Source: Chloroflexota bacterium
GTDB taxonomy: Bacteria; Chloroflexota; Anaerolineae; UBA1429
Direction: 5' to 3'
Length of the DNA stretch: 52,504 nucleotides
Assembly (NCBI GenBank): GCA_012719135.1
Contig: JAAYAW010000014.1
Location: 1-52,504, forward strand
Made by a program: the position numbers and the translations under genes. The notes beneath the pieces are model-generated. The model had not been told where the DNA came from. It saw nothing but the letters and a program-made list of their open reading frames with translations, and searched no databases. Below, one piece after another: positions 1 through 52,504 of this stretch (position 1 is its first letter; every line of letters begins with the position of its first letter).

Positions 1-583
1 AATTCGGGTATAGAGTCTTACATGAACCACCTTGCACTTGCCCCTGCAGAGCGGGAGCGATGCGGTTCTCAGGCGCATGGGTCGCGCCATGGATGTGCGC
101 GACTACCGGGCGCTCGTCAAGCAGATACGGGCTCGCGTGCGAGCGATCACCCTGTCCACCGATCTGATCGTGGGCTTCCCCGGCGAGTCGCTGAAGGACC
201 ATGAGGCCACACTCTCGCTGGTGGAGGAGCTTGCGCTGGCTCGGCTGCACGTCTTTCGATTCTCGCCACGGCAGCGTACACCGGCCGCCCTCATGGATGG
301 CCAGGTTCCGAGCCAGATGGCCCAGGTTCGTGCGCGTGAGCTATCGGCATGTGGCCGCGCGTTGGCTGGCACCTGGCACAGAGAGCATGTTGGTCGAGTA
401 GCGCGGGTGCTCTTTGAGTCGCCGGCCTCCCGCGACGGGCAACGCGGCTGGACCGGCCTGACGGAGAATTACCTGCGGGTGTGGGTCCCCTCGGAGCCTG
501 GCCTGGGCAACCAGATCCGCGCCGTCCTCTGTACCTCGGCGGATGACGACGGCCTGGAGGGCACGCTCCTGGCTGAATGTTAA
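1..583 (+). CDS. MtaB/MiaB-like tRNA methylthiotransferase, C-terminal part (5' end missing or frameshifted)
   Basis: C-terminal third of a radical SAM methylthiotransferase, the enzyme family that adds a methylthio group to position 37 adenosine derivatives of tRNA. The segment begins with the family hallmark HLPLQSGSD followed by VLRRMGR, continues with a DLIVGFPGES motif, and ends in a TRAM-like RNA-binding stretch of about 60 residues (from GRVARVLFE). The N-terminal cluster-binding half lies outside the window. This frame is open only from about base 26: an in-frame TAG (11-13) and TGA (23-25) precede it. Bases 1-30 read sensibly in the neighbouring frame (NSGIESYMNH), so a frameshift or end-of-sequence error near base 30 is likely. 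MtaB (t6A methylthiotransferase) is the best guess; MiaB or RimO paralogues cannot be excluded. Confidence 0.82.
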
Positions 584-743
584 GGACACCTCGCCCTGTA
601 CGCGAGAGGCTCTCCGCGGCCACGACGGCCTGAGAGCAGACGCGCCCTGCTAGCTTCTTCCTCTTGCTGCGGTCCGCAACCCAACTCGCTCCCTTGCGTA
701 GTGTGTGGTGTAACCAAGGCACATGATTCGAGGAGATGACAGC

Positions 744-1004
744 ATGTCCGAACCGTTTGACATCGATCAGGCCCCGTCCGCCGCCTCCCCGGCACCGTCC
801 AAGCCCAGTCTTTGGGACAAGGCGGTCAACACCTGGAATACGCTCTGCAAGCAGTCACTGATCATCGCGCGCAGGGGCGAGACGTTCATGCAGCTTCCGC
901 TGCCCGTAGCGGTTATCGCGACGGTCGCCTTCCCCCATCTCGCCGCAGTGATCCTGGTGCTTGGGATCGTACTGGGCTACTCGTTCAGCGTCGTCAACAA
1001 GTGA
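744..1004 (+). CDS. Small DUF4342-like membrane-associated protein
   Basis: An 86-residue protein of unknown function. The ATG at 744 is preferred over the in-frame ATG at 723 because a GAGGAG ribosome-binding site lies about 8 bases upstream of 744. The N-terminal 25 residues are rich in Ala, Pro and Ser. They are followed by a short basic region and the segment ETFMQLPLPVAVIATVAF, which resembles the EGQTVMELPLTLA segment of the next gene. The last 35 residues are strongly hydrophobic and probably membrane-embedded. The similarity in the middle and the tandem position suggest it is a diverged relative of the downstream DUF4342 protein. No catalytic residues are evident. Confidence 0.75.
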   Translation: MSEPFDIDQAPSAASPAPSKPSLWDKAVNTWNTLCKQSLIIARRGETFMQLPLPVAVIATVAFPHLAAVILVLGIVLGYSFSVVNK

Positions 1005-1040
1005 CCGTCTGGGCATCGCTCAGAGCGTAAAGGAGGGACC

Positions 1041-1352
1041 ATGTCCGAGCCATTCTCTGCCGAGCAGGAAGAGAGCGTGCGCCGCGAAGAGATCAAGCTG
1101 GATGGCTCCGAGCTGGTAGCCAAGGTCAAGGAACTGCTCCATCAGAGCAACATTCGTCGCATCGTGATCAAACATGAGGGGCAGACGGTAATGGAGCTGC
1201 CGCTCACGCTCGCCGCGGTGGGTGTCGTGTTCGCACCCATGTTGGCAGCCCTGGGCGCCTTTGCCGCCCTGGTCAGCGATTGCTCAATCGTGGTGGAGCG
1301 CATCGTCGAGGAGAACGACACCGCTGGCGAAGCCAGCGAGCCCTCGGCATAG
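1041..1352 (+). CDS. DUF4342 domain protein
   Basis: A 103-residue protein matching the DUF4342 pattern: an acidic N-terminus, then EEIKLDGSELVAKVKELLHQ, a NIRRIVIKHEGQT strand region, and a hydrophobic PLTLAAVGVVFAPMLAALGA segment ending in an acidic tail. The function of the family is unknown. Some members are joined to UBA-like domains, which are not seen here. It starts 36 bases after the preceding small gene behind a perfect AGGAGG site, so the two are probably co-transcribed and may form a hetero-oligomeric membrane-associated pair (inference). A hairpin downstream separates it from the convergent glycosidase gene. Confidence 0.85.
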   Translation: MSEPFSAEQEESVRREEIKLDGSELVAKVKELLHQSNIRRIVIKHEGQTVMELPLTLAAVGVVFAPMLAALGAFAALVSDCSIVVERIVEENDTAGEASEPSA

Positions 1353-1414
1353 AGGCGACGCGAGCAGAGCGCTCGCGATCGCGTCCACCTATCGCACCCC
1401 CCTCCCCGGGAGTG

Positions 1415-1451
1415 AAAGGGCGGGAGGAGCACCGCTCCTCCTGCCTCCTTT
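1415..1451. terminator. Bidirectional hairpin terminator between convergent genes
   Basis: Near-perfect inverted repeat: AAAGG-GCGGGAGGAGC pairs with GCTCCTCCTGC-CTCCTTT across an ACC loop. One arm begins with AAA and the other ends with TTT, so it can act on transcripts from both the DUF4342 gene and the opposing GH20 gene. The T-tract is short. Confidence 0.65.
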
Positions 1452-1467
1452 GCCCCCCTGCCACGGG

Positions 1468-3507
1468 CTACAGGGTTGGGTTGATCTCTCGCATCTGCCG
1501 CCAGAAGCGTTGCCCCAAGTACTCGTAGCGTGGCGTCGCGGCCAGATAGGCATCGGTATCTAGCGCGGCATGCTCCTCGCGAGCGATCGCCATGAGCCAG
1601 TCGCGGGCCAGGCCGAACCGCTCGCTCAGAGCCTCAAGCGCGCCCAGATGTTGCGCGATCTCCGAGGGGCGGGCGCGCCCAAGCCAGAGGGCCTCAAACG
1701 CCTGTCTCAGCGGAACCAGGTCGTCGGCGAGTTCCTGCAGGGCGGCCGCGGCGTGCTGAGCTACGTCCCCGATACATTTGCCCCCGGAAGCGAGTGAGGC
1801 GCGTATCTGCCGTGTTAGCTTCGCCTTGCGAGCCGCAAACGCCATCCAGGCGCAGGAGTGGCTCATCTCCTCCAGCGTGTGGCGATCCCGGCTGAACGCC
1901 CAGGCGGAGCGGAAGGCGGCCATGGCTCCGGCCGTGACCGCTAGAATGGCGTCCAGCGTCTCATCGGGCAGCGCGTCGGGCACCGGCCCAGCCAGGGGTT
2001 CGTCCAGCAGCATGTGGATGCTGTTGCTATTGTTCGGGCGAGGCATGCCCGACAGCGTGTTCAGCGCGCCGAGGGCGCGGACGGACTCGATGACCTGCGC
2101 TCCCTCCGGCCCAAACCAGAGAGGCCCGAAGCGGCCGTCAAACTCATCATCCGTCGTCGTTCCACCGGACCAGGCCTGCGCCGCCCCGAAGGCATACCCG
2201 TACCAGGATAGCCCCAGAGGTTGGTAGTGCCCGTGATCGCCCCAATCCGTGTTGAGCATCCCCTCCGCGCCGCGCTCCGCCCCCTGGCGCACCAGGTTGC
2301 GGATGTTCCCATTGGCGTTCTCGATCCTGGGAAAGAGCGTGTTCCAAGAGGACGTCCCCGGGCAGACCCAGAACCGACGGCCACTCTGCGCAAAGACGTC
2401 CAGCGAGGAATAGCTCTCCTGCGCCTCATAGTGCCAGTCCAACAGCGTGACGTCATCGGGCAGTTCACCAACCAATTCCGGATGGTGCAGCAGGATATCC
2501 CCCCAGAACTGGACCCGGCAACCTCGCGCGCTGGCGAGATCGTGGAGCCGGAGGAGATGCCCCAGATACACACGCCCGACACCGATCTCTGCCGCCAGCG
2601 AGGCGGAGCGCCCCAGGCCCAGATCCCAGGTTTCGTCGCATCCGGCGTTCAGCGTGCGGCAACTGAACGACGGCAGCATGTCATCCAGGAGATTGCCCAG
2701 AAGGGCGTAAGTGCCTTCGTCGACGGGCGTGAGCGTCCAGGGTACGGCCGATTCAGCCAGGTGAGCATACTGGGGCAGGCTGAGCAGATGGCTGCAGTGG
2801 CCAAAGCAGTTCAGGTTGGGCATCAGTTGCACGCCCTGCTCACGAGCATAGCGATCCAGCACCAGCATGTCCTCGCTGGTGAGGGGATCGGTTCCCCTCC
2901 CGATCGCGGGGTGTGACACAAAGTCAAAGGTGTGTTCGGTGTACAGCTGGAGCACGTTCATCTTGAAGAAAGCCAGGCAATCGACGATCTCCTTGAGCGT
3001 CTGAAGCGTGGGGACCTTGCCGCGGGAGACATCGAGCATCACCCCCCGGTAGGCAAGTGCCGGCCAATCCAGGATCTCGCAGGCGGGCCAGTAGGAACCC
3101 TCCAGGCGGGCGATCTGCCGCAGAGTCTGGATCGCATGGCGGAGCGCCACGGCGCCTTCACCGGCGGCAATGACTCGCTCCGGGGAAATCGAGATCGCAT
3201 AGGCCTCCGGGCCATGGGCGGCCAGGCCCTCACCGGCGAGCGACTCGCCCAGGTACGCGCGTCCGGCCTCCACGTCGCCACAGAGAACGATGATGTTTTC
3301 GCCTCTGGGCACACGAGCGCCTTGCACCACTTTGGGGCGCTGGCCGGTGCGCTCCCGGATCTCATCCGCCAGCTGGGCGGCTGAGCCGTACACCTCCTCG
3401 TTACAGGAGGGCAGGAGCAGTATCAGCGTGTGCTCATCGACGCAGAAACGGCCATCGGTGCTGCGTATCTCCCTCGGTATGGGTAGTATGCCTGCTGCCT
3501 CTGCCAT
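1468..3507 (-). CDS. Family GH20 beta-N-acetylhexosaminidase-like glycoside hydrolase
   Basis: A 679-residue protein with the GH20 plan: an N-terminal GH20b-like alpha/beta domain (about residues 1-140), then a TIM barrel starting at LAYRGVMLDVSRGKVP. The catalytic Asp-Glu pair of substrate-assisted GH20 enzymes is D291-E292 in NAGCDETWDLGLGRS. The motif resembles GcnA-type members more than the classic HxGGDE form. No signal peptide is visible, so it probably acts in the cytoplasm on imported N-acetylhexosaminides. GAGGAGG lies about 7 bases before the ATG. It is the last gene of a minus-strand cluster with LarA and an enolase-superfamily enzyme. The about 240-residue helical C-terminus is not assigned. 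Confidence 0.85.
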   Translation of the reverse strand: MAEAAGILPIPREIRSTDGRFCVDEHTLILLLPSCNEEVYGSAAQLADEIRERTGQRPKVVQGARVPRGENIIVLCGDVEAGRAYLGESLAGEGLAAHGPEAYAISISPERVIAAGEGAVALRHAIQTLRQIARLEGSYWPACEILDWPALAYRGVMLDVSRGKVPTLQTLKEIVDCLAFFKMNVLQLYTEHTFDFVSHPAIGRGTDPLTSEDMLVLDRYAREQGVQLMPNLNCFGHCSHLLSLPQYAHLAESAVPWTLTPVDEGTYALLGNLLDDMLPSFSCRTLNAGCDETWDLGLGRSASLAAEIGVGRVYLGHLLRLHDLASARGCRVQFWGDILLHHPELVGELPDDVTLLDWHYEAQESYSSLDVFAQSGRRFWVCPGTSSWNTLFPRIENANGNIRNLVRQGAERGAEGMLNTDWGDHGHYQPLGLSWYGYAFGAAQAWSGGTTTDDEFDGRFGPLWFGPEGAQVIESVRALGALNTLSGMPRPNNSNSIHMLLDEPLAGPVPDALPDETLDAILAVTAGAMAAFRSAWAFSRDRHTLEEMSHSCAWMAFAARKAKLTRQIRASLASGGKCIGDVAQHAAAALQELADDLVPLRQAFEALWLGRARPSEIAQHLGALEALSERFGLARDWLMAIAREEHAALDTDAYLAATPRYEYLGQRFWRQMREINPTL

Positions 3508-3523
3508 TATGGCCCTCCTCGGG

Positions 3524-4792
3524 CTAGGCCCGGATGTAGGGGATGCTCTGGGGGCCCTCCGGCATCACGAGCAGGCGCGTCTCTGGGCCGTGCCGTTCAA
3601 GCTCCCGTGCGATCGTCGCTTCGATATCATGCGTCGGCTCAAAGAGCATCTCCCGGATTTGCTCGTCGGCCAGTCCGTCGCTGTAGACGTAGACGGATGC
3701 CGCCTGCATGATCTGAGCATGCAGCTGTGCCTCCCATTGGTCGTGGCAGCGGAATCCCGGTGCAGCGATCATCTCTAGTATGCCCTCCGGCGAGGCGCCC
3801 TCCACCACAAGGCGGCGGTACTCGCCATAATCCGGGATCCCGCCTCGGCATTCGCTGGCGATGATGATGCTCCCCCCCGGCCGGACGACCTGCATCGCGG
3901 CCGAGAGGCCCTTGATGGTCTGGTAGAGATTGATGTCTAGCGGGTATCCGCTATTGGTGGTGAGCACCACCTCATACTGGCCATCCACGGGCACCATCGC
4001 GTGCGAGCGGACCAGGGAAACGCCCTCCGCGTGGGCTCTCTCCATATCCCCCGCGTACACGCCGGTGATCTGGCCCAACCTGTTGAGGGTGACGTTGACG
4101 CTAAAGCTCGGGCGAACGATGCGGGCAAAGGCCCGCATCTCCTCCCATACCGGGTTGCCCTCCACGACGCCCCAGGTGGCGCGCGGATCGCCCAGCATCG
4201 CATAGCCATGGTTATCCATGATGCTCTCGATGCCTGCCACCCCCGGCAGGACTGCCTTGGGTCCGCCGCTGAACCCGGCAAAGATGTGTGGCTCGATGAA
4301 TCCCGTGAGTATCCGGTAGTCGGCCTCGTAGAACAGGCGGTTCACGAGCACGCGGTGGCCCTGCGGCGTGCGTCCCAGATCCACAAGGTTCTCGGTGTCC
4401 CACGCGTCGTGGTTGACGATGCGATATCGCTCCACAACGTCGCGGCCGAGCATCCCGATGAGCTCATCGCGCGTGTTCGCCATGTGCGTCCCTGTGGCGT
4501 TGATCAATACGACTTGTTCAGGGGGGACGACCCGCGCGATCTCCTCCAGTAGAACCGGCAGCACTCGGTCGCTCGGCATTGGCCGCGTGATGTCGCTGAA
4601 CACGATCGACACCCTGTCGGCAGGCCGGAGGGCGTCCACCAGAGGGGCGGCGCCGATGGGTTGGGCCAGAGCGTTACGGAGCGCGGCCGGTTCGTCCGGC
4701 AGACCCGCAAGCTCCCTTGGCAGGATCACGGTGGCGTCATCCGGTACGCGTACACGCAAGCCGGAACGGCCGTACTTGAGATCTACAAACAT
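3524..4792 (-). CDS. LarA-family nickel-pincer nucleotide-dependent racemase/epimerase
   Basis: A 422-residue member of the LarA family (DUF2088), whose founder racemises lactate using a nickel pincer cofactor tethered to lysine. Here ATGTH gives H103, IEPHIFAGFSGGPKAVLPG gives H169 and K179, and DNHGYAM gives H195. In Lactobacillus LarA the key residues are H108, H174, K184 and H200, so the spacing is conserved exactly. AAGGAG precedes the ATG. The gene sits between an enolase-superfamily dehydratase and a GH20 hydrolase, so its substrate may be a sugar acid rather than lactate (inference). The cofactor-synthesis genes larB, larC and larE are not in the window and must be elsewhere if the enzyme is active. 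Confidence 0.92.
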   Translation of the reverse strand: MFVDLKYGRSGLRVRVPDDATVILPRELAGLPDEPAALRNALAQPIGAAPLVDALRPADRVSIVFSDITRPMPSDRVLPVLLEEIARVVPPEQVVLINATGTHMANTRDELIGMLGRDVVERYRIVNHDAWDTENLVDLGRTPQGHRVLVNRLFYEADYRILTGFIEPHIFAGFSGGPKAVLPGVAGIESIMDNHGYAMLGDPRATWGVVEGNPVWEEMRAFARIVRPSFSVNVTLNRLGQITGVYAGDMERAHAEGVSLVRSHAMVPVDGQYEVVLTTNSGYPLDINLYQTIKGLSAAMQVVRPGGSIIIASECRGGIPDYGEYRRLVVEGASPEGILEMIAAPGFRCHDQWEAQLHAQIMQAASVYVYSDGLADEQIREMLFEPTHDIEATIARELERHGPETRLLVMPEGPQSIPYIRA

Positions 4793-4872
4793 CAGGATCT
4801 CCTTGGCGATAGATCGGTCCCAGCCCTCCAGTTCGATCAGCCAGCCTACGGGTGGGCGGCGATACCTGGGGG

Positions 4873-6105
4873 CTATCGGAAGCGGATGTGCCCGGCATAC
4901 CCCGGGCGGCCATAGTCATCCGGATCGAAACGGTGTTCACGGATGTAGGCCTCGCTAAAGGCCACGCCGATCCCCGGCGTTGCCGGCAGGTCGAGGAACC
5001 GCGGATCGTACCGGTAGCCACCGGGCATGGTATCCTCGAGCACGCCCTTGAGCTGGATGTGGTACTCGCACATCAGCAGGTTCGGCAGCGTTGACCCCAC
5101 GTGCGCGCCCGCGAGCAGCGTCACGGGCCCGTTCCATTCGTGCGGCGCCACCGTGACATAGTAGGCATCCGCCATGGCCCCGATCTTTTTCATCTCCGTG
5201 ATGCCGCCCACATGGGCCACATCGGGCTGGATGATCCGGCAGCAGCGTTGTTCCAGGGCATCCCGGAAGTCGACGCGCTGGAACAGCCGCTCGCCTGTTG
5301 CCACGGGCAACTCCGTGGCCCGCTGCACCTCTCGAGCCTCCGGGAGGCTTTCCGGCGCGACTGGCTCCTCGATCCAGAAGGGATCCAGCGGCGCAAGGGC
5401 TCGGGCAATGCGCAGGGCGCTGGCCACGTTGAAGCGGGCGTGCATCTCCACACAGATCCGGTAGTCCGGGCCTCCTCCCTCGCGGATCTGCGCAATGATA
5501 TCTGTGGCATGGCGCAGGGCAAAGGGTGAGATCTCGCGGCCATAGCCCGGCTCGCGAGGAAAGGGATCGAGTTTGCCCGCCAGGATACCCTGGGCGACCA
5601 GTCCGCGCGTGGCTTCCACATAGCCCCGCCGCATGCGGCCTTCGGCGAAGGCCTCTGCGTCCTCAACGTCATCCCAGGGGTGGTGGTATATCGGCACCCG
5701 GTCATGAACCCTGCCACCCAAGAGAGCGTATACCGGCAAGCCAGTCTTTTGGCCGACCAGATCCCAGAGGGCGATATCAATGGCACTGATCGCGGCCTGA
5801 TTGACGCCGCTGCGGCTGAACTCGGAGGCCCGATACAGGCCCACCCAGAGCTTTTCGATATCCCAGGCGGACTGGCCGATCAGACTGTTGCCAAAGTGGC
5901 GAATGGCGGCGCATACCGGCCCGGGGGTGCCAATCCCCTCTCCCAGGCCGACGAGGCCTTCCTCTGTCCTGATCCTGCAAAAGGTCCACACCGTGGAGGC
6001 GGGCTTGGTGGGAACGAGCAGGCTGAACGGCTCAACCGATCGGATCCGGAGGCCGCGTCCATCCTCGGCGCGGCTCTCCTCAAGAGACGTCAGCTCCTGA
6101 GTCAT
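4873..6105 (-). CDS. Enolase-superfamily sugar-acid dehydratase (mandelate racemase / galactonate dehydratase-like)
   Basis: A 410-residue mandelate racemase-type member of the enolase superfamily, with an N-terminal capping domain (about 20-135) and a modified TIM barrel. Likely magnesium ligands are E220 in CVEMHARFN, a Glu of WIEEPV (246/247) and E272 in TGERLF. H222 and the D295/H322 pair (QPDVAHVGG, APHEWNGP) resemble the acid-base residues of D-galactonate dehydratase-like enzymes. The first ligand is Glu where DgoD has Asp. It probably dehydrates an aldonic or uronic acid to a 2-keto-3-deoxy acid. AGGAAGGGG lies before the ATG. It is the first gene of a unit with LarA (80-base gap) and GH20. 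The exact substrate cannot be read from sequence. Confidence 0.85.
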   Translation of the reverse strand: MTQELTSLEESRAEDGRGLRIRSVEPFSLLVPTKPASTVWTFCRIRTEEGLVGLGEGIGTPGPVCAAIRHFGNSLIGQSAWDIEKLWVGLYRASEFSRSGVNQAAISAIDIALWDLVGQKTGLPVYALLGGRVHDRVPIYHHPWDDVEDAEAFAEGRMRRGYVEATRGLVAQGILAGKLDPFPREPGYGREISPFALRHATDIIAQIREGGGPDYRICVEMHARFNVASALRIARALAPLDPFWIEEPVAPESLPEAREVQRATELPVATGERLFQRVDFRDALEQRCCRIIQPDVAHVGGITEMKKIGAMADAYYVTVAPHEWNGPVTLLAGAHVGSTLPNLLMCEYHIQLKGVLEDTMPGGYRYDPRFLDLPATPGIGVAFSEAYIREHRFDPDDYGRPGYAGHIRFR

Positions 6106-6223
6106 GGTAGAGTCCCCTTCCTGGCCCTGTCGCTTGGCGGCGGCTGCCGCGCGACGAGGATACTCGCTCTCTGCGCTGGACGCCAGCGCCGCTCGGCTGC
6201 TGCCCGAAGGACGCCAGCGATGC

Positions 6224-6229
6224 TATAAT
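6224..6229 (+). promoter_or_regulatory. Probable -10 element (TATAAT) for the VOC gene
   Basis: A consensus TATAAT 45 bases before the VOC start codon, in the divergent gap from the dehydratase gene. No good -35 hexamer lies 16-18 bases upstream (TGCCCG at 17), so an activator or an extended upstream element may be needed. Confidence 0.5.
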
Positions 6230-6273
6230 GTCGCCGTCGGTCGTTGAGCGGATACCTCAAAGGAGAGCCTATC

Positions 6274-6699
6274 ATGAGCGATCAGAGCAGTGCCAGGATC
6301 GTCAGCTGTCTTGCCCACGTTTGCTTCACCGTGTCAGATCTTCAGCGTTCAGTGGACTTTTACTGCGGCCAGCTGGGCCTGCGACGGGCGTTCGAGCTTC
6401 GCCGGCCCGATGGTACCTGGCACGGCCAGTACATTCACGTGGGTGGGCGCAACTTTATCGAGTTGTTTGCAGGCAACCTATCTGACAAGGCGGAAGGGCA
6501 GTCCTACGGGCACATCTGTCTGGAAGTCGAAGATATCGAACGAACGGTCTCCGTGCTGACGGAGCGGGGCGTAGAGTGCACGCCGATCAAGCTCGGAGGT
6601 GACGGTGCCTACCAGTCCTGGCTGGCCGATCCCGATGGCAACCGCATCGAGCTGCACCAGTACACACCGGAGGCGAAGCAGGGCGGCTTTTTGGAGTAG
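6274..6699 (+). CDS. VOC-family (glyoxalase/dioxygenase-fold) protein
   Basis: A 141-residue single vicinal-oxygen-chelate fold protein with two beta-alpha-beta-beta-beta modules. Candidate metal ligands are the His in LAHVCFTV, the Glu in FIELF, the His in GHICLEV and the Glu in NRIELHQY, the spacing typical of metal-dependent VOC enzymes. The ATG at 6274 follows AGGAGAG, so the longer in-frame reading from further upstream is not used. The family includes glyoxalase I, methylmalonyl-CoA epimerase and ring-cleaving dioxygenases. The short single-module form does not discriminate between them. It stands alone between a divergent sugar-acid operon and the GH4 operon. Confidence 0.85.
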   Translation: MSDQSSARIVSCLAHVCFTVSDLQRSVDFYCGQLGLRRAFELRRPDGTWHGQYIHVGGRNFIELFAGNLSDKAEGQSYGHICLEVEDIERTVSVLTERGVECTPIKLGGDGAYQSWLADPDGNRIELHQYTPEAKQGGFLE

Positions 6700-6724
6700 G
6701 CCGATCTCGTTCGGGGCAGTGAGT

Positions 6725-6745
6725 CGGGCTCTGCTGCCCGTTCAG
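6725..6745 (+). terminator. Possible weak terminator after the VOC gene
   Basis: CGGGC-TCTGCT-GCCCG hairpin followed by TTCAG, 25 bases after the VOC stop codon. The stem is only 5 bp and there is no real T-tract, so the call is tentative. Confidence 0.25.
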
Positions 6746-6826
6746 CGATGATGTAGAGGGATGGCTTCACGTGTGGCGCCCCGTGGGCGGGGCGTGTTCT
6801 TCGACGAGGAAGGCAGGAGGAGAGAG

Positions 6827-8092
6827 ATGGCACGGATCGTCCTGGTTGGCGCGGGCAGTGCGCAGTTCGGCCTCGGAACGCTGGCCGACATCTTCCGCAG
6901 CAGCGTTTTGGAAGGCAGCACCGTGGTGCTGCATGATATCAACCCATCCGCGCTGGCGCGCGTGCACCAACTCGGAACAGAGTATGTCGCAGAGCACCAT
7001 CTCCCCTACGTAGTAGAAGCCACGGCCGATCGGGCTGAGGCGCTCAAGGGTGCGGGGTACGTGATCATCTCCGTCGAGGTGGGCGATCGCTTTCACCTCT
7101 GGGAGATGGACTGGCGTATCCCTCAGCAGTATGGCTTTCGGCAGGTCTATGGCGAGAACGGCGGCCCAGGTGGGCTGTTCCACTCCCTGCGGATCATCCC
7201 GCAGATCCTGGCCATTTGCGGCGACGTCATGCGGATCTGCCCCGATGCCTGGGTGCTCAACTTTTCCAATCCCATGAGCCGTATCTGCACCACAATCCTG
7301 CACAAGTACCCGGATCTCCATCTGGTGGGCCTCTGCCATGAGATCGCGTCGCTGGGCAAGCATCTCCCCAGCATCCTCGGGCGCCCGCTCGAGGACCTTG
7401 AACTGGTCGCCGGGGGGCTGAATCACTTTTCCATGCTGTTGGAGGCGCGCTACAGGGATACCGGCGCGGACGCCTATCCCGATATCCGCGCGGGCATTCC
7501 GGCGTACTTTTCGGGCACTGCAGAGCGCGGGCTGTTCATGGAGCTCTTCCGACGCTACGATCTGCTGCCGATCACCACGGACAGCCACTTGGGAGAGTAC
7601 ATCCAGTGGGCGTACGACGTCGTGGATCATGAAGGGATACTGGATTTCTACAACGGCTACAAAGAGTACTGCTTGGCCCGCGCTCCGGAGGAGGGCTACA
7701 CCCTGGAGCACTTTAACGAGGGCGAGCGTGTGATTCCGATCGTCGAGGCGATGGTCTCCGGCACGCCGGCGCACGAGGGGGCTCTCAACCTGCCGAATCG
7801 CGGTCTGATCGACAAGCTCCCCGACGACATCGTCGTTGAGGTCCCCGGTATGATCGATGCCTCGGGCGTGCACGGCAGGCCGCTGGGGACGCTGCCAGCC
7901 GGCTTTCTTGGGCTGCTTCAGAACCAGGTGGCGATCCACGAGCTCACCGCGGAGGCGGTCCTCACCGGCTCGAAGAAGGTGGTCATGCAGGCCCTGTTGG
8001 CCGATTTGAACGTCACGGCCGTGCGGCCGGCGGAGGAGATGCTGGAGACGATTCTGAGGCAGCAGAGCCAGTATCTCGGGTACATCCACTGA
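6827..8092 (+). CDS. Glycoside hydrolase family 4 (NAD- and metal-dependent) enzyme
   Basis: A 421-residue GH4 protein. GH4 enzymes cleave glycosides by transient NAD+-dependent oxidation at C3 with a divalent metal. The Rossmann start is MARIVLVGAGSAQFG. NFSNPMS (about 145-151) is the conserved Asn-Pro-Met substrate loop. C170 in GLCHE and H200 in GLNHF match the Cys/His metal ligands of the family. The ATG at 6827 follows AGGAGGAGAG and is chosen over an upstream in-frame start. It overlaps the next gene by one base (TGATG), so it heads a co-transcribed unit. No PTS genes are nearby, so a phosphorylated substrate is not implied. Alpha-glucosidase, alpha-galactosidase and alpha-uronidase activities all remain possible. 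Confidence 0.9.
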   Translation: MARIVLVGAGSAQFGLGTLADIFRSSVLEGSTVVLHDINPSALARVHQLGTEYVAEHHLPYVVEATADRAEALKGAGYVIISVEVGDRFHLWEMDWRIPQQYGFRQVYGENGGPGGLFHSLRIIPQILAICGDVMRICPDAWVLNFSNPMSRICTTILHKYPDLHLVGLCHEIASLGKHLPSILGRPLEDLELVAGGLNHFSMLLEARYRDTGADAYPDIRAGIPAYFSGTAERGLFMELFRRYDLLPITTDSHLGEYIQWAYDVVDHEGILDFYNGYKEYCLARAPEEGYTLEHFNEGERVIPIVEAMVSGTPAHEGALNLPNRGLIDKLPDDIVVEVPGMIDASGVHGRPLGTLPAGFLGLLQNQVAIHELTAEAVLTGSKKVVMQALLADLNVTAVRPAEEMLETILRQQSQYLGYIH

Positions 8093-9444
8093 TGCGGTCC
8101 AGACGAAGGTTGGTGGTGATCGGCGGCGATGCCGCGGGGATGAGTGCGGCATCGCAGGCCCGGCGCCGGGATCCGGACCTGGATATCATGGTGCTGGAGC
8201 GCGGTGAGCACGTATCCTATGCGGCGTGCGGCATGCCCTACCTGGTGGGCGGGCTGGTGGGTTCGCCGGAGCGGCTCATCGCTCGGCGGCCCGAGCAGTT
8301 CGCGGCGCAGGGTATCGAGGTTCGGCTCCGGCACGAGGCGATACGGATCGATCCGCCGGCGCAGCGGGTGAGTTTCAGCTCTTCGGACGGCGTCACTCAC
8401 GTCGAGCCCTATGATGAACTGCTCATCGCCACAGGGGCGCGTGCGAGCATCCCGGATATCCCCGGCGCCTACGCTCGAGGCGTATTTACTCTGCGCAACC
8501 TGGCCAGCGGGGTGGCTACATGGGAATGGGTGGAGCGTGAGCGGCCGGGGCGTGCCGTGGTCATTGGTGGCGGCTATATCGGCCTGGAGATGGCGGAGAG
8601 CCTGCGCCATCGCGGCATCCAGACGGCCCTGGTGCACCGCGGCGCTGAGGTGATGTCCAACCTCGATCCCGAGATGGGCGCCCTGGCCTCCCAGGCGTTG
8701 CGCGATATCGGCGTGGCGCTGTACCTGGGAGAACAGCCCCTGGCGATCCTGGAGGCGAATGGCCGCGCGCGCGCCGTGCAACTCTCCGATCGCGAGCTGC
8801 CGGCCGATCTTGTTGTGTTCGGCACCGGGGCGCGCCCAAACAGCGCGCTGGCGCAGGAGGCCGGCATCCCCCTGGGCGCGGGTGGCGCCATTCGCGTGGA
8901 TGACCATCTGCGCGCGGGCATCGATCATGTCTGGGCGGCCGGCGACTGCGCCGCCACGATACAGCGTGTGACCGGGGAGCCGATCTGGGTTGCACTGGGA
9001 ACGGTGGCCAACAAGATGGGACGCATCGCCGGGCTGAACCTCACCGGCGGCGATGCCGCGTTCCCGGGCGTCCTGAACACGGCGATCACCAAGGTCGGCG
9101 TGATGGAGATCGCGCGGACCGGGCTCCGCGAGGGGGAGTGCCTTCGCTCGAGTCTGGACTATGCCGCCATTACGATAGAGGATCGCACGCTGCCGGGCTA
9201 CTATCCCGGCTCTGCGCCCATCCACGTCAAGCTCTGCGCAGAAAAGGGCAGCGGCAGGCTCCTGGGCGGGCAGATCATCGGCGGTCCGGGCTCCGGCAAG
9301 CGGATTGACACCATCGCCGCCTGCCTGACGGCCCGGATGACCGTGCAGGATCTGGTAGATATGGACCTGGCCTATGCACCGCCCTTTTCGCCCGTCTGGG
9401 ATCCCGTACAGACCGCTGCTCGTGTGCTGCTGAGCGAGGTGTGA
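8092..9444 (+). CDS. CoA-disulfide reductase / NADH oxidase-like flavoprotein
   Basis: A 450-residue pyridine nucleotide-disulfide oxidoreductase of the single-cysteine group. An FAD-binding GGDAAGMSAASQARR is followed by SYAACGMPYL, whose C46 corresponds to the redox cysteine of CoA-disulfide reductase and NADH oxidase. A second dinucleotide fold (VVIGGGYIGLEMAE) binds NAD(P)H, and AAGDC closes the FAD domain. The C-terminal YAPPFSPVWDP is the dimerisation-domain signature of CoADR-type enzymes. The product may be CoA, water from oxygen, or reduced polysulfide. It starts on the last base of the GH4 gene and is followed at once by a flavin reductase homologue, forming a small redox module. 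Confidence 0.88.
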   Translation: MRSRRRLVVIGGDAAGMSAASQARRRDPDLDIMVLERGEHVSYAACGMPYLVGGLVGSPERLIARRPEQFAAQGIEVRLRHEAIRIDPPAQRVSFSSSDGVTHVEPYDELLIATGARASIPDIPGAYARGVFTLRNLASGVATWEWVERERPGRAVVIGGGYIGLEMAESLRHRGIQTALVHRGAEVMSNLDPEMGALASQALRDIGVALYLGEQPLAILEANGRARAVQLSDRELPADLVVFGTGARPNSALAQEAGIPLGAGGAIRVDDHLRAGIDHVWAAGDCAATIQRVTGEPIWVALGTVANKMGRIAGLNLTGGDAAFPGVLNTAITKVGVMEIARTGLREGECLRSSLDYAAITIEDRTLPGYYPGSAPIHVKLCAEKGSGRLLGGQIIGGPGSGKRIDTIAACLTARMTVQDLVDMDLAYAPPFSPVWDPVQTAARVLLSEV

Positions 9445-9445
9445 G

Positions 9446-10420
9446 GTGAGGGCTGCGCCTCCTGCCGATCCTGTTACCTGCCTGGCTGAGGGGGTTGACC
9501 GGCTCTTTGAGCCGCTGGAGATTCGTGGCAGGCGGCTGCGCAACCGCATCGTCATGCCGCCCATGGTCGCTAACCGGGGCATCGTGACGCCTGCGGGCGT
9601 GGCCTGGTACAAGGCGCACGCTGCGGGCGGCGTGGGGCTCGTCATCGTCGAGGCTACCAGCGTGGATGGCTTCCGGTATCTCTTCTCCGTGGAGGATCTC
9701 TCGCGGCTGGCGAAAGCCATACACGCGGGCGGTGCACTGGCCGCGATACAGCTTTTTCCCGGCGTGCGTGAGCAGCAAGTCCGGCCCGCGGATCTGGATC
9801 GTGCGCGCCTGGAAGGGCTGATCGAAGGCTGTGCCTCGGCAGCCGAGCGGTGTGCAGAGGCGGGCTTTGATGGGATCGAGGTCCACGGCGCGCACGGTTT
9901 CCTGCTGAACCAGTTCTTTTCACTCGCGGCGAACGGCCGCACGGATGCCTACGGTGGCACACTGGCAGGGCGGATGCTGCTGGCGGTGCGGATCTCGAGC
10001 GCCGTTCGGGCGGCGCTGCCCGACGATGGCCTCCTGCTCTACCGCCACACTCCCGTAGGCGAGGGCTATTCCCTGGAGGAGAGCCTGGAGCTGGGTGCCG
10101 CGCTGGCGGATGCCGGTGTGGATGTTCTGGACCTCTCGCCTTCGTCCTTTCGTGTACCGGGGGATGGGGCGGCGCCCTTTCGTTCGTTGGGCGTGCCGGT
10201 GATCGCGGTGAACGAGCTGGACCGCGTGGAACGGGCCGTGGAGGTTCTGCGAGAGGGGCGTGCGGACCTTGTGGCCATCGGGCGCGGGCTGATCGCAGAC
10301 CCGCGTTGGCCTGTGCGCACACGCGCGGGAAAGGACGCGCGCCGGTGTCTGCACTGCGACAGTTGCCACGGCGATCTGAATGCCGGGCGCCCGGTACACT
10401 GCGTGCTGTGGCGTTCATGA
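9446..10420 (+). CDS. Old-yellow-enzyme family NADH:flavin oxidoreductase
   Basis: A 324-residue FMN-dependent TIM barrel. IEVHGAHGFLLNQFFS and NGRTDAYGG are the classic OYE signatures. The C-terminus carries CLHCDSCHGDLNAGRPVHC, a four-cysteine pattern like the iron-sulfur motif of 2,4-dienoyl-CoA reductase-type members. The protein stops there, without the FAD/NADH domains of the large enzymes. The start is a GTG two bases after the previous stop. Electrons may come from the upstream CoADR-like flavoprotein, which would supply the missing reductase domains in trans (inference). The substrate is probably an enone or enoyl compound. Confidence 0.87.
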   Translation: MRAAPPADPVTCLAEGVDRLFEPLEIRGRRLRNRIVMPPMVANRGIVTPAGVAWYKAHAAGGVGLVIVEATSVDGFRYLFSVEDLSRLAKAIHAGGALAAIQLFPGVREQQVRPADLDRARLEGLIEGCASAAERCAEAGFDGIEVHGAHGFLLNQFFSLAANGRTDAYGGTLAGRMLLAVRISSAVRAALPDDGLLLYRHTPVGEGYSLEESLELGAALADAGVDVLDLSPSSFRVPGDGAAPFRSLGVPVIAVNELDRVERAVEVLREGRADLVAIGRGLIADPRWPVRTRAGKDARRCLHCDSCHGDLNAGRPVHCVLWRS

Positions 10421-10454
10421 GTTTGGTGTTGGGAGGTGAGCATGAGGACGTGTA

Positions 10455-11336
10455 ATGAGGCGTAGACCAGGCACACGGCGCATCTCCGCCTATACGGCGT
10501 TCCTGATCCAGGCCTGCTTTATTTCGTGGGTCGGGTGGATGCCCGCGCTGCTCCTGGGGCCGACGCAAGGCTATGCGCACGTCCACGGCCTGAGCCTCCT
10601 CGAGGCGGGCTGGCCGCGCTTTTCCGGAGGGGTGCAGCTGGCGGTGGCCCTTCTCTTTGTGTCCGGCGCGTACGGCGCGCTGCTTTCGGGGTTGGGCGTG
10701 ACCGCACGCTTGGGGGGGAGCGAGGGAATCCGTTTGCTCATCCTGCGCCTCCGCACCTGGCGTGTTCCGGTGCGCTGGTATCTGGCGGCCTTTGGCCTGC
10801 CTGTCCTCCTGATTTTGCCCGCGGCTGCCCTTGCCCGTGCCCAGGGGATCGTGGCCGCGGCTCCGCCGCTGGGGGCTTGGGCTGCGCCGGTGGTCTTTTT
10901 GTTCCACTTGTTGACAATCGCCACGCAGGAAGTCGGGTGGCGAGGGCTCGCTCTTCCTTTGCTCCAGCGCACACGCAGCGCCGAGCAGGCGGCCTACCAG
11001 ACGGGGGCTGGGTGGATCGTCTGGCTGCTGCCGTATCTGATGGCGCTGTATGCCGGGCGGATTGAGCCGCAGCTGTACGCCCTCCATCTGCTTGGGTGGG
11101 TCTTGACCCTTCTGGGGGCCTCGGTGATTCAGGCCTGGCTGTACAACAGCACGGCCAGCCTGGTGTTGAGCGCCCTGTATAGCGCCACGATGATGACCGT
11201 CTGGGTGATGGCGGCGGGCATCCTGAATTGGCAGCCTGCGGCACAGCTTGTGCTGGGCTCTACGACCTGGCTGGCGGCGTGGCTCATCATCCGGCGCCGC
11301 GGTCAGCAGGGGCTGATGCACCGTCAGGCAGGGTAG
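10455..11336 (+). CDS. CPBP (Abi) family-like multi-pass membrane protein, catalytic motifs degenerate
   Basis: A 293-residue polytopic membrane protein with about seven to eight hydrophobic segments. The block TQEVGWRGLALPLL matches motif 1 of CPBP intramembrane glutamic proteases (EExGWRG), but the first Glu is Gln. The second-motif His expected in the following helix is absent (IVWLLPYLMA). The third motif YNSTASLVLSALYSATMM lacks the usual His and Asn. It is therefore a CPBP-fold protein that probably lacks protease activity. It follows the OYE gene by 34 bases and may close that operon. A GAGGACG sequence about 6 bases before the ATG is the likely ribosome-binding site. Confidence 0.72.
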   Translation: MRRRPGTRRISAYTAFLIQACFISWVGWMPALLLGPTQGYAHVHGLSLLEAGWPRFSGGVQLAVALLFVSGAYGALLSGLGVTARLGGSEGIRLLILRLRTWRVPVRWYLAAFGLPVLLILPAAALARAQGIVAAAPPLGAWAAPVVFLFHLLTIATQEVGWRGLALPLLQRTRSAEQAAYQTGAGWIVWLLPYLMALYAGRIEPQLYALHLLGWVLTLLGASVIQAWLYNSTASLVLSALYSATMMTVWVMAAGILNWQPAAQLVLGSTTWLAAWLIIRRRGQQGLMHRQAG

Positions 11337-11438
11337 CGGGCCGGCGCTACCGTTGAGGTCGGTTCGCGCCAGTGAGGAAGGGCTCGGCATCGCCGCCCAT
11401 CCGTGTGGCCGGATGGCATGGCGCGCTTTCATCGGCTG

Positions 11439-11468
11439 TTGACAGGGCGGCGCCGGGCGCATCATAAT
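11439..11468 (+). promoter_or_regulatory. Sigma-70-type promoter for the HEAT-repeat gene
   Basis: TTGACA (11439-11444) and CATAAT (11463-11468) with an 18-base spacer, about 70 bases before the ATG at 11540. The -35 is a perfect consensus. Confidence 0.7.
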
Positions 11469-11539
11469 GGCCGAGAGGGCGCCGTACGGAGCGCTCTGCG
11501 GTGGTCAGGCGGATCGCGCGACGACGAGGAGCAAAGACG

Positions 11540-12472
11540 ATGCCCAGTCTGAAGAGGATCGGTGAGCACGTTCGGCGGCTGATCCGGCCGCGACGCCTGG
11601 CCGTCGATGAGGAGGAACAGAGCAGACTCATGGGCCGGATAAGGGCCTCGGATGTGGAGTTGCGGCGGCAGGCCGCGGAGGCTCTGGGGGCCTTCCCGAC
11701 CGATGCGGCTGCGGCTGCGCTGGCGGAGGCCACCCATGATCGTGATGTGCACGTCCGCGAGATGGCCGCGCGCAGCCTCAGGGGCATCGGCAGGGACGCT
11801 CGGGTGCCTGTGACGCTGGTCATGGACGCGCTCCAGTTGGAGCCACTGGACTCCCCGGCCCTCTATCCTCTTGTCTCTGCCCTGCGCCTTCTAGGGCCCG
11901 GCGAGGCCGCGGAGCGTGTGGTGATCGAAAAGCACGGCTGGGGAATCGCCCGCGCGTCCAAGTCCAAGATAGACGAGATGGTCGCCCTCCGCGAGAAACT
12001 CGTGGAGTTCTCAGGGGATGCAGTGGCTATGAAGCCCGCCTTTGATGAGCTCTTTGCCAGGCTGGATGACCCCGATCCGGATATCCGGCAGGACGTAAAG
12101 GGAAGCCTGGCCAGCAACCGCTACTCTGTGCGGCCCCTCTGGGAGATCTATAACGAACTGCTCGAGACCGAGCCCCGGCGGGCTGTGATGGCGGGCCGGG
12201 TGATCGGCCACCGGCTCAACCCGCACGGGCTGCCGCGCGTGCCTGTGGGCACGACCATGACCAAGCTCGGCGTGCCGATCGCTTTTCTCACCTGCGCCTG
12301 CGCGCATTGCGGGCGTGAGAACCCCAACATCCCCGTCCCGCAGCGGGGACTGGACCTGCCCTGTACCGGGCGCCTGACCGCCGGCAGCGCGGCTTATGCG
12401 CTCGAGGTCCTGTGCGATTTCTGTGGCAACTACTTTGCGGCCACTTTTGATCAGGACCCGCGCTCGCCCTGA
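11540..12472 (+). CDS. HEAT-repeat protein with C-terminal zinc-ribbon-like cysteines
   Basis: A 310-residue protein. After a basic N-terminus, residues about 30-80 form HEAT/PBS-lyase-type repeats (ELRRQAAEALGAF, VHVREMAARSLRGIG). A further HEAT-like unit appears near DPDIRQDVKGSLAS. The C-terminus contains CACAHCG and CDFCG separated by about 50 residues, a likely zinc-binding pair. The ATG at 11540 follows GAGGAGC and is preferred to an upstream in-frame GTG. HEAT arrays usually mediate protein-protein contacts; no enzymatic function is visible. The gene is convergent with selD, with 10 bases between stop codons. Partner and role are unknown. Confidence 0.75.
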   Translation: MPSLKRIGEHVRRLIRPRRLAVDEEEQSRLMGRIRASDVELRRQAAEALGAFPTDAAAAALAEATHDRDVHVREMAARSLRGIGRDARVPVTLVMDALQLEPLDSPALYPLVSALRLLGPGEAAERVVIEKHGWGIARASKSKIDEMVALREKLVEFSGDAVAMKPAFDELFARLDDPDPDIRQDVKGSLASNRYSVRPLWEIYNELLETEPRRAVMAGRVIGHRLNPHGLPRVPVGTTMTKLGVPIAFLTCACAHCGRENPNIPVPQRGLDLPCTGRLTAGSAAYALEVLCDFCGNYFAATFDQDPRSP

Positions 12473-12482
12473 CGGCGAGCGC

Positions 12483-13562
12483 CTACAGGATCTCGATTCC
12501 CGCAGGGCCAGCGACAACCTCTCCGATCTCCCACACGGGCTGGCCGAGCCGGGCCGCCTCCCGTATGTATCGCTCTGCCGCCGCAGGGGGCAGAGTGAGG
12601 AGAAGGCCTCCCGAGGTCTCCGGCGTGCACGGCAACATGCGCTGCTCGTACTCCAGCCTGGGCGCAAAGCGCACGTGATGGCCATAGTCGGACATGTTGG
12701 TGTTAGCCAGGGCCGGGAAGAGCAGTTCGTCTGCATACTGGGCGGCTCCAGCGTGGAAGGGGAGCGCATCAAAGCGGAAACGCAGCAGCACCCCGCTTTG
12801 CGAGGCGACTTCCCAGGCATGGCCGAGGAGGCCAAACCCGGTCACGTCCGTCACCGCATGCAGTACGTCGACGGCACGGAGCGCCTCGGCTGCCCGGTTG
12901 TTCAGGCGTTTCATCCACTCCACCGCGCCGGCTACGTGTTCCGGCGACGCCTGATCTGCCTTGAAGGCCGTCGTAATGAGCCCCACGCCGAGCGGCTTGG
13001 TCAGCAGGATCCTATCGCCGGCCTCAGCGCCGGACTTGCTCCCGAGGCGATCTGGGCTCGCAAAGCCCAGAACGGCGTAACCGAACTTGGGCTCGTCGTC
13101 GTCAACGGTATGACCACCGGCCACCACGGCCCCTGCCTCTCGGATCTTGTCCGCCCCTCCGCGCAGGATCTGTGCCAGCACATCCTCGGGCATGTCTGCC
13201 GGAAAGGCCGCAAGATTGAGGGCCAAGAAGGGCTGCCCGCCCATGGCGTAGATGTCGCTCAGAGCGTTGGCTGCGGCGATGGCGCCATAGTCAAGAGGAT
13301 CATCCACGACGGGCGTGAAAAAGTCGATTGTGGCAACCAGGGCCCGTTCGGAACTCAGGCGCCAGGCCGCCGCATCGTCAGCTCTTGCCAGCCCGATGAG
13401 CAGATCGGGATACTGCGATTCGTCAAAGATCTCACCCAGATGGCGCGTAACTCGCGCCAGGGCCGCGGAGGCCCGCTTGCTCCCTCAACCGGCTGCCTTG
13501 GCCAGTTGCGACAGCCGATACGGGCGCTGCGGATCCGGGCCTTGGACGGGGCATTCAGTCAT
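12483..13562 (-). CDS. selD: Selenophosphate synthetase with an in-frame UGA selenocysteine codon
   Basis: SelD makes selenophosphate from selenide and ATP. On the minus strand the frame runs from ATG (13560-13562) to the stop at 12483, interrupted by one TGA (13485-13487) at codon 26. Around it the protein reads KAAG-U-GSKRASAALARV, exactly where other SelDs have the catalytic Cys in GAGCGCK, and K29 matches the essential Lys. The frame downstream of the TGA is fully conserved (TIDFFTPVVDDP, ANALSDIYAMGG, VTDVTGFGLLGH). With Sec decoded the protein is 359 residues, the normal family length. A simple ORF call would lose the first 86 residues and begin at a GTG (13305-13307). Translation needs SelB and tRNA-Sec, not in the window. 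The gene lies 28 bases after glgX. Confidence 0.93.
13442..13484 (-). promoter_or_regulatory. Candidate bacterial SECIS region of selD
   Basis: Immediately 3' of the UGA the mRNA can form two hairpins. One is GGGCC-UCCGC-GGCCC (13460-13474), starting 10 bases after the UGA. The other is GGCGCG-AGUUA-CGCGCC (13442-13458), with a perfect 6-bp stem and a GU-containing loop 32-36 bases after the UGA. Bacterial SECIS elements sit at this distance and usually carry GU in the apical loop. Which fold is used cannot be decided by eye. Confidence 0.5.
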
Positions 13563-13590
13563 GACGTCATTACTCCAGCAATAGCCGATC

Positions 13591-15717
13591 TCAAGGGCTC
13601 TGAGGCGACAAGGGGGGTACCTCGCCAAGGACCACCATAGAGTGCGGCGCTGCGCGGTAGCGAGGGTCTGCCAGAACCGGCCCCTCCGATTCGTTTTCGA
13701 CAATGTCCTCCGGAGAGGCCAGCGCGGTATCGATCAGGCGGCGCCAGCGGGATTCCGACGGCAGCTCGAACTCTAGCGGCTCATGGTATGCGTTCATGAT
13801 AGCATACAGGCCCGTGTCTCCGCGAAGCGCCTGCAGTTGCATGGCCAGTGAGTGCGAGTGGTAGCCCCAGTCCGGCTGGGAGATGTGGACGCCGTGAAAG
13901 AGCACGCCGTCATACAGCATGGCGTCATAGGGGCGGCCGTCCATCCGGTGCTCCTTCGTAAGCGTCGGGTGGCGCTGTCGCAACGCCACCAGTAGCCGGA
14001 CAAAGCGCACGAGATCGGCTCGTTCCTCCGCCAGCGACCAGTTGTGCCAGCTCGTCTCGTTGTCCTGGCAGTAGGCGTTGTTGTTACCTGCCTGCGTCCT
14101 CGCGAACTCATCGCCGCCGAGGATCATCGGCGTGCCCCGCGCGATCATGAGGGCTGTGAGCATGTTGCGCATCTGCCTGGCTCGAAGGTTCAGGATCTCC
14201 GGGTCGTTCGTGGGTCCTTCTGTACCGCAATTCCAAGAATGATTATAGTCCGTTCCATCGCGATTATCTTCGCCGTTCGCCAGGTTGTGCTTCCTGCTGT
14301 ACGAGACCAGGTCAGCCAGGGTAAACCCATCGTGCGCCGTCACATAGTTGATGCTGCGGTGCGAGGTATAGCTGGCCTTGCCGCGGAACAGATCAAAGCT
14401 GCCGGTGAGGCGCCAGGCGAGATCGCGCGCCGTGCCCGGGTCACCCCGGAAAAAGCGCCGGACGTCATCGCGAAAGCGACCGTTCCACTCGGCCCATCGA
14501 TCGCCCGTAAAGCCGCCCAGCTGATACAGCCCGGAGGCATCCCAGGCCTCCGCGATCAGCTTGGTGCCCGCCAGTACGGGGTCGGACTCGATCTCCCAGA
14601 GGATGGGCGGATTATCGAGCGGCTGCCCCTGCGTGTCGCGGGATAGCGCGGAGGCAAGGTCAAAGCGAAAGCCATCCACGTGATAGACCTGAACCCAATG
14701 CCGGAGGCAATCACGGATCATCCGGCGCACGATCGAGTGATTGGCATTCACCGTGTTCGCGCAGCCCGTAAAGTCGAGATAGCCGCAGTGTTCCGGGCTC
14801 AGTATGTAGTAGGTGCCATTCTCCAGGCCGCGAAACGATATCGTCGGCCCGTTCTCGTTTCCTTCGCCGGTGTGGTTGAACACCACATCGAGAATGACCT
14901 CGATCCCGGCGCGATGAAGTGCCTTGACCATGTCACGGAACTCATCCACCACGGCATGGCTTCCCGGCTCGCAGGCATAACCCTGATGCGGTGCGAAGAA
15001 GGCCACGGGTGCATATCCCCAATAGTTGCTGAGCGGTGCGCCTGTGAGCGGATCCCGGCGGTTGACCTCCTGCGGGTCGAACTGCTGGACGGGCAATAAC
15101 TCTATGGCCGTGATGCCCAAGCGCTGCAGGTAGGGGATCTTTTCGATCAGGCCTCGGTACGTCCCCGGGCATCGGACGCCCGACGACGGGTGGCGCGTAA
15201 AGCCGCGCACGTGGGCCTCGTAGATGACGCTCTCCCGAACGGGGCGTTGCAGTGGCGCGTCTCCTTCCCAGTCGTACGGGCCATAGTCGACCACCATGGC
15301 TTTGAGCGCAGATTGCACGTTATCGTGCAGGCCCTGCGCCTCAGCGCGTCTCCAGTTCGAGCCATAGGCTACCACGGCGGAGTAGGGGTCCAGCAGGGCC
15401 TTGGCGGGGCTAAAGAGCAGGCCCTCCTCCGGCAGATAGGGGCCGTGCACGCGGTAAGCATACAGGGCACCGGCCTGCAGGCCAGAGACGTAGGCATGCC
15501 AGTAGTAGTAGGTCCGGTTGGCCTCAGGATCGAGAGGCAGGACCTGAGAGGGGGCACTCTGGTCATATCGATCGAACAGCAACAACTCGACCGCGTCCGC
15601 ATGGGTCGAGTAAATGGAAAAGTTGACGCCCTCTGCCGATACCGTGGCGCCCAGAGGGGCAGGGGACCCGGCCAGCAGGGTGTGATCGCAGGGCCTAGCG
15701 GGTGCCGCTCGGCTCAT
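13591..15717 (-). CDS. glgX: Glycogen debranching enzyme / isoamylase (GlgX-type, GH13)
   Basis: A 708-residue GH13 enzyme that cleaves alpha-1,6 branches of glycogen or limit dextrins. An N-terminal CBM48-like beta domain (about 20-120) precedes the catalytic barrel. ILDVVFNHT, GFRFDLA with nucleophile D353, IAEAWDA with acid E390, and TAHDGF supply the four GH13 regions. The ATG at 15717 is chosen because AAGGAG lies 7 bases upstream. An upstream in-frame start would extend into the neighbouring intergenic region without a ribosome-binding site. It is preceded by a PH-like membrane protein gene and followed closely by selD. No other glycogen genes are in the window. Confidence 0.93.
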   Translation of the reverse strand: MSRAAPARPCDHTLLAGSPAPLGATVSAEGVNFSIYSTHADAVELLLFDRYDQSAPSQVLPLDPEANRTYYYWHAYVSGLQAGALYAYRVHGPYLPEEGLLFSPAKALLDPYSAVVAYGSNWRRAEAQGLHDNVQSALKAMVVDYGPYDWEGDAPLQRPVRESVIYEAHVRGFTRHPSSGVRCPGTYRGLIEKIPYLQRLGITAIELLPVQQFDPQEVNRRDPLTGAPLSNYWGYAPVAFFAPHQGYACEPGSHAVVDEFRDMVKALHRAGIEVILDVVFNHTGEGNENGPTISFRGLENGTYYILSPEHCGYLDFTGCANTVNANHSIVRRMIRDCLRHWVQVYHVDGFRFDLASALSRDTQGQPLDNPPILWEIESDPVLAGTKLIAEAWDASGLYQLGGFTGDRWAEWNGRFRDDVRRFFRGDPGTARDLAWRLTGSFDLFRGKASYTSHRSINYVTAHDGFTLADLVSYSRKHNLANGEDNRDGTDYNHSWNCGTEGPTNDPEILNLRARQMRNMLTALMIARGTPMILGGDEFARTQAGNNNAYCQDNETSWHNWSLAEERADLVRFVRLLVALRQRHPTLTKEHRMDGRPYDAMLYDGVLFHGVHISQPDWGYHSHSLAMQLQALRGDTGLYAIMNAYHEPLEFELPSESRWRRLIDTALASPEDIVENESEGPVLADPRYRAAPHSMVVLGEVPPLSPQSP

Positions 15718-15784
15718 GTGCGCACTCCTTTTCGCAGGAGTATAGCACACGCGACGTGAGCCTCGTAGCGGCTCTCTCGTGCGC

Positions 15785-16390
15785 TCACGTGCCGGGCAGC
15801 CGGTCACATATCCGGCGGGTCACGGCCTCCCACTCCTCCGGAGTGCATTGCACCAGCATGACCGTGCGCCGGCCTCGCCGGATCTCTATCTGGTGGCGGG
15901 ACGGGTCCAGGCGGGCGCCGGTGACATCGCTCCATCTCACTTGCTCACTCTGTCGGGAGGCCGCCAGCAGACCGGCGCCCGCCGCGGACGGCCTCCCGGT
16001 TAGCAGCAGCAGCAGGTTGACGATCCGGTTTGTGCGCGCCGTACCCCCCGCAACGGTCGAACGGATGCCATCGTCATCGAGCGTGTAGCGATAGCGGTAC
16101 CTCCGGTACAGGGTGAGCATGATCAGGACACACATCAGCCCCAGGCCCAGCGCGACGAACAGCATGGTGCGGGTAAAAGTCCACAGAGCGCCGGTTCCGA
16201 GGTCGCCGTCAATGGCGATCAGCGTGGCGCCCAGAAGCCAAACGAACAGGAGCGAGGCGCCCAGGGCGATCATCAGTTGGCGGACCACGACGGGGCTGCG
16301 GAGCGGTGATATGTCCGCTTCCCAGCTTATCGCGTCTCCTGCCGGATGGTCACTTTCCCACGCGGTCTCAGCGGGTCTCTCTGGCATCGG
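15785..16390 (-). CDS. Two-helix membrane protein with a PH-like cytoplasmic domain
   Basis: A 201-residue protein of unknown function. A hydrophilic N-terminal 30 residues is followed by two membrane helices (VVVRQLMIALGASLLFVWLL and TMLFVALGLGLMCVLIMLTL), then a roughly 100-residue beta-rich region beginning YRYRYTLDDDGI and ending in an amphipathic helix (PEEWEAVTRRICDRL). This resembles bacterial PH-domain membrane proteins (DUF304-like), recognised by pattern only. The ATG at 16390 follows AGGAGG. It is the first gene of a minus-strand unit with glgX and selD, downstream of a good promoter at 16442-16470. Confidence 0.65.
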   Translation of the reverse strand, partial: PMPERPAETAWESDHPAGDAISWEADISPLRSPVVVRQLMIALGASLLFVWLLGATLIAIDGDLGTGALWTFTRTMLFVALGLGLMCVLIMLTLYRRYRYRYTLDDDGIRSTVAGGTARTNRIVNLLLLLTGRPSAAGAGLLAASRQSEQVRWSDVTGARLDPSRHQIEIRRGRRTVMLVQCTPEEWEAVTRRICDRLPGT

Positions 16391-16441
16391 TCCTCCTGCA
16401 TCCTGTTGAGCGTAAAGCCTGCTCGTGCTATCGCGCAGGCC

Positions 16442-16470
16442 AGCATACCGGCTCAGGGGTTGGCTGGCAA
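16442..16470 (-). promoter_or_regulatory. Sigma-70-type promoter for the PH-protein-glgX-selD unit
   Basis: On the minus strand TTGCCA (16465-16470) and TATGCT (16442-16447) are separated by 17 bases, 52 bases before the start codon at 16390. It is divergent from the rplU promoter 44 bases away. Confidence 0.68.
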
Positions 16471-16513
16471 GGCGTGGGTGCCAACCAGACCGGTGACCGG
16501 CCGGCAGCCTGTT

Positions 16514-16542
16514 TTGACAGGGGCGACGCTCGCCGCTATAAT
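16514..16542 (+). promoter_or_regulatory. Consensus sigma-70 promoter for rplU-rpmA-rpmE
   Basis: TTGACA (16514-16519) and TATAAT (16537-16542) are both perfect consensus with a 17-base spacer, 72 bases before the rplU ATG. It fits strong constitutive expression of ribosomal protein genes. Confidence 0.88.
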
Positions 16543-16614
16543 GCTTTTCTGGTCGGTCGGAGGTGCGTGCAGTTCCCGGCCGCCTGTTGATCAGGCTCTC
16601 GGAGGACAGACCCA

Positions 16615-16926
16615 ATGTATGCAATCGTTGAGACCGGTGGCAAGCAGTACCGCGTACAGGTCGGCCAGACGGTCGATGTTGAGCGACTGGATGTGCAGGC
16701 CGGCGATATGGTGGAACTGGACCGCGTGCTCATGATTGCCGGCGAGGACGGGATCCAGGTGGGTACGCCCGTGCTGGAATCCGCAAAGGTGACGGCGACG
16801 GTCGTGGATCAAGTGCGTGGCCCCAAGCTGATCGTGTTCAAGTACCGGCCCAAGGAACGCATCCGCGTGAAAAAGGGCCATCGTCAGGATCAAACGCGCC
16901 TGCGCATCGAGGCTATCTCGGCCTGA
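16615..16926 (+). CDS. rplU: 50S ribosomal protein L21
   Basis: A 103-residue protein that begins [14 protein letters not shown], the invariant L21 N-terminus. It ends with the [17 protein letters not shown] basic block that contacts 23S rRNA. Length is normal for the family. GGAGG lies about 9 bases before the ATG. It is the first gene of a ribosomal cluster behind a perfect promoter, followed 37 bases later by L27, the usual L21-L27 order in bacteria. Confidence 0.98.
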
Positions 16927-16963
16927 GGCTGGGGCGAGGCTGTTATTTCGGGAGGAGCGGCAG

Positions 16964-17224
16964 ATGGCACACAAAAAAGGTGGCGGTAGCACCTCGAACA
17001 AGCAGGACAGCGCGGGCAAGAGGCTCGGCGTCAAGCGTTACGACGGTGAGCAGGTTCGCGCCGGCACGATTATCATGCGGCAGGTAGGCAATCGCGTTCA
17101 CCCCGGCGAGAACGTAGGGTGTGGGCGAGATTATACGCTGTTCGCGACCATCGACGGCTTTGTCAAGTTCGAGCCGCATTTCGGGGGTCGCAAGCAGGTC
17201 TCAGTGTACGCGGAGAGGCAGTAG
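16964..17224 (+). CDS. rpmA: 50S ribosomal protein L27
   Basis: An 86-residue protein with the L27 signature [28 protein letters not shown]. The flexible N-terminal tail starts directly after Met, reaches the peptidyl transferase centre, and has no extra presequence of the kind cleaved by Prp in Firmicutes. GGAGGAG lies before the ATG. It follows L21 and is followed 3 bases later by L31 in one transcription unit. Confidence 0.98.
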
Positions 17225-17227
17225 GCG

Positions 17228-17566
17228 ATGCGCGAGAATATCCACCCCAAGTACTATTCTGACGCGAAGGTCATTTGCGCTTGCGGTAACACCTGGGTAA
17301 CAGGTTCGACGGTTCCGGAGTTGCGTACGGATGTCTGCAGCGCATGCCATCCCTTCTACACCGGGCAGAGCCAGCGCATCGTGGACCGTGGCGGTATGGT
17401 CGAGCGGTTCACTCGGCGTGTGGAGCAGGCTGCGGGCCTTCAGCAAGAGGTCGCGAGCCGCGCTCGTGACAAGGCACGTCGAGAGCGTGAGCGCCAACTC
17501 GTCGAGATCGTCGATGAAGAAGATGTCGAGGCGATCGATCTCGGCGGCGAGGACCAGGCCAAGTAG
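17228..17566 (+). CDS. rpmE: 50S ribosomal protein L31, zinc-binding type with C-terminal extension
   Basis: A 112-residue protein. The first 65 residues are canonical L31: MRENIHPKYY, four zinc-binding cysteines in CAC...CSACHPFYTG, and GQSQRIVDRGGMVERF. A further 40 residues form a highly charged Arg/Glu-rich helix ending in an acidic stretch, making the protein about 1.6 times the usual length. Such extensions are seen in some Chloroflexota; their role is unknown. The four cysteines mark the C+ paralogue used under zinc sufficiency. The start codon is 3 bases after rpmA, and a terminator follows at 17617. Confidence 0.96.
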   Translation: MRENIHPKYYSDAKVICACGNTWVTGSTVPELRTDVCSACHPFYTGQSQRIVDRGGMVERFTRRVEQAAGLQQEVASRARDKARRERERQLVEIVDEEDVEAIDLGGEDQAK

Positions 17567-17616
17567 CGGTGCACGCCGTGTGCGGCGGGCGACGTCGCGA
17601 TTATCTGAAAGAGACG

Positions 17617-17646
17617 AGAGGCAGAGGCAATGCTCTGCCTCTTTTG
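17617..17646 (+). terminator. Rho-independent terminator after rpmE
   Basis: A perfect 10-bp stem AGAGGCAGAG/CTCTGCCTCT with loop GCAATG and a TTTT tract, 51 bases after the rpmE stop. It separates the ribosomal unit from thymidine kinase. Confidence 0.85.
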
Positions 17647-17698
17647 CGTTAGGTGGCTCATCTGGACACCCGCCTGGGGGTTGTGGAGGTGAAGTGCA

Positions 17699-18295
17699 AT
17701 GGCCGAGGAACATGGTCGCGAGGGCTGGATCGAGGTGATCTGTGGCGGCATGTTCAGTGGCAAGAGCGAGGAACTCATCCGCCGTGTCAAGCGCGCTGAG
17801 ATCGCGCGTCAACGCGTGCAGGTGTTCTACCACGCGCTGGACACCCGCTACGGGCCAGATCAGGTGAGCTCGCATGCCGGCAGCCATGTGCAGGCGGAGC
17901 CCGTCAAGACGCCCGAAGATATCTTGTGGGCGATCCGGTCGGACACTCAAGTCGTGGCGATTGATGAAGCGCAGTTTTTTGAGGGCGGTCTTGCCGGTGT
18001 GTGCAGCCAGCTGGCCGATGAAGGGCGGCGCGTCGTCGTCGCGGGGCTGGACATGGACTTTCGCGGTGTGCCCTTTGGCCCGATGCCGGTGCTGCTGGCC
18101 AGAGCTGAGGAGGTCACCAAGCTGCGCGCGATCTGTGTGGTGTGCGGAGCGCCGGCCAGCCGCACTCAGCGTCTCATCAACGGCGAGCCGGCCTGCTACG
18201 AGGACCCGATCATCCTGGTGGGCGCCAGCGAGGACTATGAAGCGCGCTGCCGGGCCTGCCACCGGGTTCCACACCGGGGGAGTACTTTGTCATGA
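17699..18295 (+). CDS. tdk: Thymidine kinase (type II)
   Basis: A 198-residue enzyme that phosphorylates thymidine to dTMP for nucleotide salvage. It has a P-loop [13 protein letters not shown], a Walker B/lasso-preceding [10 protein letters not shown] with the catalytic Glu, GLDMDFRG, and two C-terminal zinc-binding pairs (CVVCG and CRACH). Length is normal for bacterial type II enzymes. GGAGGTG lies before the ATG. The gene sits between the L31 terminator and the DUF1385 gene, a grouping recurrent near ribosomal protein L31 in several phyla. Confidence 0.96.
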
Positions 18296-18346
18296 GCGCA
18301 CGTTCGGATAGACTGACCCGGATCAACGTAACCAGGGAGTGTGTCC

Positions 18347-19282
18347 ATGGGTAGCCTGAACTATGGCGGCCAGGCCGTGATGGAAGGCGTCATGATGCGT
18401 GGTGAGCGCGAGTGGGCCGTGTCGGTCCGCGCGCCCAGCGGCGAGATCCTGCAGGAGCATCAGGCGCTGCCCGCCGGATACCGCAGCCGCTGGCTCAAAC
18501 TGCCGTTTCTGCGAGGGCTCATTTCGCTGTGGGATTCGCTCGGTCTGGGCATGCGCGCCCTCCTCTGGTCCAGCGATGTGGCCTTGGGCGAGGAGGAGGA
18601 GGTTCGCTTCGCGGGGCCGCTTGCCTGGGGGACCGTGGCCGTCTCCGTGCTCTTTGGTGTCGGGCTGTTCTTTTTGCTTCCCATGCTTCTCACAAGTCTG
18701 GTGGACGATCGCATCGAGACTGCGATTCTGAGCAACCTCGTTGAGGGGGCCGTTCGGCTGGCGATCTTTGTGCTCTACCTCGTTCTCATTGGGCTCATGC
18801 CCGATATCCGGAGGGTGTTCGCCTATCACGGCGCGGAACACAAGACGATCAACGCCTACGAATCAGGCGCCTCGCTGACTCCAGATTCGGTGGCAGCCTA
18901 CTCCAGGGTGCACACGCGCTGCGGCACGGGATTCATGCTGGTAGTTCTGATCCTTTTTGTGCTGATCTCGTCGTTCCTGGGCCGTCCCAGCCTGGCCCTC
19001 CGGCTGGCTTCCCGCGTCGTTCTGATTCCGATTGTGTCCGGCATCGCCTACGAGATCATCAAGTTCAGCGCACGCCACTACGAGCGGAGCCGCCTGGTTC
19101 GCGCCATCATGGCGCCGGGTCTCGCGTTGCAGCAACTCACCACAAGGGAACCTAGCGCTGATATGCTGGAGGTGGCGATCGCGTCTCTCAAAACGGTGCT
19201 TGCTTCCGAGGGGCTCTTGGAGCCGGATCGTGAAGCCGCTCCCGACGTTGCCCAGACCGGTGCTGCGCTATCCGAAGCCTAA
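18347..19282 (+). CDS. DUF1385 (YqhQ-like) integral membrane protein
   Basis: A 311-residue protein of the DUF1385 family. The hallmark GGQAVMEGVMMRG is at the N-terminus and YHGAEHKTINAYE in the middle, followed by RVHTRCGTGFM. It has about four membrane helices between residues 90 and 230. The biochemical role is unknown; the conserved His/Glu in AEHK suggest a metal or catalytic site (inference). The ATG at 18347 is chosen over the GTG at 18341 because AGGGAG is 8 bases upstream of the former and only 2 from the latter. It is followed 11 bases later by malic enzyme. Confidence 0.9.
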   Translation: MGSLNYGGQAVMEGVMMRGEREWAVSVRAPSGEILQEHQALPAGYRSRWLKLPFLRGLISLWDSLGLGMRALLWSSDVALGEEEEVRFAGPLAWGTVAVSVLFGVGLFFLLPMLLTSLVDDRIETAILSNLVEGAVRLAIFVLYLVLIGLMPDIRRVFAYHGAEHKTINAYESGASLTPDSVAAYSRVHTRCGTGFMLVVLILFVLISSFLGRPSLALRLASRVVLIPIVSGIAYEIIKFSARHYERSRLVRAIMAPGLALQQLTTREPSADMLEVAIASLKTVLASEGLLEPDREAAPDVAQTGAALSEA

Positions 19283-19293
19283 AGGAGAGATCT

Positions 19294-20664
19294 ATGGGAA
19301 CCACAGCCGGACAGAGTCGTGAGGACCTGCTGGCCAGAGCGAACCGTCCTTCGGACGAGGCGATGCGTCTCCACCCCTACTTTCAGGGCAAGATTCAGAC
19401 GGCCGCCAAAGTCCCTGTGAGGGATTGGGACGATTTCTCCATCTGGTACACACCCGGTGTGGCGGCGCCCTGCCGGGCGATCGAGGCCAACCCGGAACTG
19501 GTGTACGAGTACACCAACAAGGCGAATACCGTGGCGATCGTCACCGATGGCACCCGCGTGCTGGGCCTCGGCGACATCGGCCCCCGCGGTGGCATGCCTG
19601 TGATGGAGGGGAAGGCCCTGCTGTTCAAGTATCTTGGCGGCGTCGATGCCGTTCCACTCTGTCTGGAAACCAAATCGGCCGAGGATATCGTTCAAACCGT
19701 GCGGCTCATCCAGCCCACCTTCGGCGGCATCAATCTGGAGGACATCGCCCAACCGCGGTGCTTTGAGGTTCTGGACACCCTCCGGGCAGATCCGTCGGTG
19801 CAGATCCCGGTTTTTCACGACGATCAGCAGGGCACCGCGACCGTGCTTTTGGCCGGGCTGTTGAATGCACTCAAGCTCACCCATCGCGATATCCGCAACA
19901 CGCGTTTCGCGATGGTGGGCATGGGCGCGGCGAACGTCGCCACGCTACGATTGCTCAGGGCGAGCGGCGTGAGCCTGGATCAGGTGATCGCCTGTGATAG
20001 CCGGGGTATCCTGCACTGCGAGCGCGAGGATGTCATCGCTCGCCAGGAGGCGTTTCCAGACAAGTATCTGCTCTGCGTGGAGAGCAACCCGGATAACCTG
20101 CGCGGAGGCCCCGAAGAGGCCATGCGGACCGCGGATGTGCTGATCGCCTTTGCGGCGCCCGGACCCGGCACGATCCGGCCAGAGTGGGTGCACGGCATGG
20201 CGGAAAACAGTATCGTGTTCGCCTGCTCGAATCCGGTGCCAGAGATCTGGCCCTGGGAGGCGTACGACGCCGGCGCTCGCATCGTGGGGACGGGGAGGTC
20301 CGACTTTGCCAATCAGCTCAACAACTCTCTCGGCTTCCCCGGCATCTTCCGGGGGGCGCTGGACGTCCGCGCCCGCACGATCACAGACGAGATGTGCCTC
20401 GCGGCGGCGCGGGCTCTGGCCGACCTCGGCGAGGCGCGGGGGCTGGATGACGAGCATATCGTGCCCGATATGAACGAGCCGGATCTCTACGCCCACGAGG
20501 CCACGGCCGTTGGGCTCAAAGCGATCGAGCAGGGGCTGGCACGCATTCAGATGTCGGAGCAGGCCTTGTTTGATGGCGCCGCGGAGCGCATACGCAGCGC
20601 CCGGGCCATGTTCGACACCATGATGGACGCGGGCCTCATTCCGCCCGTGCCCGACGCGAAGTAG
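19294..20664 (+). CDS. NAD(P)-dependent malic enzyme
   Basis: A 456-residue enzyme that converts malate to pyruvate and CO2 with NAD(P) reduction. The N-terminal malic domain carries [27 protein letters not shown] with the invariant DG pair, the catalytic Lys in MEGKALLF, and FHDDQQGTA with metal-binding Asp residues. The Rossmann domain starts at [22 protein letters not shown] and [10 protein letters not shown] are typical of the prokaryotic short form, which lacks the phosphotransacetylase-like extension. AAAGGAG lies before the ATG. It is probably co-transcribed with the DUF1385 gene. Confidence 0.95.
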
Positions 20665-20688
20665 GCGCCCACTCCCTCCGTTTGTGTG

Positions 20689-20724
20689 CCCCGGGGAACG
20701 GATCACCCGGGGCCGGTGCTTTTA
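20689..20724 (+). terminator. Possible terminator after malic enzyme
   Basis: CCCCGGG (20689-20695) pairs with CCCGGGG (20706-20712) around a 10-base loop. TTTT follows after an eight-base gap, 25 bases downstream of the malic enzyme stop. The loop is long, so confidence is moderate. Confidence 0.45.
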
Positions 20725-20739
20725 CAGGCCCGCCTCGGC

Positions 20740-21355
20740 TGGCCACAATGCCCGGCGACACTTCCTGGGAGATCGCCCTAGATGACTTCACCCAAAGCCA
20801 GGCTCCTCGCCCACGGCCGTCGGTCCGCCTGAGCGAGCGGCCGGACGTGGACGGGCAGGTTGGGACCGCAGCTACGCTCAACCTGGAGCGGGTATGGCAG
20901 GCTGCAGAGCGATTGGGTGAGGATCACGGGATCGAGACCGGCCTGGCGGATGAGGACGGAATCACCAGGCATAGCAGCCGGCATCCGATCGCCGGCGCCC
21001 ACCCGAGCAGCAACTGGGTTGCCGGGGAGGTCGTTCGAGCCGCCTATACGGCGGATCTCAGCGAGCTATCCGCCCGCCGCTACGATCTGGTGGTGTCCAT
21101 CCTCGATCTCGGCGTCGCGGAGGAGTTTGGGTCTCTTGTGGCACCCCCTGGCGAGCGGATGGTTGGCGAGCGCGTTGGTTGTGGATTCCCATCTGATCGC
21201 TCTCCCGGTATACGTCGTGCCCGGTGAGTACCGCCTGGTTGTCGGGCTGTACGATCCAACTCTCTGGTGCGCCTGCCGGTGAGTGCGCCAGCCGAAGCAC
21301 GAGTAACCGACGACCGCCTGCTGTTGGCCACGGTCAGCATCCCTTTCGCTCAGGG
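20740..21355 (+). pseudogene. Decayed remnant of a multi-module beta-sandwich protein (C-terminal part of a membrane glycosyltransferase-like protein)
   Basis: This gap of about 775 bases has no intact gene but keeps recognisable protein pieces in different frames. One frame reads TSWEIALDDFTQ, then LERVWQAAERLGEDHGIETGLADEDG and WVAGEVVRAAYTADLSE. From about 21165 the next frame reads ALVVDSHLIALPVYVVPGEY with RLVVGLYDPT. After about 21265 a third frame gives LVRLPVSAPAEARVTDDR. Together they look like two copies of a beta-sandwich module (typical phrases: WQPGEVV, PGEYRLVVGLYDP) found at the C-terminus of long membrane glycosyltransferases in related bacteria (from memory, not searched). 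At least two frameshifts and loss of the N-terminal part mark it as a pseudogene. Sequencing error could explain the shifts but not the missing upstream part. Confidence 0.6.
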
Positions 21356-21367
21356 CGCTCGATCTGC

Positions 21368-21396
21368 TTGGATGCCTTGGAGCACGATGCTATACT
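21368..21396 (+). promoter_or_regulatory. Sigma-70-type promoter for the zinc-ribbon coiled-coil gene
   Basis: TTGGAT (21368-21373), a 17-base spacer and TATACT (21391-21396), 43 bases before the ATG at 21440, just downstream of the pseudogene. Confidence 0.65.
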
Positions 21397-21439
21397 GCCA
21401 GGACATTGGCCTCGCCAGTCACGTTGCAGGAGGGCAGAG

Positions 21440-22144
21440 ATGGATCTCATTCAGGTACTGATACGCCTGGCCCTCGTAGACGAGGAGTGGGACGACAAGG
21501 GCCGCCGCTACCAGCAAGTACGAGAGTTGCTTGGCAATCCTCGCGAGTTGACAGATCGACAGGAGGCCCAGGCGGCCCTCGTCCGGGACGATGCCGAAGC
21601 CCGTGCGGCGCTTGCCAACCTCGAGCTGGAGATGGAGAGTCTGCAGGGGCGCTTGAGTCAGGTCGAGAAGGACCTCTACGGCGGTACCATCTCGGCGCCC
21701 CGTGAGTTGGAGAACCTTCGACGCGATGGCGATCAACTTCGCCATCGGATCGCGCAGATCGAGGATCAGGCTCTGGCCTTGATGGCCGCCTGTGATGATC
21801 TCGATGTTCGGGTCCACGACGGGGCAGCCGCGCTTGAGGCCTTTGAGAGCGAGTGGGCTGTGCTCACAGCGGACGCCCGGGAGACTTACCAGACCCTTCG
21901 CGCCCGGCTGCAGGACCTTCAGAGCGAGCGCGAGCAGCTGCGCCAGCGTGTCCCAGCACAGGAGATGGCCCTGTACGACGAACTGCGCCGCACAAAGAAC
22001 GGCCGTCCGCTCGCTCCGATGCGTGACGGCATCTGCCAGGTATGCCGCGTCAGTGTCCCGCGGAACAAGATCACGATCGCCGAGGGTGGGTACGATAGCG
22101 TCGCAACCTGCGAAGGCTGCGGCAGAATACTCTACCAGGCCTAG
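21440..22144 (+). CDS. Coiled-coil protein with C-terminal C4 zinc ribbon (DUF164/zf-RING_7 type)
   Basis: A 234-residue cytoplasmic protein. Residues about 5-170 are a long antiparallel coiled coil rich in Glu, Gln, Leu and Arg. The C-terminus carries CQVCRVSVPRNK and CEGCGRILY, two CxxC knuckles of a zinc ribbon that probably binds nucleic acid. Members of this family are widespread and poorly characterised. The ATG at 21440 follows AGGAGGG and is the first start after a good promoter. It is followed 11 bases later by the ATPase-propeller gene, so the two are co-transcribed. Confidence 0.85.
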   Translation: MDLIQVLIRLALVDEEWDDKGRRYQQVRELLGNPRELTDRQEAQAALVRDDAEARAALANLELEMESLQGRLSQVEKDLYGGTISAPRELENLRRDGDQLRHRIAQIEDQALALMAACDDLDVRVHDGAAALEAFESEWAVLTADARETYQTLRARLQDLQSEREQLRQRVPAQEMALYDELRRTKNGRPLAPMRDGICQVCRVSVPRNKITIAEGGYDSVATCEGCGRILYQA

Positions 22145-22155
22145 GGAGCGACTAC

Positions 22156-24243
22156 TTGCTCAACCCGTATATTACCGATCGTCCGCTGGGCGGCGAGGAT
22201 CTGTTCATCGGCCGCACAGAGGTTCTGAGCCGCCTGCATGACATCCTGCATAGCGAACACCGGCTCGTCCTCCTCTTTGGCAAGCCTCATATCGGCAAGA
22301 CATCGCTTCTGAATCAGTTTGTGGCGCAACTCGGCTCCACAGGGCGGATGCAGCGCGTGGATTGGAGCGCCGTGTCCGCGCGGTCCGGTGACCTGTGTGA
22401 GCGCATCGTGAATGCACTGTGTGATGCGCTCGATCTGCAGGTCGGACAGGAGGACGATTCGAGGCAGATCCTGCGGGCACGCTGCGCGCAACCCCTTGCG
22501 GCCGGTGAGCGCGCATCCGTGGTGGCGATCGATGGGCTGGGCCTGGAGGAGTGTGCCTCCGGCAACGGCTGGGCGCAAGGGGCGAGCGAACTTGCGGAGC
22601 TCCTGCGGGGCGGATCGCTGCTTGTGATTATCGCCGTGGAAGCGCGCCCTGAGGAATGCCAGGCCACCGCTCCGGAGCTCCCCACTATCGTGCTGAGCGG
22701 CCTCTCGCTGGAGGAGACGGAGGACCTGTTGCTGGTGCCCGTGCGCGGGGCCATGACCTATGATCTGGAGTCCATGCGCCGGATCTATGCCCTCACCGGC
22801 GGGGAGCCGTATCTCGTCCAGTTGTACGGCTACTGCATATTCGAGCAGCGCGCTCAGAGGGGCTGGGCGGGGATTATCGAAGTGGAACTGGCCGTAGATG
22901 ACGTGATCGAGCGCGCGGCTGCCCAGTTCGCAGAGCTATGGGGACGCTGCGGAGTGCCAGCGCGCATTGTGCTGTGCGTCTTTTCGGAGGGAATTGGAAC
23001 CCACGGTATCGGCTCGGCAGACGACGTCCGCCGCAGGCTACAGCGCGAGCGCGTGGAAATGCCGCTCGCGGATGTCGAGGAGGCGCTGGACGAGTTGCGC
23101 CAGCGCGATCTGGTGGAACGCCTGGGTGGCGGCCTCTTCCGGTTTCGCAACGCCCTCTTCCTGCGCTGGCTCAGAGCGAACAGGAGCCTGGTCGAGACGG
23201 TGCGCCGCACCCGCGAGTACCGCCGCCTGCCCCGCCCCACGGTGCCGCCGATACTCAACCGGCGCATCGATTGGCTCGGGTTATCCCTCTGGGTCCTCAT
23301 CGCCGCTTTGATTGTCGCCGTGGCGGCCGTCTGGAGATCTCGAGAGACACGCATCACGTGGACCGACGCCCCACCAACCGCAACGCTGGAGGCAGATTCC
23401 AGCCCGGCTGCAGCAGCGGCAACGATGCCCCTGCGCGCGCCCTCTGGCAGGCTCGTCTACCAAGCCAAGGCCGAGTCGGGGCATTACTGGGATATCTACA
23501 CCATGCAGAGCGATGGGCTGGACCCGATCCGGCTGACTCAGGATGCCTCTGATAACACCGGCCCGGCCTGCTCGCCCGATGGGAAGCGAATCGCCTTTGT
23601 GAGCGACCGCGAAGGGAACCGCGAGATCTATGTGATGGATGCCGATGGGGCCAATGTGCGCAACCTTTCGCAGAACGCCGCGGAGGACTGGACCCCTTCC
23701 TGGTCTCCCGATGGAACCAGGCTGGCGTTCGCTTCTTTCCGGGATGGTAACTGGGAGATCTATGTGATGGATGCGGACGGGGCTAACGCCCAGCGCATCA
23801 CGCGTTCCAGCAACGCGGACTATGCGCCCGCCTGGTCGCCTACGGGCGATGCGATCGCCTTTGTATCGGATCGTTCAGGCAACCTGGACGTATACCTCAT
23901 GGCGCCGGACGGGTCCGACCTGCGGACCGTGACAACCGACACATCGACGGATCAGGCGCCGGCCTGGGCACCCGATGGGCGACAACTCCTGTGGGAGAGC
24001 TATCGTGATTCGAACATGGAGATCATGGCGATCGATGTGACGGGCGGTGCGCCTCGCAATCTGACGCAGGACGCCTATGCCGATGATCACGGGGGTAGCT
24101 GGTCGCCATCGGGCGATGGTATCGCCTATTTCAGCAATCACAACGTGGGATGGGACATCTTTACCCTGGACCTGCGCACCGGTCAGCGTGTGAACATTAC
24201 CCAGAGCGTGGCCATGGAGCAGTACCCGGTCTACTGCCCTTAG
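22156..24243 (+). CDS. STAND-like ATPase fused through one transmembrane helix to a TolB-like six-bladed propeller
   Basis: A 695-residue three-part protein. Residues 1-350 form an ATPase of the AAA_16/NACHT-like kind: LFIGRTEVLSRL, a Walker A FGKPHIGKTSLL (42-49), a VVAIDGLGL Walker B-like strand, then GGEPYLVQLYGY and a winged-helix-like segment. A membrane helix follows near 374-395 (LGLSLWVLIAALIVAVAAVW), then a Pro/Ala/Thr-rich linker. From about 425 there are six PD40 repeats of the WSPDGxxIAFxSDRxGNxEIYVMDADG type, one full TolB-like propeller. The topology implies a cytoplasmic ATPase and an extracellular propeller. The TTG start is preceded by GGGAG. Its stop overlaps that of yggT on the other strand. 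Confidence 0.85.
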   Translation: MLNPYITDRPLGGEDLFIGRTEVLSRLHDILHSEHRLVLLFGKPHIGKTSLLNQFVAQLGSTGRMQRVDWSAVSARSGDLCERIVNALCDALDLQVGQEDDSRQILRARCAQPLAAGERASVVAIDGLGLEECASGNGWAQGASELAELLRGGSLLVIIAVEARPEECQATAPELPTIVLSGLSLEETEDLLLVPVRGAMTYDLESMRRIYALTGGEPYLVQLYGYCIFEQRAQRGWAGIIEVELAVDDVIERAAAQFAELWGRCGVPARIVLCVFSEGIGTHGIGSADDVRRRLQRERVEMPLADVEEALDELRQRDLVERLGGGLFRFRNALFLRWLRANRSLVETVRRTREYRRLPRPTVPPILNRRIDWLGLSLWVLIAALIVAVAAVWRSRETRITWTDAPPTATLEADSSPAAAAATMPLRAPSGRLVYQAKAESGHYWDIYTMQSDGLDPIRLTQDASDNTGPACSPDGKRIAFVSDREGNREIYVMDADGANVRNLSQNAAEDWTPSWSPDGTRLAFASFRDGNWEIYVMDADGANAQRITRSSNADYAPAWSPTGDAIAFVSDRSGNLDVYLMAPDGSDLRTVTTDTSTDQAPAWAPDGRQLLWESYRDSNMEIMAIDVTGGAPRNLTQDAYADDHGGSWSPSGDGIAYFSNHNVGWDIFTLDLRTGQRVNITQSVAMEQYPVYCP

Positions 24244-24506
24244 GCCAGCCGCTGCAGCGCAAGAAGGAGCACGCGTTCCGACAGGCCAATCAGCAACAGC
24301 GCAAAAAACGGGGATAGATCGAACATGCCCATACGGGGGAGCGCCCGGCGGATCGGCCCCAGGATCGGTTCGGTGATGCCAAGAAGCAAAGCCACCAGCG
24401 GGCTCTCCGGGTTCACGGGCAACCAGGACAGTATGACCCGTGCAAAGATGGCCAGGTTCAACGCCTGGGCGAGGATCTCGACAAAGTTGGCCAGTACCCG
24501 GATCAC
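24240..24506 (-). CDS. YggT family membrane protein
   Basis: An 88-residue two-helix membrane protein of the YggT/CCB3 family, usually near proC and yggS and linked to osmotic tolerance or cell division. Helix 1 covers FVEILAQALNLAIFARVILSW. After NPESPLVALLLGITEPILGPIRRALP comes helix 2 LSPFFALLLIGLSERVLLLAL. The GTG start at 24506 lies in GTGA overlapping the proC stop by 4 bases, with GGAGG 6 bases upstream. Its TAA (24240-24242) overlaps the TAG of the convergent ATPase gene (24241-24243). Confidence 0.9.
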   Translation of the reverse strand: MIRVLANFVEILAQALNLAIFARVILSWLPVNPESPLVALLLGITEPILGPIRRALPRMGMFDLSPFFALLLIGLSERVLLLALQRLA

Positions 24507-25330
24507 GACGCACCTCCCAGCCGCTGGGCCTGTCGATAGGCAGCCAGCACGGCTCGAGTGATCGTGGCCCGGAAGGCCCCGGCCTCCAACTCGTGCAAGG
24601 CGGCAGCCGTGGTACCTCCTGGAGAGGTCACGCGGTTGCGCAGAATCGCCGGGTGGAGATCGGCCTGCCGCACGTACTCCGCCGAGCCCAACACGGTCTG
24701 GAGAGCGAGCGTGGCGGCCACATCGCGCGTGAGCCCGATCTGTACCCCCGCGTCGGTGAGCGCTTCGATGAACAGGAACACATAGGCCGGCCCCGAACCG
24801 GAAAGGGCCGTGGCCATGTCCACCTCGTCTTCGCTGTGTCCGCGGACCTGGACGCCCAGCGCATCGAGCAGTTGCCTCGCTTGGGCGCGCTGCTGTTCGG
24901 TGGTACCGGGGGTATCCGTCCACAGTGAAGCGCCCTGCCCGATCTGCCCTGGCGTATTTGGGATGACCCGAACCACGGCCGGTGTGCCGAGAGCCTCCAC
25001 GAAGCGGGCAATGGGCGCGCCCGCGACAATGGTGACGATCAGTGTGCCGGCAGAGACGCTCCCTCGCAAACCCTGCAAGACCGATGGCAGGACCTGTGGC
25101 TTGACGGCGAACACAACGACGTTGGCTCCCTGAACGGCCTCACGGTTATCGGCCGTACAGGCGATTCCGAGTGTCTGGTTCAGTGCCGCGCGTCGCTCAG
25201 CGACCGGCTCGCTCACCACGATCTGTTGCGGCTCGATCGAGCCCGCGTTCAGCAGGCTCCGGATGATGGCCTCGCCCATCACGCCACCCCCGACAAAGGC
25301 CACACGCTTCCCGTCCAGTGCTCCAGTCAT
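24503..25330 (-). CDS. proC: Pyrroline-5-carboxylate reductase
   Basis: A 275-residue enzyme catalysing the last step of proline synthesis, NAD(P)H reduction of pyrroline-5-carboxylate. It has an N-terminal Rossmann motif VAFVGGGVMGEAII, VFAVKPQVLP, the conserved VRVIPNTP, then the C-terminal helical dimerisation domain with ALSGSGPAYVFLFIEAL and VTSPGGTTAAALHELE. Length is normal. The ATG overlaps the yggS stop by 4 bases (ATGA), and yggT overlaps its own stop. The yggS-proC-yggT order is a common conserved cluster. Confidence 0.97.
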   Translation of the reverse strand: MTGALDGKRVAFVGGGVMGEAIIRSLLNAGSIEPQQIVVSEPVAERRAALNQTLGIACTADNREAVQGANVVVFAVKPQVLPSVLQGLRGSVSAGTLIVTIVAGAPIARFVEALGTPAVVRVIPNTPGQIGQGASLWTDTPGTTEQQRAQARQLLDALGVQVRGHSEDEVDMATALSGSGPAYVFLFIEALTDAGVQIGLTRDVAATLALQTVLGSAEYVRQADLHPAILRNRVTSPGGTTAAALHELEAGAFRATITRAVLAAYRQAQRLGGAS

Positions 25331-26109
25331 GCCGTATCTCCCCGCCTCAACAGTGGTTCAAAGAGCGCCCGGCCCACACGGATCAGGGTGGCGCCCTCCT
25401 CAATAGCCAGCTCAAAATCGCCGGACATGCCCATCGAGAGAACGGCCCACTCCCTGTCCGGGAAGATCTCTCGGATGTGCTCCAGGAGCATGCGTGTCCG
25501 GCGGAAGACATCGCGCACAAGCCCCGATTCAGGCGTCAGCGGCGCGATGGTCATCAACCCCTCAATATCGAGGTGCGGTAGCCCTCGCAGCGTCTCTATG
25601 ATCTCCAGCAGCGCCTCCCGATCCGCTGGCGTCTGCGCTGCAAAGCCGGATTTGGAGGCCTCACCGGACACGTTCACCTGCAACAGCACCGGCAGCCGGC
25701 GCCCCCCTGTCGCTGCGGCCCGTTCCAGCCGTTCTGCCAGGCGGACCGAATCAACCGAATGGATGAGATCTGCACTCGCCGCCACGCGTTCTGCCTTGCG
25801 GCTTTGTACATGCCCGATCACATGCCACTCGGGTCTGCCGGGTGCGATATCGGCCTCGAGAATGGGGCGTTTGGCCTCAAGTTCCTCGATGCGGTTCTCG
25901 CCCAGCGCTTGGAGGCCACATCGGAACGCGCCGGCCATCTCCGCCGGACTGCGCCCCTTGGTGACGGCGACGATCGCCACCTCCTCGCGCCTTCTCCCCG
26001 CAGAACGGCAGGCCGCCTGAATGCGGTCCTCCACCTGCGCCAGGTTTGTGGCGATTGTCTTGATGAACGGATTTGAGGCAAAGGGCGCCTTTTCACCCAT
26101 GTTCGTCAT
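25327..26109 (-). CDS. YggS/PLPBP family PLP-binding homeostasis protein
   Basis: A 260-residue single-domain type III-fold PLP protein that buffers pyridoxal phosphate and affects amino-acid metabolism. IVAVTKGRSPAEM contains the PLP lysine. GENRIEELEAK, WHVIGHVQSRKAE, SVDSVRLAERL, LLQVNVSGEASKSGF and LSMGMSGDFELAIEEGATLIRVGRALF are the family blocks. The ATG at 26109 (MTNMGEK) overlaps the preceding stop by one base (TAATG). An upstream in-frame reading would run deep into pgeF and is not used. It is part of a five-gene overlapping operon. Confidence 0.95.
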   Translation of the reverse strand: MTNMGEKAPFASNPFIKTIATNLAQVEDRIQAACRSAGRRREEVAIVAVTKGRSPAEMAGAFRCGLQALGENRIEELEAKRPILEADIAPGRPEWHVIGHVQSRKAERVAASADLIHSVDSVRLAERLERAAATGGRRLPVLLQVNVSGEASKSGFAAQTPADREALLEIIETLRGLPHLDIEGLMTIAPLTPESGLVRDVFRRTRMLLEHIREIFPDREWAVLSMGMSGDFELAIEEGATLIRVGRALFEPLLRRGDTA

Positions 26110-26891
26110 TATACACCCGATGGCCTGAGGCACAGGATCGCCGCCATGCGTCCCGCCGCGGTGCCCTCGCGCCTGTAGCTGTAGAATAGATCGGTCCGGC
26201 AGGCGGTGCAGAGATGGGCCACTTCGATCTGAACCAACCCAACCTCCCGCAACTGGAGCGAGACCGCTGCCCACAGGTTCAGGTGGGCGTGGCCCGAGGC
26301 CTGCTCGCGGCTCAGTAGCTCGTGCCGCCTGGAAAAGGCAGCACGGGCAGCGGAGGCCACCTCGGGGCCGACCTCGTAGCAGCAGGGGCCGATGGACGGC
26401 CCTATGGCCGCCCGTATCTGTGCGGGCTCGCAGCCCAGTTCCTGCACCATCAGTGCCGCGGTGTGGCCCGCAACCCGCGCGAGCGCCCCGCGCCAGCCGG
26501 CGTGGGCCAGGCCGATGGCGCGGCGGACGGGATCATACAGCAACACCGGTACACAATCCGCAAAGCGCATCAGGAGGGCGACCCCGGGCTCGTCGGTGAT
26601 GAGCCCGTCGGTGTCCGGCAGGCTGCTGCCGCCATGGGCAGCAGCGGCTCGGGCTACATGCGCTCCGTGAACCTGTCGAGCACTGACCACTTGTCCTGGC
26701 TCCAGGTTGAGCTCGGCGTAGAGCCGTGCGTGGTTGCGATCTACGGCTTTGGGGTCATCCCCCACGGTGTGCCCGAGGTTCAGCCCGGCGATTCGGCCCT
26801 CGCTGCATCCGCCGGCTCGCAGCGTCACACCGTGAACAAGCCCGGGGCATTCGAGCGAATCGAAGCGATAGAGCACGGGCCGCTCAGCCAT
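26109..26891 (-). CDS. pgeF: Laccase-domain purine nucleoside phosphorylase / peptidoglycan editing factor (YfiH/YlmD)
   Basis: A 260-residue COG1496 protein. The zinc-binding set is recognisable: His in RQVHGAH, Cys in FADCVPVLL and His in LAHAGWRG. FNLG-type LNLGHTVGDD and AAIGPSIGPCCYEVG are further family motifs. Reported functions are peptidoglycan editing (PgeF) and nucleoside phosphorolysis or deamination. The start overlaps the end of the radical SAM gene by 8 bases and the stop overlaps the yggS start, indicating translational coupling. Confidence 0.92.
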   Translation of the reverse strand: MAERPVLYRFDSLECPGLVHGVTLRAGGCSEGRIAGLNLGHTVGDDPKAVDRNHARLYAELNLEPGQVVSARQVHGAHVARAAAAHGGSSLPDTDGLITDEPGVALLMRFADCVPVLLYDPVRRAIGLAHAGWRGALARVAGHTAALMVQELGCEPAQIRAAIGPSIGPCCYEVGPEVASAARAAFSRRHELLSREQASGHAHLNLWAAVSLQLREVGLVQIEVAHLCTACRTDLFYSYRREGTAAGRMAAILCLRPSGV

Positions 26892-28455
26892 GGGCCTGTT
26901 GGCTCCGGCACTCAGAGCTTGGCAGCATCGGGCCGAACTGCACCATGTCCCAGGGAAGTCGCACGTCCGGCGCGCGTTCGCCCAGTTCCGCCTTTAGCGC
27001 GATCCCCGCCGCCTGGAGATTCCGGCTGAAGCGCCGGGATGCACCCGCTGAATCCAGCAGGGCCTCTCCGATGCGCTCGTCGCCCCGCGCGAGGAGGGCC
27101 TGTTCGATCGATGCGGATACGGACTCTGCCCGGAAGGCCACACGCAGGGCGCGACATCCCTCCCGCAGCCGCCTAAGGCGGGCCTCCAGGACGGGGCCTG
27201 GCGCCATGGCCATGCGCTCAAAGGGCGTGTGCGCCTTGGGGACAAAGGGCGTGACGTTCAGCACCACCTGTCGGCCAAAGCGACTGGATACCTGCGCGGT
27301 GAGGGCGAGCAGCTCTTCGATGTCGCCGTCATCTTCGGTGGGAAGCCCGATCATGGAGTAGAGCTTGAGAGACGAAAACCGTCCGTGCAGGCTCTCCGCA
27401 GCGCGCAAGATGTCGCCCTCATCGATCCCTTTGCGGATGAGCGTGCGCAGACGCTCCGAGCCTGCTTCCGGAGCGATGGTGATCGAACGGCTCCCCGAGG
27501 CCTCCAGCGCGTCCACCACCGACTCTGCCAGGGGACGGACGCGGAGCGACGAAACGGAGATGGCCGCTCCCATGCGACGCAGCTCTCGGGCGAGTTCGTC
27601 GATCTCTCCATAGTCGGACACGGCGGCGGCTACGAGGCCGAGCTTGCTGCGCTGGGCCATGGCCCGCTGTGCGGCGCTCAGCAGGACCCCAAGTGAGCGC
27701 TCGCGATATGGCCGGTAGAGCGAGCCGGCAAGACAGAACCGGCAGCCGTGGACACATCCTCGGGAGATCTCCATGAGGTGCATGTCCCCAAACTCGGCAC
27801 GCGGGGAGATGATCGTCGTCTCGGTGGGGTAGGCGTCCAGATCGCGCAACACCAGCCTCTGCACGGGGCGGTGGGCGCCGCTGGAAGGGACCAGAACGCC
27901 CGGCAATGCAGAGAGCGCCTGCAGCGTGTCCTCCCGGGACGAATCCCAGATGCCTCGCAGAACCTGGGCCAGCTCGCCGATGATAGGCTCGATCTCTCCG
28001 ATGACGATCGCGTCGGCCAGGGGCATGAGGGGCGCCGGGTTTGCCGAGACCGCTGGCCCGCCGAGGATCACCAGAGGATGGGAGGCATCGCGCTCGGCCG
28101 CGCGCGGCGGGATTCCACCGCGGTGCAGCAGACTCACCAGATGGAAATAGTCCATCTCAAAGGATAGCGAGACGGCCAGCACGGCGGCATCGGCGACCGG
28201 GCGTCCGGACTCCAGCAGAATCACGGGGCTCTGTGGGCTGGGGCGCTCCAGCCAGGCAAAGGCGCGTTCCACCAGAATGCCGGGTTCCTCATTGAGGAGC
28301 CTGTATAGAGCATGGATCGCCAGGCTGGACATGCCGACTCTGTAGCTGTTGGCATACACCAGGGCCACCGGAATGTGCCCGCCCCAGTCGCGCGCCTCTA
28401 CGCCCCTCTCGCTGCGGACGTATTCGCGTGCGATATCGAGATCCCGCTGTGCCAT
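26884..28455 (-). CDS. Radical SAM protein with N-terminal B12-binding-like domain
   Basis: A 523-residue protein. The N-terminus (about 25-170) has a cobalamin-binding-like Rossmann fold (HIPVALVYANSYRVGMSSLA, HPLVILGGPAVSANP). The radical SAM cluster motif is C234-x3-C238-x2-C241 in SRGCVHGCRFCLAG, followed by SLRVRPLAESVVDAL, TIAPEAGSERLR and LKLYSMIGLPTEDDGDIEELL. It resembles the TIGR03960-like group (fused there to a DUF2344 protein), whose role is undefined; a tRNA or rRNA modification role is only a guess. AGGAG lies before the ATG. A TTGACA-17-TATGAT promoter lies just upstream, and four genes follow with overlaps. Confidence 0.85.
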   Translation of the reverse strand: MAQRDLDIAREYVRSERGVEARDWGGHIPVALVYANSYRVGMSSLAIHALYRLLNEEPGILVERAFAWLERPSPQSPVILLESGRPVADAAVLAVSLSFEMDYFHLVSLLHRGGIPPRAAERDASHPLVILGGPAVSANPAPLMPLADAIVIGEIEPIIGELAQVLRGIWDSSREDTLQALSALPGVLVPSSGAHRPVQRLVLRDLDAYPTETTIISPRAEFGDMHLMEISRGCVHGCRFCLAGSLYRPYRERSLGVLLSAAQRAMAQRSKLGLVAAAVSDYGEIDELARELRRMGAAISVSSLRVRPLAESVVDALEASGSRSITIAPEAGSERLRTLIRKGIDEGDILRAAESLHGRFSSLKLYSMIGLPTEDDGDIEELLALTAQVSSRFGRQVVLNVTPFVPKAHTPFERMAMAPGPVLEARLRRLREGCRALRVAFRAESVSASIEQALLARGDERIGEALLDSAGASRRFSRNLQAAGIALKAELGERAPDVRLPWDMVQFGPMLPSSECRSQQAHG

Positions 28456-28478
28456 CGCGCTCCTTTTTCTGAGCCCCG

Positions 28479-28507
28479 ATCATAGCGGCGCGAGATAGGC
28501 GTGTCAA
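28479..28507 (-). promoter_or_regulatory. Sigma-70-type promoter for the radical SAM-pgeF-yggS-proC-yggT operon
   Basis: On the minus strand TTGACA (28502-28507), a 17-base spacer and TATGAT (28479-28484), 24 bases before the ATG at 28455. The -35 is a perfect consensus, and the short leader leaves room only for the ribosome-binding site. Confidence 0.8.
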
Positions 28508-28572
28508 AGGCCGCCGGAGCGATGGGGTGGGCTCGTGCGTGGCGTCCATCAGTGGCTGTATAAACGGTCAAC

Positions 28573-28601
28573 TTGACCGGGCCGGCACGCGGTGATATCA
28601 T
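28573..28601 (+). promoter_or_regulatory. Sigma-70-type promoter of the RNase P RNA gene
   Basis: TTGACC (28573-28578), a 17-base spacer and TATCAT (28596-28601). The predicted start of transcription about 7 bases later coincides with the 5' strand of the P1 helix of rnpB. Confidence 0.82.
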
Positions 28602-28607
28602 CACGCT

Positions 28608-29014
28608 GGCGAGTGAGCCAGGCGACCGCGGAGGGCCGGTAACGGGCCTTCGAGGAAAGTCCGAACTCCCCAGAGCACGATGCTGGATAACGTCCAGGCG
28701 GGGTGACCCGACGGCACAGTGCAACAGAGAGGAGATTGCCGCCTGCAGGCAGGGCCCTGGTTCTGCGGCCGGCGGTGAGGGTGAAACGGTGGTGTAAGGG
28801 ACCACCGGCGGCCCGGGCGACCGGGTCGGCCAGGCAAACCCCATCGGGAGCAAGACCAAGCAAGGGGCGTCCCGAGCATGCTCGGGACAGAGGCTGCTCG
28901 TCTCAGGCCCCGGGTAGGTCGCACGAGGCGCCGAGCAATCGGCGTCCCAGATAGATGGTCGCCAGCGCCGTCGACGTGCGGCGCGACAGAATTCGGCTTA
29001 TCGGCTCACTCGCC
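28608..29014 (+). ncRNA. rnpB: RNase P RNA (type A)
   Basis: The catalytic RNA of RNase P, which matures tRNA 5' ends; about 407 nt. The ends form a perfect 12-bp P1 helix (GGCGAGTGAGCC at 28608-28619 with GGCTCACTCGCC at 29003-29014). The universally conserved CR-I block GAGGAAAGTCCGAACTCC begins near 28651. CR-V-type ACAGAATTCGGCTTAT begins near 28986, and the AGGGTGAAACGGTGG-like P10/11 region and the P15 GGCAAACCCC loop are also present. A strong hairpin GTCCCGAGC-ATGCTCGGGAC marks a peripheral helix. Boundaries are set by P1 pairing. Confidence 0.97.
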
Positions 29015-29055
29015 TCAGCCATCTCAGCGCCGCGGCCCGGCCACGGAGGTTCCCC

Positions 29056-29736
29056 GTGCCTTACCTGCCCCGCGTCAAGATCTGTTGCATTGGCAGCCTC
29101 GATGAGGCGCGCCTCGCCATCGATTGCGGTGCCAACGCGTTGGGACTGGTGTCTTCCATGCCCAGCGGGCCGGGCGTGATTCCCGACGAGGTTATCGCGC
29201 AAGTGGCTGGCTCCACGCCCCCCGGCGTCACGTCCGTGCTCCTCACAGCGGAGCAGGGCGCCCGCGAGATCATCGACCAACAGAGGCGGCTGGGCCCGAG
29301 GGCGATCCAGCTGGTAGATTATGTCGCGCCAGCGGAGTACAGCGAACTGCGCGCTTCCCTCCCGGGGATCGCGTTGATCCAGGTCATCCACGTCACCGGT
29401 CCGGAGGCGGTGGAACAGGCGCTGGAGGCTTCCCGGTTTGCCGATGCCCTGCTGTTGGATTCCGGGAACCCCAGCTTGACCGTAAAGGAACTTGGTGGGA
29501 CCGGACGAACCCACAATTGGGAGATCAGCCGCGAGATCTGCGCCCGCAGCGCCGTGCCGGTCTTTTTGGCGGGAGGCCTCAGTGCCGGGAACGTTGCGGA
29601 GGCGATCCGTCAGGTGCACCCCTACGGTGTGGATGTCTGTTCGGGCGTTCGTACAGCGGGCCGGCTGGATCGCGACAAGCTGGGCGCCTTTATGCAGGCG
29701 GTGCGCTCCTCCTGGGAGTTGCTCCCCGTCCTCTGA
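29056..29736 (+). CDS. Phosphoribosylanthranilate isomerase-like protein (TrpF family)
   Basis: A 226-residue TIM-barrel protein with TrpF motifs. The N-terminal VKICCIGSLDEA carries the catalytic cysteine, though the usual KICG glycine is a second Cys. LLLDSG gives the general-acid Asp. KELGGTGRTHNWEIS and the phosphate-binding loops VFLAGGLSAGNV and GVDVCSGVRTAG are present. It lies alone behind rnpB, without other trp genes, and uses a GTG start after GGAGG. It may be the tryptophan-pathway isomerase at a dispersed location, or one of the TrpF-like paralogues of unknown role. It converges with the UDG-like gene, with 6 bases between stops. Confidence 0.8.
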   Translation: MPYLPRVKICCIGSLDEARLAIDCGANALGLVSSMPSGPGVIPDEVIAQVAGSTPPGVTSVLLTAEQGAREIIDQQRRLGPRAIQLVDYVAPAEYSELRASLPGIALIQVIHVTGPEAVEQALEASRFADALLLDSGNPSLTVKELGGTGRTHNWEISREICARSAVPVFLAGGLSAGNVAEAIRQVHPYGVDVCSGVRTAGRLDRDKLGAFMQAVRSSWELLPVL

Positions 29737-29742
29737 GTCTCC

Positions 29743-30360
29743 CTAGGCGCCAACCCCGCACCAGGCCAGCGCGGCGGCGATATCCTCGGCGATCATCCGG
29801 CGTTTGCTCTGCTCGATAAAGTAGCTCTTGCCCGCCTGGAGGTACGACGGGTACACTCGGGCATCTCCATACCAAAAGACCCCATCGCGAACCTTGTATG
29901 TGGACCCGGCGGGGATGACTCGCTTGCCGGTTCGTCTGCGCGCAAGCGCGTTGAACGCGCGGATCGCCACATCGCCCATGAGGAGGTAGCCCCGCACACT
30001 CGTGAAGAGATCCAACTCTTGCTCGAGCAGCGTGGAGCAACGCGAGACGCACGCCGGTGCAATGCCGTAGTTCCGCTTGGCGCACTTGACCGCTGTGGTC
30101 AGGTAGACGCCCCGCGCCAGCAACTCCTTCGTCGAGCCTGCCTGTAGCCCTGCGCTGGCAAAGGCCAAAAGCGTTGTCTGAGCGTGGAGTGCTGCGGGCC
30201 CCGCCCACAGACCTTCCGACGCGTCCTCTGGAGGAGCCTCTGCGATCAGAACCAGGCGGATCGAGATCGGATCGCACGAGATTGCGGGAACCTGGAACGC
30301 CTCGTGGTTCATGTCCTCACAGGGCCAGTCTCTGCATGTGATCGACGCGCTGGGTTGCAT
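29743..30360 (-). CDS. Uracil-DNA glycosylase superfamily-like protein
   Basis: A 205-residue protein with the UDG-fold order. RLVLIAEAPPEDASEG occupies the place of motif 1 (GEAPG in family 4). LLARGVYLTTAVKCAK resembles the core strand-loop, YLLMGDVAIRAFNAL follows, and VYPSYLQAGKSYFIEQS stands where the HPSP-type motif 2 occurs, with His replaced by Tyr. Four cysteines occur, but not in the iron-sulfur spacing of family 4. It may be a divergent glycosylase or a non-catalytic relative; substrate specificity is not predictable. GGAGGTG lies 4 bases before the ATG. Confidence 0.6.
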   Translation of the reverse strand: MQPSASITCRDWPCEDMNHEAFQVPAISCDPISIRLVLIAEAPPEDASEGLWAGPAALHAQTTLLAFASAGLQAGSTKELLARGVYLTTAVKCAKRNYGIAPACVSRCSTLLEQELDLFTSVRGYLLMGDVAIRAFNALARRRTGKRVIPAGSTYKVRDGVFWYGDARVYPSYLQAGKSYFIEQSKRRMIAEDIAAALAWCGVGA

Positions 30361-30463
30361 GCTGCACCTCCACTCTCCGGGTGCGGCCGGGCCCCGCCGG
30401 ATGGCCGTTCCTTAGGGCTGCCCGGGGGCGCCTTCGCCGGCGGGCTGCTCTGCGGCGCACTCT

Positions 30464-31864
30464 TTAGTGCGCCTCGGCGCGGCCGGCCGCCTGCTTCTCT
30501 GCCCCGCCTTGCTCGGCGGGCAACTCGATGGTGATCGTGGTGCCCTGGCCCGGAAAGCTATGGGCGCTGATCTCACCGCCATGGGCCCGCACCAGTTCGC
30601 GGGCGATGGCCAGACCGAGTCCGCTCTGGCCGCTGCCGCGCTGGCGAGATCGATCGCCCCGGTAAAAGCGCTCAAAGACGTGCGGGAGATCCTCCGCGGG
30701 GATGCCTTCGCCGGTATCGTGGACGGCGATGCGCAAGGCACCCGGAGGGGACGTCACCTCGATGGTGATGCTCCCGCCCTGGGGCGTATGCCTCAGGGCG
30801 TTGCTCAGGAGGTTGCCGAGCACCTGTTCGAGACGTTGCGCATCCCCTCTCACTGGCGGAGCATCCCCGGCGTGCACCTGCAGTGCGATCCCCTGTGACT
30901 GTGCCTGCGTCAGGAAGCGTGACGCGACCCGCCTGCTCACGGCGGATATGTCCACGCTGGCCATAGCGAGCCTGATCTGCCCGGCTTCGGCCAGCGCGAG
31001 ATCGCGCAAGTCGCCCACGAGGCGGTTGAGCAAGAGCGTCTGCTCGTGGACGGGCTCCAGGTTGGCGGCATCCAGCGGGAACACGCCATCCTGCAGGGCC
31101 TCCAGTTGCCCCTGCATGATCGTGAGAGGCGTGCGCAGTTCATGGGCGATGTCGTTCATCATCCTCTGCCGAAGGCTCTCCTGCTCCTGGAGCGCAGAGG
31201 CCATGGTGTTAAAGCGGCTCGCCAGTGCGCCCACCTCGTCGTGAGCGTGCACCGGGACGCGCACGGCCAGGTCGCCGGTGCTGATTTTGCCTGTTGCGGC
31301 CTCCAGCTCGCTCAGGGGGCCGAGAGCGCGGCGCGTGAGAAAAAGGCCGAGCCCAAGGGCCAGCACGGCCGTCAGGCCGCCCGCTCTCAGTATGGTCAGC
31401 AACAACGTTCGGTAGAAGGCGTTCTCCTGAACACCCGTCAGAACGACGAGATAGCCAACAACCTCGCCGCCGACGCTCAGGGGAACGCCAGAGCGCCACA
31501 GTCGCGCGGGAAGGGAGCTAGAGCCGGCGCCGGGTGGAACGTAGGCGAGGCCCCCCTCTGCGTCCACAAGCATCAGGGAAGTCGTGCCGGGAGCCAAACG
31601 CCCACGGCGGCCCATCCCGGGCGTGGAGGTGTGTTGCTGCGCCATCAGCTGATCGGCGCCAACCCAGTTCCCCTGGGCGGCATAGTACGCCTCCAGAACA
31701 GGGCGAAGCTCGTCTGTTCGTTCCGTGACCTCGACGGAGAGGTACCGGCCAAACCCGCTCCGCGCGGCCCACAGCACCGTGGTGGCCAGCGCAGCCGTCG
31801 TGATGCCGACCGCCAGAGCGACCACCAGCGAGATCTTGAGGGTGAGCGGGAGGCGCTTGAGCAC
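30464..31864 (-). CDS. Sensor histidine kinase of a two-component system
   Basis: A 466-residue membrane kinase. TM1 is at about 9-31, an extracytoplasmic sensor region at about 32-150, TM2 at about 152-177, then a HAMP domain (RRALGPLSELEAATGKI). The HisKA phosphorylation site is H241 in NDIAHELRTPL. The ATPase domain has an N box (LGNLLSNALRHTP), DTGEGIP and GLGLAIARELV. The sensor domain shows no family I recognise. The GTG start lies one base after the response-regulator stop, so the pair is translationally coupled. The stop codon overlaps an 8-bp perfect hairpin (30454-30473). Confidence 0.94.
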   Translation of the reverse strand: MLKRLPLTLKISLVVALAVGITTAALATTVLWAARSGFGRYLSVEVTERTDELRPVLEAYYAAQGNWVGADQLMAQQHTSTPGMGRRGRLAPGTTSLMLVDAEGGLAYVPPGAGSSSLPARLWRSGVPLSVGGEVVGYLVVLTGVQENAFYRTLLLTILRAGGLTAVLALGLGLFLTRRALGPLSELEAATGKISTGDLAVRVPVHAHDEVGALASRFNTMASALQEQESLRQRMMNDIAHELRTPLTIMQGQLEALQDGVFPLDAANLEPVHEQTLLLNRLVGDLRDLALAEAGQIRLAMASVDISAVSRRVASRFLTQAQSQGIALQVHAGDAPPVRGDAQRLEQVLGNLLSNALRHTPQGGSITIEVTSPPGALRIAVHDTGEGIPAEDLPHVFERFYRGDRSRQRGSGQSGLGLAIARELVRAHGGEISAHSFPGQGTTITIELPAEQGGAEKQAAGRAEAH

Positions 31865-31865
31865 C

Positions 31866-32552
31866 CTATTCCTCCCTCAGCTTGTAGCCCACACGATGGA
31901 CGGTGAGGATGTATGAAGGCTGGGGTGGATCCGGCTCGATCTTGCGGCGCAGGTTCTTGATGTGCGTATCCACGGTGCGCTCGTACCCCTCGTACGCCTC
32001 TCCCTGCGCCGCTTCCAGCAGCTGAAGCCGGCTGAACACCCGCCCGGGCGCTGACATCAGTGCTTTGAGGATCTCGAACTCGGAGGGCGTCAGCTCAATG
32101 GCGATTCCGCCACGGGTGACGGCATGCCGGCCCTCGTCCAGCTGCAGATCGCCGGACACGAGGATCTCTGCCCCTGCAGGATACTCACCTCTTGTGCGGC
32201 GGAGCACCGCTCGCACACGGGCAACCACCTCTCGCGGAGAAAAGGGCTTGGTGACATAATCATCGGCTCCCAGCTCAAGCCCCAGCACCCGGTCTGTCTC
32301 CTCGACGCGGGCCGTCACCATGATGATCGGCACGCTGGATGACTCTCGCAACTTGCGGCATACGGCAATGCCATCCATGCCCGGGAGCATCACGTCCAGC
32401 AGAACGAGATCGGGCGCCTCCTGCCTGGCGCGGCGCAGGGCCTCCTGCCCGCCATAGGCCGTGATGACAGCGTAGCCCGACTGCTCCAGGTACCCCTGCA
32501 GCACGCGCACGATCTCCGGTTCGTCGTCCACCACCAGAATACGTTCGTTCAT
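31866..32552 (-). CDS. OmpR/PhoB-family response regulator
   Basis: A 228-residue two-component regulator. The receiver domain has ILVVDDEPEIV, phosphoacceptor D53 in LVLLDVMLPGMDG, and the conserved Lys in DDYVTKPFSPREV. The C-terminal winged helix (about 130-228) contains ELTPSEFEILKALMSAPGRVFSR and RTVDTHIKNLRRKIE, the DNA-recognition helix region of the OmpR class. It is transcribed before its kinase from a TTGACA-17-TAGGAT promoter. Target genes cannot be told from the window. Confidence 0.96.
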   Translation of the reverse strand: MNERILVVDDEPEIVRVLQGYLEQSGYAVITAYGGQEALRRARQEAPDLVLLDVMLPGMDGIAVCRKLRESSSVPIIMVTARVEETDRVLGLELGADDYVTKPFSPREVVARVRAVLRRTRGEYPAGAEILVSGDLQLDEGRHAVTRGGIAIELTPSEFEILKALMSAPGRVFSRLQLLEAAQGEAYEGYERTVDTHIKNLRRKIEPDPPQPSYILTVHRVGYKLREE

Positions 32553-32591
32553 CCTTCGTCCTCAGGGAGGGTTATGCCACTCGCTGGTAGA

Positions 32592-32620
32592 ATCCTAGAA
32601 TCCCAGGCTGGGCGTGTCAA
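32592..32620 (-). promoter_or_regulatory. Sigma-70-type promoter for the two-component operon
   Basis: On the minus strand TTGACA (32615-32620), 17 bases and TAGGAT (32592-32597), 40 bases before the regulator ATG. The -10 element lies within a short direct repeat, GATTCTA-G-GATTCTA. Confidence 0.68.
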
Positions 32621-32703
32621 TGCGGCAGCGCCAATACGTGCATAACAGTCTCGCACGCGGTTGTGAAGAAACCGTCAAGGTTGTGCGAGGATCAGGTGGT
32701 TCT

Positions 32704-32732
32704 TGAGAGAGCCGTCGGGAGCGGCTATGATG
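32704..32732 (+). promoter_or_regulatory. Sigma-70-type promoter for the nucleoside phosphorylase gene
   Basis: TTGAGA (32704-32709), 17 bases and TATGAT (32727-32732). It lies inside a longer in-frame reading of the downstream gene, which argues that translation starts at GTG 32790 rather than further upstream. Confidence 0.7.
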
Positions 32733-32789
32733 GACCGTACCGGCGAGTTGTGGCGATTCAGTGATTCGAATCCGAGGAGGGGGAGTGCC

Positions 32790-33566
32790 GTGAATGAGCT
32801 GGAAGTGCGCGATCTTCCGTTATTGGAGTACGATCCATCTCCCGCGGTCATCGAGCCGCGGAGTGTGATGGAGAGCACCGCGCTGTTTCCAGAACGGCTG
32901 GTGATGTGTTTCTTCGCCGAACAGATCCGTTCGCTGGTAGAGAGCGGCCTGGCACGTCCCCTGGCGGTTTTCGGCTCCGAGGTGGGGCCCAACCCCGTCT
33001 ATACCATCGATCAGGAGGGCTGTCCCATCGCGCTGGTGCAGCCCGGTGTGGGAGCCCCCTTCTCGGCGGCAGTCCTGGACGAGGCCATCGCGTGCGGGGC
33101 ACGCAAGGTCATCGTGTGCGGCGGTGGAGGCGTCCTGGATAGAGAGATCGCCGTGGGACATCTGCTGGTTCTTGCCGATGCCGTCCGCGACGAAGGCACG
33201 TCGTATCACTACCTTCCGCCGAGTCGGCGCGCTGCGGCGCACCCGGCTGCCATTGGCGCGCTGGAGGGTGTTCTGGAGCGGCGTTCCATTCCCTATCTGC
33301 GCGCCACCGCTTGGACGACGGACGCCTTCTACCGGGAGACGCCCGCCAAGGTCCGCCTGCGCAGGGAGGAGGGTTGCCTCTGCGTGGAGATGGAGGCGTC
33401 CGCGCTCTTTGCCGTCGCGCAGTTCCGCGGGATTGTGCTCGGGCAGTTGCTGTACGCGGGCGATGATGTGAGCGGCCTGGATTGGGATACGCGCGATTGG
33501 AAGGGGCGCCATGATGCGCGCGCCCACGTGTTGCAGCTCGCTCTGGAGGCCTGTCGGAGCCTGTAG
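32790..33566 (+). CDS. Nucleoside phosphorylase (PNP/UDP family)
   Basis: A 258-residue protein of the PNP_UDP_1 superfamily, which phosphorolyses nucleosides to base and ribose-1-phosphate. Motifs include an IALVQPGVGAPFSAAVLDEAI strand-helix, KVIVCGGGGVLD, and CVEMEASALFAVAQFRG, where the Met-Glu pair contacts ribose. YAGDDVSGLDWD follows. The GTG start at 32790 is chosen because GAGGAGGGGGAG precedes it and because the promoter lies just upstream. Uridine phosphorylase-like specificity is likely but not certain. Downstream, after 205 bases with no visible feature, comes an acyl-adenylating enzyme gene. Confidence 0.82.
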   Translation: MNELEVRDLPLLEYDPSPAVIEPRSVMESTALFPERLVMCFFAEQIRSLVESGLARPLAVFGSEVGPNPVYTIDQEGCPIALVQPGVGAPFSAAVLDEAIACGARKVIVCGGGGVLDREIAVGHLLVLADAVRDEGTSYHYLPPSRRAAAHPAAIGALEGVLERRSIPYLRATAWTTDAFYRETPAKVRLRREEGCLCVEMEASALFAVAQFRGIVLGQLLYAGDDVSGLDWDTRDWKGRHDARAHVLQLALEACRSL

Positions 33567-33771
33567 GCGTGCCCGCGTTTTACCTGTGTCCGGGGCTACC
33601 GGTCGTGCGTGCTTCCTCCCGGAGCCAGCAGATCGGATAGAGCTTCCCAGGGGATGGAGGGGACGAGCGATCGCGGCAGCGCATGCCTGCGATGCTGGGC
33701 AGCCGGGGCAGATGCGCCGGTCTGCATGGCGGTTGATAGCCGGCCGGCGTGCGGCTTGGCAGGGAGGAAAC

Positions 33772-35340
33772 ATGCTCCGAGATGTGTGCGCGGGCCTGGC
33801 CTTTATCAAGGAACTAAAGCCCTACGTGCGAGAGCCTCTCTGTTTCGAGCAGGCCGAGGCGCGTATCCGGCAGCAGCTTTCGCAGAGAGAGGAGGGCTTT
33901 CTGCGGGTGCTGAGGCAAGCCGTGTACGGATATGCCCCCAGCCCGTATCTCGCCCTGCTGAGGCACGCGCAGATTGCGTACCAGGATGTGGAGGCCCTGG
34001 TACGCCAACGTGGGGTTGAGAGCACTCTGGACCGGTTGTACGACGAGGGGATCCACATCACCCTGGATGAGTTCAAGGGCAGGGCGCCGATCGAGCGACC
34101 GGGCCTCAGCCTGCCTGTGAGCAGCGCCGCATTCGACAGCCCGATTCTCGAAGGGGCTATGACCTTTGCCAGCGGCGGGTCCGGGGGTTACCGCCGGCGG
34201 TTGCGAATCGACCCTGCCAGCCTGCGCTACGAGGCGGCCTACAACCTCTTGTACGAGCGGGCCGTATCGGCGGAGGGCATGCCTTTTGCTCAGTGGCGCC
34301 CGATTCTACCAGGCAGCGCCGGCATCAAGGATGCCATGCGGCAAGCCATGGCGCGCCGGCCGGTCGCGCGGTGGTTCTCGCAGGTGGATCCGCGCCACCT
34401 GGATGGGCATGCGGTCCTGACGCGTTTGGCGGTGGGCGCGGCGCGCGCTTGGGGCGCGGATATCGCCATGCCGCGGTACGTGCCGGCCGATGACGCGGGC
34501 CAGGTCGCGCGCTGGTTGGCGAGCCAGGCAGCGGCCGGTCACCCCGCCTTGATCTCGATGACCGGGAGTTCCGCCGTGCGTGTGTGCCAGGCTGCCGAGC
34601 AGCTGGGAGTGGATATCACTGGAACCCTCTTTCGCCTGGGCGGTGAGCCCTATACAGAGGCCCGGGCTGAGGTCATTCATGCCGCGGGCGCCCGCGCAGT
34701 AACGCACTACTCCATGTCCGAGCTGGGGCGCATCGGCCTCTCATGCGGGGCGCCGGAGCATGTCGATGACGTTCATCTGCTGTCGGACAAGCTGGCCCTG
34801 ATCCAGCGGCCGCCCCGAGGTACGCACGCTGGCGATGGCCTTCTGGCCTGGCATCTGACGACGCTCATCGCGACGCTGCCCAAAATCATGCTGAACGTGG
34901 AAACGGGAGACTATGGTGGGGTAGAACAGCGCGATTGCGGCTGCCTGCTGGGGCAGCTGGGGTTGAGCACGCATCTTCACACCATCCGGAGCTATGAGAA
35001 ACTGACCACCGAGGGCATGCACTTTACGGCCTCAGCCCTGCTGCATCTGGTAGAGGAGGAGCTGCCTCGACGCTTCGGTGGTGCCCCTGGAGATTATCAG
35101 CTGGTGGAACACCAGTCCGGCGGGGTGAGCCGAGTACTCCTGGTGGTGAGCCCGCGCGTGGGCGCTCTGGATGAGGCCGCGGTGGTGGCCACCGCCCTGC
35201 GCGAACTCGCAACGGATGCCGGCACGCGCATGATGGCGAGTCACTGGGAACGGGTGCGCACACTGCGGGTTGTGCGTCGCGAGCCGTACGTCACCGCCGC
35301 GGCGAAAATACAGCCGCTGCATATCGAGCGTTCGCTCTAG
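33772..35340 (+). CDS. Divergent AMP-forming ligase (phenylacetate-CoA ligase / LuxE-like)
   Basis: A 522-residue protein resembling the ANL superfamily. MTFASGGSGGYRRRLRI corresponds to the Ser/Gly-rich P-loop motif (usually TSGSTGxP). HYSMSELGRIGLSC matches the YGxTE motif. NVETGDYGGVEQRDCGC resembles the GDLG hinge region followed by the CxCG-like segment common in phenylacetate-CoA ligase relatives. The N-terminal 110 residues are unassigned. The ATG at 33772 follows AGGGAGG, while a longer in-frame reading would overlap the phosphorylase gene. It may activate a carboxylic acid as an acyl-adenylate for CoA or a carrier; the substrate is unknown. Confidence 0.68.
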   Translation: MLRDVCAGLAFIKELKPYVREPLCFEQAEARIRQQLSQREEGFLRVLRQAVYGYAPSPYLALLRHAQIAYQDVEALVRQRGVESTLDRLYDEGIHITLDEFKGRAPIERPGLSLPVSSAAFDSPILEGAMTFASGGSGGYRRRLRIDPASLRYEAAYNLLYERAVSAEGMPFAQWRPILPGSAGIKDAMRQAMARRPVARWFSQVDPRHLDGHAVLTRLAVGAARAWGADIAMPRYVPADDAGQVARWLASQAAAGHPALISMTGSSAVRVCQAAEQLGVDITGTLFRLGGEPYTEARAEVIHAAGARAVTHYSMSELGRIGLSCGAPEHVDDVHLLSDKLALIQRPPRGTHAGDGLLAWHLTTLIATLPKIMLNVETGDYGGVEQRDCGCLLGQLGLSTHLHTIRSYEKLTTEGMHFTASALLHLVEEELPRRFGGAPGDYQLVEHQSGGVSRVLLVVSPRVGALDEAAVVATALRELATDAGTRMMASHWERVRTLRVVRREPYVTAAAKIQPLHIERSL

Positions 35341-35357
35341 CGGGGTGGCACAACGGC

Positions 35358-35386
35358 TGGCAACCCGGTGCGCCACGGGCTACAAT
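35358..35386 (+). promoter_or_regulatory. Possible promoter for the GH42-led block
   Basis: TACAAT (35381-35386) with a poor -35 (TGGCAA, 35358-35363) at 17 bases, 41 bases before the GH42 start. The weak -35 suggests regulation by an activator, though this is speculative. Confidence 0.4.
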
Positions 35387-35426
35387 GACGGCAGAGGGTG
35401 TCTACACGTCAGGAAGAGGTGAAGAG

Positions 35427-37559
35427 ATGATCCGTCTGGGAGCACAGTACTATCGCGCGCCCTTTCCCAACCGCCGCTTTTGGCGGGATGATATGGCCCG
35501 CATGGCCGATGCAGGCCTGAATACGGTGCAGTTGTGGGTCCTGTGGGGCTGGTGCGAGCCTTCGCCAGATGACTTTCGGTTTGACGATTATGACGAACTG
35601 ATCGCCCTCGCAGATGAGGCTGGCCTCGGCGTTGTTCTGAGCACCATCGCCGAGTTGCAGCCCTATTGGATCCACAAGCAGGTGCCTGGCAGCGAGATGG
35701 TCGATCACATGGGGCACGTAGTGATCTCTTCCAACCGAGGGGAGGGACATTTCGGGTTGACTCCCGGTGGGTGCACGGACCATCCGGGCGTGTGGGAGCG
35801 GATGGCCGGGTTCCTCGAACAGGTGGTCACCCGGTACCGTTCTGCTCCGAACCTGGTGGGTTGGGACGCGTGGAATGAACTGCGCTGGAATGTGAACGCC
35901 GATGGGCAGGTCTGCCACTGTCCCTATACCGTGAACCGGTACCACACCTGGCTGGACGCGGTCTACGGCGGGCTGGAGGGCCTCAACGCGGCGTGGGATA
36001 CCCGGTATACCCTTTGGGAACAGGTGCTCCCGGGCAAGTTTCCGCGCAGCCCGTACACCACGACCATGGCCTGGCAGCACTTTCTGACCTGGCGCGCGAC
36101 AGAGCTGGGGCTCGCGCGGTACGACGTGGTCAAGGATCTGGATCCCGACCATCCGGTGACGGTCCATGGCGGCGCGCCGACAGTTCTGTATGGCGTGCGT
36201 TTCCCGGAGACCTCTCTCAACCGCGGCAACGACTGGGACTTTGCCGATGAGATGGATGGCATTGGCTGCTCCAGTTTTCCCACCTGGTTTCACTTTTCCG
36301 ATGCCGATCTCGCGATGCGCATCGAGTGCGTTCGCTCCGCGGCGCGCGGCAAGCGCGTCTGGTTGAGCGAGCTTCAGGGCGGGCGAGCGGCCAATGGCTT
36401 CCAGTCGCATGATCCGGTCCGGCCGGAGAACCAGCAGCGTTGGGTGTGGACCGGCGTGTCCAGTGGAGCGGACACGATCCTCTTCTGGTGCTGGCGCGAT
36501 GAGGTCTTTGGCTCCGAGTCGTCGGGCTTTGGGCTGGCGGGGGCGGACGGTTTGGCCGAACCCCGCCTGGCCGCGATGCGCAAGACGTCCGACCTCATGA
36601 GCGCCTACAAGGAGGAGTTGGCCTCCTACATGCCTCACACGCCGGCTGTAGGCGTGTACTTTAGCCCCCAGAGCTACTACCTGCACTGGAATCAGGAAGG
36701 CGATTCAGGGCTGCCGCAGAACGCCATCCTGGGCTATACGCGTGCTCTCTTGCGCAACCAGATCCCGTACACCATCATCGAGGAGGAGCATCTGGATAGC
36801 CTCGAAGATGTCGACATCCTGTTCATGCCGCGGGCCCTGGTGATCGATGAGGATCAGGCTGTCGCGCTCTCCGAGTGGGTGGAGGGCGGCGGCACGCTCG
36901 TGACGGAGGCAGAGTGCGGCGCCTTTGGCCGGAATGGCCTCTACCGGTATCCCGGCGAGCGCCTGGTTGCCGAACTGACGGGGGTGACGGAACTGGGGCG
37001 GCGCAAGCTCGACGGTAACAGCGTCACCGTTCAACTGGACGGAGCCACACTGAACCTGCCGGCTCGTCAGTGGCTGGCCCCACTCTCCGGCGAGGGCGGG
37101 GAGGCGTTCGGACTTCATCCCGATGGGCCGCTCTTTCTCTCGGTTCCCGCCGGCGAAGGGCGCGTTGTGTTCTGCGGAACCTATATGGGCGATGCATACT
37201 TTGACGGTTCTTCGAGTGGCGAGTCCGAGTATGCGCCCTACGCCGCCGATTTTGAGCGCTTTATCGCTGCCCTCGTGCAAGAGGCCGGTATCGAGATGCC
37301 AGCGCTGGTGCTTTCGCCTGAGGGCGAGGCGGCACGGGACGTTCACGTGCGCACGGGCTACACGCTGGGCCGGCCCATGGTGTACGTTTTCTGTGAACAG
37401 GCTGACCGAGTGACCCTGAGCTTCCCCGGCGGAACCTTCCGAGGGCCAGCCAGTGAGATCATCAGCGGCGCCGAGGTCGAACTCTGCGAGGATGGAGAGC
37501 GGCAGGTGGCCGCAATCCCCATGTCCGAATGGGGCATGGCCATCCTGCTTGGCCAGTGA
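35427..37559 (+). CDS. Family GH42 beta-galactosidase-like glycoside hydrolase
   Basis: A 710-residue protein. It has an N-terminal TIM barrel (LGAQYYRAPFPNRRFWRDDM, TVQLWVLWGWCEP) with likely acid/base E151 in WDAWNELRW and nucleophile E315 in VWLSELQGG. The middle domain (about 410-620) has the amidotransferase-like trimerisation fold of GH42 (VDILFMPRALVIDEDQAVALSEWVEGGGTLV), followed by a small beta domain. No signal peptide is seen, so hydrolysis of imported galactosides or related sugars in the cytoplasm is likely. The ATG at 35427 follows AGAGGTG. It leads a plus-strand block with a hydroxyacid dehydrogenase and an SDR. Confidence 0.88.
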   Translation: MIRLGAQYYRAPFPNRRFWRDDMARMADAGLNTVQLWVLWGWCEPSPDDFRFDDYDELIALADEAGLGVVLSTIAELQPYWIHKQVPGSEMVDHMGHVVISSNRGEGHFGLTPGGCTDHPGVWERMAGFLEQVVTRYRSAPNLVGWDAWNELRWNVNADGQVCHCPYTVNRYHTWLDAVYGGLEGLNAAWDTRYTLWEQVLPGKFPRSPYTTTMAWQHFLTWRATELGLARYDVVKDLDPDHPVTVHGGAPTVLYGVRFPETSLNRGNDWDFADEMDGIGCSSFPTWFHFSDADLAMRIECVRSAARGKRVWLSELQGGRAANGFQSHDPVRPENQQRWVWTGVSSGADTILFWCWRDEVFGSESSGFGLAGADGLAEPRLAAMRKTSDLMSAYKEELASYMPHTPAVGVYFSPQSYYLHWNQEGDSGLPQNAILGYTRALLRNQIPYTIIEEEHLDSLEDVDILFMPRALVIDEDQAVALSEWVEGGGTLVTEAECGAFGRNGLYRYPGERLVAELTGVTELGRRKLDGNSVTVQLDGATLNLPARQWLAPLSGEGGEAFGLHPDGPLFLSVPAGEGRVVFCGTYMGDAYFDGSSSGESEYAPYAADFERFIAALVQEAGIEMPALVLSPEGEAARDVHVRTGYTLGRPMVYVFCEQADRVTLSFPGGTFRGPASEIISGAEVELCEDGERQVAAIPMSEWGMAILLGQ

Positions 37560-37575
37560 CGCTGATAGGTGGAAT

Positions 37576-38592
37576 GTGGGCGATATCAGAGCGGCGTTCT
37601 TTGGCGGGCAGGGCCTGTACGGGCAGGCGAGCCAGATCGACTATGTGTACGGGGCGGAGCGCGTCGAACGCATTGCCGGGCTGACGCAACTCTATCCCTG
37701 GCAACTTCACCAGGGTAACCTGGAGCGTCTCGCCGATATGGCGGACCTGCAGGTGATCTTTGCCACGTGGGGCATGCCCGTGCTGGGCGATGCCGAACTG
37801 GCATTGTTGCCTCGGTTGCAGGCCGTGTTCTATGCCGCTGGCACCGTCAAGGCCTTTGCGGGCCCCCTGTTGGAGCGCCATATCCTGGTCACCAGTGCCT
37901 GGGCGGCCAACGCCATCCCCGTGGCGGAGTTCGCGTTGGCGCAGATCCTCCTGGCTTGCAAGGGATACTTTCGTAACGTCCGCGACTATCGTCCGGAGAC
38001 CGGCCTGGCGCCGCACGCCTGCTACCGGGGGCCGGGGATCTATGATGTTCCCGTGGCGTTGATCGGGGCAGGTCAGGTGGCCAGGGCTCTGATGGAGCGC
38101 CTCCGGCCCTTTCAGCTCGAGATCTGGGTGGTCGACCCCTACCTTACTGACGAGGAGGCCACGGCGCTCGGTGTTCGGCGGGTAAGCCTGGAGCAAGCCT
38201 TTCGGGAGGCGTTTGTGGTGAGCAACCACCTGCCGAACCTGCCGGATCTGGCCGGGACGCTGGGTCGCGATCTGTTCGCCTCCATGCGCCCGGGGGCGGT
38301 CTTTATCAATACGGGCCGCGGCGCGCAGGTGGTCGAGGCCGACCTGGCCACCGTCCTGTCCGTGCGGGATGATCTCACCGCGCTCCTCGATGTCACCGAC
38401 CCCGAGCCACCTGACCCGGATTCGCCACTCTACCGGCTGCCGAACGCGCACCTCAGCAGCCACATCGCCGGCTCGCTCAACAACGAAGTGGGGCGCCTCG
38501 CGGATTACGCGATTGACGCCTTCCTCGAGTGGCGAGCGGGGGCCACGCCCCGCTATGCGGTGACTTCGAGCATGTTGGCGCGCATGGCCTAG
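37576..38592 (+). CDS. D-2-hydroxyacid dehydrogenase family protein
   Basis: A 338-residue NAD-dependent dehydrogenase. The NAD fold is VALIGAGQVARALMERLRP. The catalytic triad is visible as Arg in INTGRGAQVVEADL, Glu in DVTDPEPPD and His in SSHIAGS. The N-terminal domain (AAFFGGQGLYGQ to about 100) is divergent. The GTG start at 37576, 16 bases after GH42, follows AGGTGGA; the longer in-frame reading overlaps GH42 and is rejected. It probably reduces or oxidises a sugar-derived 2-hydroxy/2-keto acid or a similar cyclic substrate in the same pathway as its neighbours (inference). Confidence 0.85.
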   Translation: MGDIRAAFFGGQGLYGQASQIDYVYGAERVERIAGLTQLYPWQLHQGNLERLADMADLQVIFATWGMPVLGDAELALLPRLQAVFYAAGTVKAFAGPLLERHILVTSAWAANAIPVAEFALAQILLACKGYFRNVRDYRPETGLAPHACYRGPGIYDVPVALIGAGQVARALMERLRPFQLEIWVVDPYLTDEEATALGVRRVSLEQAFREAFVVSNHLPNLPDLAGTLGRDLFASMRPGAVFINTGRGAQVVEADLATVLSVRDDLTALLDVTDPEPPDPDSPLYRLPNAHLSSHIAGSLNNEVGRLADYAIDAFLEWRAGATPRYAVTSSMLARMA

Positions 38593-38659
38593 GCCGTCTG
38601 GCGCGTCTGGGATCACAATGGGTGGACGTTTGCAGTAGATAAGGAGTCATTAGGAGACG

Positions 38660-39400
38660 ATGGGGCAACTGGATGGCCGGGTAGCTATCGTGACGGGCGG
38701 CGGCAGCGGGATTGGCAAGGCGATCGCGGAGCTGTACGCCAGCGAGGGCTGTGCCGTGGTGATCGCCGGGCGCAAGGCGGAACGGCTCGAGGCGGCCGCG
38801 GAGAAGATCCGGGCGGCTGGCGGGCGCGCGCTGGCCGTGCCGGCCGATGTGGCTGACGAGGCTCAGGTGGCCGCTCTCTTTCGGTCTGCCCTGGCCCAGT
38901 ACGGCCGCCTCGATATCCTTGTGAACAGCGCCGGCGCCTTTGACGGAGGCTGGATCGAGGACATCCCTCTGGCGGCCTGGCAGAATGTGGTGAATGCGAA
39001 CCTGACCGGGCCGTTCTTGTGCATCCGGGAGGCCTTTCGCATCATGAAGCCCGCCGGAGGCGGCCGGATCATCAACATCGGGAGCATCTCGGCGCAGCGC
39101 GCCAGAGAGCAATCGGCCCCCTATACCGCCACCAAGTTCGGCGTCTGGGGATTGACTCAGGCCGCGGCGCTGGAGGGGCGCGACTATGGGATCGCCGTCA
39201 GCGCGCTGCACCCTGGCAACACGCTGGTGGAGCGCCGCGCGCAGGGCAGGCAGTCGGGCCACAGCAAGGACGAGGAGCCCATGTTCGACGTCAGCGTGAT
39301 CGCACGAACGGCGCTGCTTATGGCCACGCTGCCGCCCGAGGCAAACATGTTGGAAGCGATCGTGCTGCCGCTGGAGCAAAAGTACATCGGCCGAGGCTAG
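38660..39400 (+). CDS. Short-chain dehydrogenase/reductase
   Basis: A 246-residue classical SDR. It has the cofactor motif TGGGSGIGKA, ILVNSAG, and the catalytic Ser (GSIS), Tyr155 and Lys159 in APYTATK. An Arg after strand 2 (IAGRKAERL) suggests NADP(H). The C-terminal substrate loop (HPGNTLVERRAQGRQSGHSKDE) is unusually polar. AGGAG lies shortly before the ATG. It follows the hydroxyacid dehydrogenase and probably belongs to the sugar block; the substrate is unassigned. Confidence 0.92.
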   Translation: MGQLDGRVAIVTGGGSGIGKAIAELYASEGCAVVIAGRKAERLEAAAEKIRAAGGRALAVPADVADEAQVAALFRSALAQYGRLDILVNSAGAFDGGWIEDIPLAAWQNVVNANLTGPFLCIREAFRIMKPAGGGRIINIGSISAQRAREQSAPYTATKFGVWGLTQAAALEGRDYGIAVSALHPGNTLVERRAQGRQSGHSKDEEPMFDVSVIARTALLMATLPPEANMLEAIVLPLEQKYIGRG

Positions 39401-39436
39401 CGGCTTCCGTTCCGCGTCGCCGCGGGGGCGCCCGTC

Positions 39437-39465
39437 TTGCCACCCCTGCGGGCATCCGGTACAAT
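39437..39465 (+). promoter_or_regulatory. Sigma-70-type promoter for the sugar isomerase/epimerase gene
   Basis: TTGCCA (39437-39442), 17 bases and TACAAT (39460-39465), 71 bases before the ATG at 39537. It gives this gene its own start within the sugar block. Confidence 0.7.
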
Positions 39466-39536
39466 CTCACGGCGTGGGTTCAAGCCCGCGCCGTGAGTTC
39501 GACGTCTTCCGAGCAGTGTCGCACGAGGAGAAGAGA

Positions 39537-40439
39537 ATGGCACCGCAGCTATCGCTTGGTACCTGGCCCTTTCTGCGAGGGCCGTATGCAGACAATCCCT
39601 GGAGTTTGGAGCGCGTCCTCGATTTTGCCGCCGAGGTCGGCTATGGCGGAGTCGAACTGAGCGGGTATCGCCCACATGCCCACTACGACGACTATGACAC
39701 CGACGAAAAGCGGCGGGCCCTGCGTGAGATGATCGAGAGCCGGGGGCTGAGCGTTTCCGGCTATGCTCCGGACTTGCGCCATGTCCCCGTGGCACTGACG
39801 GACCAGGAGACCTACATGGCGGAGCTCACCAAGGCCATGGCGTTGTGCGTTGGTGTCCGTACCGATGTGCTGCGCGTGGATACCGGGGTGCCCCCTGAGG
39901 ATTTCACGGCGGAGGAATATGCCGAGCGCTTTAAGCGAGTGGTCATCAACTGGGACCATGCCGTGTCCTTCGGGCTCAAGATCGGCGTTGCGCTGCACTG
40001 GGAGTTTGAGCCTCGGTTCTTTATCAACAAGCCGAGCGAGGTAAGGCGCCTGCTAGAGTCCCTCCCCGAGAGGAACATGCACGTCATCCTCGATATGAGC
40101 CACGCCTACATGATGACCGTAATGGGTGCTCGGCAACCGGGCGTCAAGCAGACAATGCCTTATGGCATCGTGTCTCTGGGACGCGACATTAACAAGTACA
40201 TCGGGCATCTCCATCTTTCCGATACCGATGGGACGATCTCCCCTCGTAGCCAGAGCAGCACCCATGTGGCGCTCGGGCATGGCAAGATCGATTATGATAC
40301 CGATATCTTCTACCTCCGGCAGGATCTGCAAAAGCTCTCCTGGTGGACGGTGGATCTCAACGAGAATGATGACGCTGAGGCGGCTGCCCGCGAATCCTTC
40401 CGCATGGCTGAAGAGTTCCTGCACACCTACGCGATCTGA
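39537..40439 (+). CDS. Sugar phosphate isomerase/epimerase (xylose isomerase-like TIM barrel)
   Basis: A 300-residue protein of the AP endonuclease 2 / xylose isomerase-like fold. AAEVGYGGVELSGYRPH gives an early metal-region Glu. VALHWEFEPRFF, HVILDMSHAYMM and YIGHLHLSDTDG supply further His/Asp ligands. LGHGKIDYD and WWTVDLNEND near the C-terminus provide the last acidic ligand. Enzymes of this fold isomerise or epimerise ketoses, inosose or hydroxypyruvate. The ATG at 39537 follows GAGGAG and lies below its own promoter. A strong terminator follows the stop codon. Confidence 0.85.
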   Translation: MAPQLSLGTWPFLRGPYADNPWSLERVLDFAAEVGYGGVELSGYRPHAHYDDYDTDEKRRALREMIESRGLSVSGYAPDLRHVPVALTDQETYMAELTKAMALCVGVRTDVLRVDTGVPPEDFTAEEYAERFKRVVINWDHAVSFGLKIGVALHWEFEPRFFINKPSEVRRLLESLPERNMHVILDMSHAYMMTVMGARQPGVKQTMPYGIVSLGRDINKYIGHLHLSDTDGTISPRSQSSTHVALGHGKIDYDTDIFYLRQDLQKLSWWTVDLNENDDAEAAARESFRMAEEFLHTYAI

Positions 40440-40470
40440 GCCCTGCCGGGCCTATCGGATAGCTGCACTT

Positions 40471-40500
40471 GGGGCACGCCAACACAGGCGTGCCCCGTTT
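40471..40500 (+). terminator. Strong Rho-independent terminator
   Basis: A perfect 10-bp GC-rich stem GGGGCACGCC/GGCGTGCCCC around AACACA, followed by GTTT, 31 bases after the isomerase stop. It lies only 17 bases before the next start codon, so the next gene may be read through or have its own promoter. Confidence 0.75.
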
Positions 40501-40516
40501 CCGTCCCGGAGGTCAT

Positions 40517-41440
40517 ATGGCCATCGTGATCTGCAACGAGGTCGGCGGTATCGGCATTGGTCACGCGGCACGGGTTCTACGGGCCGGGGGGGATGCACTG
40601 GACGCCGTCGAACGGGGCATCTGGCCGGTGGAGAGCGATCCGCGGATCCACAGTGTCGGCCGCGGAGGTTGGCCGAATCTCCTGGGTCAGGTCGAGTTGG
40701 ATGCCTGCATCATGGAGGGGGCACACCTTCGCTCGGGTGCAGTGGGAGCCGTCCGGGGATACCTGCATCCCATCACACTTGCGCGCCGGGTGATGGAGCG
40801 CACGCCCCATGTGCTCCTGGTGGGAGAGGGCGCCGAGCGTCTGGCGGCCGAGTGCGGGCTGGAGAGGGCGGAAAACCTGACACGGGAAGGAGCGGCCTTC
40901 TGGGAGCACTGGCGCGCCTCGGCGATCCCCGGTGATGAGGCGAGGGCCTGGCCGCCGGATGCGCTCGCTCCGCTGGCCTGGCGCGCGGCCGACCCCGTCC
41001 ACACTCACGGGACAACGGTTTTCCTCGCGCGCGACGGGCGAGGCCATATGGCGGCCGGCGTGAGCACGAGCGGCTGGGCCCTCAAGTATCCGGGCCGGCT
41101 GGGCGATTCGCCCATCGTCGGCGCCGGGTGTTACGTTGACGATCGCTATGGCGCTGCCGCCTGCATCGGGCAGGGGGAGCTGACCATTCGGGCGGGCACT
41201 GCGCGTTCGGTTGTGCTGTACCTCAAGCTCGGCCTCAGCCTGAGCGATGCCTGCCGTGAGGCTGTGCGCGATCTGGAGCACCTCGCAGCCGACCGGTTGT
41301 CCTTTGTGATGATCCACGCACTGGACGCCTCCGGCGAGCACCATGCGCTCTGCTGGGGCGATCACGAGTCGCCCCGCTACTGGGTCTGCAGCGGAGAGCA
41401 GGGGCCGGCGAGCCTGGTGAATGCTGGGCACGTGCGCTGA
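40517..41440 (+). CDS. N4-glycosylasparaginase / isoaspartyl peptidase-like Ntn hydrolase
   Basis: A 307-residue Thr-dependent N-terminal-nucleophile hydrolase precursor. The cleavage/active-site region reads VHTHGTTVFLARDGRGHMAAG, matching the NHDTIG motif of aspartylglucosaminidases with T166 as the likely nucleophile exposed by autocleavage. STSGWALKYPGRLGDSPIVGAG is the strongly conserved downstream block (GRVGDSP). The upstream GRGGWPN motif also fits. It would cleave the GlcNAc-Asn bond or isoaspartyl dipeptides, in line with nearby glycosidases. The ATG at 40517 follows GGAGG. It converges with ridA. Confidence 0.88.
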   Translation: MAIVICNEVGGIGIGHAARVLRAGGDALDAVERGIWPVESDPRIHSVGRGGWPNLLGQVELDACIMEGAHLRSGAVGAVRGYLHPITLARRVMERTPHVLLVGEGAERLAAECGLERAENLTREGAAFWEHWRASAIPGDEARAWPPDALAPLAWRAADPVHTHGTTVFLARDGRGHMAAGVSTSGWALKYPGRLGDSPIVGAGCYVDDRYGAAACIGQGELTIRAGTARSVVLYLKLGLSLSDACREAVRDLEHLAADRLSFVMIHALDASGEHHALCWGDHESPRYWVCSGEQGPASLVNAGHVR

Positions 41441-41455
41441 GTGGTGGGCCAAAGG

Positions 41456-41938
41456 CTAAAGCGAGATCTCCACCTCGGCCTCGATCTCCACCGGCAGGCC
41501 CATCGGGAGATCCGCCATGCCTACCGCGGAACGGGCATGCTGGCCCGCCTCAGGCCCGTACAGCGTGATGATCAGGTCGCTAAAGCCGTTGATGACGGCC
41601 GGTTGACTGGAGAAGCCGGGGACGGTGTTCACCATGCCGAACACCCGCAGCCACGCAACGACGCGATCCAGATCCCCCAGCTCGCGCTTGAGGCTCGCGA
41701 GAATAGAGAGCGCGGTAAGCCGCGCGGATTGGTAGGCCTCCTCCACCGTCACTTCTCCGCCGACCTTGCCGTAGGGCCCTGAGGGCGTCCCGTCGGGCAG
41801 CAAGGGCCCGTGGCCGGAGATATAGGCGCGGTTGCCGCGGACTCGAACCCAATGGAAGGGCAGGCGCATGCCCTCGGGCAGCTGGATAGGCTCGGGCAGT
41901 ACCAGTCCAAGCTCCTCTATACGGCTCTCAATTCGCAT
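41456..41938 (-). CDS. RidA (YjgF/YER057c/UK114) family protein
   Basis: A 160-residue RidA-fold protein of the longer subgroup (LGLVLPEP start, VRVRGNRAYISGHGP, then SILASLKRELGDLDRVV and FGMVNTVPGFSSQPAVINGFSDL). The C-terminal GMADLPMGLPVEIEAEVEI keeps the family core but lacks the Arg used by RidA imine deaminases in the usual RVAVGVxxLP sequence, so deaminase activity is uncertain. GGAGGT lies before the ATG, and a TTTACC-17-TATACT promoter lies upstream. Confidence 0.88.
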   Translation of the reverse strand: MRIESRIEELGLVLPEPIQLPEGMRLPFHWVRVRGNRAYISGHGPLLPDGTPSGPYGKVGGEVTVEEAYQSARLTALSILASLKRELGDLDRVVAWLRVFGMVNTVPGFSSQPAVINGFSDLIITLYGPEAGQHARSAVGMADLPMGLPVEIEAEVEISL

Positions 41939-41989
41939 CGGTCTACCTCCAGCGGGTGCTCGCGCTGACGTGCTTTCAGCTGTTTTCGG

Positions 41990-42018
41990 AGTATATCGTT
42001 CATTAGTGGCAGGGTAAA
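41990..42018 (-). promoter_or_regulatory. Sigma-70-type promoter for ridA
   Basis: On the minus strand TTTACC (42013-42018), 17 bases and TATACT (41990-41995), 52 bases before the ATG at 41938. Confidence 0.55.
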
Positions 42019-42061
42019 GGCCCTCCCGGCGCGATCCGTGCCCGATGGCCGTGGTATAGGC

Positions 42062-42089
42062 TTGAGGTGGGCTCTGCCGTCGCTATAAT
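42062..42089 (+). promoter_or_regulatory. Sigma-70-type promoter for the lipid kinase-esterase pair
   Basis: TTGAGG (42062-42067), 16 bases and a perfect TATAAT (42084-42089), 67 bases before the ATG at 42156. It is divergent from the ridA promoter. Confidence 0.7.
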
Positions 42090-42155
42090 GCGTATCATGA
42101 GGCGGATCGCCAGATCGCGCCGGCGTTTCGGCGGTCGCTGACGGAAGGGGTAACC

Positions 42156-43088
42156 ATGCCTCACGCGCTTGTGGTCGCCAATCCTCTGGCCGGGAATGCC
42201 CGTATCGCACAGATCCGGCGGATGCTGGCAGCGCAGCTGGGGCCCCCCTGGACCTATCGGCTGGTGTGCCTGTCTCCGGGCCTGGATCTCCATGCCCTGA
42301 TCCGGCGGGAGGTCGAGGCGGGCGCAGACGTGATCGTCGCGGCCGGCGGCGATGGGACGGTGCGATCGGTAGCCGGGTGTCTGGTGGGGGCGAGCGTCCC
42401 GCTGGCGATCCTGCCTGAGGGCACCGCCAATGTGCTGGCTCGCGATACCGGCATACCCGCGCGCATGGAGGCGGCTCTTGCCCTGATCAAGGGCCAGCAC
42501 GATCTCATGCGTCTGGACGCCATCGAGGCTGCCGGCTCCTTCGCCTTTATGAACCTGAGCATCGGGCTCAGCGCCGGCATTATTCGGGATACCGATTCGG
42601 CGGGTAAACGGCGCTACGGGATGCTGGCCTACATCTGGTCCGGTGCAAAGAACCTGTTGGCCGTGGGCACCCATGATGTGACGCTGACTGTGGATGGGAG
42701 TGCCTACCGGCTTCGAGCCAGCGAGGTGCTGGTCGCCAACTGCCCCACGCTTGGCGCGAAGGAGTTGCGCGTGCCTGTGGATATCCAGCCGGCGGATGGC
42801 ACCCTGCAGGTGATCGCCTTCCGCGCGCGGCACCTGGTGGACTATGTTCACGTGGCCCGCGAGCTCTTGCTGCGGCGCCCGCGAACCCTGAGGCACATTC
42901 AGGTTTTTCAGGCGTCGCGCCAGGTGAGCATCGAGGCCACCGAGGTGCTCGATGTTCAGGCCGATGGTGACCTCATTGGCCGCACGCCGCTGGAGGCCCG
43001 CCTCGTGCCGGGCGCCGTGTCGCTGGTGGTTCCGGTGGGACAGTCTCAGGGCCAGAGCATCGCCGCCGGGCGTACGGCCGATCACTGA
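42156..43088 (+). CDS. Diacylglycerol kinase-type lipid kinase
   Basis: A 310-residue member of the DAGK/YegS family. GGDGT at residues 64-68 is the nucleotide-binding loop, preceded by VVANPLAGN. LAILPEGTANVLARDTGIP matches the conserved GTAND-type motif that follows it. The C-terminal half is a beta-rich lipid-binding domain (VDIQPADGTLQVIAF). It phosphorylates diacylglycerol or a related lipid at the membrane surface. GAAGGGG lies before the ATG. An esterase gene follows 13 bases after the stop codon. Confidence 0.92.
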   Translation: MPHALVVANPLAGNARIAQIRRMLAAQLGPPWTYRLVCLSPGLDLHALIRREVEAGADVIVAAGGDGTVRSVAGCLVGASVPLAILPEGTANVLARDTGIPARMEAALALIKGQHDLMRLDAIEAAGSFAFMNLSIGLSAGIIRDTDSAGKRRYGMLAYIWSGAKNLLAVGTHDVTLTVDGSAYRLRASEVLVANCPTLGAKELRVPVDIQPADGTLQVIAFRARHLVDYVHVARELLLRRPRTLRHIQVFQASRQVSIEATEVLDVQADGDLIGRTPLEARLVPGAVSLVVPVGQSQGQSIAAGRTADH

Positions 43089-43101
43089 GGAGGAAGTGAA
43101 G

Positions 43102-43839
43102 ATGCCCATGCATACGATCCAATGGAAGAGCCGCCAGATAGGCAAGGACACCACCATGCGTGTGTGGGTTCCCGATGGGGCTCCGCCCTACGCCACCATT
43201 TACCTGCTGCACGGTTTAGGGGGCGACTCCTCTACATGGATGCGTTTTCACCGGCTGGAGCGGCTTCTGGAGGGGCGCGGCCAACCACTGGTGGTCATGC
43301 CGGATGCAGATCGTTCCTTCTATGCCAACGACCCTCGTTCCGGAGGGCTGGCCTACGAAGACTATGTCGCGAGCGAGGTTCGGGAGTACGTCGAGCAAGT
43401 CTTTCCGGTACTCCATGAGCGCCGCTCGCGGGCATGCGTGGGGTTGAGCATGGGAGGCTACGGGGCGCTCTTGCTCGCCCTGGACCATGCCGATCTATTC
43501 GGGGTGGCGGCTTCGATCTCGGGATCTACGTACTTTGGCCACGACATGACGGGCCGGCATGAGGATGACGATGTGGGCATGCTCGGCCGTGCGCTCGTGC
43601 GGGAGTGCAACGATCTCTTCTCCCTGTCCGCGGGGCTTGAGCAGGCGCCGGCCTTGCGCATCTCCTGTGGCCGGCAGGACCACCTGTACGACACCAATCT
43701 CGCGTTTCACCAGCACCTGACAGAACGCCGTGTGCCGCACCTGTGGGTCGAGCATGAGGGCGACCATAGCTATGCCACCTGGGACATGCAGGTGCCCCTG
43801 GCGATCGAGTGGGCCATCGGGCAGATGGGCGCGAGCTGA
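43102..43839 (+). CDS. Esterase D/S-formylglutathione hydrolase-like alpha/beta hydrolase
   Basis: A 245-residue alpha/beta hydrolase of the putative esterase family. YLLHGLGGDSSTW provides the oxyanion region. S116 in VGLSMGGYGA is the nucleophile. SCGRQDHLYD and EGDHSYATWD supply the Asp and His of the triad. No signal peptide is present. The ATG at 43102 follows AGGAGGAAG. Co-transcription with the lipid kinase suggests a lipid or acyl ester substrate, but tributyrin-type esterases and S-formylglutathione hydrolases look alike at this level. Confidence 0.9.
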   Translation: MPMHTIQWKSRQIGKDTTMRVWVPDGAPPYATIYLLHGLGGDSSTWMRFHRLERLLEGRGQPLVVMPDADRSFYANDPRSGGLAYEDYVASEVREYVEQVFPVLHERRSRACVGLSMGGYGALLLALDHADLFGVAASISGSTYFGHDMTGRHEDDDVGMLGRALVRECNDLFSLSAGLEQAPALRISCGRQDHLYDTNLAFHQHLTERRVPHLWVEHEGDHSYATWDMQVPLAIEWAIGQMGAS

Positions 43840-43866
43840 ACAGGCAGCCCCGTTCCTGAATAATGT

Positions 43867-43895
43867 ATGGAGCCAGCGCACAGCGCTGGCTCCAT
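43867..43895. terminator. Bidirectional terminator between esterase and flavodiiron genes
   Basis: A perfect 13-bp stem ATGGAGCCAGCGC/GCGCTGGCTCCAT with a three-base loop, followed on the plus strand by TTCCTT. It sits between convergent genes and can serve both. Confidence 0.8.
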
Positions 43896-43914
43896 TTCCT
43901 TAGGGCTGAGGTCT

Positions 43915-45093
43915 CTAGAGCAGACCGGCCTGCCGGTGGCGCTCCAGAAGCACATCGGCCAGGGCATCGACCTCGCGTAGACTCTCCTCGCTCGGATGCC
44001 CCACGGCCAGCACGGGCGGAAGGATCTCCACCTTGAGGTCAGGGATCAGCCCCGCCAGTTCCTCGACGGCCCGAGTCGCCCAGCCGTAGGAGCCGATGAT
44101 TGAGGCATAGGCCACCCGAGGTCTGAGCGCGTTGGCCAGATGCGTGACGTTGTAGACCGTCGGGTGGGGGCCCCGATGGAAGGTCGGCGTCCCGATCACG
44201 AGCGAAGCCGCATCCACCAGGGCGATCGCCAGCTTGCCGATATCGGCGACGGAGAGATCGAACTGGTCCACCGGCGCGCCGCCTGCGCTGAGCCGGGCCA
44301 CCAGTCGCTCGACCATCAGGCGCGTGCTGCCATGCATCGAGACGTACGGCACCACAATCCGGTTGCCCGGCGTGTCGGCGACCCACTCACGATACGCGTC
44401 CAGAATCAGCGCGGGGCGGCGATAGACCGGCCCGTGGCTTGGGGCGATCATCTCTATCTCCAGCTCTGCGATCTTGGCCATATTGCGCTGGATGATCTTC
44501 CGGAAGGGCATCATGATCTCGGCATAGTAACGCTTGGCCGCCTCATACACGCGGGCCTCGTCCGTGACAAAGATCTGGCTGGTGGCCAGGTGCGAGCCGA
44601 ACCAGTCACAGCTAAAGAGGATGCGCTCCTCCTCCAGATAGCTCACCATGGTCTCTGGCCAGTGCACCCAGGGGGTGTGGATAAAGCGAAGCGTCCGGCC
44701 GCCCAACGCGACGGATTCTCCGTCGGCGACGGTCTGGAAGCGCTCGTCCGGTATGCCGAGGTGCGCTGCCAGGAGCGTCTTGCCCTGCGGAGTGCACAGG
44801 ACGCGGGCTTTTGGATAGCGTGCCAGCACGGCCGGGATCATCCCCGAGTGATCCTGCTCGGCGTGGTGCGCCACCACATAGTCGACCGTGGGAACGCCGT
44901 CGAGCTGAGCCATCAGGATGTGCGCCATCGCCGGGTCCACAGTATCCAGGAGCGCGACCTTGCTGTCTCCCCGGATCACGTAGGCGTTGTAGCTCGTGCC
45001 GTCGGGCAGGGGTATCAGCGAGTCAAACAGGCGCCGATCCCAATCGATGGCGCCGACATAGTCCACACGCTCGGAGATCGATCGTGCCTGCAT
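43915..45093 (-). CDS. Flavodiiron protein (FprA-type oxygen/NO reductase)
   Basis: A 392-residue A-type flavoprotein that reduces O2 to water or NO to N2O in anaerobes. The N-terminal metallo-beta-lactamase domain holds the diiron ligands: H77-x-E79-x-D81-H82 in AHHAEQDHSG, H144, D163 in SCDWFG and H220 in SHGP. All ligands of the classic set are present. The C-terminal flavodoxin domain (from about 246, VPYVSMHGSTRLMVERL) binds FMN. There is no rubredoxin or NADH oxidoreductase fusion, so electrons come from a separate donor. GAGGAGG lies before the ATG. It is the last gene of a minus-strand series. Confidence 0.95.
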   Translation of the reverse strand: MQARSISERVDYVGAIDWDRRLFDSLIPLPDGTSYNAYVIRGDSKVALLDTVDPAMAHILMAQLDGVPTVDYVVAHHAEQDHSGMIPAVLARYPKARVLCTPQGKTLLAAHLGIPDERFQTVADGESVALGGRTLRFIHTPWVHWPETMVSYLEEERILFSCDWFGSHLATSQIFVTDEARVYEAAKRYYAEIMMPFRKIIQRNMAKIAELEIEMIAPSHGPVYRRPALILDAYREWVADTPGNRIVVPYVSMHGSTRLMVERLVARLSAGGAPVDQFDLSVADIGKLAIALVDAASLVIGTPTFHRGPHPTVYNVTHLANALRPRVAYASIIGSYGWATRAVEELAGLIPDLKVEILPPVLAVGHPSEESLREVDALADVLLERHRQAGLL

Positions 45094-45124
45094 GTTGTCC
45101 TCCTCTATCTGTAAAAGACGGGCC

Positions 45125-45580
45125 TCAGACGCAGCGCGAAAGCGTGGCCGCCACGCTGCTCAGGATCACCACCACCACACCCAGGAAGCTGTTGAGCAGC
45201 AGGAGGCCGCCTTTCTCCCTGGCGTGAGAAGCCGGCGCCAAACGGATCTGGATGAGCGCCACAACGATCATCACGCCCACCAGAACCACCTTGATGGATA
45301 GCAGCGTCTGGTAGCCGCTGCTGATCGGGCATCCTCCGTATATCGCGTTTCTGCCCAGCAGCAGCCCGGTGGCTACTGCGATCGCCGCGCAGAATGCCGC
45401 GATTAGGGCCATCCGGTCCTGTATGGCCTGGATGAGTCCCTGCGTCTCAGAACTGCGGCCCAGCGAGCGCCGGGCGGCGGGGAGTATAGAGAGGGCCATG
45501 GTCAGTATGCCGCCCACCCAGATCACGCTGGCCAGACTGTGCAGCGCGCGAAGGACCGCCGGAATCCATGGCTGGCTCAT
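45125..45580 (-). CDS. Four-helix membrane protein, CopD-like
   Basis: A 151-residue protein with four predicted membrane helices. The first, LRALHSLASVIWVGGILTMAL, has the LHxxxxxxWVGG pattern of CopD copper-resistance and related cytochrome b-like membrane domains. Further helices are IAAFCAAIAVATGLLLG, IKVVLVGVMIVVALIQI and LNSFLGVVVVILSSVAA. Copper transport is not shown; only one conserved His is visible. Its ATG shares a base with the cupin gene stop (TAATG), so the two are coupled. Confidence 0.7.
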   Translation of the reverse strand: MSQPWIPAVLRALHSLASVIWVGGILTMALSILPAARRSLGRSSETQGLIQAIQDRMALIAAFCAAIAVATGLLLGRNAIYGGCPISSGYQTLLSIKVVLVGVMIVVALIQIRLAPASHAREKGGLLLLNSFLGVVVVILSSVAATLSRCV

Positions 45581-45915
45581 TACTGGCCCTGAGCGCGGCG
45601 CGGGTGTGGCGTTTTGACCACCAGGAAGCGAAACGGTACGCTCCCCTCATTCCAGAGGCGATGCGGAATATCCTTAGGACTGTTCACCAGCGTATCGACC
45701 GTCATCTCGCCCTGTTCGTCGCCGATCTCGACCATGCCCGTGCCCTCCAGGCCATAGAAGAAGACGTCTACCGGCGTCGTGTGCAGCTTCATCGCGTCGC
45801 CGGGCTGGATGGTGATCATTACCACCTGAACCTCGTCGGTGTTGAGCAGAACCTGCGATCGCACACCATGGGGGTTGGCGCTCTCCGGCGCGTTGTTGGT
45901 TTGCACTATCTGCAT
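45580..45915 (-). CDS. Small cupin-domain protein
   Basis: A 111-residue single cupin. Motif 1 is reduced: IQPGDAMKLHTTPVDVFFYGLEGTG keeps one His, with Thr-Thr-Pro in place of the second His. Motif 2 is NSPKDIPHRLWNEG with the expected His. The metal site may therefore have fewer ligands than standard cupins. It could be a sensor-like or isomerase-type small cupin; no substrate is evident. GGAGGT lies before the ATG, with the membrane protein gene overlapping downstream and a nitroreductase upstream. Confidence 0.85.
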   Translation of the reverse strand: MQIVQTNNAPESANPHGVRSQVLLNTDEVQVVMITIQPGDAMKLHTTPVDVFFYGLEGTGMVEIGDEQGEMTVDTLVNSPKDIPHRLWNEGSVPFRFLVVKTPHPRRAQGQ

Positions 45916-45983
45916 GGGACCTCCGTAGGATACGAGACTATTAGCACTTTACCCCAGGGGGCTCGAGCGTGCCGTAACCGTGG

Positions 45984-46646
45984 TTACACAGCGCCCTCAT
46001 TCCAGCCGATCCACCGGCTAAAAGTCGAAGGCGCCTGGCGCGGGGCTCTCGCCCGGTTCACTGGGGCCTGCCGATCGGGATACCCCAAGGCGACGAACGC
46101 ACCCAGTTGCTCGTCTTCACCGATGCCTAGCGCCGACCTCACGATCTGCGGCTGTCCAAGTGGCCAGCCCAGCCAGATCGTGCCGAGCCCCCGCGCCTCT
46201 GCCGCCAGCATCAGAGTCGTTACAAAGGCCGGTATGCCTGCCGGTGTCGTTGACCCGGCCGTGCCGGGGTAGCTTACCACCAGGGCTACCGGGGCGCCGT
46301 AGAACGACATGCTGCCCCTCGTCAGGTAGCGATCCACGGGCTCGTCGATCTGATCGAGCATCCAGGCCATGGGGCCGGAGGCGATTCGGTTTCGATAGCC
46401 TTCCGCTTGCTGGGCGGTGAAAGTGTGGCCGTCGGCGGCCTCGAGCAGTGCGGCACGCAGACGTTCGGCCGGCTCGCCGGCCGCCACCGTGACTCTCCAG
46501 GGCTGGCTGTTGCTGCCCGAGGGGGCCCAGCGCGCTATCTCCAGGAGATCCTCGATCTCGGCGCGGCTGACGGCGCGATCCTCAAAGGCGCGGATGCTCC
46601 TCCGTCCCTTGATCACGCGGTCCACAACGTTCCGGTCGCTATCCAT
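45984..46646 (-). CDS. Nitroreductase-family flavoprotein
   Basis: A 220-residue FMN-binding nitroreductase-fold protein. KGRRSIRAFEDRAVSRAEIEDLLEIARWAPSGSNSQPW is the typical N-terminus that binds FMN phosphate. LMLAAEARGLGTIWLGW and ALGIGEDEQLGAFVALGYP are the family C-terminal blocks. It uses NAD(P)H to reduce nitro compounds, quinones or other acceptors. A full AGGAGGT lies 4 bases before the ATG. It lies 30 bases after the Nudix gene in the same direction. Confidence 0.93.
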   Translation of the reverse strand: MDSDRNVVDRVIKGRRSIRAFEDRAVSRAEIEDLLEIARWAPSGSNSQPWRVTVAAGEPAERLRAALLEAADGHTFTAQQAEGYRNRIASGPMAWMLDQIDEPVDRYLTRGSMSFYGAPVALVVSYPGTAGSTTPAGIPAFVTTLMLAAEARGLGTIWLGWPLGQPQIVRSALGIGEDEQLGAFVALGYPDRQAPVNRARAPRQAPSTFSRWIGWNEGAV

Positions 46647-46676
46647 CGGACCTCCTTCGTTTGGCAGTGGCGATGG

Positions 46677-47330
46677 TCAGTCGAAATCCGGCGCTATTTC
46701 CGGATGTACAGCCAGGTAGGCAAAGCGTTCGATCTGGCGGGCTGTGACCCGCGGCAGTGATAGCGGCGGCAGCGCTCCGATGTCGAAAAAGCCCACGGCG
46801 TCTGTCTCGATGCTCGTGGCCGGTTGTCCCCCGGTCAGGTCGCACAGGAAGCAGATCTTGTAGATGCTAAAGGGGTGCGGCGGCTGATGCCCCTGCGTAG
46901 CGCGATCGTAGACGGCCAGCAACCGCGTGGCGCGGGCTGTGTATCCGGATTCCTCGTGGATCTCTCGCTCGACTGCGACGGAGGGCGTGTCTCCCGGATC
47001 TGCCCAGCCCCCCGGGAGCGTCCAGAGGCCATCGGTGTGCTCCTGCACGAGGAGGATGCGGCCACCCTGGAACACCGCGCCCCGCACGTCCACCTTGGGG
47101 GTCGCATAGCCCGCCTGCCCGGCAAAGAGCGCTTCGATGCGTTCCGGCGGCCAGGGCGATGCCGTGGCCATCATCTCAGCGGCGATGCGCCGGATGGCGG
47201 CGTACCGTTCGCGGTCATAGGCGTTCTCCGTGTAGGCCATGCCGTCCTGAGCCAGCGCCTGGAGTTGGATGGCCCAGCGCAGCCAGGCATCCGCCGAGGC
47301 ATTCACCGGCGTCCCAGGGCCATCTGTCAT
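46677..47330 (-). CDS. Nudix hydrolase with N-terminal helical extension (ADP-ribose pyrophosphatase-like)
   Basis: A 217-residue protein. Residues 1-65 form the Nudix_N_2-type helical domain (WAIQLQALAQDGMAYTENAYDRERY). The Nudix box is GGWADPGDTPSVAVEREIHEESGY, with REIHEESG intact. The Glu five residues after the box Gly is Asp here, a mild deviation. The wider motif (WTLPGGWADPGDTPS) resembles ADP-ribose or nucleotide-sugar pyrophosphatases, a plausible partner for sugar metabolism. AAGGAGG overlaps the end of the large propeller gene, and the start is 12 bases after its stop. Confidence 0.92.
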   Translation of the reverse strand: MTDGPGTPVNASADAWLRWAIQLQALAQDGMAYTENAYDRERYAAIRRIAAEMMATASPWPPERIEALFAGQAGYATPKVDVRGAVFQGGRILLVQEHTDGLWTLPGGWADPGDTPSVAVEREIHEESGYTARATRLLAVYDRATQGHQPPHPFSIYKICFLCDLTGGQPATSIETDAVGFFDIGALPPLSLPRVTARQIERFAYLAVHPEIAPDFD

Positions 47331-47342
47331 GGGCGAGCCTCC

Positions 47343-50300
47343 TTACGGCGCGGGCGTGTAGCGCGAGATTCCGTGTGACGTCAGAATCCAGAGGGCGCCA
47401 TCCCGATCTTCCAGGATCTGGAGCACGTCGTCGTGGGCCAGCCCGTGCAGGCTATTGTACAGTGACCAGCCCTTTTCGTTGTGGTGCAGCAGCCCTGCAC
47501 CGGCCGTGCCTGCCCAGAGTGTGCCGTCGGACGCGGGGTAGAGGCAGGAGATGGGAGCCTGAGGCAGTTCGTCACCCGCGACAGAGAGCTGCCAACCCGT
47601 GCCTGTCCGGTGCGCGATCACGGTATCCGACGCCGCCCAGATCTCCCCATCGGCGAGGACCAATAGGTGATCGATAGATTGATCCGCTAGGTCCGGGACG
47701 GCTTGCCAGGCCTCGCCGGACTTGAAGTACAGGCCTCGATCCGTGGCGAGCCAGAGCGATCCGGATTCTTCGCGGGCCAGACGCAAGAGGGAGGCTCCCT
47801 GAGCAGCGCCCAGATCGACCGAGGTCCATGAGGCGCTATCGTAGGCGGCGAGGGCTTGCTCGGTGAGATGCCAAACGAGGCCGGGCCCCGCGACGAGCAA
47901 CTCCCTTGCGGATCCTGGAGCCTGCTCGGCAGCGCCCGCCAACCGCGCCCAGCGGCCGGCTGCATGCCGGTACACTCCCAGGTCGGTGAGCACCCACAGC
48001 GCACCCTGGCTGTCGCGGATCATGGAGAGCGTCTGTCCTGCGCCGGGGCCGCACCCCTCCGGCGTGATCCAGTATCCTTCCTGCATCCGGGCCATGCCGT
48101 CGGGTGTGGCTGCCCACAGGGTGCCGCCCGCGTCGGCCAGTAGCGCGTCTATGGTGCCTTCAGAGAGGTCTCCGTCATCCAGTTCATAGCCGCCATAGGC
48201 ATCGTAGCGGCGTACGCCGCTATCCGTGCCGAACCAGAGCGAACCGTCACGGGCAGCGGAGGCGGCTCGGATCGGGTCTGCCGCGACGGTTGTCCACGCA
48301 TCGCTACCGTAGCGCGCCAGACCGCCCTCAGTGCCCACCCAGATGCCGCCATCCAGGGCCTCGGCCAGAGCGGTCACACGCTGATCCGGAAGGTCCTCGC
48401 CGGTGCCTAGGCGCTCCCACGTATCTCCGTTCAGGCGTGCGAGGCCCGCCGCCGTGCCAACCCACAACTCGCCGCTGCTCGTGACGAGGAGCGCTCGCAC
48501 GTCGTTCCCAGGGAGGCCGTCTGCGACCGTGTGCACTTGCCATGTGCCTTCGGAGAGCTCTGCCAGGCCAGTGGGGAAGGCCACCCAGTATCTCCCGTCG
48601 CCGCCTTCCTCCACGGCGCGAACCGACTGGGCCCGCAAGCCGCTCACTCGCCGCCAGCTTGGCTGGCCTTCGCTCCAGCCTGAGGTGTACAAGCCCTCCG
48701 CCGTCCCCAGCCACAGGAGGCCGTCGGTGCTCTGCATCAAGGTGGCCGGATCGGCCGGCGGGAGGGCCTCCGGTTCCGTGAGCTGGAGCCAATCGCCTTC
48801 CGGGCTGACGATGGTGAGCCCCCGCGCTGATCCGAGCCACACGGAGCCATCCGTCGCCAGGCCGAGTGGTCGTTGCTGTGCTTCCGCCAGGCAGCGGCTC
48901 TCGTACAGCACCGCACCGGAGGTGGGGTCGAGCTGCATCGTAGCGCCTTTTCCGCTGGCCCAGATCGTGGCATCGCCCGGGGCAAAGAGCCGCTCTATGC
49001 CTCCCGAGACGGCGTGAGTCGCCTCGTCAGCGACCACGCTCCAGGCGCCCCCCCAGTGGCGCAGCACGGCACCATCCCGGCGCCGCAGCCAGATGGAGCC
49101 GTCCGGCGCCTCCACGAGGCTGGTGATGCCGTCGGTCTCCGGCAAAGGAGAGCGGTACGTGGCCCGTTGTCCCTCGGCCACCTGCACGATGCCCTGCGAT
49201 GTGGCGGCGAACAGCCCCATGGTCTGATCGGCCAGCAGTCGATAGACCTCCGCCCCGGGCTGGGAAGCGTCCGGCCAGAGGTTTTCCCAGCCGGCTCCAG
49301 CGTGACGCGCCAGCCCACCGGCGCCCGCGCAGTATACATGGCCATCGTATCCCACGGTCAGGTCGTTGTAAGGCGCCACGGCAGGTCCGTCGCTTGCCGT
49401 GTATAGTGTCCACTGGCCTTGCCGCAACCGGGCGATCGCGTTGGCCGAGGCAACCCACAGATCGCCCTCCGAGCTGACCTCCAGGCTGACTACCGGAGCG
49501 CCGAGTTCGGGCGTGGCGCTGGCTGCCCAGGAGCCATCGTATTGCCAGAGCGTGCCATCACGGTCGGCGGCCCAAATGCTCCCTGCTGCGTCCTCAGCCA
49601 TAGCGGTAACGTTCTCTGGGCTGTTCTCCACTGCGCTGACGCGGCCCGCTGCATCGGCTCGCAGGATTCCTGCGCCCACGATGGCGAACCATACGTCGCC
49701 ATTGCGGGATTCGAGCACGTCGGCAAAGACGGTCTCTCTTTCCGGCTGTGGCTCCCAAACCGCTTCCCAACGGTCATCCCTCCACCTTGCGAGCCCACCC
49801 ACGGTGCCGCACCAGAGCGTGCCGTCGCTCCCCTGTGCGAGCAGCGTGACGATGTCCGCAGGCAAGCCCGAATCACGCGTATATGTGACCCATGAAGCCC
49901 CGTCGTATCGGGATAGCCCGGCATCGGTTCCGGCCCAGAGGGCGCCATCCGATGAGACGAGAAGGGCGGATACGTGCTGGCTGGCGAGCCCGGAGGGGCT
50001 CCCGAAGCTCTGCGTGTCTCCGTGCGTCGTATCCCAACGGGTGATCCCAACCGCCGTCGCCGCCCACAGAGAGCCATCCACCGAGGTGACGAGGGCGTTC
50101 ACCCGGTTGCTTGCCCCGATGCTCGCCCAGGCGCTATCCACACCGCTCGTCTGGCGGGTAGGGCGGGGCGATGGAAGCGCCAAGGGGCCGGGGGGCGTCC
50201 CGGTGGGCGACGGCGGAACCGACGTCACAGGCGGGGCGATGGTGGGAAGCGACGCTGAGGGCCCGGGCTCCGGCTCTGCGAGCCCGGTGGCCGATCCGCG

Positions 50301-50393
50301 ATCCATCGAGGCAGGTCCCGTCAGCCGGCAGCCCGTGACGATGCCTGCGGCCAGCACGATTATGACTATATGACGAACCAGGCAGAGACGCAT
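47343..50393 (-). CDS. Large lipoprotein of tandem two-component-regulator-type propeller repeats
   Basis: A 1016-residue exported protein. The N-terminus MRLCLVRHIVIIVLAAGIVTGC is a lipoprotein signal with lipobox VTGC (C22), followed by a Pro/Ser/Thr-rich spacer to about residue 80. The rest consists of 23 countable repeats of the form (I/V)xxLxxxxDGxLWxGTxxGLxRYD, about 40 residues each, the Reg_prop type usually found in sensors of hybrid two-component systems. Here no membrane helix, kinase or regulator domain follows, so it is a free-standing set of about three beta-propellers at the cell surface. Function is unknown; glycan or protein binding is possible (inference). GGAGG lies before the ATG. 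Confidence 0.88.
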   Translation of the reverse strand: MRLCLVRHIVIIVLAAGIVTGCRLTGPASMDRGSATGLAEPEPGPSASLPTIAPPVTSVPPSPTGTPPGPLALPSPRPTRQTSGVDSAWASIGASNRVNALVTSVDGSLWAATAVGITRWDTTHGDTQSFGSPSGLASQHVSALLVSSDGALWAGTDAGLSRYDGASWVTYTRDSGLPADIVTLLAQGSDGTLWCGTVGGLARWRDDRWEAVWEPQPERETVFADVLESRNGDVWFAIVGAGILRADAAGRVSAVENSPENVTAMAEDAAGSIWAADRDGTLWQYDGSWAASATPELGAPVVSLEVSSEGDLWVASANAIARLRQGQWTLYTASDGPAVAPYNDLTVGYDGHVYCAGAGGLARHAGAGWENLWPDASQPGAEVYRLLADQTMGLFAATSQGIVQVAEGQRATYRSPLPETDGITSLVEAPDGSIWLRRRDGAVLRHWGGAWSVVADEATHAVSGGIERLFAPGDATIWASGKGATMQLDPTSGAVLYESRCLAEAQQRPLGLATDGSVWLGSARGLTIVSPEGDWLQLTEPEALPPADPATLMQSTDGLLWLGTAEGLYTSGWSEGQPSWRRVSGLRAQSVRAVEEGGDGRYWVAFPTGLAELSEGTWQVHTVADGLPGNDVRALLVTSSGELWVGTAAGLARLNGDTWERLGTGEDLPDQRVTALAEALDGGIWVGTEGGLARYGSDAWTTVAADPIRAASAARDGSLWFGTDSGVRRYDAYGGYELDDGDLSEGTIDALLADAGGTLWAATPDGMARMQEGYWITPEGCGPGAGQTLSMIRDSQGALWVLTDLGVYRHAAGRWARLAGAAEQAPGSARELLVAGPGLVWHLTEQALAAYDSASWTSVDLGAAQGASLLRLAREESGSLWLATDRGLYFKSGEAWQAVPDLADQSIDHLLVLADGEIWAASDTVIAHRTGTGWQLSVAGDELPQAPISCLYPASDGTLWAGTAGAGLLHHNEKGWSLYNSLHGLAHDDVLQILEDRDGALWILTSHGISRYTPAP

Positions 50394-50470
50394 GCGTTCC
50401 TCCCGCGGCGTCGTGATGCCCGCAGAGTATGGCCTGATAGGGGGAGGCCGGTCAAGGACGCGGCAGCCAA

Positions 50471-50501
50471 AGCCCCCCGCGGACGATCGCCGCGGGGGGC
50501 T
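50471..50501 (-). terminator. Hairpin terminator after the DegV gene
   Basis: A perfect 12-bp GC-rich stem AGCCCCCCGCGG/CCGCGGGGGGCT around seven bases, 21 bases past the DegV stop on the minus strand. It is followed in that direction by only a short T run (TTTGG). Confidence 0.65.
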
Positions 50502-50521
50502 GAGCGTGCATAACGGGTGCG

Positions 50522-51376
50522 CTAGGCGTGGCAGAGCGCGATTCCGAGCACTCCCGGGCCGCCGTGGGTGCCCACTACCGGCGTTACGTTGGTGTAGATC
50601 GCTTCGGCTACGTCGGCCCGTGCCGTGAGTTCGCCCAGAACCCAGTGGGCATCATCCGGGCAAACGCCCTGCATCACGGCCGCTCGAATCGGGCGACTGG
50701 TGTCGATCTGCTCCAGCGAGTATTCGACGAGGCGGGCCAGCGACCGCCTGCGCGAGCGCACCCGCTCGACGGCCTCGATCTGCCCCGATGCGGTCGGGAT
50801 TGCGAGGACCGGCTTGAGTTGCAGCGCCGTCCCGAGCAGTTTGGCGGCGGCTCCGATTCGTCCCCCGCGATGCAGATACTCGAGCGTGTCCACGGTAAAG
50901 ACGACCTGAAGCGTGTTGCGGGCCCGCTCGGCCGCCGCGATGATCTCTTCCACCGAGCCTCCCGCATTGCGCGCTCTCGCCGCTGCGAGCACTTGAAGGC
51001 CCAGACCCATGGAAACGGACATCGAGTCGACCACGTGCACGCGTGTCGAGGCGCTGACGAGTTCCTGCGCCGCCGTGGCCGATGCGATGGTGCCGCTAAG
51101 GCGGTTGGAGATGTGGATGCACACCACTTCGCTGGAGCCACTGGCCTCAATTACCGACTGGAAATCGGCCGGCGTGGGCTGTGAGCTCTTGGGATGTTCC
51201 GGATCGGCCGATAGCCTGGCATAAAAGCCATCGCTGTCGACGTCGATGCCGTCGCGCAGATGTTCATCACCGAATAACACGTACAGAGGAACGACCCGGA
51301 TGCCAAGCTCTCTGGCCAGTTCCGGCGGGATGTCGCAAGTGCTGTCGGTCATAACGGTGATGCGGTGTTCGTCCAT
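50522..51376 (-). CDS. DegV family fatty-acid-binding protein
   Basis: A 284-residue DegV/FakB-type protein that binds fatty acids for phosphorylation by the FakA kinase (FakA is not in the window). Motifs are MTDSTCDIPPELA, KSSQPTPADFQ, IHISNRLSGTIASA, TLEYLHRGGRIGAAAKLLG (the Arg/Gly-rich loop) and VVGTHGGPGVLGIA at the C-terminus. The ATG at 51376 follows AGGAGG; a longer reading that starts upstream lacks a ribosome-binding site. The gene is transcribed divergently from the zinc-ribbon/HTH gene and is followed by a GC-rich terminator. Confidence 0.94.
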   Translation of the reverse strand: MDEHRITVMTDSTCDIPPELARELGIRVVPLYVLFGDEHLRDGIDVDSDGFYARLSADPEHPKSSQPTPADFQSVIEASGSSEVVCIHISNRLSGTIASATAAQELVSASTRVHVVDSMSVSMGLGLQVLAAARARNAGGSVEEIIAAAERARNTLQVVFTVDTLEYLHRGGRIGAAAKLLGTALQLKPVLAIPTASGQIEAVERVRSRRRSLARLVEYSLEQIDTSRPIRAAVMQGVCPDDAHWVLGELTARADVAEAIYTNVTPVVGTHGGPGVLGIALCHA

Positions 51377-51471
51377 CCTGGCCTCCTGTCTTGCCGCCGC
51401 GCGGGTGTATCGCACGTCTGATAACCCGCGAACTCGCGCCCAGTTGCGGCCAAGGGGCACGGTTTCCCCAG

Positions 51472-51500
51472 TTGACGTATCCGTGCGATTGGCCGATCAT
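51472..51500 (+). promoter_or_regulatory. Possible promoter for the zinc-ribbon/HTH gene
   Basis: TTGACG (51472-51477), 17 bases and GATCAT (51495-51500). The -10 matches four of six consensus bases. It overlaps an in-frame ATG at 51499, which supports the later start at 51553. Confidence 0.45.
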
Positions 51501-51552
51501 GAAAAAGGTCCGATGGCTAATCGGGCCCATTCTCCAGACTATCCGGGGTATT

Positions 51553-52176
51553 ATGTACAAGTGCTGTGTGTGTGGCAAGGCCCTGACCCAACCGACCGCC
51601 TTTGTCTGTGCGGCCTGTGCTGGCGCTCATGGGCTGCCACTGGGGACCGATCGCTGGCCGGCGTGGGCACAGTCCGAGCTCGCTCGGGAGCGGGCGCGCC
51701 GGCGTTTTCGGCCCAGCTATGGCCTCTCCGGCGCGGATCTCAGTTACGAGCCTTATGGCCGCGTCGGTGAGAACCGCGCTTACCGGCGGCTGAACGGCGT
51801 CCGCAAGGGCGCGGGACGGACGCCTGAGCGTGTGGGTGCCGATAATCTCCTCTACGGCTCGGGCGATGATCCCGATGCGGCTGAGCGTGTATACGGGCAA
51901 CTGCTGGGAAGCCTGCCGGGTCCGTTGCAGCAGGAGCTGGGCCGCGGGCTGGACTTGCGCGTCATCCTTGCCGACGCGATTGGGGCGCTGCCCCTGATCT
52001 CCCAGCGCGCGATCCGTGCCTATTCTCAGGGGCACGACCTGGCCGATATCGCCGAGGCGGAGGGCGTGAGTGAGGCCACGATGGGTTGGCTGCTCAAGAG
52101 CGCCCAGGACAGATTGCGGGACATCCTGGAGGAGCACCTCGGCGCTGACGATGGGATGAGATACCGCGCGCGCTAG
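51553..52176 (+). CDS. Zinc-ribbon protein with C-terminal sigma-region-4-like helix-turn-helix
   Basis: A 207-residue protein not assignable to a named family. The N-terminus MYKCCVCGKALTQPTAFVCAACAG holds two CxxC pairs of a small zinc ribbon. A basic, Arg/Tyr-rich middle region follows, including YRRLNGVRKGAGRTPERVGADN. The last 60 residues (SQRAIRAYSQGHDLADIAEAEGVSEATMGWLLKSAQDRLRDIL) read like the helix-turn-helix of sigma region 4 or LuxR-type regulators. It may be a DNA-binding regulator. The ATG at 51553 is chosen because an earlier in-frame ATG overlaps the putative promoter. No strong ribosome-binding site is seen (CCGGGG only). Confidence 0.65.
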   Translation: MYKCCVCGKALTQPTAFVCAACAGAHGLPLGTDRWPAWAQSELARERARRRFRPSYGLSGADLSYEPYGRVGENRAYRRLNGVRKGAGRTPERVGADNLLYGSGDDPDAAERVYGQLLGSLPGPLQQELGRGLDLRVILADAIGALPLISQRAIRAYSQGHDLADIAEAEGVSEATMGWLLKSAQDRLRDILEEHLGADDGMRYRAR

Positions 52177-52229
52177 CCGTACCCAACGCGGCCCTCTCCC
52201 CGTGCTCCCGCGTCCATCTCTTCTCTGGG

Positions 52230-52504
52230 CTATTCCCGACCGCTCCCCGCTTCGTACCCGACTATGAGTCCGAAAAGAGCCTCAGAGCGTCGCTGGTGAG
52301 AGCCGGGCCAATAGACGTGGCCGCACCCCGGGCATCGCGCAAAGAACTCCACTCGCCTCGCCACTGAGGGAGGAACCTCTTCCGCCACTTGTTCCTTTGG
52401 CACGCGCACCAGCACACCGTTGCAGTGCGCGCATCGCGTATACGGGCGCAATAGAGGCGCCAGATCGTAGCATTCCAGGATCTCCGCCAACTGCTCCCGA
52501 GGGG
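52230..52504 (-). CDS. Mut7-C RNase domain protein, C-terminal part (5' end beyond the window)
   Basis: The frame is open to the window edge. The visible 91 residues are the zinc-ribbon-containing end of a Mut7-C (DUF82) protein: LLRPYTRCAHCNG, VRVPKEQVAEEVPPSVARRVEFFARCPGCGHVYWPGSHQRR. The two CxxC pairs and the KxxV...VPPxV and VYWxGSH phrases are family hallmarks. The N-terminal PIN-like or ubiquitin-like part is outside the window. The family is proposed to have RNase activity related to PIN domains. It converges with the zinc-ribbon/HTH gene, with about 50 bases between the stops. Confidence 0.85.
   Translation of the reverse strand, partial: PREQLAEILECYDLAPLLRPYTRCAHCNGVLVRVPKEQVAEEVPPSVARRVEFFARCPGCGHVYWPGSHQRRSEALFGLIVGYEAGSGRE

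Follow-up and report, generated by a model that had tools for sequence, protein, structure and literature searches.

Genes and features of the locus

The window, meaning the entire 52,504-nt stretch of DNA analyzed here, belongs to a Chloroflexota genome of 2.64 Mb that is 99% complete. Within it lie two closely spaced, co-directional genes, the first encoding a zinc-ribbon protein and the second a fusion of a predicted STAND module with a beta-propeller. The ORF of the fusion gene is exact at 22156-24243, with 695 codons open from a TTG that lies 11 nt after the end of the zinc-ribbon gene. The features are as follows, each with the evidence for it.

21440-22144, + strand: CT398/HP0958/MSMEG_4306-type protein, 234 aa, ATG start (PF24481 and solved-structure profile matches)
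22143-22158, + strand: GGGAG stretch resembling a Shine-Dalgarno sequence and spanning the stop codon of the zinc-ribbon gene, followed by the TTG start (sequence)
22156-24243, + strand: fusion of STAND module, TM helix, linker and six-bladed PD40 propeller, 695 aa (present in 15/15 family genomes)
22159-23205, + strand: predicted cytoplasmic STAND module, residues 2-350, with P-loop NBD, helical region and winged helix (AlphaFold2, fold matches)
22279-22302, + strand: Walker A motif at residues 42-49, reading GKPHIGKT (6/33 homologues lack Lys48)
22519-22542, + strand: Walker B region at residues 122-129, reading VVAIDGLG (Asp126 is invariant and is followed at 127 by a non-acidic residue)
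23272-23346, + strand: single transmembrane helix, residues 373-397, predicted N-side in (hydropathy, model, flank charge)
23347-23445, + strand: disordered P/A/T/S-rich linker, residues 398-430 (pLDDT, composition)
23446-24240, + strand: six-bladed TolB-like PD40 propeller, residues 431-695 (PF07676, TolB match)

Domain organization and distribution of the fusion protein

The fusion gene was found in 15/15 genomes of the family to which the window genome belongs, far beyond chance, as a single copy in the same genomic position, and its domain order was preserved across 33 full-length homologues. Those relatives that carry names are Anaerolineae/Chloroflexi MAGs, as retrieved by a contig search with an 8-row alignment. 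A mobile or viral origin of the fusion was considered and rejected, as two search patterns returned no relative of the protein from viral contigs. An AlphaFold2 model of the whole protein, built on an alignment of 21 sequences, had a mean pLDDT of 85 and a pTM of just 0.53, as expected for two domains joined via a disordered linker.

The C-terminal domain is a PD40 propeller (PF07676, E 4.5e-43) with six blades in the model at residues 432-695, and its best solved match is TolB (Z 35.7, rmsd 2.2, 269 residues). The protein as a whole falls outside TolB proper, with a TIGR02800 score of 192.8 bits against a cut-off of 343.15. It was the sole PD40 protein found in the window genome. A second large propeller protein is encoded in the window at 47346-50393 (- strand), a 1016-aa product with many "two component regulator propeller" (Reg_prop) repeats. 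Within the family, the propeller is the most constrained part of the fusion, at 61% mean identity versus 48% for the TM segment and 36-38% for the STAND part, in part because PD40 blades are consensus-like repeats.

Ahead of the propeller, a single hydrophobic helix at ~373-397 (Kyte-Doolittle peak 2.72, also helical in the AlphaFold2 model) is followed by a P/A/T/S-rich linker at ~398-430, with pLDDT below 50 at 398-427. Of the two 30-residue flanks of the helix, the N-terminal one carried the higher net charge in 28/33 homologues (means +4.4 vs +0.4). Furthermore, cysteine makes up 0.24% of the propeller versus 0.99% of the ATPase part. This positive-inside bias and the Cys depletion of the propeller argue for an N-in, C-out topology with an extracytoplasmic propeller. 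An earlier note on this DNA had described an ATPase joined by one helix and a linker to a six-blade PD40 propeller predicted outside the membrane; Pfam, hydropathy, AlphaFold2, fold searches and the 33 homologues confirm this observation of a fusion and of its domain order, and the charge and cysteine profiles support the proposed placement of the propeller.

Fold of the N-terminal module

VIA-align with the full-length model returned mostly propellers, so the N-terminal part was folded and searched separately. The AlphaFold2 model of residues 1-361 alone was of high confidence (pLDDT 92, pTM 0.89). Its residues 3-341 align to 2qen with Z 22.6, and SSO1545 (2fna) matches with Z 20.0, both over ~310 residues. 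Module residues ~12-350 match plant NLRs and CED-4 in their NBD-HD-WHD cores (Z ~18), with further STAND-core matches to Dark and AVS3, and the whole-protein model also matches Apaf-1 (3sfz). Pfam matches at the N-terminus, to AAA_16, AAA_22 and nSTAND1, are weak but coherent. Several traits of STAND proteins can be recognized: a P-loop with a Walker A motif (GKPHIGKT in the window protein), a helical domain and winged helix behind the NBD in both the model and the fold alignments, accompanied by a nearly invariant G216 and an invariant P218, and a C-terminal superstructure-forming sensor, here the six-bladed propeller, although across the membrane. On the strength of these models and alignments, the N-terminal module is a predicted STAND module complete with its winged helix, and the earlier assignment to a STAND-type ATPase is upheld.

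Loss of catalytic residues

In canonical STAND proteins, the residue after the Walker B aspartate is acidic. The window protein has an intact Walker A and lacks this second acid (VVAIDG, with D126 and none at 127), and thus departs from the pattern of hhhhD followed by an acid. Across the linked group of homologues, the residue in question is G, A, S or Q in 18/21; 8/12 members of the unlinked group have D there. Also, the Walker A lysine has been replaced in the alignment of full-length homologues by T, A, R, V, T and I in six of the 33, two of which belong to the window genome's own family, and parsimony requires at least four changes on the tree. The Walker A glycines and the Walker B aspartate are invariant, a pattern suggesting that most members still make use of nucleotide binding. 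The loss of the lysine among homologues and the missing acid in the linked group are new observations.

The repeated lysine loss and the missing acid indicate that ATP turnover is not what selection preserves. These residue patterns fit a nucleotide-gated scaffold or a pseudo-NTPase better than an enzyme that turns over ATP. In our reading, the STAND part binds nucleotide and serves as a scaffold or switch for which hydrolysis may be dispensable. The whole looks like a sensor-like protein whose ability to split ATP fades in many relatives. The "signalling ATPase" of the earlier note therefore keeps its STAND-type ATPase and loses much of its case for turnover. Homologues lacking ATPase motifs, which the note had named as evidence against itself, do exist in part, in the form of these lysine and acid losses.

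The upstream zinc-ribbon protein

The zinc-ribbon gene begins at an ATG at 21440, rather than at the 21224 given by the ORF caller, and ends at 22144. Its product carries the coiled-coil hairpin PF24481 (43.8 bits, cut-off 27), scores below the cut-off for PF02591 (23.0 bits, cut-off 29.1), and has a C4 zinc ribbon formed by C199, C202, C224 and C227, both CxxC pairs of which are invariant in 22 homologues. Profile searches matched CT398 (4ilo, E 3e-23), MSMEG_4306 (5y05) and HP0958 (3na7). The coiled-coil zinc-ribbon partner proposed in the earlier note is thus a real gene, with a corrected start.

To our knowledge, the RpoN partnership of the CT398/FlgZ (DUF164) family is known for the H. 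pylori and chlamydial members only. A search for RpoN (Sigma54_DBD), with positive controls, found it in 0/15 family genomes; a role as RpoN chaperone was rejected on this ground, and the zinc-ribbon protein needs another client. There are several precedents: besides RpoN, HP0958 and CT398 have the ATPase regulators FliH/CdsL as binding partners, flaA mRNA is bound by HP0958, a parallel for the nucleic-acid binding suggested in the earlier note, and Rv2229c occurs in membrane fractions and is reported to be essential in M. tuberculosis (PMC5947703). DUF164 proteins exist both with and without RpoN (PMC3372290).

Conservation of the gene pair

The zinc-ribbon gene is present in 14/15 family genomes, the one absence being explained by a contig break within the fusion gene. 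Wherever both genes are visible (14/14) they are adjacent and co-directional, with a spacing of ~5-70 nt across 13 genera and at ~40% protein identity; the genes upstream of the pair vary. This spacing and its conservation suggest that the two genes are co-transcribed. Seven further families of the class also have the pair linked (f6, f8, f44, f18, f23, f30 and f42), with the genes adjacent in f6, f8 (two genomes) and f44, and separated by the gene for an FAD-dependent oxidoreductase in f18, f23, f30 and one f42 genome. In the f18 genome an RNase HI gene also intervenes. At the level of single loci, an FAD-dependent oxidoreductase gene of the DAO family lies directly upstream of the fusion gene in L044, L045, L046, L047 and L051, and in four of these it separates the fusion and zinc-ribbon genes, together with RNase HI in L047. 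The two genes are unlinked, on other contigs or far apart, in f3, f7, f12, f13, f14, f16, f29 and the second f42 genome, where draft-contig breaks may hide linkage. The pair is conserved in one lineage and is not obligate. A lack of conservation, the other outcome that the earlier note had named as evidence against itself, is not what is seen within the lineage, although elsewhere the two genes can occur apart.

Around the pair, the neighbours are malic enzyme on one side and, on the other, a convergent yggT-proC-yggS-yfiH-radical-SAM-like ORF cluster, which the pair faces downstream in most linked genomes. The locus holds no secretion genes and no MoxR or vWA genes. Between the malic enzyme and zinc-ribbon genes, fragments at 20823-21255 correspond to the last third of a multi-membrane protein of 927 aa, which by eye resembles a glycosyltransferase and whose gene is intact at the same place in a sister genome (L032:4364-7147) and here is broken over several frames, so that this stretch is probably a decayed gene. 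A class A RNase P RNA lies just past the convergent cluster at 28610-29016 (+ strand), and at the same place in L032 and L043. Elsewhere in the window, four ORFs had no Pfam match at E 1e-4: 33511-35337 (609 aa), 42006-43157 (384 aa), 10455-11333 (293 aa) and 12396-13637 (414 aa).

A conserved rare start codon

The start codon of the fusion gene in the family is TTG in 12/14 genomes, GTG in 2/14 and ATG in 0/14 (loci L012, L013, L032, L033 and L035-L043, plus 22156-22158 of the window), and a Shine-Dalgarno-like GGAG precedes it in nearly all. As a baseline, which is small, we used orthologues of neighbouring genes: the zinc-ribbon gene starts with ATG in 13/14 family genomes and proC in all 13 available orthologues. 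Outside the family, ATG is common as the start of the fusion gene. That a rare start has been retained in 13 genera hints at selection, either to keep translation low or to couple the gene to its upstream neighbour.

Comparison with known systems

Among the open-access papers searched, none describes a pathway with the architecture of the fusion. Its parts recall several systems. In Apaf-1 and Dark, too, a beta-propeller, the presumed sensor, comes after an NBD-HD-WHD core. Here, by contrast, a TM helix and linker split the propeller from the switch, the single propeller is of the six-bladed TolB/PD40 type rather than formed by cytoplasmic WD40 propellers directly behind the core, there is no effector domain, and the catalytic residues are decaying. 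PknD of Mycobacterium tuberculosis is a Ser/Thr kinase-TM-propeller sensor and so shares the plan of a cytoplasmic switch, one TM helix and an outer propeller; its switch is a kinase instead of a STAND module, and its propeller family differs. TolB propellers bind peptides and Pal. The fusion shares with TolB the six-bladed PD40 propeller, lacks the TolB N-terminal domain and has its propeller anchored to the predicted cytoplasmic STAND module. The closest solved folds of that module, 2qen (PAB2304) and 2fna (SSO1545), are archaeal Walker-type ATPases whose matched chains are ATPase modules of ~350 residues, with no membrane helix or propeller in the match.

The zinc-ribbon protein shares its coiled-coil hairpin and C4 zinc ribbon with CT398/CdsZ, HP0958/FlgZ and MSMEG_4306/Rv2229c; it differs in its setting, which is without RpoN in 15/15 family genomes and next to a gene for a membrane STAND protein. 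Finally, MoxR-vWA systems include inactive STAND NTPases (iSTAND), and a subset is predicted to act near the membrane (PMC7159879). The present locus differs from these in having no MoxR or vWA gene, no variable effector and a propeller that would lie outside.

A proposed mechanism and its alternatives

The best-supported reading is a membrane-split receptor, akin to Apaf-1 and PknD. The TolB-like propeller would sit on the outer face of the cell membrane and bind a ligand, most likely a peptide or protein, and its state would be passed through the flexible linker and the one TM helix to the cytoplasmic STAND module. In place of ATP turnover, this module would serve as an oligomerising scaffold or as a switch with bound nucleotide, and in part of the lineage it would be a pseudo-NTPase. 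Its likely downstream contact would be the coiled-coil zinc-ribbon protein from the gene immediately upstream, which may carry the receptor state to an RNA or protein client, and few copies of the receptor would be made owing to the conserved TTG start. We hold this single-pass receptor, with an outer propeller that senses a ligand and sets a cytoplasmic STAND switch or scaffold in contact with the zinc-ribbon protein, tentatively, at a little under an even chance. The interpretation given in the earlier note is partly supported. A more ambitious version would make the fusion a bacterial, membrane-split counterpart of Apaf-1, in which the outer propeller gates an increasingly catalysis-free STAND scaffold that controls a co-made RNA- or protein-binding adaptor of the CT398/FlgZ type, at a low copy set by the conserved UUG; as a whole it is doubtful.

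The main rivals are a static scaffold of the envelope or of secretion, and a chance neighbourhood. According to the first, the propeller is an external platform for the cell wall or an exported protein, no signal is passed, and the STAND module and zinc-ribbon protein together make up a static anchor on the cytoplasmic side, which organises export or coupled translation at the membrane. This would account for the decay of catalytic residues while the fold, the TM helix and the propeller are retained, and for the single copy per genome at a fixed locus, which suggests housekeeping; moreover, CT398 and HP0958 work with secretion ATPase regulators and the mRNA of an exported protein (PMC5947703). 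We nevertheless regard it as unlikely, since the invariant Walker A Gly and Walker B Asp suggest that nucleotide binding has kept its importance in most members, and the locus lacks secretion genes.

The second rival is, in our judgement, equally unlikely. It holds that nothing but lineage history has placed the two genes side by side, the zinc-ribbon protein doing a general job and the STAND-propeller protein being an independent sensor. The zinc-ribbon gene is indeed near-universal in the class (81/100 genomes), whether or not the fusion is present, and the intervening oxidoreductase gene in four families and the unlinked pairs in others point the same way. In mirror-tree partial correlations no specific coupling of the zinc-ribbon protein to the ATPase part stood out. 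Against a purely historical association stands the adjacency itself, which survives in every family genome where it can be seen, over all 13 genera and despite the sequence divergence, while the genes upstream change. A role in defence or conflict, as an AVS/NLR-type STAND protein that senses an invader and triggers an effector, is very improbable and is not supported: although the STAND fold resembles NLRs, CED-4 and AVS3, PADLOC gave just weak P-loop matches, viral contigs yielded no relative, and the fusion is single-copy and syntenic throughout the 15 family genomes, has no effector domain, and bears a sensor that would be outside the membrane and is highly conserved rather than variable.

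Significance

Most work on STAND proteins concerns immunity and transcription, where they act as switches in the cytoplasm. If the receptor reading is true, the fusion described here, a core single-copy protein with an outside sensor and decaying catalytic residues, would make it possible to test on a natural case whether STAND proteins can switch without hydrolysing ATP. For the very widespread and little-understood CT398/FlgZ/DUF164 family, it would also offer a concrete candidate for a membrane partner in a setting other than RpoN or type III secretion.
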